From: Craspedostauros australis
Lineage: Eukaryota > Bacillariophyta > Bacillariophyceae > Mastogloiales > Achnanthaceae
Direction of reading: 5' to 3'
DNA: 64,000 nucleotides
Assembly (NCBI GenBank): GCA_026770025.1
Contig: JAMXDE010000011.1
Coordinates: 1,612,001 to 1,676,000 of the forward strand
Shown here: positions 1-64,000 of the stretch, one piece after another
Position numbering within the stretch: the stretch's first letter is position 1
Layout: every line of letters starts with the position of its first letter
Notes under the pieces: model-generated
What the model saw: the letters and a program-made list of their open reading frames with translations, nothing else
Database searches by the model: none
Told to the model about the DNA's origin: nothing
Translations under genes and position numbers: made by a program

Positions 1-1640
1 GCGATCATGCGCAAGGATCCTGAGTAACGGCGGAAGCCAGAGTTGAAGAGCTCCTTGTCTTCGACCGTCCAGCAGGCGACGAACTTGCGCGGTTCCCGTG
101 CGATGGCCTTGGCGGCTGCGTCGACGTTGTAGTTGTGGTCGTGGAGGTTTGCGAGCAACGCGTCCGTGTCGCATTCGCGCAGCATCGAGTTGATTTTGGT
201 GGAAAGAGAGGACGATGTAGACATCGTGCTGAGCGTTGGCAATTCGCCTTTGGGGTATGCCCGTGCGTGCTTGTCGATCTTCTCCGAATGCAGCGGCGTG
301 TATGGCTCCTGAGAGTGCAATTCGTTCTCGTAGATGTAAGGAGTGAGGACGTTGGCGACCTTTCGAAAGTAACCGTCGAGCTTTTGGGTGGAGATCTTGT
401 CTCGCTTCCAGACCAAAGTTGGCTGCCTTGATGTGATGCGTTGATCCGGCTGGAACGATGGCACCTGGGCCTGATGTTCGTGCCCCACGCGAATGTCGCG
501 CTGCTCTGTCGTACCTTCTGCATCAGGTGCGTTGGCACGACGGATGATGTCCTCCTGTGCTTCTTTGTTGTCACTGTCTTCATCGTCGTCGTCGTCGCCA
601 TGATGGTCATCCGAGCCGCCCGTTCGGCTTGTGCTGTTGTCGGAGCTGTCGTCGCTGTCGCTGTTTCTGTTGCTGTCATCGCTGTCGTCACTATCGCTCT
701 GCAGGTGACTGTTGGTGCCCCTGCTCCGAGCGCTGATGCTCTTGGTCTCTCCGTCGTGGACATCGTTGTCTGTGTTCATCGCACTGATCCCGTCGTCGCT
801 GTTTGAGTTCTTCGTACTCGTGTTCTGATAGTGGCTATCGTCGTTTCCATTCTGGGTGCCTTGGTCGTGACCATTGATGCTGTTGTTCTCATTCTCATGC
901 TCGTTGTCATCGTTGGTGTTAGCATAGGCGCTGGCACTGGCATCTCCTTTGGCCTTGTTAGTATCGCCATTGGTCTTGTTGTCGATGTTGCTGTTGATAT
1001 TGATGCTCGAAGGATGGTTGCCTGTGTTGCCAAGGTCTGCCATGTCTTGGGCGGAATCATTAGGTTGATAGTCGCCACGATGGCTGCCATCATGGGGATC
1101 CGTGGGCTCATTCATCCCATCGGTCTTCTCCGATGCGGTGTTCGCTTCTTGATCGACTTCGCCACTGCCACCTCCACGACTGCTCTCGTCAGCAGCACCA
1201 TTCGCAGCTTGCTTCGTGCCCATGCCATCGGCATCATCGTTCCCGCTGCTCTTCCGTTTCCCAGGAGGATGAACGGTAGCAGACGTTGGCGGAGCGCTCG
1301 CCGCATCGGCTGTGGCTTTGGCATCACCGGAGTGCATGCGCTGTTTCTTGGTGGCTGGTTCCGTCAGATGTTCGCTTTCGGCCATCGGCGCATCTTTGGT
1401 GCTGTTGCTGGTGTCATTGCTGTCATTGCTTCTGCCATTGCTTCTGCCATTGCTGTTGCCATTGCCAGCATCCACCACGCCTCCGTTCTTGCCATTGGCT
1501 TCGCCATGGTCGACGTGGCTATCGTTCCTCTCCTCGGGAGCTTGGCCTGGTTGCTTGTCGCTTGCAGCACCGCCTTCCATGATTGCTTCGTTTTGCTGCG
1601 ATATTGGTACGTGTGGCATCAATTCCACGATTTTGTGCAT
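1..1640 (-). CDS. ELM2-SANT domain chromatin co-repressor-like protein, 5' part only
   Basis: Read on the minus strand, this frame is open from an ATG at 1640 to the left edge, where it is cut off (about 546 residues present). The first 400 residues are low complexity, rich in Asn, Ser, Asp and Gly. An ELM2 domain follows, with its typical opening (RDIRVGHEHQAQVP, around 440-480), and a C-terminal ELM2 part that includes ALLANLHDHNYNVDAAAKAI. A SANT domain then begins (ACWTVEDKELFNSGFRRYSG) and is interrupted by the window end. ELM2-SANT proteins (MIER, RCOR, MTA families) recruit histone deacetylases in the nucleus, so a deacetylase-complex role is inferred. An in-frame stop lies about 45 bases upstream of the chosen ATG; ATGs at 1619 and 1580 are alternatives. 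The domain call is firm; the subfamily cannot be told from this part. Confidence 0.8.
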   Translation of the reverse strand, partial: MHKIVELMPHVPISQQNEAIMEGGAASDKQPGQAPEERNDSHVDHGEANGKNGGVVDAGNGNSNGRSNGRSNDSNDTSNSTKDAPMAESEHLTEPATKKQRMHSGDAKATADAASAPPTSATVHPPGKRKSSGNDDADGMGTKQAANGAADESSRGGGSGEVDQEANTASEKTDGMNEPTDPHDGSHRGDYQPNDSAQDMADLGNTGNHPSSININSNIDNKTNGDTNKAKGDASASAYANTNDDNEHENENNSINGHDQGTQNGNDDSHYQNTSTKNSNSDDGISAMNTDNDVHDGETKSISARSRGTNSHLQSDSDDSDDSNRNSDSDDSSDNSTSRTGGSDDHHGDDDDDEDSDNKEAQEDIIRRANAPDAEGTTEQRDIRVGHEHQAQVPSFQPDQRITSRQPTLVWKRDKISTQKLDGYFRKVANVLTPYIYENELHSQEPYTPLHSEKIDKHARAYPKGELPTLSTMSTSSSLSTKINSMLRECDTDALLANLHDHNYNVDAAAKAIAREPRKFVACWTVEDKELFNSGFRRYSGSLRMI

Positions 1641-2255
1641 TGATGTGAATACTCTTGTCCACGCTCGTCCATGTGGGGCGACAACCTATTGCTACGACTA
1701 CTCTCACGTAGATCCCTGTCGAAAGGCTCGCCTTTGTCTGGGGATTCTCTCTTTGTGCCTTCCCATGTCGGTGAGCGAAAGACGGTCATCGCTCCACCAC
1801 GATCATGGTTCATCGTCGCGCAATCCCAGATGTCGCAACCAACGTGTCTGTAGTGTGCAACCCGTTTTTTGCACAACACGATGTATTGTATTCGAGTGAG
1901 TCGCACCTCGCTCAACGGAACACAAACGATGAGGAAAGATGATGCATGTTTCGATCAGTCATCGTGGAGGAAAACACGGAATACGATCACCCAAATGCCA
2001 CCACCAACAACAACGGGAACTCAACAACATCGCAATCAGCCTCCCTTCCACTGTCTGTCTGCGACCATCACATCTCACCACATCTCTCGTCTCATCTTGC
2101 ACTCTGGAATTGTAGAACAACGAGCAAGGTGCAGCATTTGACAAGCATTTGCGTCAACATCGTGCAACCGAATCATCGCAAGAGAGGGCAGTTCCCACAA
2201 ACTCTGCCAGCAAACACACCCCAACACTCCACGGAGACTCGCGCTCGCTTCCAAA
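1641..2255. other. Divergent intergenic region
   Basis: This 615-base stretch separates the ELM2-SANT gene (minus) from the Derlin gene (plus) and must hold both promoters. Short open frames cross it on both strands but none has recognisable protein character. I see no repeat or RNA gene in it. Confidence 0.5.
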
Positions 2256-3321
2256 ATGCCATTTGCTCAACCTGGAAATGGGGAGGTCAACAACCCAGCG
2301 GGGCCAGACGTGAGTGCATTCGATGTGCATGTCGTCAATGCGGTGAAAGGAGATGGAGCATGATCAGACAGACCAGGCAATTGTAGTTGAGGCCATTCAA
2401 TTTCGCACTGGGCTGTGTGCTACTCTTGTTTCCATCTCTCCATTCTGATCAACTCTCTCTCTCTGCTTCTCCCCCTCTACCCCTATGCCCTCTCTCTCTC
2501 TCTCTCTGCCTGTCTTCATTATTGCACTCCTGCACTCCACTATCCTCCCGCAGCAATGGTTCAACTCGCTGCCGTTCGTCACCAGATATTGGTTCGGTGC
2601 CACCATGATCGTGACCCTCAGCGCCAACTTTGGCATAGTCAGCATCCCGCAGGTCATGTACGATTGGTCCCTCATCAAGAACAACTTTGAGATTTGGAGG
2701 TTCCTCACCAGCTTCTGCTTCGTCGGGCCGTTCCAATTCAACACGTTAATCAGCGCCTACATGCTCGTGCAGTTCAGCAAGCAGTACGAGGCTGGCGGTC
2801 CCTTCAACACGGGTGCGGGTGGCGGCACCGCCGACTACGCATTCTGCCTCATCTTCGGCGCCGTCGCCATCCTGCTCACCTTCGCCATATTCCCGCTGGA
2901 TTTGCCTCCCGTCTTTTCTCGAAACCTCATCTACTACGTCCTCTACGTGTGGAGCAAGCGCCATCCAACATCACAGGCCAACATATGGGGAATCCCCATG
3001 GCGGCTAACTACCTTCCCTTCGCGTATCTCGCATTGACCGTCTTCATGGGATCGTCATGGATGGACATGCTGCACGGACTCGCGGTGGGTCACCTGTACT
3101 ATTTCTTGGTCGACGTCGTGCCGGCGGTCTACGGCAAGCAGGTCCTGACGACGCCCAATTTCCTGCTCGATTACTTTGGAGTTGGGGAGTACACGCCTGA
3201 GGTGGATGCTCCGCCCGCTGCTGCTGGTGCTGGTGGTGGTCGACGCGTTGCTGCCGCTCCTCCTGCAGCTCAGGCTAGGCATCAATGGGGCACCGGTGGT
3301 CAACGTTTGGGGACGCAGTGA
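2256..3321 (+). CDS. DER1: Derlin, ER-associated degradation channel subunit
   Basis: Two exons, 2256-2309 and 2554-3321, give 273 residues. Exon 1 encodes a short N-terminus ending in PAGPD before GTGAGT; the 244-base intron is very CT-rich at its 3' end and closes with CCCGCAG, joining in phase 0 to QWFNSLPFVTRYWFG. This opening, the run of hydrophobic segments and the length match Derlins, rhomboid-like pseudoproteases of the ER membrane that move misfolded proteins to the cytosol. The C-terminus (HQWGTGGQRLGTQ) is a good SHP box, the Cdc48/p97 binding motif. Organisms with secondary plastids also carry a plastid-border (SELMA) Derlin, but no bipartite leader is visible here, so the ER form is more likely. 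Without the splice the frame would start in the CT-rich intron, which is less plausible. Confidence 0.88.
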
Positions 3322-3783
3322 TTTCGAAATGGAATCAACTGCTTGTCGATTCTACAGTACAATACCTCGCTGGCACGTCCTGCAATGTCGTGCACCCGTC
3401 ATTCCAATTCGTTTGCGGGTGACTCAGAAGGAAGCAACAGCATCGCTCATCAAAACGTCATACTGAGACTAAATCGTGGCCCGCATGGCAAAGCTGAGTT
3501 CAAATCATTTCATCATTCGACAACAACGGCACCCTGTAACAAACGCGTGAGAGTCCTCGAGGGAGTACTCCATGTCATTCTACTCGTACTCAATGCGTGG
3601 GTATTCCTCAACATTATGAAGCAACAAACAAGCTCAGAGCGTGGTTGCTCTCCAGAGTAGCGTTAGTGATAGACCAGTCCCATTATTGGAGTTGCCGCTA
3701 ATTCAACGTGAGGACTCTAATTCAATGCACTTTCATTTCACTTAGATCGTGTGCGTGCGTGCGCGTACGTGTGCATGATTGTA
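3322..3783. other. Convergent intergenic region
   Basis: Downstream region shared by the convergent Derlin and XPC/RAD4 genes. No gene, repeat or RNA structure was recognised; it must contain both poly(A) signals. Confidence 0.5.
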
Positions 3784-6588
3784 TCACTCCCCGTATTCCC
3801 GTTCCAACCGCTCCTTCGTCAACATCCCGACCAGCAAGCGCTTCCACCGTGCGTAAACACGTCGTTGGTGCTCATCGTGACTCTCCTGCAACAAATGGCT
3901 CGCCACCTCCGCGTGGGCTTCCCGCAGCAAGATCTCATTGTGTTGGTGCACCACGATGCCGCGGATGGTCGGTGCCCGGTTGCCACCAAATCCCTCAAAC
4001 CCCATCAAGCACGGCGCGTACGGGATTCCCAATTGCTTCGCCACTTTGGCGATGTTGCTTTCGTCGACGTGAACGAGGCCTGGATTCAGCAGTTCCAGTT
4101 CGATGTTTCGGAATTCGTTGATGGGCAGCCGATCGTCTGGACCAATGGGGGGCGGGGACCATGGATCGGTCTGCCAGATGGCGTAGACGTCCTCCTTACC
4201 ATCCGCCAACGGTTGTTCGGCGGCTGCGATCTCCTTGAGCCGCTGTTCCTGTGTTCCGTCGTTGTTCTGGCCGACGCCGTAGGATCGCAGTGCCTTGAAC
4301 CCATTCACGGCAGGCTTCTTGCGGGCCTTGATGCGCTTCGTCGGTTTGGACATCTCCTCCTTCCGCACCTTGCGGCCTCGGTAGGGCCATTTGTTGGCAG
4401 GGTGCAACGTGGTGACATCCGTCCGACGGTAGACCAGCTCACCTTTGAAGACGCCGCAGACCCGTTTTTTGGCATCGGGCATGAGGACTTCAGCGTTGCC
4501 CAGCAAGGATGGAATGACATAGACCGGATGTTCCTTGAATCCTTGCTTGCTTGTCGGCAACGGTTCTTTCTTGGCATGCTCCGACAGCTGCGCCTCTTCC
4601 TCGTCACCTTCGTGTTCAAGTTCATGGGCGCCGCCGTTGCTTCCGTCGTCTTCCTTTGGTTTGGGCTGGTCGTCTGAAAGATCAATGGCCTCCGAAGCTG
4701 ATTTGCCTTGTTTCCGCAGCAGCAGCGTCGACGAGGCCTTGTCTTTGGCTGGCCTGCGGTGGGATGAGCTCAAGGACTTGAGGGTTTGCTTCCACCACTT
4801 GTGCACATCCTCCTGCTCTTTGACTTTGGTCTGCTTGCCGCGCAGAACACCGATCGCCTTCATGGACTCGATGTAGCTGGATGCGTAGCGCGGGGTCACG
4901 TCCGTGAGCTTGCGCACGAGTGGTGAGGATGACTCGAACGCACCAGCATCGCCATCGCCGTTCCTCTTCGCATGCTCTACCGCCAGAGCATATGCGATTG
5001 GACGACGCTTGGATGATAATTCGGGGTTCATTTCCTGGTTGCGGAGTTCCATCTGCTGGTCCGCATTGAAGAGGATGTACTCCACCTTGCTGGGTTGGTT
5101 GAACAGGTTCCAATGAGGGTCGACGTGCACCCATTCCACGGACGATGTCATTTTGTTGGGTGATGTTGTTGATTTTGCGGTTTTGCCTTGGGCTTGCCTT
5201 TTGGAGCACAGTACTTCCACCCATGCGATGGTTGGCTTGAATGCGTGGTCGTTCTGAGACTTTGCCTGCCATGCATCGAGTGCTGGTGCTGTGGTTGCTC
5301 GCTTCTTGCCGCTCCCGTCGTCGTCGTTGTTAGTAGCTTGCCTTTTCGCTTCTGATTGCCCTGGCGCTTGCTTCCCTGCCGCCGTTCCATCATCCCTTGT
5401 CGGCCTCTTCTTCTTCTCCTTGTTGTTCCGTTTCTGCAGATCACCAAAATGAAACAAGATGTGTTGCAGATGATCTTGGACCAACATGGGATGGTTGACG
5501 TCCAAATCGCCCTTGATGGGATCGATAGACATGACGAATCGTGCGCGCCAGCACAATGCGCGGACCATGAGGGTGTATAGTTGGAGCTTGTCGTGAGTTC
5601 CCCACGGTGGATTGGGCGTTGGCATTTGCTCCAACTCCGGATCATCGTCCAAGCTCAAGGCCAGAAAGAGGCAGTAGTCTTCGGTTCGAGAAGGTATGGC
5701 GTTGAATGATGAGAAGGATGACGAGAATAGCGGTAGCAACGATGACAGCTCATCGTCGTTATCAGCATCGTTTTCGCCACCCCCTGCCTTGGATGACTTC
5801 GTCTTTCCCCCTGCCGCTGGTCGCCTTCTGCGCATTGTGGCGACGCCAGCTCGAGATGCCCTCATCCAGTGATCCCGACGACGCGCTTGCGCGTTGTTCA
5901 CGAGCCCGCAGAACCATTTGGTGAAGTCCAGAAGCTGCATCTTCGTGGGCATCGCGATCGTGGTCCATTGTTCTGGTATGAGGCTGTAGGCCACGCTCTG
6001 CAGCATGTCAGAAGAACAACGTTCGGAGACGCTGGTTGCTGTTGCTGCGAGGCACAGGAGGTGGGATCTTTGCAGCGCGGTGATGGCATGCTTCGTGCTT
6101 TGTGGCAGGTGATCAAATCGGTAAGACCGCTTGACCCGCTTCTTCGGCCTGGCATTTGCCTTGTCATCAGGTGGCCTCTTGTTGAGGTTGATTGTGATTG
6201 GTCTCAGCGAGATCATGGGTGGTCCGCCGGAAGTGCGTCCAGCTTCGTTGTCGGAAGGAAGTTTGGCCACATTGGCGCTGACGCCACCACCACCATCATT
6301 CATGCCGCCGTCACCTCCCATTCCATCCTCTGCATCCTCCCAATCAATTCCGTCCTCGTCGTCATCATTATTGCCGTCGGCGTTGGCGCCAGCGCCTCCG
6401 AAATCAAAGACTACGGCAGCCGGTTTTTTGTTTCCATCGTCACTCTCGTCGTCGCTGTCATCGCTATCGCTGTGTCCTGTTCTGCCGTATCCTCCTATGG
6501 ACTCTTTCAAATCCACGTTGGCCCAATCGGCAAACCCATCCTCTCCTGCTTCGTCTTCGTCGGATGATAGATTCCAATCAAAGCTCAT
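3784..6588 (-). CDS. RAD4: XPC/Rad4 family DNA-damage recognition protein
   Basis: Single uninterrupted frame of 934 residues, ending TGA. The N-terminal 170 residues are acidic and glycine-rich. A transglutaminase-like fold follows, with the typical stretch around 345-375 (LQLYTLMVRALCWRARFV) and WVHVDPHWNLFNQP near 485. The three beta-hairpin domains occupy about 680-890: HPVYVIPSLLGN, then VTTLHPANKWPYRGRKVR, then MGFEGFGGNRAPTIRGIVVH. This order is diagnostic of XPC/Rad4, which detects helix distortions and starts global-genome nucleotide excision repair in the nucleus. The start MSFDWNLSSDEDE is natural, and only 19 bases separate its ATG from the LTR of the neighbouring retrotransposon, so the original upstream region now lies 6.9 kb away. 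The gene has the same orientation as the element. Confidence 0.9.
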   Translation of the reverse strand: MSFDWNLSSDEDEAGEDGFADWANVDLKESIGGYGRTGHSDSDDSDDESDDGNKKPAAVVFDFGGAGANADGNNDDDEDGIDWEDAEDGMGGDGGMNDGGGGVSANVAKLPSDNEAGRTSGGPPMISLRPITINLNKRPPDDKANARPKKRVKRSYRFDHLPQSTKHAITALQRSHLLCLAATATSVSERCSSDMLQSVAYSLIPEQWTTIAMPTKMQLLDFTKWFCGLVNNAQARRRDHWMRASRAGVATMRRRRPAAGGKTKSSKAGGGENDADNDDELSSLLPLFSSSFSSFNAIPSRTEDYCLFLALSLDDDPELEQMPTPNPPWGTHDKLQLYTLMVRALCWRARFVMSIDPIKGDLDVNHPMLVQDHLQHILFHFGDLQKRNNKEKKKRPTRDDGTAAGKQAPGQSEAKRQATNNDDDGSGKKRATTAPALDAWQAKSQNDHAFKPTIAWVEVLCSKRQAQGKTAKSTTSPNKMTSSVEWVHVDPHWNLFNQPSKVEYILFNADQQMELRNQEMNPELSSKRRPIAYALAVEHAKRNGDGDAGAFESSSPLVRKLTDVTPRYASSYIESMKAIGVLRGKQTKVKEQEDVHKWWKQTLKSLSSSHRRPAKDKASSTLLLRKQGKSASEAIDLSDDQPKPKEDDGSNGGAHELEHEGDEEEAQLSEHAKKEPLPTSKQGFKEHPVYVIPSLLGNAEVLMPDAKKRVCGVFKGELVYRRTDVTTLHPANKWPYRGRKVRKEEMSKPTKRIKARKKPAVNGFKALRSYGVGQNNDGTQEQRLKEIAAAEQPLADGKEDVYAIWQTDPWSPPPIGPDDRLPINEFRNIELELLNPGLVHVDESNIAKVAKQLGIPYAPCLMGFEGFGGNRAPTIRGIVVHQHNEILLREAHAEVASHLLQESHDEHQRRVYARWKRLLVGMLTKERLEREYGE

Positions 6589-6602
6589 GGCCGGCGCAAC
6601 GT

Positions 6603-6607
6603 ATTGT
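6603..6607. repeat. Target-site duplication of the copia element, left copy
   Basis: ATTGT directly precedes the left LTR and is repeated directly after the right LTR at 13511-13515. A 5-base duplication is normal for Ty1/copia integration and defines the element ends. Confidence 0.92.
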
Positions 6608-7127
6608 TGTGATATTGGTTCCAGATGTCAGCACTGTGAGACCGGCGTGTGCAGTGGTGAGATCGTGGGCTCTGGTTTGGAGGTAAATTGGTAATCGTTA
6701 GTTGTCGATTTAGTTGGTTTGCGTTGTTGAGTTGATTGAACTCTCGGTTTATGAGATGATGACGAGATGTTGTTCTGTCAGAATGCAAGTTGCAGGGTCA
6801 GCAGCATCTCCCGTGTAATTCGTCGTGATCATCATCCTCATTCGATTTGGGTCCTCGCAATACACCGTGTTGTACTTCATTTGGTCTTGGGTTGCGATGG
6901 CACTCCGAGGTCGTGCTCGGTTGGTCGATAGTTATCCAGATCCACGATCGATCCAGAATCTTCGCCGTGTTTTGATTGAACATAACACACAAGGAACATT
7001 GTTGAAAAAATGGCGCGCATGGTTCCTGGAGTCGTGATTGATTTGAGTGAGGAACAAAATTCATTCACGACACAATTTGATCACTCTCAAGGTCACAAAG
7101 TATGCGTGTCATTGGAATATTCCCACA
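6608..7127 (-). repeat. Long terminal repeat, 3' LTR in element orientation
   Basis: 520 bases, running TGTGATATT to TTCCCACA on the plus strand, with TGTG/CACA ends. It abuts the XPC/RAD4 leader, and element transcription runs toward that gene. Short open frames inside it recur identically in the other LTR and are not genes. Confidence 0.95.
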
Positions 7128-7135
7128 CTCCCTTG
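7128..7135 (-). other. Polypurine tract of the copia element
   Basis: Read on the minus strand this is CAAGGGAG, lying between the pol stop codon (TGA, 7136-7138) and the 3' LTR. This is the expected place and composition for the plus-strand primer. Confidence 0.75.
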
Positions 7136-10100
7136 TCAACCTTGATCCCTTTGTGTGAACTTCCATCCCATAGAGAGCTCCGTGAACTTGTGGAACTTGT
7201 CGTCTGCGAGTGGTTTCGTCCAGAGGTCTGCGAGCTGGTCGTCGGTGTCGATGGCGTAGATCTCGATGAGCTTGCGATCCACGTACGATCGGAAATGGTG
7301 GTATTTGATGTTGATGTGCTTTGTTCGGGGTCGCATCTTCGGAAACTTGGCGATCTCGTAGGCGCCTGAGTTGTCCTCGAATGCATTGCAGTACACCCTG
7401 GGCTTGTACTTCTCTGGTACGATCTCCCTGGCGCACATTTCGTTGAGCAGGTTCATCATTGGAATCACGTCGCGCAACGCCGTTGATAGTGCGATCACTT
7501 CGGCTTCGGTTGTGCTCAATGCGATCTCCGTCTGCAAGCGCGATGCCCATGCGATGGGGCATCCTGCAAATCGAATCAGGTATCCAGTCCTTGATCTGGC
7601 TGTGGCTGAGTCTTCGGCTGCTGTGTCTCTGTTCCACAATCCCGCAAAGTCTGCATCGGCAAAGCATTCGAATGCCTTGTCGTTGGGGTTCAGGATGATG
7701 CCTTCGTCTCTGGTTGCCATCAGGTACCGCCCGATTAGGTTCACCGCTTGTGAGTGCGATTTCTTCGGATTGGCGCTGAATCTGGCTGCTTGATGCACGG
7801 CGTACCCGATCTCCCCGCGAGTGGATTTCTCCAGGAAGTTGAGCTTTCCGATGACCGATCGGTAGCTCCAGGTCGCGTTGTGCTCCTCGCCATTCTCGTC
7901 TGCATCCAGGATCTTCGTCGTCATTGCCGGCGTGTCCCTGGGTCTGGTGTTTGGACGAAAGTTCAGGTCCTTTACGATCTGATCGATGAGATGGGGCTGC
8001 GACAGTTTGATGCGTCCGTCCTCCAGGTGAGTGACATGCACACCCAGATAGTCCGTGAGGTTCCCTTCGTCGGTGATATTGAACCGCTGTTGCATTTGAT
8101 TGAGAAGCTTGTCAATCTCTTCTGCGCTTGGGCCTGCGAGGATGCCGTCGTCCACATACACCAGAAACATTGTCTTACCGTGGTAGTAGACGCATTCGTC
8201 GACTTTGCTCTGTGTGAATCCGATGTCGCTCAATCCCCGGTGCAGATGCTGGTTCCAGACTCGTCCGGCCTGCTTTTGGCCGTACAGGTTCTTCACCAGC
8301 TTCAGGACATAGTCCTTCGTGTCTCCATCTCCGATGCTCACTCCAACTGGTACTTCCATGTAGATAGTTGTCTCCACTTCCGCCTGAGGGTATGCGAGCA
8401 CGAAATCGATCTGCCTTGTGTGCCATTTGTGCAGGATTGAGAGGATGAGGACGAGTCTGATGGACATCCAGGTAACGACCGGGGCGTATGTCTCCCAGAA
8501 GTTCACTCCTTTGACCTGCTGGCCTCCGTGGACGTTGAGCCTTGCCTTCCACTTGTACACCTCTCTGGTCTTGATTCGGCGTTTCCGCTTCATGGACCAC
8601 ACCGATGCTACCACCTTGGTTCCCTCTGGCACTTCTGATCTCGGGACGACCTCCCAGTGGCCGTTCTCGTGGTGAGCGTTGAGCTCAGCTTGCATCGCCT
8701 CCTTGAACTTCATCCGATCCGGTTGCTTCATTGCTTGGTGATAGTACATGGTGTCTGGGTCGGCTGATGCGGCGAATGCGATCGGATCTGAGGTCTCGTT
8801 GGTGTCGAATCCTTTTCCGTTCTCGAATGTGCTTGCCACCTCGAATGCGCTGGGTAGTGCGACGACTTCGGTGTCTCCATTCTCTCTTACCTTTCTGGAT
8901 GGTGTTCGGTGCCTGTTTGATCGACGCAGTCCTGCTGACTGCTCCTGTTGATTCCTGGCTGGTGGCTCCGTGGTGGCGGTGTTGCTGGGCGCTTCGCCGA
9001 TGTTGATGTCGTCGCCCGTTGCCGCCTGTGATGCTTCGAACTCTTCGTCTCCTTCCGGGTCATCTGCGTTCGTATGCTGATTTGTTGGCGATGTTGGCGC
9101 ATCCGTGTCGGAGGACCCGCGTAACCCTTCGGTTGCGGTCACTCCCTTGGAGCGCTTGATCACTCCAGGCTTGCTGATGCCTGCCAACTGCTTCCATTGG
9201 CCATGATTGGTGCCTGTGGTACCCACCACTGTCTCAAACATGTCATCGCACTTGACGTGAAATTGCGGCGACACCAGTCCTGTCCTTGGGTTGAGGATGA
9301 GCGCCACCGATCTTGCGTGACGAGGAGAGAGTCCAAGGTAGATCCCGATCCTTGCCTTCGACATCCATTTTGGCTGTGATTGGCCATTGGCGAGTCGAGG
9401 GTTCAGGACGTACGTTGGGCATCCGAACGAATGAAAATGCTTCAGCTGGGGCTTGATTGCGGACCCAGAGAATCGTTCAATAGGTGTGATGTGATTGATC
9501 ACTGGATTCGGGGTTGCGTTCATCACCTCATTTGCCATGCGCAGAGCGTACGGCCACAGTGAAATGGATGCGGCCTCCTTCCACCTGATGTGCATGTGCA
9601 GCAGCATTGTCCGAGCTGCCTCCTGCAGATCCCTGATGCGTTTCTCCGCCACTCCGTTTTGGAAGTGGGCGTATGCGGCGCAAAAGGTGATGGTCTGGCC
9701 GGAGCGATCGACATGCGAGAGGAATTTGTTCTCTGCGAATCGACCATTGTCGGCGTGATAGTGCCGAATCGTCACTCCGTAGGTCTTGGCGTATGCCTCG
9801 AATGCTTGTTTGGCATGCAGGGTTTCTTCGGCGTTGGTGCTCTTCTGAAGGTGCACGTAGCTGAATCGACTGTGATGGTCAGTGAAAATGGTGGCTGCGC
9901 GGTACCGCTGGGTAGTCAGCCTGCCTTTGATCTGTCCGATGAACCCCTGTGTTGGTGACTCCATCTGGTCCACCGACACACAGTCTCCAGGCCGATTGAT
10001 TGGCACGAGTTTGCTCACTTGCTGATTGCCTCCCTTGGTCCGCCATGGCCGTCTGGTTGCCTTTCCATACTCACATGATGCGCATGCGGGCAGTTGGCAG

Positions 10101-11224
10101 TCTCGGAACTTCGCAGGGATCTCTCCCTTGGAAGCCATGGTCCTCATCTTGTTGAAGGATACATGCCCAAGCTTGTAGTGCAGTCGGAGCATGTCGGCTG
10201 TTGGAGTAGAGCTGTACTCCGAGGTAGCATCGATGGGTGCTCTGTAGGGCACATCCCTGAAGTCGATCTGCGTAGGCTCCTTGCTGAGTTGGTCCTCCGC
10301 TCCGCTGGTGGTGATTGCTTGCTCACTCTGGTTGATGCTCCCGTCATCATCGTCCATTACCACTGACTCCTCGTCGTCGCTGACCAGATTGGCTGCGTCC
10401 ATTGGTTCGGTAGGAGTGATTTCCTGCACTGAATTTGTCAAGCAGTACTTCCTGAATCCATTGTAACCCGATGACGATCTGATCATGCCGATGTTGGATG
10501 ACGTGAGTGGTATGGATCGTCGGTGCTTGCGACGGTCCCAAAAGATCTCCATTCTGTTGCCGAGGGTGGTACATCCGGTTCCCTCAAGATCCTTGCTGCA
10601 TTGCGCCCAGTGTTGTGGGCAGAGCAGTCGGAATGGAAGGCTGGGCTCATAGATCACTTTGTCGAGCTCGATGATGTGCCGGTTTCCGCGGTCGTCCTCG
10701 ATCTTCCATCTTACCTTTCCTTGCAGGTTCACCTTCCGACTCCCAACTCCCTTCACGACCTTGTCGATTTTCGTAGGTTCTCCGATGAAGTCATCCTTGC
10801 TGTTGGTGAATGACGTGGATGCACAGTTGTCAACCGCCATCTGAAACGAGTCTGAATCGAACCGGGCGAGCGGCATTGCGAATGTGTCGTCTGTCTCCGT
10901 GTCTGCGGCTGCCCAGAGATGTCGCATTGTTCTTGTGCGCCATCCGGACTTTCGTCCAATCCTGGGTGGCCTGATTCCGTTGCCGTGCGCGTAGTATCGC
11001 CGGCACTTGTGGTGGTTTGGTCGCCATCTGGTGTGTTTGCGTGGGTGTCCTTGGATTAGCGCGATGCGCCAAGCTGTCCACGTGACCAGAGCAACCACCA
11101 CCATAGCCATTCCTGACTCCTCATCTCCGTGCACGAAGGCGGCAACGCAGATGGCTGTCAGTAACGCCATGATGAGTGGCCTGCAGAGGGTGAGCAACTG
11201 TGCCCACACCCTCCGGCCGATCAT
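7136..11224 (-). CDS. pol: Copia Pol: protease, integrase, reverse transcriptase, RNase H
   Basis: The frame has 1362 codons. Protease has a VDNCASTSF active-site region near residue 130. The integrase zinc finger (HHCC) starts at HYKLGHVSFNKM near 355, and the integrase core has Asp in FTDHHSRFSYVH, Asp in HYHADNGRF and Glu in GVAEKRIRDL (about 450-530). Reverse transcriptase follows, with its catalytic YVDDGILAG near 1020, and RNase H has CFADADFAG near 1195 and STTEAEVIALS after it. The N-terminal 60 residues include two strongly hydrophobic stretches, which is unusual for Pol. The frame begins directly after the gag UGA and is in phase with gag, so expression by UGA readthrough or by reinitiation at the adjoining ATG is likely. 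All catalytic motifs look intact. Confidence 0.95.
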   Translation of the reverse strand: MIGRRVWAQLLTLCRPLIMALLTAICVAAFVHGDEESGMAMVVVALVTWTAWRIALIQGHPRKHTRWRPNHHKCRRYYAHGNGIRPPRIGRKSGWRTRTMRHLWAAADTETDDTFAMPLARFDSDSFQMAVDNCASTSFTNSKDDFIGEPTKIDKVVKGVGSRKVNLQGKVRWKIEDDRGNRHIIELDKVIYEPSLPFRLLCPQHWAQCSKDLEGTGCTTLGNRMEIFWDRRKHRRSIPLTSSNIGMIRSSSGYNGFRKYCLTNSVQEITPTEPMDAANLVSDDEESVVMDDDDGSINQSEQAITTSGAEDQLSKEPTQIDFRDVPYRAPIDATSEYSSTPTADMLRLHYKLGHVSFNKMRTMASKGEIPAKFRDCQLPACASCEYGKATRRPWRTKGGNQQVSKLVPINRPGDCVSVDQMESPTQGFIGQIKGRLTTQRYRAATIFTDHHSRFSYVHLQKSTNAEETLHAKQAFEAYAKTYGVTIRHYHADNGRFAENKFLSHVDRSGQTITFCAAYAHFQNGVAEKRIRDLQEAARTMLLHMHIRWKEAASISLWPYALRMANEVMNATPNPVINHITPIERFSGSAIKPQLKHFHSFGCPTYVLNPRLANGQSQPKWMSKARIGIYLGLSPRHARSVALILNPRTGLVSPQFHVKCDDMFETVVGTTGTNHGQWKQLAGISKPGVIKRSKGVTATEGLRGSSDTDAPTSPTNQHTNADDPEGDEEFEASQAATGDDINIGEAPSNTATTEPPARNQQEQSAGLRRSNRHRTPSRKVRENGDTEVVALPSAFEVASTFENGKGFDTNETSDPIAFAASADPDTMYYHQAMKQPDRMKFKEAMQAELNAHHENGHWEVVPRSEVPEGTKVVASVWSMKRKRRIKTREVYKWKARLNVHGGQQVKGVNFWETYAPVVTWMSIRLVLILSILHKWHTRQIDFVLAYPQAEVETTIYMEVPVGVSIGDGDTKDYVLKLVKNLYGQKQAGRVWNQHLHRGLSDIGFTQSKVDECVYYHGKTMFLVYVDDGILAGPSAEEIDKLLNQMQQRFNITDEGNLTDYLGVHVTHLEDGRIKLSQPHLIDQIVKDLNFRPNTRPRDTPAMTTKILDADENGEEHNATWSYRSVIGKLNFLEKSTRGEIGYAVHQAARFSANPKKSHSQAVNLIGRYLMATRDEGIILNPNDKAFECFADADFAGLWNRDTAAEDSATARSRTGYLIRFAGCPIAWASRLQTEIALSTTEAEVIALSTALRDVIPMMNLLNEMCAREIVPEKYKPRVYCNAFEDNSGAYEIAKFPKMRPRTKHINIKYHHFRSYVDRKLIEIYAIDTDDQLADLWTKPLADDKFHKFTELSMGWKFTQRDQG

Positions 11225-12913
11225 TCAGTACTCCTCTTCGGCCACATGTGGCATGGCCACCGTTGGCTTGTTGCTGGAAGTACCATCTCCTCCTGATTTG
11301 TCAGGCTTCCCATCCGAATTGACCCCTCCCTTGAGGGCCTTGCACTCCGATGGCTTGTGCCGGACCCACTTGCCGTTGGTTCCGTGGTTGGGGCACCAGT
11401 GGACATCTTTTCCACTCGGATCCTGCTTGGTCTTGGGCTCTCCGCTGGCCGGTGGTTGATAGAACCATGGGGTGTCCCCAGATCCTCCTTTCTTTCCGTC
11501 CTTCTCTTTGCCCTTCTTGCCCTTCTTGCCCTTGCCGTCCTTGCTGTCCTTGCCCTTCTTTCCGTTGCCGCCCTTGTTGGCTTTCTTCATCTTCTCGAGT
11601 TCTGCCGTCAGCGCCACGATGTGTTTCTGGTCCTCTGTCTGGGCCTTCCACGTTCCGCGCTCCACCATGGTCTTGTATTTCTTGTCTACCAGATCCATGA
11701 GTTCGTCGGCGTCAATCGCGATCCCTTCGTTGTGCTGGTCCTCCTTGCTTTCGATGTACCGGCGGAAGGTCTCATCGTTCACCTGCTTGTAGGCGTCGAA
11801 GAGGTAGATCAGCAGGTCGTGGGTGACTTGTCCACGTGCCGTCAATCCGTTGCGTTGCAATTTTGCATACTCGTTGAGTTCGGTGATGTTGTCCGAGAGA
11901 TCGCCGATCTTGCTTGGCAGGTTGGCCAGGTTGCTTCGCAGCATGCTGATGGTTGCGTTGGTGTTGACCAATGACTTCTCCATCAGGACCTTGAACATCA
12001 ACAGACCATCATGGACTTTTCCTTCGGCTGTGCTCAGGGAGTACTTCTCTGACTCCAGCTGCATGCGGGACCTTGCGTCTTGCGTGAGGGACTCCTGAAT
12101 GCATTTTGCGATCTGCATTGCGTTCTGGGCGTGCCTGGTCTGTCGGCTAGAGTATCCTTCGGCGTATGCCAGAACCTCCTTGTAGCTGATTGTGCTATGT
12201 TCGAGGAACAGGTTTCGCTTTTCGCCGCGGATGTTGATGATGATGGTTTGGAGCCAGTTGAACTCCATTGCTCGGGCGTTGAGGAGATTGGTGAACTTGT
12301 GTACAAGGTTCGAGGTCATGTCGAACTCCACTGGGAGTGACTCGACGGCCTTGTAGTACAGCTTCGCCACAGATGTCTTGCTGTAGTCGAGCAGCCGATT
12401 GTGGATGCGAGCTGGCGTCAAAGCGTACTGGAATGCAGGCTGTGCATCCACTACCTCTTCATCGTCCTCTTCATCGTCCTCATCGTCGCCCCCACCGTCT
12501 CCTCCGAAGTTGTCGAAGAAGGGATCGTCCTCTTCGTACGGGTCGCCCCCGCCTCCGCCATCTCCTCCGCCGTCCCCGCCGCCGTTGCCTCCTGGGTTGG
12601 TGTTGCCCTGTGGAACGTTCTGAGCGGGTGGCTTCAGGTTGCCTTGGTTGGTTGCCATGGCGTTTGGGTTGTTGTCGCCTGGGTTGGACGGTTGGTTGCT
12701 GGCTGCGGCTTGATTGCCCGCAGTGCCTCGGCCTGCAGCTGTGTTGGGTGCGGCGCTCGTGTTGGCAGCTGTGTTGGCTGCGGTGCTGGATTGTCTCGCT
12801 CTTGAGCGAGTTGTTGCTGTGGCGACCATGATTCCGTCCAGTTGGTTTGACCAGTCGTTGAATAGGTACACTTGATTGTTTGTGGGGCCTGGAGACGAGA
12901 TTGTGGATTGCAA
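11225..12913 (-). CDS. gag: Copia Gag polyprotein
   Basis: 562 residues. The N-terminal 150 residues are low complexity (Ala/Asn/Pro, then a Gly/Asp-rich stretch and an acidic run), followed by a helical capsid-like region (about 160-430) and a Lys/Gly-rich basic stretch near 440-475. A zinc-knuckle-like motif lies near 510-530: WCPNHGTNGKWVRHKPSEC, with spacing C-x2-H-x8-H-x4-C instead of the usual C-x2-C-x4-H-x4-C. The frame ends at a TGA followed at once, in the same frame, by the pol ATG. An internal ATG 27 codons downstream is another possible start. The identity rests on position in the element, composition and the knuckle. Confidence 0.85.
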   Translation of the reverse strand: MQSTISSPGPTNNQVYLFNDWSNQLDGIMVATATTRSRARQSSTAANTAANTSAAPNTAAGRGTAGNQAAASNQPSNPGDNNPNAMATNQGNLKPPAQNVPQGNTNPGGNGGGDGGGDGGGGGDPYEEDDPFFDNFGGDGGGDDEDDEEDDEEVVDAQPAFQYALTPARIHNRLLDYSKTSVAKLYYKAVESLPVEFDMTSNLVHKFTNLLNARAMEFNWLQTIIINIRGEKRNLFLEHSTISYKEVLAYAEGYSSRQTRHAQNAMQIAKCIQESLTQDARSRMQLESEKYSLSTAEGKVHDGLLMFKVLMEKSLVNTNATISMLRSNLANLPSKIGDLSDNITELNEYAKLQRNGLTARGQVTHDLLIYLFDAYKQVNDETFRRYIESKEDQHNEGIAIDADELMDLVDKKYKTMVERGTWKAQTEDQKHIVALTAELEKMKKANKGGNGKKGKDSKDGKGKKGKKGKEKDGKKGGSGDTPWFYQPPASGEPKTKQDPSGKDVHWCPNHGTNGKWVRHKPSECKALKGGVNSDGKPDKSGGDGTSSNKPTVAMPHVAEEEY

Positions 12914-12972
12914 TGTGTTGTCGTGTCCTGGACCTGCAGTAGAATAGCGCTACGAGAGGTGACTTGCCTTGA

Positions 12973-12990
12973 CGTTGCGCAGAGGAAGCG
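12973..12990 (-). other. Primer-binding site of the copia element (half-tRNA type)
   Basis: The 18 plus-strand bases directly before the right LTR read CGTTGCGCAGAGGAAGCG. They resemble the D-arm of eukaryotic initiator tRNA-Met (GCGCAGCGGAAGCG in many species). The element RNA is therefore complementary to an internal tRNA segment, not to a CCA end. Copia of Drosophila primes in this way from a 5' half of initiator tRNA-Met. The match is from memory of the tRNA consensus. Confidence 0.6.
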
Positions 12991-13510
12991 TGTGATATTG
13001 GTTCCAGATGTCAGCACTGTGAGACCGGCGTGTGCAGTGGTGAGATCGTGGGCTCTGGTTTGGAGGTAAATTGGTAATCGTTAGTTGTCGATTTAGTTGG
13101 TTTGCGTTGTTGAGTTGATTGAACTCTCGGTTTATGAGATGATGACGAGATGTTGTTCTGTCAGAATGCAAGTTGCAGGGTCAGCAGCATCTCCCGTGTA
13201 ATTCGTCGTGATCATCATCCTCATTCGATTTGGGTCCTCGCAATACACCGTGTTGTACTTCATTTGGTCTTGGGTTGCGATGGCACTCCGAGGTCGTGCT
13301 CGGTTGGTCGATAGTTATCCAGATCCACGATCGATCCAGAATCTTCGCCGTGTTTTGATTGAACATAACACACAAGGAACATTGTTGAAAAAATGGCGCG
13401 CATGGTTCCTGGAGTCGTGATTGATTTGAGTGAGGAACAAAATTCATTCACGACACAATTTGATCACTCTCAAGGTCACAAAGTATGCGTGTCATTGGAA
13501 TATTCCCACA
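12991..13510 (-). repeat. Long terminal repeat, 5' LTR in element orientation
   Basis: 520 bases, no visible difference from 6608-7127, including all short open frames inside it. It should hold the element promoter. It is followed by the second ATTGT duplication. Confidence 0.95.
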
Positions 13511-13515
13511 ATTGT
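13511..13515. repeat. Target-site duplication of the copia element, right copy
   Basis: ATTGT directly after the right LTR, matching 6603-6607. Confidence 0.92.
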
Positions 13516-14210
13516 GGATGAATGGCACTCAAATCCAAATCGACAGCAAATAAGTGAAGCGGAGGCTTTCTGGTGTGCGTTTCCGGCTTGGCACCTGTCG
13601 ACCATCTCAATCGTGTGTCTGCTTTCCGTCCATGAACGAAGGGCGAGACATGCAGATGGAGAAACGCCAAAAGAGACGCAGCCAGGGAACAAAAGGGAAG
13701 CGGCGCTCCTCTCTCCGTCGCTTGTCGGGTGGATTGGCTGTCTGGGTGGCCTCACAGGCTCTTCTCTTGGGGTTAGTTCATCACGGACATCGATGGAGGT
13801 GGTTCGTCCATCAAGTTCTCGGAGCGTTTGGCCAAACGTGTGCCGAATGCTGAATTTATTTTTCCGCAGCTCCCAGATTGCTGTGCAGAAAGTCAAGGGA
13901 GATACAATGCTGACGTCAACAGTGACTCAGTATGATGTGTCGTATTTCGTGACTCGAAATGCCCAAACCAAGACCAACAAACAAGTCGCTGAAGAATGTT
14001 CACGAAACGTGATGATGGTGGATGGTGGATGGTGTTGGGAACGCACAACCACCACTGCAGGGAGCGCAAGCGAACAAGGAGATCTTCACTGAGACGCCAA
14101 GCGGAAGATCCCAAACAACCGAATTGCAACAAGGCCAAACCAAGTGAAATCCAACCGAAAGGTGCAAGAGCAACAGCAACGACAATAAAAACACAGAGAA
14201 GGAAGCCAAG
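13516..14210. other. Original XPC/RAD4-glutaredoxin divergent spacer
   Basis: Before the copia insertion this stretch was the head-to-head spacer between XPC/RAD4 and the glutaredoxin gene. It should hold the glutaredoxin promoter and the displaced native promoter of XPC/RAD4. Open frames crossing it show no protein character and no repeat was seen. Confidence 0.55.
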
Positions 14211-14919
14211 ATGTTTTCCAGTGTAGCCCGCGTGACATCCCGCCGATTGGCAGCCGGCCGCAGCATTCCTTCCGCTGTGGCCACGACGCAGTTCGGTGTG
14301 CGCTTCTTTTCGGACGGATCCCACGATGACTTCGCGCCAAAGCGCAAGCCTGTGGCCGATGAGGATCAGGCAATCAAGATGATCGATGTGAGTTGATGTT
14401 CTTTCTCTTATACATTCTTGCATTATGCTTGATCTGCATCCGTCCATCAATCTTTGGCATTGGCGACGTCGATGGTCTTCATGGACACCCCGACATACGA
14501 GGACCCGATCATCCATTCAGCTCATTTCCATTTCCTCACTCTTCCTCTCTTTCTCACCCTTCCAACCGACTCAACCCGACACTACATAACACAACGCGAT
14601 ACGACAGGACCACGTCAAGAGCAACCCGGTCATGCTTTACATGAAGGGCAATCCATCCATGCCAATGTGCGGCTTCTCGTCCACCGTCGTTCAGATTCTC
14701 AAGAAGGAAGGCGTCGACTTCAGCAGCGTCAATGTCTTGGACTATCCGCAGATTCGGGAAGGCGTCAAGAAGTACAGCGAGTGGCCCACCATACCACAGC
14801 TCTATGTCAATGGAGAATTCATCGGTGGATGTGATATCATTACGCAGATGCATGAGAATGGTGAACTAAAAGAGGTCTTCGAAGAAGTCGGCAGTGGTGA
14901 GAAGGAGCAGTCGAAATAA
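14211..14919 (+). CDS. GRX5: Mitochondrial monothiol (CGFS) glutaredoxin, Grx5-like
   Basis: Exons 14211-14387 and 14608-14919 are joined in phase 0 (GTGAGT donor, ACGACAG acceptor; 220-base intron) and give 162 residues. The N-terminus is a clear mitochondrial presequence (MFSSVARVTSRRLAAGRSIP, then VRFFSD as a likely cleavage region). The glutaredoxin fold begins at HVKSNPVMLYMKG, and the active site PMCGFS has its single cysteine near residue 80; YSEWPTIPQLYVNGEFIGGCD is the glutathione-binding end. Grx5 hands over [2Fe-2S] clusters in the mitochondrial ISC pathway. The length and the lone-cysteine site fit this class well. The copia element and XPC/RAD4 are its upstream neighbours. Confidence 0.93.
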
Positions 14920-15165
14920 GTCCCTGTGACACTCGCATGGTGGATGTGGTGTGGTATGATAGAGAAGCAGCCTACTCTACTCCATTACTATGTGTGCATA
15001 TGGAGGCACATGGAGTATGGAGTGAACGCGGAGTGATGACGCTGAAGATGAAATCAGTCAGAAAGGATGGTGTGGTCAGCCACCCCCACATCAAAGAGCC
15101 ATTCTGCATTCAATGTCATTGCAACACACGCATGCAATTAAGTACGATGATGTTAGAGAGTTGCG

Positions 15166-17184
15166 TTAAACCTTGAGAACCGCCATTCCCATGGCCGACG
15201 TCACGTGACTCCTGCCCATCTTCAATGCCAATGTCACATCCACTACCGATTGGGGCAGACATGGCCCGCCCTCAGCAAGCGTTCGTTTGACTTCGTCATA
15301 TTCTTCCTTGGAAAGACTGATCCGCACCGTCGACGGTTGCGGACTCTGAACAGCATTGTCGTCGTCGTCGTCGTTGTCGTCGTCGTTGTCGTCGTCATCG
15401 CCATCGCCTGCGTTTTCGTTTTCGTTTGCATCTTCCATGAACCCCTGCGGTGGTGGGCAACACAAATCGACCCCGCCCCATAGCCATTGTCCTCCTTCAC
15501 CTCCGCCCTCCAATGACGTGCGATCCACGCTCTCTTCATACACCAACTTGGCATGCCGTTCGAAGGTGTCGCTGTTCGCGGTCGCAATCTGCGAGTCCCA
15601 CTGCACCAGTCGAAGCAGCAGACATTGCTTTTGATACGTGAATGCGGTCATGATGTTCTGCAAGTCATCGTGCTGCTGGATCATCCATGTGAAGATGGCC
15701 TTGGATTCGGCGTAGCGGATCACCTCATGCAACAGAAAGTTGGTGATTCTGATCGTGGTGGGCGCGAGGTGGTGTTTGAAAAGTCGAAACGATGAAGACG
15801 AGGAGATCGTGGTTCCGAGATTGAAATTGCATGCACCGCAAGAGACAGTGAATGCGCCCGCCATGGCGTTTGCGACTACTGCGTCTTTCCATATCCGTGT
15901 GCCGCCACGGAGAGTGATCGATTGGTCGTGCTGCAGTCCATCATTCGCGTTGGGCGAAGTGACGCTGCCATTGCCCGTTGTTGTGGGTGGTTCGCCGTAC
16001 AATGGCATGGATGTGACTTCAACAGCTTCTTTGGCGTCGTTGGCATGAACGCAGAACACTGTCGCGTCTTCCAACACCATCCCCTCGCGAGGTTCGTTGG
16101 AGGCTTTGGAGAATTCGGTCGCCGGTTGCCCTTCGTAGCAAATCAAGTAATCGGATATTTCATCCCAATGCCCCTGCGGCATTGGCAGTATGCGCTGGAT
16201 CTTGTTGGCGGGCACGATGGGATGATTGCAGTTGGCACAATGCAACGACGTGAGCCGGCTCGTCGGAGTGGTCGTATATGTGGTTGCGTCATCGAAAAGT
16301 TCGCCACAGTTTTCTTCGTACGGTGAACGGTAGCTGAGATGGATTTGGTAGACGTCGTTTCTGTCGCCGTCGCAAGATATTGTGCCATGACTGGCTGTGA
16401 CATTGTTGGTTGTGGTGTTGGTGGTTGTGGTGTTGGTGGTTGTGAATGGAGGGCCCGGCAGAATGTGCCGAAGGAGCTTGATCCGGATCAGAGGTTCGGA
16501 TCGCTCATCGGCCACATGCACGATGAGGGTTGATGAAGTAACATCAGGATGCAAGGTGCAATGCAAGTGTGATCCATGCGGCATCTCTTTCGACAACTTG
16601 AACGTGATGTGATACCGCGAAAGCCTGGACATGTGCTCCACCATGAAGCCATCCACGTTGGCATCAACGTAATTCTGAGAGTCCTTTGTGCTTGCGCAGG
16701 AGCCGATGTCTTTCTCGATCGAAGGCTCGTCGCCTTCTGTCTGAATGTTGGTGGAAGATCGATCGTTCTCGTCGCCGAGTTCTGACTTGTCTTGTCGTGT
16801 GCCTGCAATGCCTTCGTTCGGTTTGCTCACAACTTTCGGCGCGGGTCGAGTTTCCGTCAAGACCTCCGGAGATGAGCTCGTTTCTCTCCAGTAGTCCAGC
16901 GCGGCTGTGGCCTTGGTGGCACTGTCGGAAGCGTCCTCCATGGATATCCCCGCCGTCATGCCGTGCAGCTCGATCATGGCGGCAATGGCCTTGCAGGCCT
17001 TTTTGTGGCCATGTTTCCAGTGCTTCTTCTGGCAACTCTGCGAGCAATAGAAGGTGGAGTGACAACGGCTGCACCGTAACACGTTGCCGTAACGTTGGCA
17101 GAAGGTGCACTTTCCTCTTGTGCCTGCGCCATTGGCATGGGAGATGGTGGTGGAGCTGTCCGTTGCTTGTGCTTCTCCCGTCAT
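15166..17184 (-). CDS. MYND zinc-finger protein with UBE3D-like (HECT_2) region
   Basis: 672 residues from the ATG at 17184; the frame stays open to 17364, but those extra residues look like leader and approach the tRNA gene. Residues 26-64 form a MYND finger (CTFCQRYGNVLRCSRCHSTF, then YCSQSCQKKHWKHGHKKAC). From about 240 to the end the protein resembles the HECT-like E2-binding family of UBE3D: a CxxC pair in SLHCANCNHPIVP, LPMPQGHWDEISDYLIC, then CGACNFNLG and RLFKHHLAPTTI. UBE3D is a ubiquitin ligase that works with UbcH10. An Asp-rich run (15358-15410, a GTC repeat) sits near the C-terminus. The MYND call is firm; the UBE3D relation is by motif pattern. Confidence 0.75.
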   Translation of the reverse strand: MTGEAQATDSSTTISHANGAGTRGKCTFCQRYGNVLRCSRCHSTFYCSQSCQKKHWKHGHKKACKAIAAMIELHGMTAGISMEDASDSATKATAALDYWRETSSSPEVLTETRPAPKVVSKPNEGIAGTRQDKSELGDENDRSSTNIQTEGDEPSIEKDIGSCASTKDSQNYVDANVDGFMVEHMSRLSRYHITFKLSKEMPHGSHLHCTLHPDVTSSTLIVHVADERSEPLIRIKLLRHILPGPPFTTTNTTTTNTTTNNVTASHGTISCDGDRNDVYQIHLSYRSPYEENCGELFDDATTYTTTPTSRLTSLHCANCNHPIVPANKIQRILPMPQGHWDEISDYLICYEGQPATEFSKASNEPREGMVLEDATVFCVHANDAKEAVEVTSMPLYGEPPTTTGNGSVTSPNANDGLQHDQSITLRGGTRIWKDAVVANAMAGAFTVSCGACNFNLGTTISSSSSFRLFKHHLAPTTIRITNFLLHEVIRYAESKAIFTWMIQQHDDLQNIMTAFTYQKQCLLLRLVQWDSQIATANSDTFERHAKLVYEESVDRTSLEGGGEGGQWLWGGVDLCCPPPQGFMEDANENENAGDGDDDDNDDDNDDDDDNAVQSPQPSTVRISLSKEEYDEVKRTLAEGGPCLPQSVVDVTLALKMGRSHVTSAMGMAVLKV

Positions 17185-17372
17185 CGTGGTTGTCGTTGCC
17201 TTGTGGCCTGGCTGTTGTTTTGTGAGATTGTGGAATGGATCTGGTGGTTGGTGATTGCGTTCGCGTGTCGGTGTTTGGGTTTGGATTTGCGCAACAAAGA
17301 GACCAAAAGATGTTTCAGTCATGTGGAAGCAATCACTCGTGATTGCCATCACAACGAGAAGCAAAAAGAAAT

Positions 17373-17443
17373 GGAGGCGACGGGAATCGAACCCGCGACC
17401 TTCTGTATGCGAAACAGACGTTCTGCCACTGAACTACGCCCCC
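17373..17443 (-). tRNA. trnA-CGC: tRNA-Ala (anticodon CGC)
   Basis: The minus strand folds into a full cloverleaf of 71 bases: acceptor stem GGGGGCG/CGCCTCC, D-stem GTTC/GAAC, anticodon stem TCTGT/ACAGA around loop TTCGCAT, and T-arm GCGGG-TTCGATT-CCCGT. The acceptor stem carries G3-U70, the main alanine identity element, in agreement with the anticodon CGC. The next base would supply A73; CCA is not encoded. GGTTCGATTCC is a perfect B box, and a TTTTT run 4-9 bases past the end is a Pol III terminator. No intron. Confidence 0.96.
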
Positions 17444-18431
17444 TTTCGGGTGGTTATGCTGCCGATGGTAGCGTATTTTGACATCAATTACCCTGTGTGT
17501 CGTGAGGTATTGAGAAGTTTGTGTTGACGTTCCCTATGCTCTAATTTCATCTTCAGCAATGATCTCCAGTTTGAGCAGACACCAACTTCACCCACATGCT
17601 CCGCCCAAGCCTTATTTTCGATTGTTATTCCTGTGCGCTCGTTCCTCATTCTGCGGATGATGAAATCCTTTTGGTCAATTGAGAGGTTTCGCGTGGCTGG
17701 GCTAATTTGGCTTGAGCTGTCGAATCTCAAACAAGCGACGATCTTCGTTACAGGAGGTTGGTTGCACGCTATTTGACTTCGATGCCAGGAAGATACCACC
17801 CATCGCATGGTGACAGCATGGCACAAACGCCACCTGACGAAGAGTGGTGCACCCGGGGCTTCCGCTATCGTGTTCATGCTCCACGTAGTACAGCCATGGA
17901 CCTTCGCTTGCTGCATCGACCTGGCGACTTGTGAATGCGATCGGCAGGCAAATGCAGAATGAGACGGAGCAAAGTACTGCAGAATTGCATCGACGTATTG
18001 CATTGCTATCCTCTCGCTCATTGAAGATGACGATGTCATGGCATATCATTTAATACATAATAGTATGGTACGAGCAGCGTGGTCTCTCTGGGGGGCATGA
18101 ACGCTTGCTACGCGGTTGCTCCTGTCGCAACCGAACCGAACAGATCCATTTCAGAACTTGGAGAGGTACTCGAAAAGCCCCAAACCAAAACAGCAACAAC
18201 AAGCACAGAGAAAAACGTTGGACGATGGTGATCGGACGCCAACGCCGTTGTTGTTGCCATCGTCGATGGCTTGTGCCCAACGAAAACTCTGCATGTGCAC
18301 CACCCATCACAACAGCACAGAGGAGAGACAGCAGAAGCATCCAGACTTGTCTCCTTTGTCGTAGCCACCAGGACCGTCACCAACAACACCGCTGCAGAGC
18401 AACCAAACCAAACCAAAAGACGACGACGACG
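17444..18431. other. Spacer upstream of tRNA-Ala and of the mitochondrial Rossmann-type gene
   Basis: Nearly 1 kb without a gene I can support. Two overlapping minus-strand open frames (17488-18039, 183 codons; 17702-18049, 115 codons) exist; the second has a short hydrophobic N-terminal stretch and several cysteines, but neither matches a known family. The 3' part (about 18070-18431) is the leader of the next gene. Confidence 0.45.
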
Positions 18432-20111
18432 ATGATGAACTCCTCGCTCTCCCGCAAGGCCTTGCGACAGATCGCAACCAGAGGCCTGCACACCCGACGA
18501 AAGGTGAGCAACCCGTACGCCATCCCGCAGGCTCTGCTGGACAACCTCCCCAAGCAGAAGATCCGCGTCGCGCCGGAGAAGCCCAAGGACCCGGGCGCCA
18601 TCGAGCGCTCCGTCGTTACGTCGGCCCACACCGTCGATGTGGCCAGCGGCAAGCTGTCCATGGAGGACTCCGCCGCCTACAGCCCCGATGGCTCCGTCGT
18701 GCACGGCACCTTCGGAGATCTGGGAGATGCGGCGGCCTACATTCCTCTGGAGTACCTGGCCATGCTCAGACCGGCTGCGGAGGGCGCCGCGGCTGTCCGC
18801 ATGGCCGGGACCGCACCAGGCACCCTGCTGGTTTTCGGTGCCAGCCAGCCGAGCGGCATGGCCGCAGCGCAGCTGGGAGCGGCCGCCGGGCACGCCGTGG
18901 TGGGCGTCGTGGGCTCGGAGCACTCCTGCCACGAGGACATGAACGAGTACATCAAGGCCATGATCCCGGAGCCAGGCACCGGCGTCTCGCAGGAGTACGC
19001 CCTGTGCAAGAAGACCTTCGCCGACCTCGTCGACAGCATCTCTTCCGGCGATGAGGGCCTCACCAAGTACAGCGCCGAGGAGTGCCTCGAAGAGTTCAAG
19101 GCCAACCTCCTGGCCTACGCCGAGATGTACCCGGAGGACCTGCCAGCCGCCGTCGACCCAGCCAGCCTCCAGTTCCTGGGCATGGAGAAGGACAAGGACA
19201 CCTTCCGAACGAACATGGAGGCCTACCTGGCGCAGTACCCGCCGGGCGCACCGCCCGTGGACAAGCAGCAGCTGGAGGCATACTTCACCACCGAGCAGTA
19301 CGAGATCTTCCGCAACAAGTTCTGGCAACAGACCACCGACGTCATCTCCGGCGACGAGTCGCACTACTTCTCCCCGCCGCACATCGTCAGAGACCTCATG
19401 CAAAAGCCAGAGGAGCTCTCCAAATTCAACGGCGCGGACGATGCCTTCCCCTACTCCTTCTCTCCCAGCAACGCAGCAACCTACGCCTCGGAGAACAGCG
19501 CCAAGGCAGGTGGCCCAGTCGTTGGCGCCATCCTCAATGTCACGCCGGATCTCGAGGCGGCTGCCAAGGTGATCGATGCTGCCAAGGGCGTGCGTGCCAA
19601 GGCCGAAGCTTTGGCCTTCCTGACGGATGCGCAGAAGTCCGCCTTCACATCGGCGCGTTCCGTCGTGGCCATCGCGGAGAAGGCTGGCGCTCCAGTCGTC
19701 ACAGTCGGAGGTGAGTTCTTTCGTGGTTCTGTCTTGTTGTTGCTCATACCTCGTGTGTACTGCGGTTTGGTGTGCCGCCTTCCTTCTTCTTCTTCTTCTT
19801 CTTCTTTTGTGCTTGTGCTTCTGTTGTGGATCATGTACGCACTGACCCATTCCTTACGCTATGCTATGCTTTGCCACGTTTGCCGTACGTAAATGGCAGG
19901 CTCTCTGCCAGGACTTGCCACCGTCGAGACCACCGACGCTGACGTGAAGACAGCTTTGGATGGCATGGACATCCAGGAGGATGGATCGACGAAACTCAGC
20001 TACTTCGTCCAGGTGTACCGTGCCAACGACTTTCCATTCTACAGTGACTACGCTATTCACCGTGCTTCGGAACCACTGTCCGGACCAAGGCAAATCATTG
20101 TCACCAAGTAA
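18432..20111 (+). CDS. Mitochondrial protein with MDR/quinone-oxidoreductase-like Rossmann motif
   Basis: Exons 18432-19710 and 19900-20111 (GTGAGT donor, GGCAG acceptor, phase 1, 189-base intron) give 496 residues. The start MMNSSLSRKALRQIATRGLHTRR is a mitochondrial presequence. Around residues 105-165 there is a zinc-independent MDR-like segment: AAAYIPLEYLAML, then GTLLVFGASQPSGMAAAQLG and HAVVGVVGSEH, a nucleotide-binding turn like those of quinone oxidoreductase and enoyl-CoA reductase. A long, mostly helical region then follows that I do not recognise. Coding positions are very GC-rich with strong use of GCC, AAG and CTC codons, which suggests high expression. It may be an enzyme, or a structural subunit that kept an old dehydrogenase fold. 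The function is unknown. Confidence 0.7.
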
Positions 20112-20702
20112 ACTGCAACTCCGAGCCATGAACAGACGGCAACAAGGACAGCGGTGCATGAATGCTGGTGCTGCTTCTGTGGCATTATACGACAGGACAG
20201 TACACCGCATCATCCTTCTCTCTGCGAGTGTGAGCAGCGGGCGGTCATCCGATCAGCTCTCCCGTGGTATTGCTGTGCCGAAGAGCAACGCAGAAGCACA
20301 CGCCAGCGATAGCAATCCATGCCCGAACGGGTACGTTTGCAGGTAGAGTAATGTCGTGTGTACTCTGCAGTGCTCGTACTCGACTTAGGTCTCTGTTGCA
20401 TTCACAAGATCCAGCTTACTTGTTAAATTGGAGCATGGTACTCTTGAGAGAAGAAGATGACAATCGTAGCTGGATAAGTAACGTTTTACTGTTCCATGGT
20501 GGGGACGGCTATTGTCCCATACTTGTGCTCTACGTACGAGTCGATGGCACTTGCAGTTAGTTGTATGGTAAGATATGGTTTGTATGGAGTATATTAGTAG
20601 TAGTAGTAGCAGCTTTGGTTTGATTTTCGAACCGAGAGAGTGGGCATTCAAAATTCACATTCATCTCAACAAGAGAGGGAGACGCACGCACATCCGCTCT
20701 CA
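20112..20702. other. Convergent intergenic region
   Basis: Tail-to-tail spacer between the mitochondrial Rossmann-type gene and the Mpv17 gene. Apart from a short TAG run near 20593 I see nothing in it. Confidence 0.5.
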
Positions 20703-21909
20703 TCATCTGTTGAGGACACCGATCACGCTATTGGCGGAGGGCGCTGTTGCCTTTGCTGTGATGATCACCGGCGTGTCTGGATCCTCCAGCGTTGCTCGTC
20801 GTTTGATGGTCACCTCGATTTCATCCTTGGGCGTCATCAGACCACCGTTGTTTAGGTGTGAAAGATCTGTGGCAAGGGATGTATGCGTGTGCATATGTAT
20901 GTGTTCGACAATGGGCATGGCGAACAGCCAAAGCAATGAATGGAATGCATCATGTGTGGGTGAGCAAGCGAGTGTGAGTCAGCAGATATAATAAATCATA
21001 AGCGAAGAAGGAAAGTTGGTGTTTGGATGGATGGATACACGGATCCGTGCGATGCGAGTATCTATCGTCTCGCTATCCGCGTGCACGAGTCCATGAAACC
21101 AGAACAGCGCAAACCAAGCAGCGCATTTGACGAAACTTACATCCGCTCCAGCCAACCAAGACCAAGTTTTGCACCAGAACTCTGTGATGCAACGGATTGA
21201 AGTAAAAGTTGAGCGTGTGCACGGCTGGCCATACCGTCCAGTGTCGCAGCATGGTCGGCAGAAGCATCTCGCCCGCCAGCTCCGTGGTTTCGTGAAAGAC
21301 CTGCTCCGCGGATTTCCTGCTCTTGCGTGGCTGCCGGTACGTGGCGCCGTAGTCCTGGATGAAGTTGGTGACGACGTAGTATCCGTAAATGTAGCAAGGC
21401 GCCGCCAGGGTCTGATCCAGAACGACCTTAATGAGCGTGTTGGTGAGCTTGGAGGGCACGAGCTTCCTGCTGACGGCGCCCTCGAGGAAGTTCCACCAGT
21501 AATGCAACCAACATGTTGCCACCACCCCGAACGCGGCGCCGCTGCTGGCGCGAGTGATGTCGTAGGAGTCCGCGTCTTCCGTGAGGTACTGCGTGGCGCT
21601 GTCGCTGGCAAAGAAGATGATGGACGCCGTGGTGCCCTTGATCGTCAGGGGGTTGCGCAACAGCGCCTCCGTGTACCGATCCCAGAGCCTGTTGAAGAAG
21701 GAGCGGCCGTCGCTGCCATTGTTGGTGCTGCTACCGCTTCCTCCGTTGGCGTGCGCATGTTCGCCGGTGGACTGCTGGCGCCTCGCATTGGAAGATGCCG
21801 ATGAGTTCGACGGCGACGGCGACGATGATGTGGAGCCGCTGTTGGCCTTCTGCTGCACGGAGAGCAGCTTCTTGTGAATGCGTGCTGGCTTTGCGATCGT
21901 TCGGAACAT
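20703..21909 (-). CDS. Mpv17/PMP22 family membrane protein
   Basis: Exon 1 runs 21909-21141 and exon 2 runs 20866-20703 (GTAAGT donor, CCACAG acceptor, phase 1), giving 310 residues. The splice is supported by the protein: it rebuilds the family signature W-x-x-Y-L-S as GWSGYLSHLNNG, which unspliced reading destroys. Before it come the family blocks LWDRYTEALLRNPLTIKG, ASIIFFASDSATQYL, and RHWTVWPAVHTLNFYFNP. Mpv17/PMP22 proteins are four-helix membrane proteins of the mitochondrial inner membrane or peroxisome. A basic N-terminus (MFRTIAKPARIHKK) and a Ser/Asn-rich linker (residues 25-75) precede the fold, so a mitochondrial location is likely. The C-terminal 45 residues past the signature are extra. 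Confidence 0.9.
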
Positions 21910-22717
21910 GGTCAACGTCTCCTTATTCTGATTGTTGTTCTGCCCACGTCTGTTGTCGTGGTTCTTGTTGGCAGCCTCACTTCCAACACAAAATCCCTTT
22001 GCTTTGTGCTGCGTTGTTCCTGGTTGGCCTCCCGTTGAGTTTTGTCAATGCCGCTCCCTTCAATTTTGTGATTGGTCATGGACATCGGCATGCCCGTGAA
22101 ACAACGAGCAGCCAGCTGGCGTTGGCGAAAGTGTGGAATCTTCGCACCAAGCAACTGCTACACGAACTCCTGTTGCAAAAACATGACGAAGAGCACTTCG
22201 CGTGGCGCAATCTGGATTTTTTCCTCCTTTGCGCGATCTCTCTCATCGGCGCACCGTTTTCCCCCCGAGGTCGGCATTTTTGAGTTGGTTCGGGTTGTGT
22301 GAGGTCCCAAATAAAAAACTGCACCGACCGTTGTTGACACGAGCCACAATTCGCACGCCGATGCAATTCGTCGTTTTCAGTACCACCAAAGTTCGCAAGT
22401 ACCACGACAAAATACTGGAAGCAAGATGGTGCGAAACGAGATCGGTATTGGTATCTCCGTGTTGGTTTTTGGGAGGTGAGTGAAATAAATAAAATATTGT
22501 TGGAACTGTGGAGAAAGATCATGTGTTGGATAGTGTGTCGTTGGGAGTGTAGACGTCATTCACATGGATGAGTGGCATGCAACTGGCTCGTACGAGTATG
22601 AATTGATAAACGTGGACTACATGATATAATATAATACAGAATTTGTATGTACAAGACTCTGACTCCATGCAACATATGATATCCCCATCTATATCCATAT
22701 AGTACAGCACAGTGCGC
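21910..22717. other. Intergenic region upstream of the Mpv17 gene
   Basis: About 800 bases between the start of Mpv17 and the stop of PEX16, both on the minus strand. Open frames on either strand show no protein character; the right half is AT-rich. I see no repeat or RNA gene. Confidence 0.45.
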
Positions 22718-23926
22718 TCAATCATCCTCGGCCACCGAAGGATGTTTGAGATACAGCACATAGGCTACGAGGTAACCTTCCAGATACTGTCCCAACAGGG
22801 GCACCTTCCTCAGAATATCGAGGACGCGTGCCAACGTCGGTCTGGAGAGGCGATCCCAGATTGGCGATCGCAACAGAATAAGGAACATGCGCACGCGCCG
22901 TCGATTCCATTCGTCGCGATTGGCTTTGTTGGGGCTGTTGCGCAATTGGCGGATCATGAAGAGGGACATGAGCTCGATGGCGACGTTGATGATCCAGTCC
23001 TTCGTGATGGAGGACGAGAATGGATTGTGTGTGGCAGCGGCCAGCTGTGCAGTCTCGTCGATGCCATCGTTGGTCTGTGATGGGATGCCATGGAAATTCC
23101 AATATTCCGCCACCGCCCAATGCAAGGGACGCACGAGATGCAGGACTTCTGAAGCCATGATGGTTGGGAGGGACGGGATCAAGGTTGGATTGGCTCGCCG
23201 CTGTCGCTGCTCGTCTTGCCTTCGTTGTTGCTGCGCCACGCCATCCCGAACGATGCGTCGCCCCGTGCGCGCCCCGCAGTAATCCACCCTTCGACGGTAG
23301 GCCTGCTGCTGATCCAACGTCCATGCCTCGTTCGCCGTCACCGCGCTGCTCTCTCCAGGGCTGTACTGTCCACCATCTCGCAACAGTCCAAGCTCCATCG
23401 CGGTGCCCTCCTGCCGCTGCTTGCGTTGCTGCTGGATCATCTGTCTCCAATACGACGTCATCAAGTAAAATCGAAGCACAAATTTGATCCGTTCCAACGT
23501 GACACGCAGTTTCATTTGGCTCATGCGTCGCTTGCTCTGATCGCGATGATGATTCGTCCTGCTGCTTCCAGCCAGCTCCAGCACCGTCGGCGTGAGGCAC
23601 TGCAGCACGGCCAGAATAACTCGCAATATCCTGTAGTGCTGCTGCTGCTGCTGCTGTGATGTGCCAACCCGCTGCTTCGGCCGCAGGGTCGCGCCAAACG
23701 GATTGGGCGCATCGTCCGCAGTGGGATGATCCAGCGCTGCGTCCATCGCCAGACGATTCAGCGACAGCAATCCGTACAGGACCTCGCGCAACCGACCACC
23801 ATCGTCTTCATCCATCGTCGTTGCGATTGGCGCGGGCGTCAGCCAGAAGACGACATTCTCGACGACGTCCTGCACCATCTCGATCTGGACATGGTGCTTT
23901 CGCAAGAATTCCTGATACCCGAACAT
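22718..23926 (-). CDS. PEX16: Peroxin-16 (peroxisomal membrane biogenesis)
   Basis: A single frame of 402 residues. The N-terminus (YQEFLRKHHVQIEMVQDVVENVVFWLTP) and the following LREVLYGLLSLNRLAMDAA match the start of PEX16. The C-terminus RVRMFLILLRSPIWDRLSRP, followed by KVPLLGQYLEGYLVAYVLYL, is its usual ending. PEX16 is an integral membrane protein of ER and peroxisomes that helps insert peroxisomal membrane proteins with PEX3 and PEX19. A Gln-rich insert (QQQQQQ near 93) and a Gln/Arg-rich loop around 230-245 make it slightly longer than the animal protein. No intron is needed. It forms a head-to-head pair with the DUF1350 gene. Confidence 0.87.
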   Translation of the reverse strand: MFGYQEFLRKHHVQIEMVQDVVENVVFWLTPAPIATTMDEDDGGRLREVLYGLLSLNRLAMDAALDHPTADDAPNPFGATLRPKQRVGTSQQQQQQHYRILRVILAVLQCLTPTVLELAGSSRTNHHRDQSKRRMSQMKLRVTLERIKFVLRFYLMTSYWRQMIQQQRKQRQEGTAMELGLLRDGGQYSPGESSAVTANEAWTLDQQQAYRRRVDYCGARTGRRIVRDGVAQQQRRQDEQRQRRANPTLIPSLPTIMASEVLHLVRPLHWAVAEYWNFHGIPSQTNDGIDETAQLAAATHNPFSSSITKDWIINVAIELMSLFMIRQLRNSPNKANRDEWNRRRVRMFLILLRSPIWDRLSRPTLARVLDILRKVPLLGQYLEGYLVAYVLYLKHPSVAEDD

Positions 23927-24429
23927 CGTGGTTGTCTGCTTGGGCCTTCTTTGAATTGGATGGTGTTGGATGAGGCTGGGCAGGCCTTGGCGTCACTCTC
24001 CTTGCGCAATCCTTTCCTCTTGTGACGGGTACTGTTCTTCCTCTAGTCGTCTCCAAGAGAGTATCCTGCTCGGCATGGTGCAGCGTTGTGCCTGTTGGAA
24101 TAGACACGCGAACTGTCCCTGTTGGTGGATCGCGCGCCATTTCTTTGTGGTTAGAGTGTCCTTCAACAACGAACAAACACGGCGAATCCAATTGTCGAAC
24201 ATCCAACACGGACAACGGACATGAAATTGTCTTGTCACCACTTTTTCAACGAAGTTGATACGAACGCAAACGCAAACACAAGATTGCGTCATCTTTCTTC
24301 ACAAAAAGCAAAGACAGGCGCCCAAGGAAGAGAGAGAGAGAGAGAGAGAGAGACTGCATCACAGATACTACAATAGCATTCACGATCGTTGCATGATCAA
24401 CAACAGAAGCAATCATAAAATTGATAACA
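23927..24429. other. Divergent promoter region PEX16/DUF1350, with a GA repeat
   Basis: Head-to-head spacer. A pure (GA)n tract at about 24329-24353 lies 75 bases before the DUF1350 start, in its presumed leader. Similar GA tracts recur near 34370 and 60490. Nothing else was recognised. Confidence 0.55.
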
Positions 24430-25884
24430 ATGGAAGGAACAGGCGGAAGAGGAATGAACAGCCGATCGAGAAACAGCGCAGGCAATTCCACCAAGGCCAT
24501 GGCCATGGTGGCGCTGTGGTGCTTTGCGCTCACCATGCGTGGGACGGATGCTTTCGTCGTCGGTCGACAGCCTCTTCAGCAGCCTCTGCGTCAACAGCAG
24601 CAGCATGAGCAGAAGCAGAAGCAGAAGCAGCACATCAACGAACTCTTCACTCCGACTGCCCTTCGCAGCAGCGATGGAAACGGCGGGAACTCGATGGATG
24701 ACATCGGAAAGCTGACGTCCGCACTCTCACGACTGGACCAACAGTGGGCTTTGGTGCAACAATCCAAGCAGACCAAATCGCGTTGGTCCAAGCTCGTGCT
24801 GCCACCTGATGATGATGATGATGATGACAAGGCTGCTGACACTACTGCTGACAAAGAATCCGCTCAGCAGCAGCAGCAGCAGCCAGGTGCATTCGATCCC
24901 TCTTCCATGGCGCCCAAAACGGAAGATTTCGTCTGGCTCTTGGAACCACCTAGCACCTCCATCCCGTCTTGCACCATCGTCTTCACTGGCGGCGCCGGAT
25001 TCGGACAATTCCCGCATATCGCCTACTCACAGTTCCTCACGCGATTGTCCAACCGCCTCAACGCCGCCGTCATCGCCGCACCCTACTCCGTCGGCCTGGA
25101 TCATTTCCAACTCTCCAAGCAGACCGGAGAGAGCATCCGCCGCGCCTTGCTCTACTGCCAGCAATCCAAAGAATCCCCCATCTTCTTACAGGACAGCGTC
25201 CCCACATTCTCCCTCGCGCACAGCCTGGGATGCAAATTGCAGACCATCTACGTGGCCGCGACGGGATTGCCGCTCGACGGCATCGGCTTCGTCAGCTACA
25301 ACAACTTCTCCTTCGCCCAGACCATCCAGATGGCGCGGTCCTTCGCACAGCAGCAGGAACAACCCGGCATGAACACGGACGTCATCAACCAGCTCTTCCA
25401 ATTCGCCGAGATGGCCGTCGGTGCCATCGGCGTGGATTTCACGCCCAGCTCGCAAGAGACGCAGCGGTTGATCTCGCTCAAGTACGATGCGGAGCTGCAG
25501 CAAAAGACGAGGTTGTTCGTGCTGGACGATGACGAATTGGACAGCAGCCCGGAGTTCGTGGAGAGCTGCGCGCAGAATGCCGCCGGACTCTCGTTATCGG
25601 GTCTGCCCGGCGGGCATCTATCGCCCGTCTACTTTCGGTTGGATCTGGACGAGCTGGGACTGGACGATCCCAACATCCCGCCAGAAGCGCGCGAGATGGC
25701 CAAGGAGGCGGCCGGCGGCATCCAGAGTCTCTCCTACGGCGATGAAGCCAACTTGGACGAGCTGGTGGATGAAGTGTGCGGGTGGGTGCTGGGGAAGGAA
25801 CCCAGCAGATCCCCGGCATGGGATAGCCCTGGCCGAGGTGGCAGAGTGCCACGTATCGCAGGATCTTCCGTGCCCAATTCATGA
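24430..25884 (+). CDS. DUF1350 family protein, probably plastid-targeted
   Basis: 484 residues from ATG 24430 (ATG 24454 is an alternative). A signal-peptide-like stretch (MAMVALWCFALTMRGTDAF) ends in an Ala-Phe junction like the ASAFAP motif of diatom plastid presequences; a Gln/Lys-rich transit-like part follows. The core matches DUF1350, an alpha/beta-hydrolase-like family of cyanobacteria and plastids: CTIVFTGGAGFGQFPHIAYS, VIAAPYSVGLDHFQL, SLAHSLGCKLQ (nucleophile-elbow-like Ser in HSLG). Asp- and Gln-rich low-complexity runs lie at about 124-155. The biochemical role of the family is not established; membership and plastid location are well supported. Confidence 0.82.
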   Translation: MEGTGGRGMNSRSRNSAGNSTKAMAMVALWCFALTMRGTDAFVVGRQPLQQPLRQQQQHEQKQKQKQHINELFTPTALRSSDGNGGNSMDDIGKLTSALSRLDQQWALVQQSKQTKSRWSKLVLPPDDDDDDDKAADTTADKESAQQQQQQPGAFDPSSMAPKTEDFVWLLEPPSTSIPSCTIVFTGGAGFGQFPHIAYSQFLTRLSNRLNAAVIAAPYSVGLDHFQLSKQTGESIRRALLYCQQSKESPIFLQDSVPTFSLAHSLGCKLQTIYVAATGLPLDGIGFVSYNNFSFAQTIQMARSFAQQQEQPGMNTDVINQLFQFAEMAVGAIGVDFTPSSQETQRLISLKYDAELQQKTRLFVLDDDELDSSPEFVESCAQNAAGLSLSGLPGGHLSPVYFRLDLDELGLDDPNIPPEAREMAKEAAGGIQSLSYGDEANLDELVDEVCGWVLGKEPSRSPAWDSPGRGGRVPRIAGSSVPNS

Positions 25885-26159
25885 GACTCCATTCAATACA
25901 CTTCACTTGACTTGACTTCACAAAACACACACACACATTCTCTCTTGACAAATAATACGTAAGATGAGTGTTTCGGACCACACATTATGACCATGATACA
26001 TCACTCAGTCGTTCATGTTGTAGTCAGTCGCATACGAGAGTAGACTATGTACTTGTACTTGCAGGGAAGTTTCAATTTCGATGGCTCCTGCACAGGCACA
26101 TTTCTCTGCCGCTGTCTCTCTCACTATCCGTACTGTCCTAGATAGTACGGTTCAAGCGT

Positions 26160-28053
26160 TTAATCGTAGTGGGCGTTGGCTTCTGGGAAGGCGGTTCCGA
26201 TCTTGTCACGCGCCATCTTGTAGCAACGGATGTTCAAACCAAAGACGTCTCCGGTGCCGGTCTCCAGGTCCACCTCATTCTCCTCCTCACCGATCAGGAA
26301 GCAGATAGTGTAAAGCGCCATCTCGAACTCTGGCGAAACGCCGACGAAGCTGGTTCCCACGAACTTCTCCACGCCGTTCCACGCGAATTGGAAGGTGAGG
26401 ACGTGATCATCCGAGTTGGTGCGGGCCGCCTTCTTGCTGCGTGGCTTGATGTATCCACGGTAGTCCAGCTTACCCTTCTTCTCCTCGATGTAGAATTGGA
26501 TCCAGTTGTGGAACCCGGACACGCTGCCGTCCTTGACTTCGCCGACGAAGACGTGCTCGAATCCGCTGGAATCCAGCCTGCCGCCGCGTTCGCGCTTGTA
26601 CATTTGGAACCAGATCTTGTGCAGCAGCTTCTTGAAGGCCTTCTCATCGGCTGGGATGTTGTCGGGGTCCTTGGCGCGGCAGTACTGGTGACAGAATTGC
26701 ATGGGGGCCGTCTCCATGATGGCGTTGAGGAAGCTCCAGATCTCGCGGCGCTCGACGTCGCTGACGTACTCCGCCAGGCCAGTCTCGGCCTTGTAGTTGT
26801 CGAGCAGGGCCATGAAGGTTCTGTAGGTGGGGCGCTTGAAGGCTGCCTTGTCGACCCAGTCGAAGAGTGGGTCATCGGCACTGTCCTCCTTCCAGTACGG
26901 CTTCTTTCCGGACTGGACGTTGATGCTGTAGTCAGCATTGGGGGTGAGGCGGTTGACATCGAGCTCCCACAATTCCTGGACCGCGTCATCGAGATTGACG
27001 CTCAAGTCGAAAGATGGCTTCAGCTTGAACTCGTACTTTCGTGGGCTGTTGGAAATCAAAAAGATAGAGTACAGAGCGGATGGTTTGTTGAGGATTATTG
27101 TGAGTCTGCTGTCTCTTTCTTCCATACGTATGCTCATGCCCATGCTGTTGTGGGGGTGTGCTTCTTCTGTTCATTCCGATTTGTTTCCAATTTCGCGCTT
27201 GACTGACCGCCCTCGTGCTCATCTCTCACTGTTTCAGATGGCGCAGCATAGATCTCATGTTGTTGACGGTCATTGCTGGAGCATCTTGGATGAGCAGCAG
27301 GCAGTTCAGCCAAAGCGACGCCCAAGGCAGAGTGAAACGTTGTCAATGGAAGTCCAACCATGCAACAGTTCGTGAAGAATCGCGTCCCTTCACATTCTGG
27401 CGCATCATGTGACAAAACCATGGCATCGCCCAACAGAAATATATTTAGCACCAACATGACCCATACCAACATCAACATCAACACCAACACAAGTTCAAGC
27501 ACAAGTAGAGCACAACTGTACAAGTAACTCACACCAAGCATGCCCGCTCGAAGTTGTGGACCACCACGTTGACACATCGCAACAGGGAGATGTTGGACTG
27601 CTTGTCGTCGCTGAGATGCTCCACGGCAGCCTTGAAGGCCATGGCGCGCATGGTGACGAGGCCATCCTTGGGTGGGATGTGGGACTTGAAGTACTCGAAG
27701 AGCTCCTCGCCTTCCTCACGATCGACCGACAGATCGGAGTAGAGCTTGCTGTAGAACTCCGTGGCTTCGCCGGCATCGAGTTCCGAGTTGCCATCGGCAT
27801 CGCGCGGCAGCATGCAGGTGAACTCGAGGGAGTGCACGATGGCATTGATGGCACGCAGCAGCGCCACGTTCTTGTCGTTGTCGTCGCTGAGGAACTCGCA
27901 CCCCAAACGGAAGGCGGTGGCGCGCAGCCAAACGAGCTTGTCCGGCGGAGGGTTGAGCGTCTTGTAGTACGCAATCAGCTCCTGCGCTTCTTCTGGCGAA
28001 ACGACGAGATCCGTGAAGATCTGGCGGTAGAAGGTTTCGATCTTGGCGTCCAT
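26160..28053 (-). CDS. EndoU-type endoribonuclease with duplicated N-terminal domain
   Basis: Exon 1 is 28053-27533 and exon 2 is 27045-26160 (GTGAGT donor, CCAACAG acceptor, phase 2, 487-base intron), giving 468 residues. The C-terminal 290 residues are an XendoU/EndoU domain: FEHVFVGEVKDGSVSGFHNW carries the two catalytic histidines (near 338 and 353), and NGVEKFVGTSFVGVSPEFEM near 420-440 carries the candidate catalytic lysine. EndoU enzymes cut RNA at uridines. The N-terminus holds two copies of an 85-residue unit (for example ATAFRLGCEFLSDDNDKNVA and AMAFKAAVEHLSDDKQSNIS). At 85-96 a perfect EF-hand loop, DADGNSELDAGE, sits between them. No signal peptide, so an intracellular role is inferred. 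Codon use is strongly biased, suggesting high expression. Confidence 0.87.
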
Positions 28054-28926
28054 GGTGCTGTCAATGTTGCTCTGTCAATGCTGTTGTCTCGATGTATGCG
28101 AAGGCAACGGATTTATGACTCCTCGTTGTTGCGATTGATGGGAACGGTTGTGGTTGATTTGGTTGATGTGGCTGCAACAAAGAGAGAAACAAACACACGT
28201 GACCACAACAACGAGAAAACAAATCCAAAGAGAGGAACCGAAAAAGAGGAAAAATGGAAAGGGAGAATCGGATCTTTCCTCAGATACGGGATTGACGAGG
28301 TCGAACAAATCGAACATGACCTGCAGATTCTAGGATAGAGTCTACACGAATCTAAGCTTCCAAGGATAGATACGCGGACAGCCAACCAACGATGAGAAAC
28401 CATCGGCGAAGTTACACATAGGGTACTTGCATAGGCTCTCTCGGCGACATTCGGAGCTCGAAGAAACAAACACAACAAACATCACCTCACAAAACGCCGA
28501 GAAGAACAAACAACGAACAAACGGAGATCAGCGGCGACGTTTCGCGCTCGTCGAATCGTCGCATCAGCCTTGGTGTTGTTCTTCTGCAAGCACTCGTACG
28601 CATGCTATACTCTCGCTCTGTGTCTTTCTCGGCGTCTTGTTGCGATACTGGATCTGGATTGAAAAAATGCATCGACTTTCCTTGTCTCATAAAATCGCAA
28701 ATCAACAAAGCATCAAACCACAACATTACCACAACACCACCACAACAATACCCCCGCCAACACCACCAACACCATTCCGCTCATTCGCCAACTCAACGCA
28801 CTGTCTCGGAGCATCAACATCTTCAGACCATCAACTCCACTTCTCGCCCAACACCATCTCAGCAAGATTCAGCAAGCACGTATTCTTCCAACAACGACCA
28901 TTAACTCGAGGTTCCAATCCGTCAGC
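28054..28926. other. Divergent promoter region EndoU/pirin
   Basis: 873-base head-to-head spacer; the part next to pirin is CA-rich and purine-poor, as many leaders here are. No open frame with protein character and no RNA gene was recognised. Confidence 0.5.
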
Positions 28927-29877
28927 ATGAGTACCACCATTCCCACTCCATCCGCCACTGTTGCTGCCGCCGCCCAAACCTCGCAGCAACAGCAAGGATC
29001 CACCATGACACCGGCCATCAAGATCATCCCGAACAACAAGCTGTACGTCAGCGAACCAAATCCCCGATGGTTCGGAAATGGCGCCAACGCCAGGAACGAC
29101 CCGGCATGGACCAACGCCAACTGGCTCAAGTCCAGATTCCACTTCAATTTCGCGGAATACCACAACCCCCATAACACCGGCTTCGGCGTCCTCAAGGTCA
29201 TGAATGATGACCTCGTGCAACCTCACAGAGGTTTCGGCGAACATCCGCACCACAACATGGAGATCATCACCTACATCGTGCAAGGTCAATTGACGCACCA
29301 AGACAGCATGGGGACAAAGGAATCCTTGGGCCGCGGTTCCATCCAATTCATGACGGCCGGAAGCGGCATTGAGCATTCCGAAGCCAACCACGGCGACAAG
29401 CCTTTGCGCTTCATTCAGACTTGGATCAAGCCATCGAAGCAGTACCTGACACCCAACTACGGGTCTTTTGAGGGATCCCGGGTGGCCGCAGATCGTACCA
29501 ATAGCTGGTATCATTTGGTGTCTGGCGCGATCGGTGCTGGAACTTCCAACGATCGCAGCGATTCAGGAGACATCCACGCCGCGCCAGTTCAGATCAATCA
29601 AGATGCCGATCTCTTTGTGACGGAGCTGGAAGAAGGCAAGTCAGTGTCGTACGATCTTGCGGAAGGTCGCCAGGCCTATATGCTGTGCCTGGAGGGATCC
29701 GTGAAGGTCAACGGCAAGATGATGCACCGCCATGATGCCTGCGAGATTGTAGGCGGTGGCAAGATTGACGTAGAGGCTATCGAGACGGAAGACACGGAGA
29801 GCGGTCCACGTGCCCACGTCATGATGTACACGATGGCAGAAGTGAAGGGATCCGGTCGCAGAGACATCGTCGCTTAA
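28927..29877 (+). CDS. Pirin family protein (cupin, quercetinase-like)
   Basis: 316 residues, no intron. After a low-complexity start, the pirin N-domain begins (NPHNTGFGVLKVMNDD). The metal site is complete: GEHPHHNMEIITY gives the His-x-His and Glu ligands near 106-112, and GSGIEHSE supplies the fourth ligand near 150. The C-terminal cupin half follows (LAEGRQAYMLCLEGSVKVNG). Pirins bind Fe(II) and act either as quercetin 2,3-dioxygenases or as nuclear transcription cofactors; which applies here cannot be told. The length is normal for the family. It pairs head-to-head with the EndoU gene. Confidence 0.92.
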   Translation: MSTTIPTPSATVAAAAQTSQQQQGSTMTPAIKIIPNNKLYVSEPNPRWFGNGANARNDPAWTNANWLKSRFHFNFAEYHNPHNTGFGVLKVMNDDLVQPHRGFGEHPHHNMEIITYIVQGQLTHQDSMGTKESLGRGSIQFMTAGSGIEHSEANHGDKPLRFIQTWIKPSKQYLTPNYGSFEGSRVAADRTNSWYHLVSGAIGAGTSNDRSDSGDIHAAPVQINQDADLFVTELEEGKSVSYDLAEGRQAYMLCLEGSVKVNGKMMHRHDACEIVGGGKIDVEAIETEDTESGPRAHVMMYTMAEVKGSGRRDIVA

Positions 29878-30124
29878 GGACCACCCTCCGACGAGCAGTA
29901 CATACCATACATTATTAGAGGATAGTAAATCAATGCAGCATTGTGTCACGTCTATGCGAAGAGCCATTGTCCGTTCCCCCTCTTTACAGAATGATTGAAA
30001 TCGCCTTGCATTTGCTGCGACGGGGTGAATGGATGCATACATACTAACTGTTATTCTACTGCATAAATTGCTAAAATCCAGACCAAAGGCAGATCGAATC
30101 AGATCAGATCAGACCCGAATCGAT

Positions 30125-31874
30125 CTAGCACTGTGGACCCTCCAAAGGGACCATGATGGTCTTGGTCTCCAACCAATTGTCCAGGGCCGCCTCACCCTTA
30201 TCGCGGCCGTGGCCAGACGACTTGTATCCACCAAATGGCGCAGCGCCATCCAAGTTATCGTAGCAGTTGACCCAGACAGTGCCACAGCGCAGCTGGTTGG
30301 CAAGGCCCAACGCGCGCCCGGCATTGTTGGAAATGATGCCAGCAGCGAGTCCGTACTTGGTGTCGTTGGCACGCTTCACCACCTCATCCGTGGTTTTGAA
30401 TTTTAGGATGCACATGACAGGGCCAAAGATTTCTTCCTTGGAGATCGTCATGTTGTCGTTCACGTTAATGAAAATAGTTGGCTGTACGAAGAAGCCCTTC
30501 GTACCGTGGCGCAGACCACCGGTGGCGACGTGAGCGCCCTCCTCCTTGCCCTTGCCAATGTAGCCCATCACGCGGTCGAACTGCGTCTTGTCGACCTGCG
30601 GACCATGTTGGGAGGTTTCATCGGTGTACGGTCCAACCTTCACCGCCTCCGCCTTGGCCTTTGCGCGCTGGACGAACTCATCGTAGATGGCCTCATGCAC
30701 GAAGACGCGAGATCCGGCGCAGCAGCATTGGCCTTGGTTCAAGAACAGTCCGATATGCGCTGTGTTGACGGCAAGGTCAAGGTCGGCGTCATCCAGGACG
30801 ATGAGCGGAGACTTGCCTCCCAGCTCCAACGAGACGTTCTTGAGGTTGGATTCAGAGGCCATCGCGTGGATGGCATGTCCAACAGGGGTGCTGCCTGTGA
30901 AGGCGATCTTGGAGATGTCGGGGTGTCGAGCGAGATGCGCTCCTGCTGTGGGACCAAATCCGGAGAGGGTGTTGACAACACCCGCAGGGAACCCGGCCTC
31001 CTTGATGAGCTTGGACATGTGCAGCGCGGTCAGCGGGGTCTTTTCAGACGACTTGATGACGACGGTGCAACCAGCCGCAAGGGCAGGTGCCACCTTCCAT
31101 GCGTACATCGCCGTCGCAAAGTTCCATGGAATGATGCAGCCGCACGCCCCGATGGGCTCGCGGCGGGTGTAGCACAGGTTGTTGCCTTCGACAGGGATGA
31201 CCTTGCCGCTGATCTTGTCAGCCCATCCAGCGTAGTATCGGTAGTGCTGAATCACGAGGTGCAGATCGATAGTGCTGCCGTACGCGCCGCTGTGACGGCC
31301 GATGGGCTTTCCGTTATCCATCGCCTCCAGCTCTTCGAGGAATTCGCGGTCACGCTCGATGAGGTCGGCCAACTTGAGGAGGAGATCGCGGCGCTGGGTT
31401 CCATCCATGGATCGCCATGGAGAACCAAGTTCGAAGGCAGCATTGGCGGCTTCGACCTTTGAATTGGAGGAGAGTATTAGTGGAAAGGTAGGTTTGTGAA
31501 GTTGTTGGTGGCAATGGCAATGGCAGCGCCAGCGGCGTTCATCCTCATTGGAGAGGTGTATAATGAGGAACAATGAATGACATGAGGTGTGAGATGGCAA
31601 CGAAACGAACGGAAGCGATGGGTACACAAGTGTGGTGTGGATGGATTGCAGCAGTGGCGGTGTCATCACCAGTACTGTCAACAACAAACGAAGACATTCT
31701 ATTCGTGTCTGTACTTACAGCCTTGTCGACGTCGGCAGCGTCCGCTTCCTGAACGCTGCAGATGATCTCCTCCGTGGCAGGATTGATGGTGTCGAAGGTC
31801 TTGCCTGAGACTGAGTTCACCCACTCATTGTTGATGAACAAGCGAGTCTCGAGTTTGGAGATGTCGATGGGCAT
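30125..31874 (-). CDS. ALDH: NAD-dependent aldehyde dehydrogenase, ALDH1/2 class
   Basis: Exon 1 is 31874-31719 and exon 2 is 31456-30125 (GTAAGT donor, TTCAAAG acceptor, phase 0), giving 495 residues, the normal ALDH length. The N-terminus ([20 protein letters not shown]) continues across the splice as [33 protein letters not shown] is the NAD-binding region, [11 protein letters not shown] has the general-base Glu near 266, and [11 protein letters not shown] has the catalytic Cys near 296. The end TKTIMVPL is typical. No presequence is seen, so a cytosolic enzyme oxidising aldehydes to acids is likely. Three consecutive cysteines at the active site occur in many ALDH1/2 enzymes. Confidence 0.94.
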
Positions 31875-33302
31875 GATGGCTGCTTACTCTTGCTGTTTGC
31901 TCTTGCGGTGGATGCGTGGGGCAGTGGTTGTCTTTGAAGATCTCGCTTTTTTATGAGAGAACCAGCAGACTTGCAGAACTCGACATCTGTGAGAGATGAG
32001 CGTGTGCTTGGGTGCGGGAGAGTATGGTGAGAGCAATCCGCAGCGCCACAGTGCCAGGGTGTGGTGTCACGTCCACACACATCCTCGTGCCAAGGTGTCC
32101 ACTCCCTTGGCTCCTGCGCAGTGAAGTACCAGAGCTTGTTCCTTCATTGATGTGAACACAAGAAGAGCCTGTCTCTCTCTTGGGTCCGAATCGGACTGTA
32201 CTGTGCCATTAGCGCTGGTCTGTCTCATTTGTGCTGGTGGCATGATGAATGCATTCTGAATTTGTGACAGCAACATGTGCAAAATCCGAATTCGCAAAGA
32301 TACCCCATTTTCCGAACTGAATCCTTTTTGATAATCTTTGTTCTTTGTGTTCTGACAGCACCTTCTTCTCCATCTGATGCGTCGACCTTCACCAACAGCA
32401 CAACAGCGCTCAAGCATCAAGAGCATCAAGGACATCAACGATCAAGGCTCCCAACACAGCGTGTCCATTGCGATGTTGGTGCTACTGCCCACCAGGGTAT
32501 GTGAAGCGCGAGTGCCCAGGCCTCATCGATGTCCCTCTCTTGTCACGAGGCAGCATCTCGATCCTGTGCGTTGAGATGTTGGTGCAACAACACACAACAG
32601 CACACAACAAAAACTACCTTCTCATGATTCTCCTCAAGTCGTCTTGCCGCCGTCCGAATATGGACTCAACACTACACGGGACTCGAACAGCAAGGTATCT
32701 TTTGTTGTTCTCCACACAAACTTGCGAAAACCAAAACCGAAAACCAAAGCCACAACGACACAACACAACAACACCAGGGACGGAAGCGTGATTCGCGATG
32801 CTTGATTCTGCATACTCACAGCAAGAGGGCAACACATTGACATCATGTCGCCATGTGCGATTACTACTGCCATTACCGCCACCGACATATGAATTCTCTA
32901 CATCATAATACCCAGTGATTACTCGGAGAATACTTGTCGTGACAGGTGAGCAAACATGCCAACATGGTCACAGGCTACTTCACATCTTGCATCGTCTTGA
33001 AATCTTGCAGCACATTCATCCGATCCTGTTTGCATCACAGCCAACAGCATTTGCTCACACCTGCACTCCTGATCTTGCTCACGGATCACGCTCTCTTGAC
33101 TTCTTCTCACAATTCCAACCAACGCAAATTCAAAACGCAACAAGCTCACAAACTACAACAATTGCAACACATCAATCACGATTCCTCTGCACCACTGCAC
33201 AACAGCATCCGAAACAACAACATCAACAACGGCAAAAGCAACAATAGAAACTAGAATAAGCCAACACAACGACATCATCAACCTATTCAACAACACAGCA
33301 AC
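31875..33302. other. Divergent spacer of 1.4 kb
   Basis: The longest gene-free stretch between two cellular genes here, separating ALDH (minus) from the membrane-protein gene (plus). Short open frames exist on both strands without recognisable protein features. The last 200 bases are CA-rich, as expected of a leader. An unrecognised noncoding RNA gene cannot be excluded. Confidence 0.45.
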
Positions 33303-34316
33303 ATGAAATCCGCAATCATTTCCTCGCTTCTCCTTTCCCTTTCCCTCACTGCTCCAGCACACGCATACCGCCCCCTCGGGTTCGGATCCACTGTCGCCAG
33401 CAATCCATGCACAACGGACGACGATTGCTCTGCCGGCACCTGGTGTCGCGCCAAAGATGAAGCCGAGACGGCCAGAGAATGTGTGGCGTACGCCAAGATA
33501 GGCGAGGCATGCGGAGGATTCGTTCCCTTCTGGGAACAAGAAAAGTGCCACCCACTGATGACGTGCAAAATGGACGGCATGAACCCTGATGCCAGCGGAA
33601 CATGCGCCGCAAACATCGTCACCCCAGGCCCAGATGTGCGATTTCAGGAAATGGCTGTCGACAGTCTGAAGGAGTGCCTCATGGCGGTTGTGGCACAACA
33701 CGGGTCGGACCAGATCGACGAGACGACATCCACCGCCGCCGCCACCACAAACGATCTCGACATGTCGGCACTGATGGAGCTCGCATCAATTGAATCCACC
33801 ATCACATCCTGCGGCGACATTGGCGTGGAATTCAACTCGGCCCATGTCCGTGTGCTCCGACGATCTGACGCAAGTGTCCTCGCTGAAGTCCAGTACGACT
33901 GCGACGGCAACGAAGTCTCTCCACAATGCAATGTGCAGGAAGATGACGAACCCATAGATGATACATCTGGAGGTGCGAGTAGCAGCGATTCCAGCGAAAC
34001 CGAGGAGATGGAGGAGAACAAAGAAAGTGACGAGTCGACAACCACAACGACACCTGCAGCCAGTGACTTGAACACAGACAGCAGCGATGAATTGTCTGAT
34101 GGCGCGGTGGTCGGCTTGATTGTTGCCAGCGGTGTGTTTGGAGTCGCTATCTTGGTCGCTCTCGTGTACTGCATGGGAAACAGAACCAGCAACACTGTCC
34201 CAGCAGCGGCATCAGAAAAGGCTTCGGGCGTCAACGACAAGTCTGACGGAAATAGCGACAATGATGATGAAGAAACAGGATCGGGTGACATCGAGAGCGG
34301 CAGCGCTCAGTCGTAG
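33303..34316 (+). CDS. Type I membrane protein with cysteine-rich ectodomain, orphan
   Basis: 337 residues with a clear signal peptide (MKSAIISSLLLSLSLTAPAHA). The ectodomain begins with a compact cysteine module (NPCTTDDDCSAGTWC, then ECVAYAKIGEACGGF and KCHPLMTC), about ten Cys within residues 36-100, a spacing reminiscent of dickkopf/prokineticin-like colipase folds. A second part (110-220) has four more cysteines. A Ser/Thr/Glu-rich stalk leads to one transmembrane helix at about 266-291 (VVGLIVASGVFGVAILVALVY) and an acidic cytoplasmic tail. It is probably a surface or endomembrane protein; the resemblance to known folds is by cysteine spacing only. Confidence 0.75.
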   Translation: MKSAIISSLLLSLSLTAPAHAYRPLGFGSTVASNPCTTDDDCSAGTWCRAKDEAETARECVAYAKIGEACGGFVPFWEQEKCHPLMTCKMDGMNPDASGTCAANIVTPGPDVRFQEMAVDSLKECLMAVVAQHGSDQIDETTSTAAATTNDLDMSALMELASIESTITSCGDIGVEFNSAHVRVLRRSDASVLAEVQYDCDGNEVSPQCNVQEDDEPIDDTSGGASSSDSSETEEMEENKESDESTTTTTPAASDLNTDSSDELSDGAVVGLIVASGVFGVAILVALVYCMGNRTSNTVPAAASEKASGVNDKSDGNSDNDDEETGSGDIESGSAQS

Positions 34317-34963
34317 AAATAAATGCGGTCACGACCATTCAACCGAGCACGATGGTGATAGCAACACAAGAGAGAGAGAGAGAGAGAGAGGGAAGCAGCA
34401 CATTACAAGTATGTGCGAAGGTCGATAGAAGACGCATTTCTCGTCAGGGCAGCACTTATGCCGTTGTTTGGCACAACCACATCTCGGCAAGGCAGGCAAA
34501 AGAAAATCGAGACGTACATTCATACAAACAGATAGACATAGAAACACACTAACATCCGCTCTTGATTCTAGAGAATGACAGACGGACACCAACATCGGCG
34601 TTGACAGCCACGCTCGTACAGTGTCAGTATGGCAATCACGACGCAGTTGTCAGCAGCGCCTTGCTTTTTCGTGCAAGGCTGCCTTTACATCTAGTTGTCG
34701 ACATCTCTTTCATCCCGTCGACTGTTCATTGGGGCCTGTTGGTGGCACTTTTGACCGGCTACCACTTCCTCCCAGGCCACCACTTCTCCACAAAGGTGTT
34801 CCTCGGAAGGCCACACCAGTCAACGAATCTCCTCTTTGCCGGAAACCACCCACCACCAACCACACGTCCGTTTTGATACAGACGAAAATCATTCAGCTCG
34901 TGCTTACAAATCAACAAGGCCACCATCAACAACAAGAATAACAACAATGATAATCAAACAATA
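34317..34963. other. Spacer with a GA repeat
   Basis: 647 bases between two plus-strand secreted-protein genes. A (GA)n tract at about 34370-34391 lies just after the membrane-protein stop. The remaining open frames look like noise; the last 100 bases are the CA-rich leader of the next gene. Confidence 0.5.
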
Positions 34964-36079
34964 ATGACCACAATCAGATCCACCATCGCCGCCATCCTCT
35001 TCCTCGCCTGCTTGACGACTGCCAAAGCCCGCCTTCGAGGAGACAAACACACGAAAGCAGTCGATGAGCTCCATGTCGTGGTCCATGCCACCCGTATGCT
35101 CAAGGGAACCGTAGGTACCAATGAGAACAACAAGCCACCAAAGACGAAGATGAACAAGAACAACACACCAGAGACAAACCCAGCATCAGGCGATCCTCTG
35201 TCCTCCCCTCCGTCCGCCTCCCCGTCACTCATTCCCACCTCCAATCTAACCACCAATCCGACATCAACGCCAACCTCCGGCCTGGGCAGCACCGACCAAA
35301 CCGATCAGCCAGCATCCCATCCCACAACGCTAGCGAATACCGTTCCGCCGCCCATTTCAAACAATTTCGATTCCACTGTCTCCGTCGTATGCAAAACCGA
35401 CGGTACCACCACTCTCTTGATCAAGCTCGTGCGAAAAGCATCACATGCGATGCCACCAAGGAACCCTGCCGTGAGGCTGTGCTCGCCGTGAGGAAGTCCT
35501 CATTCTTGCAAAACTACTTCGGATGCGCAGGAGATCTGGGAGAAGGAGCAGCACGCAAGCTCTTCAACAGGTATGCAACGAATCCGGCGCTCGTTGACGA
35601 ACTCACGCTGCTGGCTGATACCCACGCAACCCTCATCACGGAACGACCGAGTGCAATGAAGGCGGCCTGCATGGCCATTGGGATGGCCCAGTCTCCGCCC
35701 GACACCAATCCACGCTGCCAAGGATCATCCGGATGTGCCGCCACGGCGGTCGCTTCTGACGCCGATTCTCCTGAGACACCATTCATGACTGTGTCCATCA
35801 CCGCATGCCTCGGCAACAACGCATGCAACAACATGGGACCCAATCCTCTCATCCTGGACTCGTCGTGCATTGGAGAGAGTGTGCGACTCCATGAATCACC
35901 CGGATGCTGATCCCATCGTTTCCCATGTCACCTTTGTTGGCAAGGCCGCATGCACCACTGGACGATTCTGCAAGGCAGTGGGATACCAATCCTACAGAGA
36001 TGTGACAGTCCAGGATGGTGCATGCCTTGGAACAAATGTGTCAGGAATCAAGGGTACAACTTTGTCAAGATACCCATGA
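34964..36079 (+). pseudogene. Secreted CxGxxxC-repeat protein, reading frame broken twice
   Basis: It starts with a signal peptide (MTTIRSTIAAILFLACLTTAKA) and a Pro/Ser/Thr/Asn-rich linker of about 100 residues in the first frame (34964-35491). Cysteine-repeat coding continues in a second frame from about 35400 to 35880 and in a third from about 35870 to 36079. The second shift falls in a GAGAGAG run near 35872-35879, where CIGE must continue as VCDSMN to keep the motif. Repeats seen: CQGSSGC, CLGNNAC, CIGE-VC, and CTTGRFC, spaced about 25-35 residues apart. No GT-AG intron explains either shift. It is either a young pseudogene or carries two sequence errors. Function unknown; the layout suggests a wall or secreted protein. 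Confidence 0.6.
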
Positions 36080-36832
36080 TTGCCGCACCTCCCACAATTA
36101 TTCGTCACACCTTTGAATACTATTCATCACACCTTTGACTATTATCCACCACACTGTTTGAGTCTTATCCATCACACCCACGAACAAAGACAAATGGGGC
36201 TGATCTCAGTCCTACCAAGAAGAAAGGGTAGCCTGTCCTCAAATAGTATAAGAACCTCACCAAGTGGAACAGTAGGTCCTGACACCAAACCAACCATGGT
36301 GGCTATGCAGATGGCAACATCAGCCAGAACAAGCAGGGCAGTGGGCAAGTGCTGCACCCCATCTGGGAAGCAGCACTCACCCCTCCTGCGGGCAAGAACA
36401 GCCACTGGTTTGGAACATCAGAAAGGATCAGAACAACTGCAGGTTTGGAACATCACCAAGGGTGACACCAATTGTAAGATGAGGTGTCACAGGATTGAGG
36501 ATCAAAACATATGACAAGCAAGCATGCAGGACTGCAGATTTGTACCAAGTGAACATAGATAGACACAAGTACGCAGATACAAATGACGAGACATTGAGAC
36601 AAGGGCATGGAGAAAAACGTATGAAGATACACAAGCAAGGCATGATGAATGCAGAAGGAAGCGCCCAGGAACACAGTGATACCCCGCGATGCTACCACAG
36701 TGAATGCCTACAATGAAAATGAAATTGGAAGAGGAAGTGAGATTGAGCCCACAATTCCAAAACGGTACGATCTAATAACAGATTAGATAACAGTACTAAC
36801 TATAACCCTGGATTTCCAACACAGGTGCACTG
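36080..36832. other. Gap inside or after the cysteine-repeat gene
   Basis: No coding sequence recognised. The beginning has short imperfect repeats of CACACCTTTGA. It could be a long intron, because AAGG|GTACAA near 36052 and TTTCCAACACAG| near 36823 have compatible phases, but this is unproven. Confidence 0.35.
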
Positions 36833-37213
36833 ATGAAGGCAGTAGAGAGCAAGAAGCTCTTCACCAGGAATGGATTGGCTGTGGCAACAGTGTGCATTGG
36901 GAATGACTGCTGCACTGGATCCACTGCTTGCTCCACATCTCCTTCTTCCACTGGATCGATGACTGTGAGTGAAGGATCTTGCCGAGGTGACTCGTCCTGT
37001 GTCGACGTGTTTCCTGGGACTATCATCATCATCGAGAGTTGCACACAGACCATTGTATGTGCTTCTTTGGGGGGTTTCATCACTTCCCTTGCCGAGCTGC
37101 ATACAAACACAGGCAGATTGGGTGGTGATCCCAGCCTCAAGCATGTTCTTGGCAATGCAGGAGATGACTGTCCCGGACCGAATACGGCTGCCTGCAAAGC
37201 TATCGCACCATGA
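36833..37213 (+). pseudogene. Fragment of a CxGxxxC-repeat protein
   Basis: 126 codons with the same repeat style as the gene upstream: VCIGNDCC, SCRGDSSC, SCTQTIVC, and DCPGPNTAAC. It has no signal peptide of its own and lies just behind a good acceptor-like sequence (36812-36823), so it is probably a 3' exon or a detached piece of the broken gene at 34964-36079, not an independent gene. Confidence 0.5.
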
Positions 37214-37585
37214 CGGAGATACTCGTAATACGAGTACGAGGATCGTGGCGGTACTACCCATGGTTGGTCCACTCGCTGACTCGGATCGTATGAACTGCGA
37301 ACTGGCAATGGAACGACGTCTCGCATCAAGGGAGTAAGTACCCACTCTCATCACTTTGATGACTCTGTGTCAACCTAATACACTCTGGAGAGAGTAGGAA
37401 CGTGCCACTTTTCCTCAATTGATCGTGAGGGCAGAGGCAGTCTAGATGGTCGGCTGATTGATCGGTGTCCCTTTAGCTGTTACGAGCACAACGATGGATT
37501 TCTACCAGGCTCTAATCTTGCTGACACCTCGCATGGAGTACTTGTATGCATTTACTGCTGACTGCTTGACCAGCCTACGTGCTGC
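37214..37585. other. Convergent intergenic region
   Basis: Spacer between the cysteine-repeat fragment (plus) and the TRPC4AP-like gene (minus). Short inverted GTACTC/GAGTAC-type words recur near 37225-37240, but nothing was identified as a gene. Confidence 0.45.
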
Positions 37586-40500
37586 TTATGTGCTTCTCAT
37601 GGAACCATCAGCAATGCGCGGGGCACGTTGATACGGACTGCGCGGCAGACGGATCGGTCGCCGGACCAACGCCGTTGGCGACCCATTGTCGGCACCGAGC
37701 AACGAGACGACCTCTATCCATTCCTGAAAGCGGAGGTGAGAGGAAAATTCCAGCGAAAGCCTGTCCCGGCCCCTGTGGGTGTAGTACTCGAACCAGAACC
37801 AAAGCACTTCACGGAAGTTTCTCATGACGTCGTTTCTGTCCGCCATGTCATTTGCGGAGGTCGACGTGGAGCCTCGGCGCGTGAGAGACGCTCGTCGTGT
37901 GTAAGGAGCCGGCGGCGTCTCTCTATCGATGTCCAAGTATTTCATCGCTTGCACGAATGCGCGATCGATGACGTTATCGTTGTGCGTTGCATCAATCGCA
38001 CGTCGGGTTGTGGCCTTCTCTTCCTCGTTCATGCGTCTCAGATCCTGCAACAAGATATGCAGCTGGTTTCTTCGGTGCGCGAAGATGGCGATGACGACTG
38101 CTGTGTTGAGACAGCAGATGTTTTCATGGTTGATGTTGCGCAGGTCGACAACCCGCAGCAAATCCCGCAGCAGCCTTGTTTGGTTGGCCGATAGGAACCA
38201 CGAGAGTCGCTCGACTGTGTTCGGAGCATGCGCGGCGTCGTTTAACATGTCGCCGGAAGGGGTGAAGACCCAGCCGAAGTGACCCACGCTGTCGTTCATG
38301 CCGACTGACGGGTTGATTCCCAGGCCAGCCGGGGGTTGTATGCCGAACGATTGGATCATGCCCATAGAAGGGAACCAATCCGAGGACCGTGCGCTGTCCA
38401 TGATCGCCTCGTCGTTCTGCATGGACTTCTCCGCGCCGCGGTCCTTTTGCTGCACATCGACCAGACGGGTATCCCACCAAGAATGCGAAAGGTAGTTGCG
38501 CGAGAAATCACCGTTGTGACTGCTCCACGAGCCTCTGCGCGCCATGGCTTGCTGTTCATCGATGTGCAACGGCATGAGACCCTTTGCCGATGAGAGGCGT
38601 TCGAGGCTCAGGATGAGAGAACGGATGAAGACGTTGGAGTCCACCAGATTCGCGGCTGCGACGCTCATGAGCTTTCGGAATTTCTCCTCGTCGAGGTTGC
38701 TCACCAGTAGGTCGAGCACTTGCGCGTTGCCCTTGCACAGCTCCCCCAGCAAATCGAAAGATGTTTGCAGGCTTCCCGCACAATGCAACCGCTCGCTCGT
38801 GATGTCAGCAATCAAATTTTCCAACAGCCCCGTGTGCGCCACGAAGACCTGCTCGGTCGCGGACGATCCACGCAAGTAGGACTCGATGCAGCTTGCCAGC
38901 CAGAACCTGTACGGAGATTCTTCGGACTCGCCGACGAATGCGGCGATGACCTTGGACAGCAGACCTGGCGTGAGGTTCGAGATGTCACAGTGCGCGACGT
39001 TCGGCAACTGGTCGAATACGTAACGACGTTCGGCCTGACTCAGCAAAAGCCTGCGACCCGAGTAGTTATCACAGTCTCTGTCGCAGAAGTTGTGCAACAG
39101 ACGCAGGTACTGCACGCATAAAGCGCTTTCCGGCGTACAGTCGCATCCCGGACCATGGATGCCGTGCGGCTGCTGATCGCCCTGTCCATTTCCGGCACCG
39201 TTCTGATCCTCGTCTGATGTTCGGATGATGGGCTGTCTCGTTGCCGTCAATGAATCCCACGGCAACCGGCCGAACATATCATCGAGAATCGAGATGATGC
39301 TGAGCTCGTTCAGGATGTCCTGGGCGTCGAGCTTCCTGCGTCCGCCAAGGAGGGTGCAGAGCACGAACAGAACTTCGACCTGGTACGGACCGAGAAGCAG
39401 AGCATTGAACTGCAGCGAATTTGCGGCATCCTCAGGTGTTCGGAGGCCGAGAGACCGTGTCTGGCCTGTTAACGAGTCACGAATGTTGGCGCCCTCAAGT
39501 CCGATGCCGACAACCTGTATTGACGGATTATTCTCAATGTCATCAAGCTCGGCTTCTCTGTCTTGCAACTGCTGGGCGAACATAGGGTCGATCATTGGGT
39601 TAATACCCTGGGCCTGATCATCCCCTTCCTCCATGTCGTCATCCGATCCATCTTGGTAGCTCCTGCTTGCCGTGCTCCTTCGAAGTCTTCGACTGGAATT
39701 TCGGGGGTTGCGACCGACCACGACCCCGGCCTGCTGCGCCGCGCTGATGACATGGATGATGTGCCCCAGTTGATTTGATGGCTCTGTCGCGTTGCCCATG
39801 AGCGTATTGGAGAGCTGCTCGAGCATGGTGGCCACAGAGCCGAGGTCGCTGACGGCTGGTGGTCCATCGTTGGCTGGCTCTCCATTCTCGCCTTCGTTGC
39901 TGCTGCTCGAAGTGCCGCCGCCACCGTTGGTATCGCCACCGTTTGCGACGTCACTTGGAGTCCACTCCTTGATGATCTGCCGCGCAAGCTCCTCCATACG
40001 ATCCACATCATCCCAGTTATCCAATTCGTTGAGGCCAAGCATGACCAAGGTGTCGGCAATGAACGGAAAGTGCGCCATGACGTGGTACGGCGAGCTGCGG
40101 CGCAAGGTCGGGGCGAAGTTCATGATGCGCAGCAATTTCAGCAAACGACCGACGAGCTGTTCATCTCCCAGCATTATCGACTGATTCATGTCCACCGTCG
40201 AATCACGACCAGCCCGCGCGGCGCGGTTGCGACGGAGCTGCAGCAATTCGATCGACTTGAGAACGGTCGGGCTTTCCAGCAGCTGTCTGTCTTCTGGTTC
40301 GAACACGAGGAGCGCCAGAATTCTGCAAAAATGCGCCAGCTGTCGGCAGTTGAATCCTTCCCACAATTTGTACAGATCGGTCACGTTGCCCAGGAAGAAC
40401 GTCGTGGGTGGCGGCGAACGGCCCAGAACTGGCTGCACGGGACCGTCCTCCATGGATGGTAAAGCGTCGACGTCCGGCAGTGGTTGGGGCGGTGAATGCG

Positions 40501-42280
40501 ATTGCAGACTGAGGATTTCCTCGATCAATGGTGCAGCGCTGTCGAAGCATGAATCATGCGCCAGCAGCGTGAAAAGGAATGGCACGAATTCGCCGCCATC
40601 CGAGATCTCCTTGTGCTCCACGAGGGAGGGGATGGCGTCTACCAACTCCCGCAATGATATCAGCACTTCATTCCAGCAGGCTGCGAGACGCGTGGCAACG
40701 AGTTCCTCGCTCAGGTCGCGGGCGTCGTAGCTTTGGGCCATTTCTTCGCCGACGAAGCCGGGTTCCCGAAAGATGCGCATGAGCACGTCGATGCCTCCGG
40801 CAAGCACAAATGCGTCGCGTTCCAAACCGAGCCGCCCTCCACCGGCGTAGTACCTGGAGGCGTTGGGTGGGAGGTGGGCATCGTCTATGCTGTTGGTGCC
40901 TCGCGCTCCATCGTTGGCGGCCTGCATGGCGGCGGCTGGGTCGCCGATCAGACGCGGTGCGATTCTCGAAATTACGGCTTGTGTTTCCGACCAGTCACCG
41001 CTGTCAATTACCTCCGACAAGAAGGTGACTTCGGAGCAAATGCCTCCGGCCGGACGATCGAGGGACGCGAAGAGTGCCTGACCGCCAAAATCCTTCAACC
41101 TCCGTGCCATCGGCTTGGGGTTCTTGGATTTGCCACGGCCCGTGTACTCTCGTGCCATGAGGGAAAATACCACATTGGGTCCACCCGTGGCGGAGGAGGA
41201 TGGCGGACAGCTACCGTCGCTGCCGTCGGCGCTCATGCGGGACACTGACATGCGGCGTCTGTAGGATGGTCCGTGTGAGGCGGAACCTCTTCTGCTGCCG
41301 CTGTAGGATGTCGCGGCCGAACCACGACGGCTTCCAGGAGCGGCGCCTCTCTCGTAGCCGTTGGCGTCAACGGGGCCACCTTGCGCGGAGGCATTCCCAG
41401 CCGGGCCGCTGGTTGTGCCACGACGACGGTTGTAGTAATTGGCAAGCGTTCCGCCGTGCATCATGGATGGATTGTCGCGTCCGACCAGACTCCCGCGTCT
41501 GCTTCCGGGGAAGCTCCCAAGGCTGCTGCGCCTGCCGAGTTCGCTGCCCAGGGTGCTGATGGTGCTCCTCCGCCGTGGTTGCGGTCCCCACACGCTGCCG
41601 GATCCATCTTCGCTGCCAGGGATGCCGTATCCGCCGCCATGCCCGTATCCACCATGACCGTACGGCGCCCCGCCGGATCGACGATCGTCTTCATCTTCCA
41701 GCAGGCAGAGGATGGGAGCCACTCTGCCGTAACCCAAGATTAACGTTTCGATGCTGCGCCCCATCCATTCGTGCCGGCGACTGCCCTGCGGGAAGAAGTC
41801 GGCATGCGGCTGTGTGTATTGAGAGGCCTCGTCGTGGGCGCTTGGCATTTGCTGAGATTGCGGTGGGAGCTGTTGCTGCGAATGCTGGCTGCCTGCGACC
41901 GATGGCGGCCCCGTTCTGCCAGCGACGTTGGGCGCGCCGCTGCCGCCGTTGCCTCCGGCAGGAGTGCCAACTGCGTTGTTTGCCACACCGCCCAATCGGA
42001 AGCTTTCATGCGAGATGCTCGTATTCACAGAGCTGACCATGCTGTTCGTGCTGCCTGGACCATGGTGCGGGTGCTGCTGCTGTTCATGCACCACAGGTTC
42101 CATCATTGTTGCTGAGCGATTTCCAAACGGAGGAAGCGAGGAGTTCATGGACGAATTGGAGGAAATGTGACTGTACGACGATACTCCCGACACTGTTGAC
42201 ATCATCGATGGGTGGGCATTGGGATTGTACGACGAGCTCTGGTGCTGTGCGAGTAGACGGAATGGAAGGCGAGAGTCCAT
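37586..42280 (-). CDS. TRPC4AP/TRUSS-like protein, CUL4 ubiquitin-ligase adaptor family
   Basis: 1564 residues from the ATG at 42280 (MDSRLPFRLLAQHQ). The frame is open to an ATG at 42487, but that start would leave only 76 bases to the next gene and its extra residues look like leader. The first 400 residues are Ser/Gly/Arg-rich with repeated SRRGS motifs. The rest is helical and armadillo-like and resembles TRPC4AP: LGYGRVAPILCLLEDEDDR, YRFWLASCIESYLRGSS, ICCLNTAVVIAIFAHRRNQL, and the closing REVLWFWFEYYTHRGRDRLS with LEFSSHLRFQEW. In animals TRPC4AP is a substrate receptor of DDB1-CUL4 ligase. The large Ser-rich N-terminus is not in the animal protein. Confidence 0.72.
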   Translation of the reverse strand: MDSRLPFRLLAQHQSSSYNPNAHPSMMSTVSGVSSYSHISSNSSMNSSLPPFGNRSATMMEPVVHEQQQHPHHGPGSTNSMVSSVNTSISHESFRLGGVANNAVGTPAGGNGGSGAPNVAGRTGPPSVAGSQHSQQQLPPQSQQMPSAHDEASQYTQPHADFFPQGSRRHEWMGRSIETLILGYGRVAPILCLLEDEDDRRSGGAPYGHGGYGHGGGYGIPGSEDGSGSVWGPQPRRRSTISTLGSELGRRSSLGSFPGSRRGSLVGRDNPSMMHGGTLANYYNRRRGTTSGPAGNASAQGGPVDANGYERGAAPGSRRGSAATSYSGSRRGSASHGPSYRRRMSVSRMSADGSDGSCPPSSSATGGPNVVFSLMAREYTGRGKSKNPKPMARRLKDFGGQALFASLDRPAGGICSEVTFLSEVIDSGDWSETQAVISRIAPRLIGDPAAAMQAANDGARGTNSIDDAHLPPNASRYYAGGGRLGLERDAFVLAGGIDVLMRIFREPGFVGEEMAQSYDARDLSEELVATRLAACWNEVLISLRELVDAIPSLVEHKEISDGGEFVPFLFTLLAHDSCFDSAAPLIEEILSLQSHSPPQPLPDVDALPSMEDGPVQPVLGRSPPPTTFFLGNVTDLYKLWEGFNCRQLAHFCRILALLVFEPEDRQLLESPTVLKSIELLQLRRNRAARAGRDSTVDMNQSIMLGDEQLVGRLLKLLRIMNFAPTLRRSSPYHVMAHFPFIADTLVMLGLNELDNWDDVDRMEELARQIIKEWTPSDVANGGDTNGGGGTSSSSNEGENGEPANDGPPAVSDLGSVATMLEQLSNTLMGNATEPSNQLGHIIHVISAAQQAGVVVGRNPRNSSRRLRRSTASRSYQDGSDDDMEEGDDQAQGINPMIDPMFAQQLQDREAELDDIENNPSIQVVGIGLEGANIRDSLTGQTRSLGLRTPEDAANSLQFNALLLGPYQVEVLFVLCTLLGGRRKLDAQDILNELSIISILDDMFGRLPWDSLTATRQPIIRTSDEDQNGAGNGQGDQQPHGIHGPGCDCTPESALCVQYLRLLHNFCDRDCDNYSGRRLLLSQAERRYVFDQLPNVAHCDISNLTPGLLSKVIAAFVGESEESPYRFWLASCIESYLRGSSATEQVFVAHTGLLENLIADITSERLHCAGSLQTSFDLLGELCKGNAQVLDLLVSNLDEEKFRKLMSVAAANLVDSNVFIRSLILSLERLSSAKGLMPLHIDEQQAMARRGSWSSHNGDFSRNYLSHSWWDTRLVDVQQKDRGAEKSMQNDEAIMDSARSSDWFPSMGMIQSFGIQPPAGLGINPSVGMNDSVGHFGWVFTPSGDMLNDAAHAPNTVERLSWFLSANQTRLLRDLLRVVDLRNINHENICCLNTAVVIAIFAHRRNQLHILLQDLRRMNEEEKATTRRAIDATHNDNVIDRAFVQAMKYLDIDRETPPAPYTRRASLTRRGSTSTSANDMADRNDVMRNFREVLWFWFEYYTHRGRDRLSLEFSSHLRFQEWIEVVSLLGADNGSPTALVRRPIRLPRSPYQRAPRIADGSMRST

Positions 42281-42563
42281 CGAGTACGTAAATGTCGTCA
42301 AGAGAAGGATGAGAGCGGCATGGAACGGAGCAAAGTGTGCAGTAGTACAAAAGTGAGTATCCGGACTTGCATGTAGAGCAGAGCACAGACGGTCAGAACG
42401 CGGGTACGCGAGATGCAGCCTCAATGATGCATGCATGAATCGGTATGTTGTTGTTCTCTTGCTGGCATTCCCTGCTCGCATTCCCATACATTAAAAATAA
42501 TGTGCACCAGTCATCCGCATCGCAGTTCGTCATCATCAGATACCCCGTCTTGCGCGCTGCACA

Positions 42564-43448
42564 CTACACAACAATACATGAATCGCATCTGCGTACCATT
42601 CGAGGATCACCGGATTGCTGATGATGATTCGTCGGAGGCAGCATCGACGGGTACGGATTCGAGAGCTGCTGCTGGCCGGATGGATAGTATGGAGACGGCG
42701 GCGCGTTGGATCGTGACGACGCCGCATTGATCTGTCCCGCCAGAGCCGTCGGTGCAGCCGATGCGGACGGCAGCAGCGCGTGAGGCCGCCCCGACGATGG
42801 TCCCGGCGATGTCGTCGTGGGCGCCGTGGACGGGTTGATGGAGATCGCCAATTCGTCCACGCTGTCCATGACTTCGCTGCCACCGATGCTGCGACTCGAG
42901 TTCTTTCTGCCCATGCGGCCGGATCTCCTGGTGCCAGCGCCGCTGGCACGTCGCGACCTTTCCTCACGGCGGTTGATGGTCTCGTTGGAGTTGAGGGAGG
43001 CCATGCCACCGATGGCCGCCGCCGCTGAAGCGGATCCCGCAGCCGCCGCGTTGGTGGTCATGCCGATGAACTCCGTGTCCTCCGGCGACAGCAACCTGCT
43101 GGGCCGCTGCCTCTGCCTGGAAGCTGCGGGGGCGGAATGAGCGGCGGAGTGGCGGGAGTAGAACGAACCGGAGTCCGCGTCCTCCGCCCCGTACAGCGCA
43201 GCAGCAGGCCCGAAGCCATCGTAGCTGTAGGTCATTCGGCGCTCTGCGTAGTCCTCGCGGTGCTGACCCGTTCCGAAGCCCGCGGTTCCAGCATAGAGGT
43301 CGCTGTGGCTTCGTCGCCGCTCGGCTGCCGTGGGGTAGTCCGAGGGATCGCTGTCCGCGTCCTGCCCGTTGCTGTTGTGCTGCGCGTTCTGGCCCAGCAT
43401 CGACCGACGGGCGCTCGGTCTGCGCGGTGCGGAGTGAGATGACCCCAT
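42564..43448 (-). CDS. Orphan protein with N-myristoylation and CaaX-like signals
   Basis: 294 residues, no intron, low complexity overall (Ser, Ala, Gly, Arg). It begins MGSSHSAPRRPSARRS: Gly2 and Ser6 with basic residues behind fit the N-myristoylation consensus. It ends RRCDSCIVV, a CaaX-like box with a second cysteine three residues before it. Both ends therefore suggest attachment to a membrane, with a flexible middle rich in RRxS phosphorylation-like sites (RRASGAG, RRSGRMGRKNSS). No domain is recognised. It lies upstream of the TRPC4AP-like gene in the same direction with a short gap. Confidence 0.65.
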   Translation of the reverse strand: MGSSHSAPRRPSARRSMLGQNAQHNSNGQDADSDPSDYPTAAERRRSHSDLYAGTAGFGTGQHREDYAERRMTYSYDGFGPAAALYGAEDADSGSFYSRHSAAHSAPAASRQRQRPSRLLSPEDTEFIGMTTNAAAAGSASAAAAIGGMASLNSNETINRREERSRRASGAGTRRSGRMGRKNSSRSIGGSEVMDSVDELAISINPSTAPTTTSPGPSSGRPHALLPSASAAPTALAGQINAASSRSNAPPSPYYPSGQQQLSNPYPSMLPPTNHHQQSGDPRMVRRCDSCIVV

Positions 43449-44337
43449 CTCCCGTTCTTTCCTGTTCCTCCACCAACAGCTCGTGCTATGGCAGTATTAC
43501 TGGCAGTACGACAGGCACGAGCTAGACGCGGTATTGGCGGTATGTATTTGCGCGATCTATGCAGTGGGCACGGCAAGCTGGCTATGCAAGGTCGCTCTGT
43601 TCGTGCTGCTCCTGGTGTTGCCGCCACTCTATAGATTACTCTATTCTAATCTACTCTACTTTGTGTGCAATCTGCTTGCGATTGTATTGGCATGGGTATG
43701 GCAGTCAATGCAACCGCAGACGCAACTTCCCCCTTGGTGTGGTCTTGTGATGTCTCTTGTGTCTGGTTGTGCTGGTCTTGGTTGACTCCTTTTGTGTGCC
43801 GCTTTTTGCCTCTCTCCTCTCGTTGTTCTGGTTTTTGTCTCCTTTCGTTGGGACTTTCTTCCGTTCTCTCTTCTCCTCTTTTTGGTGTTGCGCAGTGGAT
43901 TCTTGGTAAGATCAAGACATTCTGGACATCACGCATTGTGATTGGCTGCAACACGTCATCCAACTTGCATGATTCTTGTTTTTCGCGCTGGAAGAAACTC
44001 AAAGAACTCTGTGTGGCGTCAGACGCACGCAACAAGGTCATCCAAGAATGTACAGCGATGATACGTTCACCGTGGTACTCGTACTCTGTCACCAATTCCG
44101 CCATTTCTTTCCGTTCTTGTCCCAGTTTGTCCAATCCACGCTGATCTCATCAATCGAATGGCGCCAAGCCTACCATTCGACTACGAGTGTGGAGTAGAAT
44201 AGAATGTATGACTAATATACTCGATATGCATTTACATCATGAATGAGAAAGGAGATCTAAGTCGTGGTTTGCTAGGAATCACCTGGCGTTCCACCTAATA
44301 ATCTATCCATCAATCCATCCATCCATCAATCGGTCCA
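43449..44337. other. Spacer upstream of the lipidated orphan
   Basis: 889 bases between the orphan start and the LYR-protein stop, both on the minus strand. It contains a CT-rich part (43800-43900) and an ATCC-type simple repeat near 44303-44340. No gene was recognised. Confidence 0.45.
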
Positions 44338-44760
44338 TCAAAAGAACCCTTTCGCATGCGCATTGTTGCGGAACCCCGCACGCTTCAGCTGATAGTTGTG
44401 CTGCTTGACGTGATCCGGATCCAGATTCTTGCCATCCCAATTGGAGATCACCTTGCCTTTGGCATCCCGGACCTTCCCGCCGCTGGCTTCCAGACGCTTG
44501 CCGTCCTTGTAGATCCATCGCCCGCCCGACGACGTCTTGCGATCCTTGGGCGTCATGATGCGCAGGTAGGATGCCCGATCCGTGGCCTCCTGCAGTCGCA
44601 GGTCGATCGTCTCGCCGTCTTGCAGCGGTTTGCGGAATTTGGAACGCAGCTCCTGCATGCCCTGTCGCTGGTGGCTCTCGTTGGGAAGCCGCCGGATGAG
44701 CTGCGCCAGCATGCGGTACGACTGGCGCACCGTGGACGCCGCGGTCTGCGGGGACGTCAT
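44338..44760 (-). CDS. LYR-motif (Complex1_LYR-like) mitochondrial protein
   Basis: 140 residues, single exon. Near the N-terminus SYRMLAQLIRRLP is a LYR-type tripeptide with its usual helix and downstream Arg-rich context, followed by FRKPLQDGETIDLRLQEATD. LYR proteins dock with the ISC machinery or acyl carrier protein to assist assembly of respiratory complexes or Fe-S proteins in mitochondria. The basic, Gly/Lys-rich C-terminal half (about 70-140) is not one I recognise from a named LYRM. The subfamily is open. It pairs head-to-head with VPS72. Confidence 0.68.
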   Translation of the reverse strand: MTSPQTAASTVRQSYRMLAQLIRRLPNESHQRQGMQELRSKFRKPLQDGETIDLRLQEATDRASYLRIMTPKDRKTSSGGRWIYKDGKRLEASGGKVRDAKGKVISNWDGKNLDPDHVKQHNYQLKRAGFRNNAHAKGFF

Positions 44761-45342
44761 TTGGGGTGCAGTTTGGTTGCCGCTCTTGCTGATGCTATGG
44801 TGGTTGTTGCCGCTATGGTGGTACGAGTGTGTGTGTGTGTGTGCGCAGTCGATTGAGGGGATGCTGCAACGAGTGTCTGCCTTAGTGTGTTGTGATCAAC
44901 GATGGCGATGGAGGGAATGGCGGTAGCAGTTGCCGCGTTTGTTGCGATGGCGATGATGTGCTTGTGGTTCAAGCCGTACAATAGTATCCATTCACTAGTA
45001 TCATGGATACATCACTTTCGTCACGATGGTTGATATTGGGTACTTAATTTATGGTATACGTATGTATGGTATTGCCTCCGCCAAACATCGACAACAACAC
45101 GGTCACGAGCCAACAGTATCTTCGGCACAAACACACCAACACATGGTGTTGTCCATCATTGGCTGACCACCCAAGCACCAAACAAATCATAGCGTCAAGC
45201 ACCACTCTCCATGCATCAAGGCAGCGACCAGGCAAGCAAAGTACGAGTATGCTAGCCACCACAACAGACTCACCAACCCTCTAAAGTAATCGATTCCGCT
45301 CAATCAGTCAATCAGTCAATCAGTCAGCTCAGTCAATGAATC
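44761..45342. other. Divergent spacer LYR/VPS72 with simple repeats
   Basis: Contains a (GT)n tract at about 44827-44843 and, in the VPS72 leader, an 8-base tandem repeat AATCAGTC (about 45301-45327, three to four units). No gene was recognised. Confidence 0.55.
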
Positions 45343-47208
45343 ATGACGGAAGGCCGACAACGGCGCAAAACCGCGGGCAAGCGCATGACGGAGCTCGTCG
45401 GCAAGGCTCAGGAAGATGACGACATGTTCTGGGGCCACAATACGTGGGCGGACGGTTCCGACAGCGGCAACGAATCCTTCCGTGAATCAGACGAGGACTC
45501 GGCGCTGCGCAAGGATGTCTTCGACTCCGACTTCAACGACAGCGAGAGCGACAATGAAGCCGACGAGATCGCGGCGGCCGCCGATGCCGAATCGACGCTG
45601 CGAAGGTCCGAGAAACGACGCAAGAGAGGCGGCGGTGGTGGAGGCCAGTACGTGGACATTGCCAAGGCTGGCAGAGATCTCATGGCCAAGAAGAAAGGCA
45701 AGGGCAAGCGGACCATGATGGGGGATGGAATGAATGCCGGGATCGTTCTGAATCTGCCCATGCCGGGTGTTGGCAGTCCTGTCACGGGCCTAACAGCGAA
45801 TGCTGCTGCTGCTGCTGCTGCTTCGCGCCAACACAAGGGGACGCCTGGGAGGTTGACACCGCCAGTCTCACAGGTGCAGAAAGGATCGCAACGGCATCCA
45901 GCAGCAGCGACTGCATCTGCCGCCACGAAAACATCCGTCAAATCAAAAGCCAAAAGCAAACCCAAGCCTGTCGTCATTTCCGCAAAGAAGTTGATGCGAC
46001 GCAAGTACAAGCAGGAAGAATTGCTGCTGGAGGCCGTGCACGAAACGGAGCCAGGCAACAGAAGATGGTTGCTGTCTCGCAAGCGCGTGCAGGATTTGGC
46101 GGATCAGGATAAGGACCTGCTGCTGTCGAGGGACCGGACACGCGCCAAGATCATCCAGAAATACCATTCGAGGCGCGGCCGTCTGATCACGCTCACATTC
46201 CCCGAGATGGACTACGTGCCGGATGTGCTATCACGATCACAGGAACCGCCAAAGAAGGCAACACAAACTCTGTGCGCGATCACAGGCAAAGTAGCGCGAT
46301 ACAAGGATCCATTGACTGGCATGGGCTACGTGGACATTGCTACATTCAAGGAACTACGACGACGTTACAAACAAGGTCTGTCATTGGACAAGTATGGCGA
46401 GACGATGGCGCAGATAAAAGCAGAGGAGGAACGGGAAAAACTCAAAAGGGAGAGGTTGGAGACAGAGAAATTGCGGCAGCAGAAAGAACAAGAGCAGCTG
46501 CAGGAGGCCAACCTCGCAGAAGGAAAGGAGGATACGGACGTTCCCATGACGACTGCTTCGTCTTCGATGACAACAGCGGCGGCGCATAAGAGCGATGGCA
46601 CGCATGGTGAGATTGATGCCGAAAAAACAGCTTCTGTGAATGATCTTGGGCCTTCCTCATCATTAGTTACAGGTGACGAAGACCCAACAGTACCAACAGT
46701 ACCAGAAGCTACATCCAATCCACTCCAATCGGATGCACCAACCACTGAAGTGGTGCCAAGTTCGGTTGCTGGCGAGAATGCCCAGTCACAAAGTGCCCCC
46801 GTACAATCTATCAAGTCAGATCCATCCAACGAAAAGACTGTCAAACAAGAAGCAGAGACCGATGGTCAAAACGTAGATGTGAAGATCAATGTCTCCAAAA
46901 CAACGTGTGCGGACGTTGCAGGCGACGGCATGGCAGCGGTCTTACAAACACAAGAACCCAGCATGGCGCATTCCTCCAGCAGAACATCGACACGCAGATG
47001 GAAACCGTCTTCTAAAATGTTGGAGAACATCGTGAACAGCACCGATGAGCTGACGTCGGCCGTGGTGGATACATCGGAAACGCCGCCCGTTGCGATGGAA
47101 GTAACTGCCAAGGATCCAGGACCGCAAGAGAGCAAGGATGATGGGACGGATGCGGACGATGATTCATCGTTCGAACCAGATGGCAAGCCGTCAACGGAAG
47201 GACAATAG
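45343..47208 (+). CDS. VPS72: YL1/VPS72 (Swc2) subunit of SWR1-type chromatin remodeller
   Basis: 621 residues, single exon. The N-terminus RRKTAGKRMTELV and the acidic stretch behind it (residues 24-75, FWGHNTWADGSDSGNESF) match the H2A.Z-binding start of YL1. A long basic linker follows, then MRRKYKQEELLLEAVHETEP and near residue 305 the YL1_C domain (LCAITGKVARYKDPLTGMGY, VDIATFKELRRRY). YL1/Swc2 reads and deposits the histone variant H2A.Z as part of SWR1/SRCAP in the nucleus. After YL1_C there is a coiled-coil-like KAEEEREKLKRERLE segment and about 240 low-complexity residues, unlike the shorter yeast and animal proteins. Confidence 0.92.
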   Translation: MTEGRQRRKTAGKRMTELVGKAQEDDDMFWGHNTWADGSDSGNESFRESDEDSALRKDVFDSDFNDSESDNEADEIAAAADAESTLRRSEKRRKRGGGGGGQYVDIAKAGRDLMAKKKGKGKRTMMGDGMNAGIVLNLPMPGVGSPVTGLTANAAAAAAASRQHKGTPGRLTPPVSQVQKGSQRHPAAATASAATKTSVKSKAKSKPKPVVISAKKLMRRKYKQEELLLEAVHETEPGNRRWLLSRKRVQDLADQDKDLLLSRDRTRAKIIQKYHSRRGRLITLTFPEMDYVPDVLSRSQEPPKKATQTLCAITGKVARYKDPLTGMGYVDIATFKELRRRYKQGLSLDKYGETMAQIKAEEEREKLKRERLETEKLRQQKEQEQLQEANLAEGKEDTDVPMTTASSSMTTAAAHKSDGTHGEIDAEKTASVNDLGPSSSLVTGDEDPTVPTVPEATSNPLQSDAPTTEVVPSSVAGENAQSQSAPVQSIKSDPSNEKTVKQEAETDGQNVDVKINVSKTTCADVAGDGMAAVLQTQEPSMAHSSSRTSTRRWKPSSKMLENIVNSTDELTSAVVDTSETPPVAMEVTAKDPGPQESKDDGTDADDDSSFEPDGKPSTEGQ

Positions 47209-47395
47209 TGACATACCACGACGACGATGCTCAGCTACCGCCATTGCATCATTGTGTTGCTTTGGATGCAACACCAATGTCGTAGCTCGGCCTGGCCATT
47301 CGCCAGTCAATCTCTGTGGTACCATGACATACGAGTGTGCTGCGCTGCTCTAAGTTAAATCAATCTTTCACTTATTTGCTCAATCTTTCATTCAT

Positions 47396-48187
47396 TTATT
47401 CGTCGCTGGTGTTCAAGTTCGCCTCATCCACGGTGTAGTACTTGTCCTTGTAGAAGTAGACTTCGCCGTTGGCCACGGACTTGTCGGCTCCGCTGACATC
47501 CTCGGCACTCTCACCATCGCCCAGGACGATCGTGATGGTGCAGTCACCCCGCTCGATGTCCTTGAAGGAGATGGAATTGAATTCAATCTTCTGCTTCTTG
47601 GGCGCGACACCAGTTTCTTTCACGAATTGGGAAATCGCATCCATCACTTCACCCAGGATCAGATCATCACCGCTGAGAAGGTTGATTATCACTTTCTGCT
47701 TGCCGTCCAGATCCGCGACGTTGAGGTTGCTGAGGACATCCTTCATGGCTTCAATGGGACCGTAAAAGATCTCTTGTTTGGTGCCCTTGCCTGGATCCAC
47801 GTAGTTCTCCTTGCCTTCGCCGATGGCGGCGATCGTCGTGGGTGCCGACGCGACCTCGGACAAGGCATCGAACAGACTCATATCGGCGGGCTCAACTTCG
47901 CCCTTCGACGAGACGGCACCGCAAATGCGCGTGGCGCAGTTCAATGCCAGGCCCACACCACCGCTGTTGGGGTCGACGCCGACGTCATCGCTGAGATCAT
48001 CTGGTTCGATGATGTAGGACGAAAACACGGCCGTGCTGGTGCGACGTGCTGTTGTGGTTGCTGCTCTGCCAATACTGCTGCTGCTGCTGCTGATGGAGAA
48101 TGCGCTGCACGTCAAGGATGCTGTGCATGCAATTGCGGCCAGGAGACCGAGACGGAGAGGAGTGGATTGCATCATCATCGTCATCAT
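47396..48187 (-). CDS. Plastid-targeted conserved-type orphan protein
   Basis: 263 residues from ATG 48187 (MMTMMMQSTPLRLGLLAAIA); an upstream ATG at 48310 only adds leader-like residues. The start is a textbook bipartite plastid signal: hydrophobic core LGLLAAIACTASLTCSAF with Phe at the cleavage site, then a Ser/Arg/Thr transit part (IGRAATTTARRTSTAVF). The mature part is acidic: CATRICGAVSSKGEVEPADM, then KQKVIINLLSGDDLILGEVM, which may form a small alpha/beta domain, and GDCTITIVLGDGESAED. It ends YFYKDKYYTVDEANLNTSDE. I do not recognise the family. Targeting to the plastid is well supported; function unknown. Confidence 0.78.
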   Translation of the reverse strand: MMTMMMQSTPLRLGLLAAIACTASLTCSAFSISSSSSSIGRAATTTARRTSTAVFSSYIIEPDDLSDDVGVDPNSGGVGLALNCATRICGAVSSKGEVEPADMSLFDALSEVASAPTTIAAIGEGKENYVDPGKGTKQEIFYGPIEAMKDVLSNLNVADLDGKQKVIINLLSGDDLILGEVMDAISQFVKETGVAPKKQKIEFNSISFKDIERGDCTITIVLGDGESAEDVSGADKSVANGEVYFYKDKYYTVDEANLNTSDE

Positions 48188-48923
48188 GGTGGTGTTAGTC
48201 ACTGGTGTTGCGTGAGACCGTGGATGGAGACTGATGGATGATGGATGATGGATGATGGATGGGCTGGAGTTGGTTTTGGCCTTGTGACGCGTGGTCGCCG
48301 ATGGTGACAAGAGAGGTGAAGTTGGGTGGTGAGATTGGAAGGAAGATCACTTTTCGGGTTGACATGTGGAGCATCGGCACGCACCGAAAAGTGGTGAGGC
48401 GCACCTACGTGGATCGAACGAATCGAGGAATGATCAGCAACAACCTCTTTCTCTCTCCTCGCACCGTAGCGTATCGTATCGAGAATAGCTGATGCGCACA
48501 GTTGAACGGGGAGGTTGGGTGGAATTGGTTGAAGGCATGATGGAGCCGAGTACATACTAGAATAACATAATATTTTACTAGATGCCAATCTCCAAATCAT
48601 ACACTAACCATCCATCCAAGCATCGTTTGCGGGGAATCAGGTTGTTTCAGCGTGCTACGAGCTAAAGATGGAGTACAACCTATCACCTGTCCCAATTCCA
48701 ATCCTACCGACAAGCGAGGTAGGTTCTTGGGGTGTTGACCACAACAAGATATCTCTGGCGCCTCCGCATTCTGTGAGGGATAGGGGTTTCGAAGCAGCGA
48801 TGATGGTGCGACCGCACTACTAACTCGTTCACACTTCTGACAATCTATTCCAGCACGCAGCGGATGGATGATACGGGATGGAATATTCGCTTTTTATTTT
48901 GTTTACTCAGTACATCCTGCGCA
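48188..48923. other. Spacer with GATGGAT repeat and an intron-like unit
   Basis: 736 bases between the plastid-protein start and the eL6 stop. A GATGGAT-type tandem repeat lies at about 48232-48262. On the plus strand 48720-48861 looks like an intron (GTAGGT, TACTAAC, TTCCAG) without a convincing gene around it. Confidence 0.45.
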
Positions 48924-49913
48924 TTAGAACTTCATGAGGTGGGGCTTGTCTCCGGATGTAAGTGTGAACTGGGCGGCAAGGTATCCCTCGAGCATGTCAA
49001 CCTTCGATACGGCAGCAGTCAGGGCCTTGTCGACCTTTTCTTGGTCGGCCTTTCTCTGGTCAGTGACAACGGCTGGCTTTGGTGCGTCTCCTGCGAAGAA
49101 TTCCTCCTCTCCGTCCTTCTTCTCGTCCTTGGATCGTGAGAAGTATTCATCGTTGATGTCGGCAACATCGACGCTGCTGACATCCACTTTTGTTGATGTG
49201 GCAATGACGTACGCTTGGTTCACCCGGCGGAGTGGGACACCGTTAATTTTGTATGGGCCAGAAACCAACAGCAATCCAGACTCGAGTGCTTTCAGGCAAA
49301 CAACGCGCTTGCCTCTGAATCGTCCCGCCAGCAGGATCAGGACTGTGCCTGGTGTGATGGACTTGCGCACTCGTGGTGCCTGCGAATTTGTCAAATGGGT
49401 GCGGAGAGGTTAGCGCCAAGATTATTTGTTTGTGGTTGGAGTGAGTGAGAGGGTGGAACAGTCGGTGAGATGGCATCGTCGGCACTTTCAACCACGTTGC
49501 TTCAATTCACGACGAGAAAGAGGCGCACAAGCACCGAAGCTGCCGGGAACGCGTCCATTCAACGATACGATACTGAGGTGGCAACTTACGTTTTGCTTGA
49601 CCTTGTGTGTGGCCTTAGCTGGCTTGATGTCCTCAGCTGGGTAGTAACGGGCAGTCTTCTATTGACATTGCATCGTGTGTTGTCATGGGGGTGTTCGAGG
49701 AAGGCAGAAAGAAAGGAGGAGGGGGAGGTGGCAGATTGGGAAACATCATGTGAGATTGGGTGCTCGCGAGGAATATCGCACGCTTTTGGAGGCTATCACC
49801 GCTATTGCTCGCTCTGAACTCGGAGCATTCCAGCCAGAGGTCCTCATCACGGTCTCCATAATCATCGTCATCTTGCTTGTCACATGTCGTTGATCACTCA
49901 CGGTGGCTGTCAT
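48924..49913 (-). CDS. RPL6: 60S ribosomal protein eL6
   Basis: Three exons on the minus strand, 49913-49902, 49658-49590 and 49379-48924, give 178 residues, close to the yeast length. Exon 1 is only MTAT before GTGAGT; exon 2 encodes KTARYYPAEDIKPAKATHK; exon 3 starts APRVRKSITPGTVLILLAG and continues RFRGKRVVCLKALESGLLLV and PLRRVNQAYVIATSTKVDVS, the eL6 core. All joins are phase 0 with good consensus sites (GTGAGT/CAATAG and GTAAGT/TTCGCAG). The protein sits on the large subunit near expansion segments. The intron directly after the start codon is common in ribosomal protein genes. The 12-base first exon is inferred; exons 2 and 3 are secure. Confidence 0.9.
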
Positions 49914-50620
49914 GGTGGAGGGTCGTTGAAAACGGGCTGGTCTTGGTCTTTGACGCTGTGCTGGATCACGCTGGGGCTTGGATGGGATGGTCTTCGTGGA
50001 GGCAGGAGGATGCTGTTGCTGAGGGTGCCGTCTTTGTTGTTGCTGACACTGTCTGTTACGCTGCCTGCTGTTCGTGTTGTCCGCCCTCTCCTTGCCGTCG
50101 TTACTGTTGTTTCAGCTCGTTTGTTGCTGATCATCAATTTCGTGAACCGTATCCGAACAATCCGAATCAAAAGTCCACCCAAAATAGTTTTGAGTAAAGC
50201 GGTATGCACTGTTGTGAGCGAATCATTCGACTCTTCAAGTACAAATGAGACTCGAATCGACCCATGTGACTAGAGCGAACAGAAACAAGATTCAAAATTC
50301 AAACTCGTTGGCGCTCCCGCCATTTTTTGGTGTGTTCTTTCGTGGCGGGATGGATGCAATCCAGAAGCGGTGTTGGTCGCAGAGGCGTTCTTGTGAGCAC
50401 AACCCAGGGTTAACACACTTGGAGACAGACCTTCGGAGAGCCACGAACACGAGCAGAAGCACTCGCACCAGCACAAGCACGATACAATACGAGGACACGT
50501 ACCATACTCACTTCTCGGAAGATTCATCCTTCCCGCTCTCTGCTCGTAGATCACAACAACCACTATCAGCAATCAAGCGGTGGCGACATCCATTTCTCAC
50601 CACAACGCCGCAGTCTCATC
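49914..50620. other. Divergent promoter region eL6/GCP3
   Basis: 707-base head-to-head spacer. Weak open frames only; no repeat or RNA gene was recognised. Confidence 0.5.
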
Positions 50621-53600
50621 ATGTCGACCAATGCCGCGAGCTCGGATGCGCTGGAACGGCTGGTCTATGCCATTGTGGACTGCGATAAGTACGATGCGGA
50701 CGCAGCGCTGTCATTGGCGCATCGGGTTGTGGGAAGTCAGATCGGTGCCAATTCGGCTGGTGCTTCTGGCGTTGGCGGCGGCAACATCGACGATGGCAGG
50801 ACCATGAAGGATTTGACGTCGGCATGGCGACGGATCGAGCGCAAATCGACGCAGGATGTGAACTGTCTCACTTTCGTCCAGAATCAGTACAAACGATTGG
50901 AACGCAATCTGCCTGACCATCAACATGTACCGCCGCAGTTGCTCATTGTCCTTAGCAAGGTCATCAACAAGCAGATCCATGCCTCGACGTCCACCAAGAG
51001 TCGCGTCATGGCCAAAAATCATCTTCAGAGTTTGTACTCTCAGCAGCAGCAGCAGCAGCAGCAGCCACAACACCACCAACAACAACAGAAGAAGCAGCAC
51101 CAAGCGACGCCCACGCACCAACAAACATGGGCGGCGAGTACGCCATCACAGCCTCGCAACATTCAACCTGAACCGGATTCCAATGATCTGGCTCAAGCCA
51201 TGTCACAGATGCAGATTGGCGACAGCAAAGATCAGCGCACGATGGGCAACGTCATCAGTATCAACAGCTCCGCAGGCAACACCAGCATGAGCATAAGTGC
51301 CAACACTCCCCATCAGCAACCGCAACAGCAACAGCAGCAACCACAGCACGCTTTTCCATCGAGATCAATGGAACATCACACCAATTTAGAGCCTGGGAAT
51401 GAACAGAACCATCCACCGATAGTGTCAACGCCAATATCCATGTCAGCCTCGATGTCGGCATCATCACTGTCTAACGCGAGCGGCATCAAGAAGGGGACAT
51501 CATCCCTGCCGGACATGCCGACGGAAGAAAGGATGGAGGAAATCAAGCATGATATTCACAAGGAGGAGCGCAAGATCCTGCAGGAGTGTCTCTACTCTCT
51601 GCAGGGAATCGATGGCGAATGCATTCGCTTCTACAAACGTGATGCTATCCCCGCAGGCGGTGAATTCTGCCAGTACTACGATGGTGTGCGGGTTCAATCT
51701 TCGGCGGCGACATCGCAATCATTGCTGTACTCGGGGCACATGCGCCACACGAGGCTAGGCACGGGTGCCATCGATGCCATCAAGATCTGCGGAGAGGCCG
51801 GATGGCTGTATCAGAAGATTCAGGAATACATCCAGTTGGTCCATGGCGATGAACTCAAGGGTGTGATCGCGAGGGCATTTTGCGGCACGCTGGTCAACCA
51901 GCTGAGGGATTATCACTCCCTGCTCTCCAGTTTCGAGGCACGATTATTTGCGACGGAGAACGGCGAGGCGCAGATGACGCTACGACATCTTCTCATCGAA
52001 TTGCGGGGACCGACGCACCGGCTGAAGAATTTGACGATGCTTACCAACAGCGTGGAGAGGCTTTCTGGTGGATTCCTCCTCACCGCGCTTTACCGCCATT
52101 CTATGCACGGCGACAGCCGCCATGTCGACACCGTCAACCGTCTGCTCCGTGCCTCCTCCTTGCCGTGGTTCGAAATGCTGTACCTTTGGACGACGCAAGG
52201 TGTGCTGTCAGATCCACACAATGAATTCTTCGTCAGGGCGAACGAGAATTCCAACGAGGTTGATTTCTGGCATGAGCGATACGAAGTCGTCCTTTCCAGG
52301 GTCCCCACAGGCATCCTGGACACCGCCTTGATCCAGCCAGCCTTCAACGTGGGCAAGGGAATCAACTTCATCCGAAAATGTCTCCAGGACAGCACATGGT
52401 CCATGGAACTCGACACCGCCGACGATGCGCAGCCCACCAAGCCTGGCACAGCCCACAAAGCCAAAGCGCTGGGATACTTCTTCGACCAGACGCTCAACCG
52501 AAACAACAAGCTGGAAACGACGCTGACGCAAGCCACGGCGATCGTGCACAGCCATATTCTGGAGTCGCTGAGAGCCAACCACAACCTGCTGGACCATCTC
52601 TTCGGTATCAAGCAGTTCCTGTTCATGGGGCAAGGCGACTTCTTCTCCGCCCTAATGGATGGACTCCACGCCGAATTCAACGGAGCGAAGAGGCAGAGCG
52701 CCATTTACAAGCACTCCTTGCTGAGCATAGTCGAAAGCGCATTGCGCAACACGAACGCCAAGTACCTCCCAGCAAACGTGCTCGATCGTTTGCAGGTGGA
52801 GCTTGTGATGGATCCAGGCCTCTCCATGGACGGTGATATCAACGGCAGACAAACACCATCGCCAACGGTTTGGGACATCTTCATGCTGGATTACACCGTC
52901 CCGGACCCCATTGTGGCAATCGTGCACAACGCGGCGCTCGACAAGTACAAGGTCGTCTTCTCGTTGCTGTTCCGGTTGCGGCGTGCAGAATACATGCTCA
53001 ACCACACGTGGCGGCAAAGTGCGATCCTTCACCACGCACTTCACACGGCCGCGCATTTCAAGGGGCTCAATCAATCGAACAGCGCGGAGTACGCGCAGGC
53101 GGTGGCACTGCTGCGCAACATGTCGATCACGCGCCAGGCCATGATGCATTTCATCGTCAACTTCAAGAGCTACATCATGTTCGAAGTGATCGAAGGTGGT
53201 TGGAAGCAGATCAAGCTGGAGATGGACGCGGCGAATACGCTGGACGATATGATCGCCGCGCACGATCGGTACCTGGCAAAGATCACGCGCAAGTGCCTTC
53301 TCGGCATGGACGCTGCGCCTGGTGATGACGTTAACACAAGCACCATCAGCACCGGCAACGCCAACAACAACGATCTTGGCTTGGCGTTGCAAGACCTGTT
53401 GCAGACTGTCATCGATTTCTGTGTCTTCCAGGAGGCCGTGCTGGAAGAAGCACTGGTCCAGACGGATATCGTGACGGAGAAACGGCTTCACGCGCAGTAC
53501 CGCGTGAATCAAGGACAGTGGGGATTCGAATCCGAGAATGACATCGCCGAGGAACGTGAATTCTTCGGCATGGCTAACCTGGCCCATCTCGAGCACGTCG

Positions 53601-53824
53601 TCCAATCGAACGAGGTCTTCAATGGAAAGATGTTCCAGTTGGTGCACCTGTTGACGGAGCAAATCAACAGCAACCCCGTCGATAGATTCACGGCCGGGAC
53701 TACGGACGCGTGGGTGGATACAGCAAGCGCTATAGATGACGATTTGGATCTGCAGCGGTTCCTGACATCGCAGCTGGATCACAATGGATTCTACAGCATG
53801 CAAGAAGTCGGCCATGGCCAGTAA
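50621..53824 (+). CDS. GCP3: Gamma-tubulin complex component 3 (Spc98/GCP3)
   Basis: 1067 residues, single exon. The N-terminal 100 residues are helical (LERLVYAIVDCDKYDADAAL); residues 140-320 are a Gln/Ser/Asn-rich linker with a CAG-type Gln run (51043-51065). GRIP1 begins near 325 (LQGIDGECIRFYKRDAIP, GWLYQKIQEYIQ, AFCGTLVNQLRDYHSLL, HEFF-like HNEFFVRANEN) and GRIP2 near 665 (FLFMGQGDFFSALMDGL, FMLDYTVPDPIVAIVHNAAL, SLLFRLRRAEYMLNHTWRQS). The late block LDDMIAAHDRYLAKITRKCL and the closing DHNGFYSMQE are GCP3-like, in contrast to GCP2. It caps microtubule minus ends at nucleation centres together with GCP2 and gamma-tubulin. Confidence 0.88.
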   Translation: MSTNAASSDALERLVYAIVDCDKYDADAALSLAHRVVGSQIGANSAGASGVGGGNIDDGRTMKDLTSAWRRIERKSTQDVNCLTFVQNQYKRLERNLPDHQHVPPQLLIVLSKVINKQIHASTSTKSRVMAKNHLQSLYSQQQQQQQQPQHHQQQQKKQHQATPTHQQTWAASTPSQPRNIQPEPDSNDLAQAMSQMQIGDSKDQRTMGNVISINSSAGNTSMSISANTPHQQPQQQQQQPQHAFPSRSMEHHTNLEPGNEQNHPPIVSTPISMSASMSASSLSNASGIKKGTSSLPDMPTEERMEEIKHDIHKEERKILQECLYSLQGIDGECIRFYKRDAIPAGGEFCQYYDGVRVQSSAATSQSLLYSGHMRHTRLGTGAIDAIKICGEAGWLYQKIQEYIQLVHGDELKGVIARAFCGTLVNQLRDYHSLLSSFEARLFATENGEAQMTLRHLLIELRGPTHRLKNLTMLTNSVERLSGGFLLTALYRHSMHGDSRHVDTVNRLLRASSLPWFEMLYLWTTQGVLSDPHNEFFVRANENSNEVDFWHERYEVVLSRVPTGILDTALIQPAFNVGKGINFIRKCLQDSTWSMELDTADDAQPTKPGTAHKAKALGYFFDQTLNRNNKLETTLTQATAIVHSHILESLRANHNLLDHLFGIKQFLFMGQGDFFSALMDGLHAEFNGAKRQSAIYKHSLLSIVESALRNTNAKYLPANVLDRLQVELVMDPGLSMDGDINGRQTPSPTVWDIFMLDYTVPDPIVAIVHNAALDKYKVVFSLLFRLRRAEYMLNHTWRQSAILHHALHTAAHFKGLNQSNSAEYAQAVALLRNMSITRQAMMHFIVNFKSYIMFEVIEGGWKQIKLEMDAANTLDDMIAAHDRYLAKITRKCLLGMDAAPGDDVNTSTISTGNANNNDLGLALQDLLQTVIDFCVFQEAVLEEALVQTDIVTEKRLHAQYRVNQGQWGFESENDIAEEREFFGMANLAHLEHVVQSNEVFNGKMFQLVHLLTEQINSNPVDRFTAGTTDAWVDTASAIDDDLDLQRFLTSQLDHNGFYSMQEVGHGQ

Positions 53825-54006
53825 AAGGAGAGCATAGTAATTGGGCCATAGAGGTGCGATGAGAATAGAGCGAGATAATTTCTCAACACAGCTCCTGTGT
53901 GCAATTTTCTGCCATGGTCTCCCATCGCAGGCAATATCGCAAACACGTACCACGCTGGCACGAGTGGACAACATTCCAGAGAATGTTCGCAGCGCTACGA
54001 GTGTAC

Positions 54007-57000
54007 CTACGATCCGTCCAATCCTCGTTGGAAGTCATCGAGCGACAGCGTAGCATAGTCCTCGAGGTATCGCTGAAAGAGCACGTCGAGGTTGTCACTG
54101 TTGTTGTCGTCGCTGTCCGCCAATCCATCATCAGCTCCTTTGCCGCCGTCCCCCGAAAACGTGAAGATATCCAACAATCGGTCCGTGCCCATGCTGAACA
54201 TGGAGCTATTCTTGGTGTTGACGATCGCATCGCTCATGGCCAACTTGGTTTGCTGTATCTGCATCACGGTCTCTTCGATGGAGTCCATGGTGATGAGTTT
54301 GTACACGTTGACAGACTTGGTTTGGCCAATCCGATGCGCTCGGTCCATGGCTTGGATGTCGTTGTGTGGATTCCAATCATGTTCCAGAAATATCACGGTG
54401 TCCGCGCCTGATGCACATCGTTCGTTGGTTCATTTGCATGTCCACAAAGGGGACACATTGGTTCGGAGAGACGAAGAAAGTTCGATTGCAATGTGTGAGT
54501 ATGCGGATGTAAATGTGGATAGATCGCCGCCGCTGGCGCGTTTGGGTTGCGTGCTTCCGTAGCAATGATTCATGGCAAACATCTTGCGAGAAGCACGATC
54601 TGACTGTTGAACCGCGAAGATGCAATCACCTTCACTCACCTGTCAAATTCAACCCCAGTCCTCCGACCTTTGTCGTCAGCAGCAGCACTCGTATGGTTTG
54701 ATCCTCGTTGAACGCATCCACGATTGCCTGCCGCTTCTCGGGAGGCACCTGGCCATCGAGCCGCAAGTGCCGAACGCTGGAAACGCTCGTCTCGAGCAGC
54801 ATCTTTTCCACAACATCCAGACTTGATGTGAACTGTGCAAAAATGAGGCATTTGCTACCGTGGTCCTTTGCGCTCATGTCGACCTGCCTTGCAGCTGGTG
54901 GGCGCAATACAGCTGAAACTTCATCCTGACTCATTCCACCTTCATCGTTGTCTTCGTCATCTTCGTGAGCGTCGCAGTACAGCAAGCTGTTGTCGTTGTC
55001 AGCTGCTCCTATCTGGGCGAGGATTCCAGCGCTCACCAGTAGTTCATGCAATGCGACCAATTTACCTGACGCTTCACGGCCGCCGAATTGAGCATCATCG
55101 CTGCTTCCGTCGTCACTCCCATTTGTCGCAACCTTCGGTCGGATCAGGCATGGGTGCGTGCATATAAGCCTCAAGAACATCAACGCCTTCAGCGCCGCGG
55201 AACTGAGCTTGCGCACATCCACCTCCTTCGATGCATCATCTGCTTTGCTCGCCTTCAGCCCAGCACGAAGCGCATCCAAGGAGCTCTGAACTGTTGGATT
55301 CTTGCAGACAGTCTTGTACAACTTGGCCTGCAGCATGCTCATGTTGCATCCAATGCTGGTGATGGACTTCGGTGGAAGCTCCTTGAGAACCTTGTCCTTC
55401 GTCCGCCGAAGAATGAATGGAAGCACCTGTTGATGGATGGTTTTCAGTTTCTGCATGCTGTTGATGACTTCCTCCGCGGATGCTCCTGACTGCTGACCCT
55501 TGGCGATGGGACTAGCGTACTGCTTCGCGAAGGCCCGGTCAGATCCAAGAAAATGAGGCATCAGAAAGTCAAAGCAAGCCCAAAGATCCTGGACTTTGTT
55601 TTGCACCGGAGTTCCGGTCAAGACCAGTCGGTGCTTGGCTCGGATCCGCTTGGTCGCCCTTGCCGTGGCTGTCTTGGGATTGCGGAGCAAGTGACCCTCG
55701 TCCAGAATGCAGTAGTTCCATGCTATGCTGGCGATGTGATCAATTTCTGACCGAAGCGTGGCATAGCTCATGACCACGATATTGACACATTCATCACCGG
55801 CACGCTCTGGAATCAGCGGGTCGGCCAATTTCCTTCTTCGCCTTGCCGTGATCGAATGAGGTTGGAATATTTCATCTGTGCCAAAGAATCGCTTGATTTC
55901 ATTCATCCAATGACCGACCAAGGTGGATGGACAGACGACGATGGACATGCATCGACGGTGCCGCTGTTGTTGCACGACCGCTACCGATGCCATCGCCGTT
56001 TCCTCGCCTTTCTGACTCGATATGGTGCGATTCTCATTGTCATGGGATATCGCTGTGGCCACCAACGCTTGCAGTGTCTTGCCAAGGCCCATACTATCAC
56101 AGAGCGCCCCGTTGAGGTTGACACTCTGGAGGAAACGTAGCCACGCAATGCCTTCCGATTGGTAGGATCGGAGAGTGATGCCTGAATCCTCCAACGCACT
56201 CTGTATGCGTCGTGGTAGCGGGAACGGAGGCAGCGGCTTGCCGAGGATCAGGTGATCTAGGACGACCCTGCTATGTTCATCACTCGCAACGTCACGCTCG
56301 TCGATTGGCTCGGGGCACTGATTGCTGGCGAGTGGGGCACACCGTACGATCGTTCCAAACAAGGAAGCTCCAATTTTGGCACATTCCCGATCGATATCTG
56401 TCATCAACGTCATGGCTTTGGGGAGGAGGAAGCGGATGAAAGGGCCAATAGACACACCAGCGCAGGTCACGAGCATGCGCAGCATCTCACAACCTCGTTG
56501 CCTTGCAGTTGGCCCGCTTGGTTGGGACTCGCCACTGCTGCCGCTGTCGCTACCACCGCCATCACTGTCGAGCATGGTGCAGAGAACGACCGCATATTGT
56601 TGCAATGCTGTCGATGGAGCTCGCTGGCAGAAAACATGCACACACTTGGATGCTGCTTCTGCGAGCTCCTTGTCATGGATGTTGCATCCAAGTTGAACAA
56701 TCTGACTGCTGTACATCTCGCACAGCTGTTTCGACATGCTCGTGTGAGTGTTGGCGGTATCGAATATCACCTCGACCAGGCGCAGACTCCCCATCACCAT
56801 GTTCCGCTGTTTGGCCCTACGAGCTAAGTCCTCCTCCTCCGGCCGCTGCCGCTGCCGACGGTGATTTGGGTCCTGCAGGAACCGAAAAGTCGCTTTGATG
56901 TGGCCAACATGCTCGCAGATGGGTGAAAGTGCATCCAAACGCTGATCTGTGGGCAGCGTCTTCAGAAGCCCACGAATGCAACGTGCTGCTGTGCTGCGTT

Positions 57001-59965
57001 GATGGTTCCACGTGCTCGTCAGCAGTTTGCACAAATTTGTGATGACCTTTTCCCTGCTTTTCCTGTACGGATCATCATCTGCAGTACGCGGTGATGATCC
57101 AGCGCCAGGCTGAAGGACTGAAAGTAAGCAGGCAACACTATCGGCCGTTTGCTGTTGGAAGACTTCCACAAGTTCATTCTTGACCGATGTCATCAATGGA
57201 CGTATGAGCGGACTGATCTTTGGTGGCAGCCACTTGGGTCCGTTCAATGCCACGCAACCTGCGACCAGGCTGTTGATACGCATCTCATCTTTCGTGGTCA
57301 CTTTAGAAGCGGGCTGCATCCCTGCGATGAGTTCTTGATACGCGGATTGCCACTTGGTCACAAGGTCGAGGTTCGGGGATTCCGTTTTGGCGCCATGCTC
57401 TTGATAGAGCTGCCTGTTGTTGGAGCATAAATCCATGTAGGCCTGCGAAATGCTGGCTGTGAGGGCTGGATCATGAAACCTCAAAATCTCGGAACAGCTC
57501 GCGCCCTTCTCCAGCACAGAATTGAGATGCGCTTGGAGCCGTAACTTGAGAGGACAGTGCGCGTCGCACGCCACCACGAGTGCTTGGTATAAAATGCACG
57601 CGGCGGCGCATTCCGCCAGGAACGGTGAGTGCAATGCCAATTGAAGATTGGATGCAACATTTGCGATTCGGTCTTGGCTGGAGGCGAATGAGGTCCCAGC
57701 GGCGCTGAAGTAGCCGGCAGTGACGCTTGCGGCGACTTTGAACGAGCAGATGCAATCCGTTTGCAATTTGGATGCGGTGCAGTTGGGAGGCCTTGACGTA
57801 TCGAAATATTGGCTGAGAAGGCTGCCATCGAACATGCTTAGATTTGCAGTGCTTTGCAAGTCCGGGTCAACCTGGTGTATGGCCCTTGATAATTCTTCCC
57901 ACGCTGCCAGAACATCCCATTTGCGATGATTGGGCGCGGTTTGTGCCGTGGCTGCGAACGAGCGATGTTGGATTAGATGGATGACGGTGGAAAAGATCGA
58001 TGGCATTGCCTTGCATTGGTCGAAAAGTATCCTGAATGAGATACTAGTATTGGTATGCGTGGGTGGCTCTTCACCTTTCGTATGATTGCTGCTCGATTCG
58101 TCCGCGCGAGCATCACCCCAACCCAAGAGCAGACCGCTGAACTTGCTGTATGCGACGAATGCCATTTCTTTCGCGTACAACGTGCTCGCTGTTTTCATGA
58201 TGTTCGACAAGTGGCGTTCTGCGTCCTCGCGGAGATCGATGATGGGGCATTCAGTTCCTTTCTCGTACGAGTGCAACATGGGCGAAAGGCAAGATTGGCC
58301 GTATCGATCGAGGGTTTCAATCAAGAGCCCCAGCAGATCTGTGATGCAGGCAGAGAATGGACTGCATTTGGAAATAGCGAGCCACAGACTGTTGATGTAG
58401 GCGGGGCAATTCCTCGTGCTCGTTTGCGATGCTGATTGATCCTTTTGCAACATCGACAGGCACTGAGCAGCTGCTCCCTGCACGTCTTCGGCTGGATCCA
58501 TGAGGCAGCCTGACAGCAAACTGAATACTGAATCTGTCTCATCGCTTTTGCTTTCGCCATCGCCATCAACGTTGGTGTTGCTCGTGCTACTGGCGCTGGG
58601 CTGGAATGAAATATTCGCGAGCTGGCTCTTTGGCGACGTCAGGAATGCAAATCGCAACGCTATAAGTCCACCATGCCGTGCCTCCCAAGTATCCTGCTGG
58701 ATTAGCTTGACAATGACTGATGCTGCTTCGTTTCGAATGTTGGCTGGCGCCAATGCGAGAACAGTCGAAAATACCTGGCCAGCCATTTCACGTACCGGCG
58801 CAACAACGGTCCGGCTTTCCTCGGAGATGGATGCTCCCGAGAAGTCGCCGAACCGATCCAATGCCAGGACGCAAATGCAGCGCGACAAGATGTCATGAAG
58901 CCAATACCCAAAGCTGATCTGCCCGTGCGGATGCTTTGGCGCGTTCGTTGTCGCATGCGACGGCGATGTCGAAGTCCAAGCAAATATCAGTGCCCGAATT
59001 CCAAGCAAGGCACCGTGCCGTTCGTGCCAATCTGCAGAAAACATGCGGAAAACGAGATCGTTCGCCAATAGCACCTGCGGGATACTATTCTGATGAAGAT
59101 GGAGACGAGAAGCCTGTTGCCGCGAAGATTGCCGCATTCGCCTGGATTCCATCACCAGCAACGCGCGTAGAGATGTGGCATGATGAACTTCGTTGTCGCT
59201 GTCGCAGTCTCCGCCGTGGTTATCATCAACGTCGGCATTGCTATCACCCTTTCTCCGGATCGCAGAACCTGCAGCGACCGCGCCTGCTTCACCAACACGG
59301 CGCCTTTTGGGCCAGGGCAGCAGATCATCCATGCTAATCGCGGGTACGATCGCTGTTGCCTTGGAATGGCGCGTTGATGTGGCTTCGATAATGCCGCTCA
59401 AGCCAAGGCGTTTCGCAAGCATATTGCGTTGCAGTTGGACACGGTGCTCGCAGAACTTGTCGAGATGCTGCGCATTTTCGTCCAGCTGTCTCAATTCATT
59501 TGCTTCGTACTCGTCGTAGCGGGTTCGTTCCGACGTTGACAGCAGCAGCCGGCCGTGTTGTTGAATTCGTTCAAGATCTTGCACGTCGTGCAACGTGAGC
59601 CATTGGTGCTCTTGGTTGTGCCCTTGGCGTTGGTGAACTGCCGATTCGCTTGGGGCCGACGGTTGCTCTGTCGGCGATGATGGCCTTGACGAACGCTCAT
59701 CCCATTCCCTCCGAAAGAAGTCCAGCCGATCTTGCAGCGGCAGATGGCTGGCGATCCGCTCCATGCACAGACTGGCCTGATACCTGCTCTTCCAGTTGCG
59801 CGACATGAGCAGGAATTGAAGCCTCCCAAGCAGATCCCAAATGATGGACGGGTCCGTCGCTGCGCGCTCGATGATCTCTTCGGACAGCTTGTCCGTGGCA
59901 AGCTCCGCATGCTTCTTCGTGCCATCTTCGATCAGCTTGATCAGCCTTGCGATTTGCTGTTTCAT
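54007..59965 (-). CDS. BTAF1: MOT1/BTAF1, TBP-removing Snf2 ATPase
   Basis: Exon 1 is 59965-54640 and exon 2 is 54407-54007 (GTGAGT donor, GCATCAG acceptor, phase 1, 232-base intron), giving 1908 residues, close to the human length. The start [20 protein letters not shown], then [15 protein letters not shown], is typical; an ATG at 60172 adds only leader-like residues. About 1200 residues of HEAT repeats grip TBP. The Snf2 ATPase follows: motif [13 protein letters not shown] near 1290, motif [13 protein letters not shown] near 1425, [13 protein letters not shown], and across the splice [20 protein letters not shown], then [14 protein letters not shown]1 strips TBP from DNA using ATP and regulates transcription genome-wide. 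All helicase motifs look intact. Confidence 0.94.
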
Positions 59966-60484
59966 TGCGCGCGATCGATGGTGGCGGCGCTCGTGACGAT
60001 TCGGTCTGTGGCAAGAGCTGTCCCCAAACAGGCAGCACTTGATGTTTATGACGTGGTCACACGATTGTGTTCCACAGATGTGTTCCACAAATGTGGAGGA
60101 CGGTTGGTATCGTGGATCTGTTCTTTCCGTTTTGCTTCGCGATTTGTGTGTGTGGCGTTTTGTGAAGGTCAAGCCACGATTGATTTGATTGGTGTCATCG
60201 TGACGTCACAAATGTTACCTTGCTTTTGTTCGTGATGCTAGGCTTTTAAAATAGAGCCGGCCAAGTCGCGGTAGGATGTTCGTTGTTCCTGTGCATCTGG
60301 CACAACCTGCCGGCGAGAACGAACCACGTCGTATGTATGATGTCATACGAGCAAAATAATTGTGCACTCACTGGCGCTTGTTGTGACACGCCTCCAATCT
60401 CTCAGTATGCCAATTCCATACTCACAGCATCAGAGCATCGCGATCCTCCAGCCATTCCGCCGCGTGTATTTCCTCTCTAGAGAC

Positions 60485-60522
<38 letters not shown>

Positions 60523-60750
60523 GGTATGCGTTCTCTGTGGATAGATACTTGATGGCAACAGTCATCATCAGTGAGCATTGTGGTTGTGATGATCTGTATC
60601 AGTATTCTGCAGCAATTTCTGTAGCTTCACCATCATCATCGCCACAAGATGGATCGTTTCGCGATTGTTCGTCGTTGAACACAGGACTGGTTGTTGATTC
60701 GTTCACGACTGATTGTTGGTCGTGACGATTGGGTATGGCGAGATGAGTCC
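59966..60750. other. Spacer upstream of BTAF1 with a GA repeat
   Basis: Contains the BTAF1 leader and a pure (GA)n tract at about 60488-60518. No gene was recognised. It ends with the GAGTCC duplication of the TRIM-like element. Confidence 0.5.
60745..60750. repeat. Target-site duplication of the TRIM-like element, left copy
   Basis: GAGTCC precedes the left terminal repeat and follows the right one at 61436-61441. Six bases is at the long end for LTR elements but the match is exact. Confidence 0.85.
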
Positions 60751-60915
60751 TGTCGAAGTTCCCCGTAGTCCCAAAAGTAACGTGCTCCTGTAACGCTCAG
60801 GAGTGATCGATCATGCGCTTGCCACGTTTACGATAGGGGGGTATTTGTTGTTTCTGTACTCTATTTTGGTTCAGTCCCGTACAATCGGGAATTACTGATG
60901 TCACACATTTCGACA
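60751..60915 (-). repeat. Terminal repeat of the TRIM-like element (3' in element orientation)
   Basis: 165 bases, TGTCGAAG to TTTCGACA. It contains the small inverted repeat TCCCG..CGGGA near 60876-60891. No difference from 61271-61435 was seen. Confidence 0.88.
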
Positions 60916-60923
60916 CCCTCCCT
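60916..60923 (-). other. Polypurine tract of the TRIM-like element
   Basis: AGGGAGGG on the minus strand directly precedes the 3' terminal repeat, as expected for plus-strand priming. Confidence 0.65.
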
Positions 60924-61256
60924 AATTCGCGATTTGTACTCGATGATTGGTTGGTTGGTTGTTGTGCTTGTCCGTCTCTGTGTGTCTTCTTCTGGGGTCG
61001 TTGGGCCTTCAGCTTCTCTCTCGCACTCTGCTTGAAACCGTTGTCACGTTCCTTTTTCGTATACCGCTGATGCAAGCGGTCGCCCTCCCAGGTCTCGATG
61101 TTCCACCTGCGGTTTGCTCTGCACTTTTTGCTCTCGTTGTATCGTCGTTCATCTTTTTGCTTCGGAAAATCAGGGTCGGCGGTATCGAACCCATGAAGTT
61201 GGTCCGGTCTGATTCTTCCTCAGTCAACTATTTCGCTCTCCCGGGCGTAAGCCACA

Positions 61257-61270
61257 GGTTTACGTTACCA
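61257..61270 (-). other. Primer-binding-site-like sequence of the TRIM-like element
   Basis: On the minus strand TGGTAACGTAAACC directly follows the right (5') terminal repeat. TGG is the complement of a tRNA CCA end; the tRNA itself was not identified. Confidence 0.55.
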
Positions 61271-61435
61271 TGTCGAAGTTCCCCGTAGTCCCAAAAGTAA
61301 CGTGCTCCTGTAACGCTCAGGAGTGATCGATCATGCGCTTGCCACGTTTACGATAGGGGGGTATTTGTTGTTTCTGTACTCTATTTTGGTTCAGTCCCGT
61401 ACAATCGGGAATTACTGATGTCACACATTTCGACA
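61271..61435 (-). repeat. Terminal repeat of the TRIM-like element (5' in element orientation)
   Basis: 165 bases with no visible difference from the left copy; followed by the GAGTCC duplication at 61436-61441. Confidence 0.88.
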
Positions 61436-61441
61436 GAGTCC
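61436..61441. repeat. Target-site duplication of the TRIM-like element, right copy
   Basis: GAGTCC, identical to 60745-60750. Confidence 0.85.
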
Positions 61442-62131
61442 TGGATACGTTTGATGTCGATTGAAACACGAGTGGTGTCACCATCATCGTCGTCATCCTC
61501 TCGACAAAACGTGAGAACCGCCTCTGATTTCCACGGAAGAAGCCATCGTGGTGGATTCGTCACATCGTGGATCCGCTCACCGCAGTCGTTCGATGACATC
61601 CAACTGCCGAAGTACATAGTATGCATTCGTATGGCACAATGGTTGACTCCCCCAAGACCATCACAGAGGGATGTGCCTACTCATATTACACAACTATGAT
61701 ATCACATGAAGAGGCACAACTCCGCAGCATGACCAAGTTGGGCATCATCGAAAGTCGTATCGTGCGAGCGAGCGAGCTTGCCAGCTTCGGATCATGATGT
61801 GGCTGTCCACGGTCGTACTACACCATCGCATAGCATACAATACCATACCATACCAGACACAGTGGTGGAACTACGCAAGTCCACGCAGGCGTGTTGACTG
61901 ACGACGCGTTGCTTTGTGATCAATGTACAGGACCATGAAATGGAGGACAGCAACCTTGAGCAGATGAGCTCACAATCACCATCCAAGCGCAACTGATTTG
62001 GGACCACATACTCTGCCTGCTCTATCAGCTCTACCTGCTCCACTCATAGGATTGTACCACCAACAGCAACAGTCAGCAGCAGCAACAGCAACAGCAGCAG
62101 TAGCAACAACATTAGCAACGACAAGAAAAGG
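61442..62131. other. Spacer upstream of the LRR-like gene
   Basis: 690 bases without a recognisable gene. The last 80 bases are a CAG/CAA-rich leader of the next gene. Confidence 0.5.
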
Positions 62132-63538
62132 ATGAACCACAACATGGATGCTGTCGCCAACACAAATACCAGCAGCGATCATGATCCAGACTTCAAGACT
62201 TTCTGGAAACAACTCCATCAAAAAGAGCTGTCATCGAAGACTGTGTTCAATGTGCAGAGTCATCCAAGACAGCAGATCGACTGCTACAGTGTCAAACCCA
62301 AGCCGATGGAACACTGGGACATGGCCATCGAAGCAGGATTCACTTTTGATGACTTGAAATCAATGGTGAAACAGCACAAGAACGTTGCTTTATCACCTCA
62401 TGTTCTACTGAGCGATCCGTTCTACTGGGGCTGTGGGCAGATGCGCATTCGATCCCTGCATCTGAAATTCGACACCATTGACCAATTCGGAGAAGAAGAC
62501 AAGCAAGCGATTCGCTTCATACTTCGATTGGCTGCCGAACACCCACCCAAATGTTCATTTGACCAATGCATCTGCTTGACTCAATACTTCGTGAAGATGA
62601 AGCAGCTCCACGATATCCCTCTGGTGACACATCGTGTGTATTTGGATTCATGTGATCTTGTTGATTGCGACAAGCTCATGTTCAACATCTCCCAAAACTC
62701 GAAATGGGTTAAGTTTAGTTTCTGCAAGCTCGCCAATGGCGGCGCTGATTTGTGCAGATGGCTGTCTCCAAACAATTGCAGCGTCACCGAAGTATGCTTT
62801 TGCTGTACCCGTGTCACTTGCGATAGCTTGGCAAAGCTATTCCAGTCAAATAAGCGCATCAACAAGCTCAACATCAATTTCAATGGGAACTACAACGAAC
62901 AACGAACCTACTCACAACAAGAAGTCGACCAGATCATCAAACTCCTTTCGGATGCATCACACCTGAAGAAGCTTGATATTTCCGTTTTTTGGATTGGGCC
63001 ATCGCGACAAGAGCAGATGATAATGTTCGACGCGTTGGTATCGCTTCTGGGAAACAAGGGCTTGTCATCTCTCAGTTACCATCACATTGGGACTCCTGGC
63101 ATGTTTGAAGTTCCGCCCGAGACCCTCTCGGCGCAAATGGAAGCACTTCAGCAAGCCTTGGAGCAGACTACCCAACTGACCCATCTCCGCATTTATCCAC
63201 GCCTGCCTGACGAACATGTCCATTCGTACAATGCGCTTGTTGGACGTATCTTGCGGCGAAATCATCGCAACAAGGTGAGAGCAGTGTTGTGTTCCCTTCC
63301 AACATGGTCGCGGCCACAGGCCCTGTTTGGAGAGATGCTGATGAGAACAAGCAAACATTGGGGTACAATGAATGCACTGGATCTAATGGGGACAATGGAT
63401 CCCATGAGCGAGGCTTTTGACGTTCTGCTGCAGGGCAGTGAGACATTGAAACAGGCGTGGGATGACAAGAGAGCAGATCGGCTCGTCCGAGTTGATGGTG
63501 TTTCTGCCCGCAATGCGAAAAGAAAGGCAAATCGATGA
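62132..63538 (+). CDS. LRR-like orphan protein
   Basis: 468 residues, single exon, no signal peptide or membrane segment. Several segments have the leucine/asparagine rhythm of ribonuclease-inhibitor-type repeats (RIRSLHLKFDTIDQFG, KRINKLNINFNGNYNEQ, SHLKKLDISVFWIGP, TTQLTHLRIYP), spaced 60-100 residues apart, so the repeats are irregular. A Cys-rich middle (EVCFCCTRVTCDSLAKLF, 220-240) is notable. The N-terminus is hydrophilic, and the C-terminus is basic (NAKRKANR). Many such weak LRR proteins occur in stramenopile genomes without known function. A role in protein binding is a guess. Confidence 0.65.
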   Translation: MNHNMDAVANTNTSSDHDPDFKTFWKQLHQKELSSKTVFNVQSHPRQQIDCYSVKPKPMEHWDMAIEAGFTFDDLKSMVKQHKNVALSPHVLLSDPFYWGCGQMRIRSLHLKFDTIDQFGEEDKQAIRFILRLAAEHPPKCSFDQCICLTQYFVKMKQLHDIPLVTHRVYLDSCDLVDCDKLMFNISQNSKWVKFSFCKLANGGADLCRWLSPNNCSVTEVCFCCTRVTCDSLAKLFQSNKRINKLNINFNGNYNEQRTYSQQEVDQIIKLLSDASHLKKLDISVFWIGPSRQEQMIMFDALVSLLGNKGLSSLSYHHIGTPGMFEVPPETLSAQMEALQQALEQTTQLTHLRIYPRLPDEHVHSYNALVGRILRRNHRNKVRAVLCSLPTWSRPQALFGEMLMRTSKHWGTMNALDLMGTMDPMSEAFDVLLQGSETLKQAWDDKRADRLVRVDGVSARNAKRKANR

Positions 63539-63860
63539 TTGATGCAATCCTGCATTGCCTTGGAGAACTCTGGTCGTTGAGAAATTAGAACAGCGCATGA
63601 AAGACAGTATTGATACTCTTGTGCATGTGAGTGTGTTGTTGTACGAGTAGGATGGAAAGGGGGGTTGATTGATTAATTGAGAGGTGTTCACTTGTGATTA
63701 TGATTGCGATTGTGATTGCGTGTTGTGGTTGACGAGAAGTATGGAATGTCTAGATCGCACGAGTATGGCTGGTCCATCAACAACAAGCGAAAGCCGTCCA
63801 CAGAACCTAGCTGCACCCACCGCGATTTCGCATCGCGGTTTCACACCGCTCTATACATTC
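63539..63860. other. Convergent intergenic region
   Basis: 322 bases between the LRR-like stop and the stop of the gene entering from the right edge. GATTGTGATT-type short repeats near 63697-63720; nothing else was seen. Confidence 0.45.
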
Positions 63861-64000
63861 TCATCTCCTCGGAATGGCAGCATCCAGAAAGATCTTCTTC
63901 ACAACGCCCGTTTTGTCCACGATGAAGAAGAACACATCCCAGAACTTGGCCAACGGTCCCGACGAGGCCTCTAGGTATCCCAGCAGACCAGCTGTGGCCA
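63861..64000 (-). CDS. C-terminal end of an unidentified protein
   Basis: On the minus strand a frame open from the right edge ends at TGA 63863-63861. It gives 45 residues, including GLLGYLEASSGPLAKFWDVF, FFIVDKTGVVKKIF and the end LDAAIPRR. The composition (hydrophobic FFF stretch followed by Lys pairs) is protein-like and differs from the low-complexity noise frames around it. Too short to identify; perhaps a membrane-associated protein. Confidence 0.45.
   Translation of the reverse strand, partial: ATAGLLGYLEASSGPLAKFWDVFFFIVDKTGVVKKIFLDAAIPRR

Follow-up and report, generated by a model that had tools for sequence, protein, structure and literature searches.

The window analysed here comprises 64,000 nt of the genome of the diatom Craspedostauros australis, in which a single unbroken ORF of 934 aa occupies positions 6588-3784 on the minus strand. 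This ORF was assessed by Pfam, PDB and genome searches. The BHD_1 and BHD_3 domains scored over their Pfam cut-offs, while BHD_2, at 28.4 bits, fell short of the 33.5 bits required. Human XPC in PDB matched the ORF at E 3.4e-27 with the best stretch at residues 666-933, and yeast Rad4 also matched, more weakly than human XPC. For the transglutaminase-like part, human XPC residues 152-269 gave a weak alignment (i-Evalue 0.15), and a Pfam search at E 0.001 gave no match for this domain. Judged by these matches, the ORF is very probably a genuine XPC/RAD4. It was the one match to XPC/RAD4 in the genome at E 0.001, and a search of the assembly for a paralogue or a second haplotype of the locus found none; since the assembly holds a single copy of the locus, an empty allele cannot be seen in it.

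A Copia element lies directly upstream of this gene at positions 6608-13510, also on the minus strand. Its two LTRs are direct repeats of 520 nt with TG...CA ends, the 3′ LTR at 6608-7127 and the 5′ LTR at 12991-13510, and they are identical at 520/520 positions. Sequence comparison identified a short target site duplication, ATTGT, at 6603-6607 on the 3′ LTR side and at 13511-13515 on the 5′ LTR side. The original prediction had placed a copia element in the orientation of XPC/RAD4 and ending 19 nt before its ATG, and this was confirmed, with the LTR followed by a spacer at 6589-6607 and the ATG at 6588; the interval first singled out, 6588-7127, corresponds to the LTR, the 19 nt and one base of the ATG. 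The further claim that the 3′ LTR is the only DNA next to the repair gene is right for the LTR and overlooks the intervening 19 nt, made up of the 5-nt target duplication and a 14-nt remnant of native leader.

Within the element, a pol ORF of 1362 aa (7136-11224, minus strand) contained an RVT_2 reverse transcriptase at residues 857-1099 (151.9 bits, cut-off 31.6), located downstream of integrase-region domains as in Ty1/Copia elements. These were an SH3-like domain at 590-660 (30.6 bits, cut-off 27) and a GAG-pre-integrase domain at 339-388, which at 28.3 bits was 0.1 under its cut-off of 28.4; no integrase-core family was found in pol by the Pfam search at E 0.001. The ORF in the gag position (11225-12829, minus strand) has 534 aa from its ATG, and its longer form starting at TTG (11225-12913) gave no Pfam match. 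A candidate primer binding site adjoins the 5′ LTR at 12977-12990 (minus strand) and can pair with nt 10-23 of the initiator-like tRNA-Met encoded in this genome. Together with two nucleotides of the LTR end the complementarity covers 16 nt (12977-12992) against tRNA-Met nt 10-25, an internal rather than a 3′-end match, which suggests that a tRNA fragment serves as the putative primer. The gag and pol ORFs share one frame and are split by a single TGA followed by an ATG (11222-11227, minus strand), so that pol may be made by stop read-through or re-initiation. Of 17 related loci, 12 carried this junction as an exact 18-nt string; the string was missed in four loci at 78-81% identity and in L063, which carries a shorter 15-nt junction string.

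On the far side of the element, the native upstream region of XPC/RAD4 extends from 13516 to 14210, moved off by 6.9 kb as had been predicted. The 700 nt at 13511-14210 matched only themselves in the genome and are thus single-copy. These approximately 700 nt of native DNA lead to a divergent gene of at least two exons on the plus strand (14211-14916), the first placed by eye from 14211 and the second, at about 14605-14916, encoding a glutaredoxin domain with a CGFS stretch. XPC/RAD4 and the divergent gene probably once had one common intergenic control region. The insertion leaves this region beside the glutaredoxin gene and 6.9 kb away from XPC/RAD4, a displacement from which we infer a loss of its function for the repair gene.

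An upstream coding exon beyond the element had been named in advance as grounds for rejecting the prediction, and none was seen. With the element removed, the frame upstream of the XPC/RAD4 start is open for 85 codons with no in-frame ATG before a stop, and it scored as non-coding at -0.046 per codon, whereas codons 1-88 of the ORF scored 0.28 and the segments after them 0.04-0.27, which is a mild test because the codon table was trained on the long ORFs of the window, including XPC. The next in-frame methionine after the start is residue 90. Nor does the alignment with human XPC call for an exon further upstream: the weak N-terminal part of that alignment starts at residue 152 in the human protein and at residue 120 in the ORF.

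We then characterized the family to which the element belongs. As 40 of 63 candidate LTR matches were scored in the genome search, copy numbers are lower bounds. The gag-pol junction region matched 13 places at 95% identity or more, including 11 at 100%. Among 27 sites examined, 13 carried LTRs at both ends, with 14.9 kb between the two LTRs at site o, and 14 were single LTRs or fragments. A 5-nt duplication was present at 21 of the 27 sites; the six exceptions comprised one full element, b, together with u, v, w, x and y, which are fragments or diverged copies. The family therefore integrates with such duplications, which makes an assembly error at the junction upstream of XPC/RAD4 unlikely. 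Seven of the 23 other aligned LTRs were letter-identical to the LTR beside XPC/RAD4, in a comparison that left out site c (a partial LTR, 100% identical in the genome search) and the fragments x and y. For Phaeodactylum tricornutum, 4.77e-10 changes per site per generation have been reported (PMC6604790). At that rate, zero differences in 520 nt set a 95% upper limit of about 6 million generations on the age of the LTR pair, a limit that borrows the rate of another species and ignores gene conversion. At site g (G000:C12:1018505-1025407; L023, L024), a copy was found 12 nt inside a 593-codon ORF in the same orientation. Two diverged LTRs, L044 (G000:C44:502401-502910) and L045 (C42:173258-173767), stood at 87% identity; over the stretches compared, their 3′ flanks were identical and their 5′ flanks near-identical, possibly by segmental duplication.

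The positions of the 27 insertions relative to genes were compared with random positions from the same flanks and the window, a control that is not a clean genome sample. A strict set of 50 gene-like ORFs in 212,672 host bases was used, which omits ORFs truncated where a flank ends, among them the ones that lie 219-641 nt downstream at sites b, s and t. Nine of the 27 insertions were inside gene-like ORFs versus a random expectation of 0.396 (P 0.32), and three lay upstream of a start at a distance of 700 nt or less versus 0.129 (P 0.69), so that a target preference for gene starts was unsupported at 27 sites. Chance would put at least one site in the 20 nt preceding a gene-like ATG in about 11% of 27-site samples, and in 6% if a matching orientation is required. 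Since the XPC/RAD4 site was picked after being seen, chance accounts adequately for the landing place; random integration by a family active in the recent past explains its location, which need not be selected.

The LTR is upstream of XPC/RAD4, close to it at 19 nt and on the same strand, which is the arrangement expected for LTR co-option. Its 3′ part (nt 324-520; 6608-6804, minus strand) is free of ATG and rich in A and C (33% A, 34% C, 14% G). From LTR nt 324 to the gag ATG there was no ATG in 358 nt, with 4.1 expected from dinucleotide shuffles (P 0.0045), and from LTR nt 324 to the XPC ATG there was none in 216 nt, with 3.3 expected (P 0.0115); the length of the ATG-free run also exceeded that in shuffles before gag (P 0.0002) and before XPC (P 0.0018). 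The gag and XPC tests view one and the same LTR stretch and are not independent. By comparison, LTR nt 1-323 contained 10 ATGs versus 11.2 expected. The supposed leader was ATG-free in 21 of 24 aligned LTRs and had one ATG in the other three. Two 40-nt bins, LTR nt 321-360 and 441-480, changed least, with four differences each summed over the diverged LTRs v and z, versus a mean of 14.8 per bin (Poisson P 0.001, or 0.0125 after correction for 13 bins).

Upstream regions of host genes have a similar character. After removal of 9 of the 50 ORFs with less than 300 nt upstream, the last 100 nt before the start of the remaining 41 gene-like ORFs contained about 30% A and 29% C, a composition in which the LTR part leans further, and 0.78 ATGs per 100 nt versus 1.66-1.88 further up. 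An upstream ATG-free run of at least 218 nt was found for 11 of the 41 ORFs, and the predicted XPC leader is therefore not odd for the host. With the element removed, the closest upstream ATG of XPC/RAD4 is at -109. Searches of the LTR and the adjoining 19 nt on this strand gave no TATA and no AATAAA, and one CATAAA at LTR nt 375, and the initiator-like motifs YCANTYY and CATTYY showed no clear enrichment upstream of the 41 host ORFs; a core promoter was therefore not identified. The predicted leader folds somewhat better than its shuffles (z -2.09, with 5 of 200 shuffles folding as well), and this folding gives scanning no help. Taken on its ATG-free, A/C-rich 3′ part, a role of the LTR as promoter and leader is plausible, and we infer that transcription of the element may start near LTR nt 324-365 with the remainder as leader.

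Two GAANNTTC heat-shock-type dimers were also noticed in the LTR, at nt 6-13 (7115-7122) and nt 165-172 (6956-6963), both on the minus strand. At least one GAANNTTC occurred in 12.5% of mononucleotide shuffles of the LTR. On the alignment inspected by eye, the first dimer was kept in v, the second was kept in neither v nor z, and z had neither of them. As regulatory evidence they were set aside as a post hoc lead that is not fully kept in diverged LTRs and may be due to chance.

Comparable arrangements are known in plants and diatoms. Butelli et al. in 2012 reportedly described Tcs1, a Copia-like element upstream of the MYB gene Ruby in blood orange. According to a review (PMC5056178), the 3′ LTR of Tcs1 supplies the transcription start of Ruby and its cold response in orange. 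As at XPC/RAD4, a retroelement sits in the promoter region of a gene with its 3′ LTR nearest to that gene, and solo-LTR formation at Tcs1 is paralleled by the single LTRs with duplications in the Copia family here. In contrast to Ruby, where expression and cold response were demonstrated, a role of the LTR at XPC/RAD4 is predicted from sequence; the site also differs in involving a diatom DNA-repair gene and an LTR within the leader, 19 nt from the ATG. In P. tricornutum, the 163-bp LTR of the CoDi element Blackbeard alone drives GUS under nitrate limitation, and Blackbeard insertions are polymorphic between accessions, including a heterozygous insertion with an empty allele, as reported by Maumus et al. 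2009 (PMC2806351). The earlier claim that copia LTRs of diatoms respond to stress holds for Blackbeard in the LTR-GUS experiment under nitrate limitation and would be an extrapolation for the family here. Both are diatom LTR elements that we liken by their features rather than by kinship, and their LTRs differ in length (163 bp versus 520 nt beside XPC/RAD4). The insertion sites newly cloned in that study were all outside genes (PMC2806351), whereas 9 of 27 were in gene-like ORFs here. The study further describes the element PtC34, inserted upstream of the uroporphyrinogen-III synthase gene at a distance of 82 bp from its 5′ UTR in P. tricornutum accessions Pt6-7-8 (PMC2806351), again a diatom retroelement very near the 5′ end of a housekeeping gene, although PtC34 is outside the 5′ UTR and the element here is 19 nt from an ATG. 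Our literature search found no paper joining diatom, XPC, RAD4 and nucleotide excision repair, and a search for diatom LTR insertion, promoter and DNA repair gave nothing related.

These observations are best explained if a member of a young Copia family integrated, probably regardless of genes, within the short 5′ leader of XPC/RAD4 and oriented like it, and so parted XPC/RAD4 from the native promoter region common to the divergent glutaredoxin gene. The 3′ LTR would then most likely drive some or all of the transcription on the inserted allele, with a predicted start at about 6763-6804 and a leader of about 156-197 nt of LTR plus 19 nt, in which the XPC ATG would be the first ATG. We give a probability of roughly 0.5 to the reading that the insertion cuts XPC/RAD4 from its promoter and that the LTR at least partly substitutes for it. 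Expression level and regulation might in that event be set by the element instead of by the repair gene, which is speculative. It is improbable that the 3′ LTR has fully captured transcription of the only XPC/RAD4 gene, such that damage recognition in nucleotide excision repair on this allele obeys the regulation of the element, stress activation being one example, and may vary among strains or alleles with or without the insertion; a stress or UV control of XPC/RAD4 is speculation.

The chief competitor to substitution by the LTR is a null or hypomorphic allele, in which the promoter is lost, the LTR is silent or terminating, and the loss is tolerated via an empty allele or another repair route. 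We regard this as possible and clearly the less probable of the two. The nine insertions inside gene-like ORFs indicate that probably damaging insertions are present in the assembly; these would presumably be tolerated as heterozygotes, and heterozygous insertions are on record in P. tricornutum (Maumus et al.; PMC2806351). The identical LTRs imply that selection has had little time to act on a reduced function. In addition, the element's own transcripts have to terminate in the 3′ LTR, so read-out could be cut short, and silencing of the element may occur and turn the allele off. A Piwi-domain family gave two genome matches, one of them with two internal stops, and small-RNA silencing may therefore exist. 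Set against a reduced function are the intact ORF and the finding of XPC/RAD4 as the only copy, although a young insertion would leave the ORF intact anyway.

That the insertion has little effect appears improbable. Transcription would in this case start in or upstream of the displaced region with the 6.9-kb element spliced out, or local DNA would suffice, and the untouched ATG context and 14 nt of native leader are compatible with it. Diatom genomes are compact, however, and a 6.9-kb intron would be large for one; nor was an upstream coding exon found. An assembly artefact, with the element wrongly joined at this site, would draw on the copies with identical LTRs elsewhere in the genome, but the element is bounded by a perfect 5-nt duplication, its upstream flank is single-copy and 21 of the 27 sites carry such a duplication, and we consider it very improbable. 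Substitution by the LTR would make the XPC/RAD4 site a candidate new instance of LTR capture, an established kind of event. If read-out from the LTR is real, the locus offers a concrete, testable diatom case of LTR rewiring of a core DNA-repair gene by a family that may be still polymorphic; if it is not, the insertion is one among many recent ones, and illustrates how easily the reading of a single genome makes a random hit a regulatory story.

Silicon transporters, by which the host can be recognized as a diatom, are a family typical of diatoms. In the same genome, the silicon transporter family PF03842 gave 88 matches (e.g. C2:977655-979259 and C9:2024068-2025684), a count of SIT genes that looks unusually large when taken by itself. 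Thirty-two of the 88 matches spanned at least 480 of the 513 profile positions, as counted by eye, and none of 14 control genomes gave a match to PF03842 over the cut-off.
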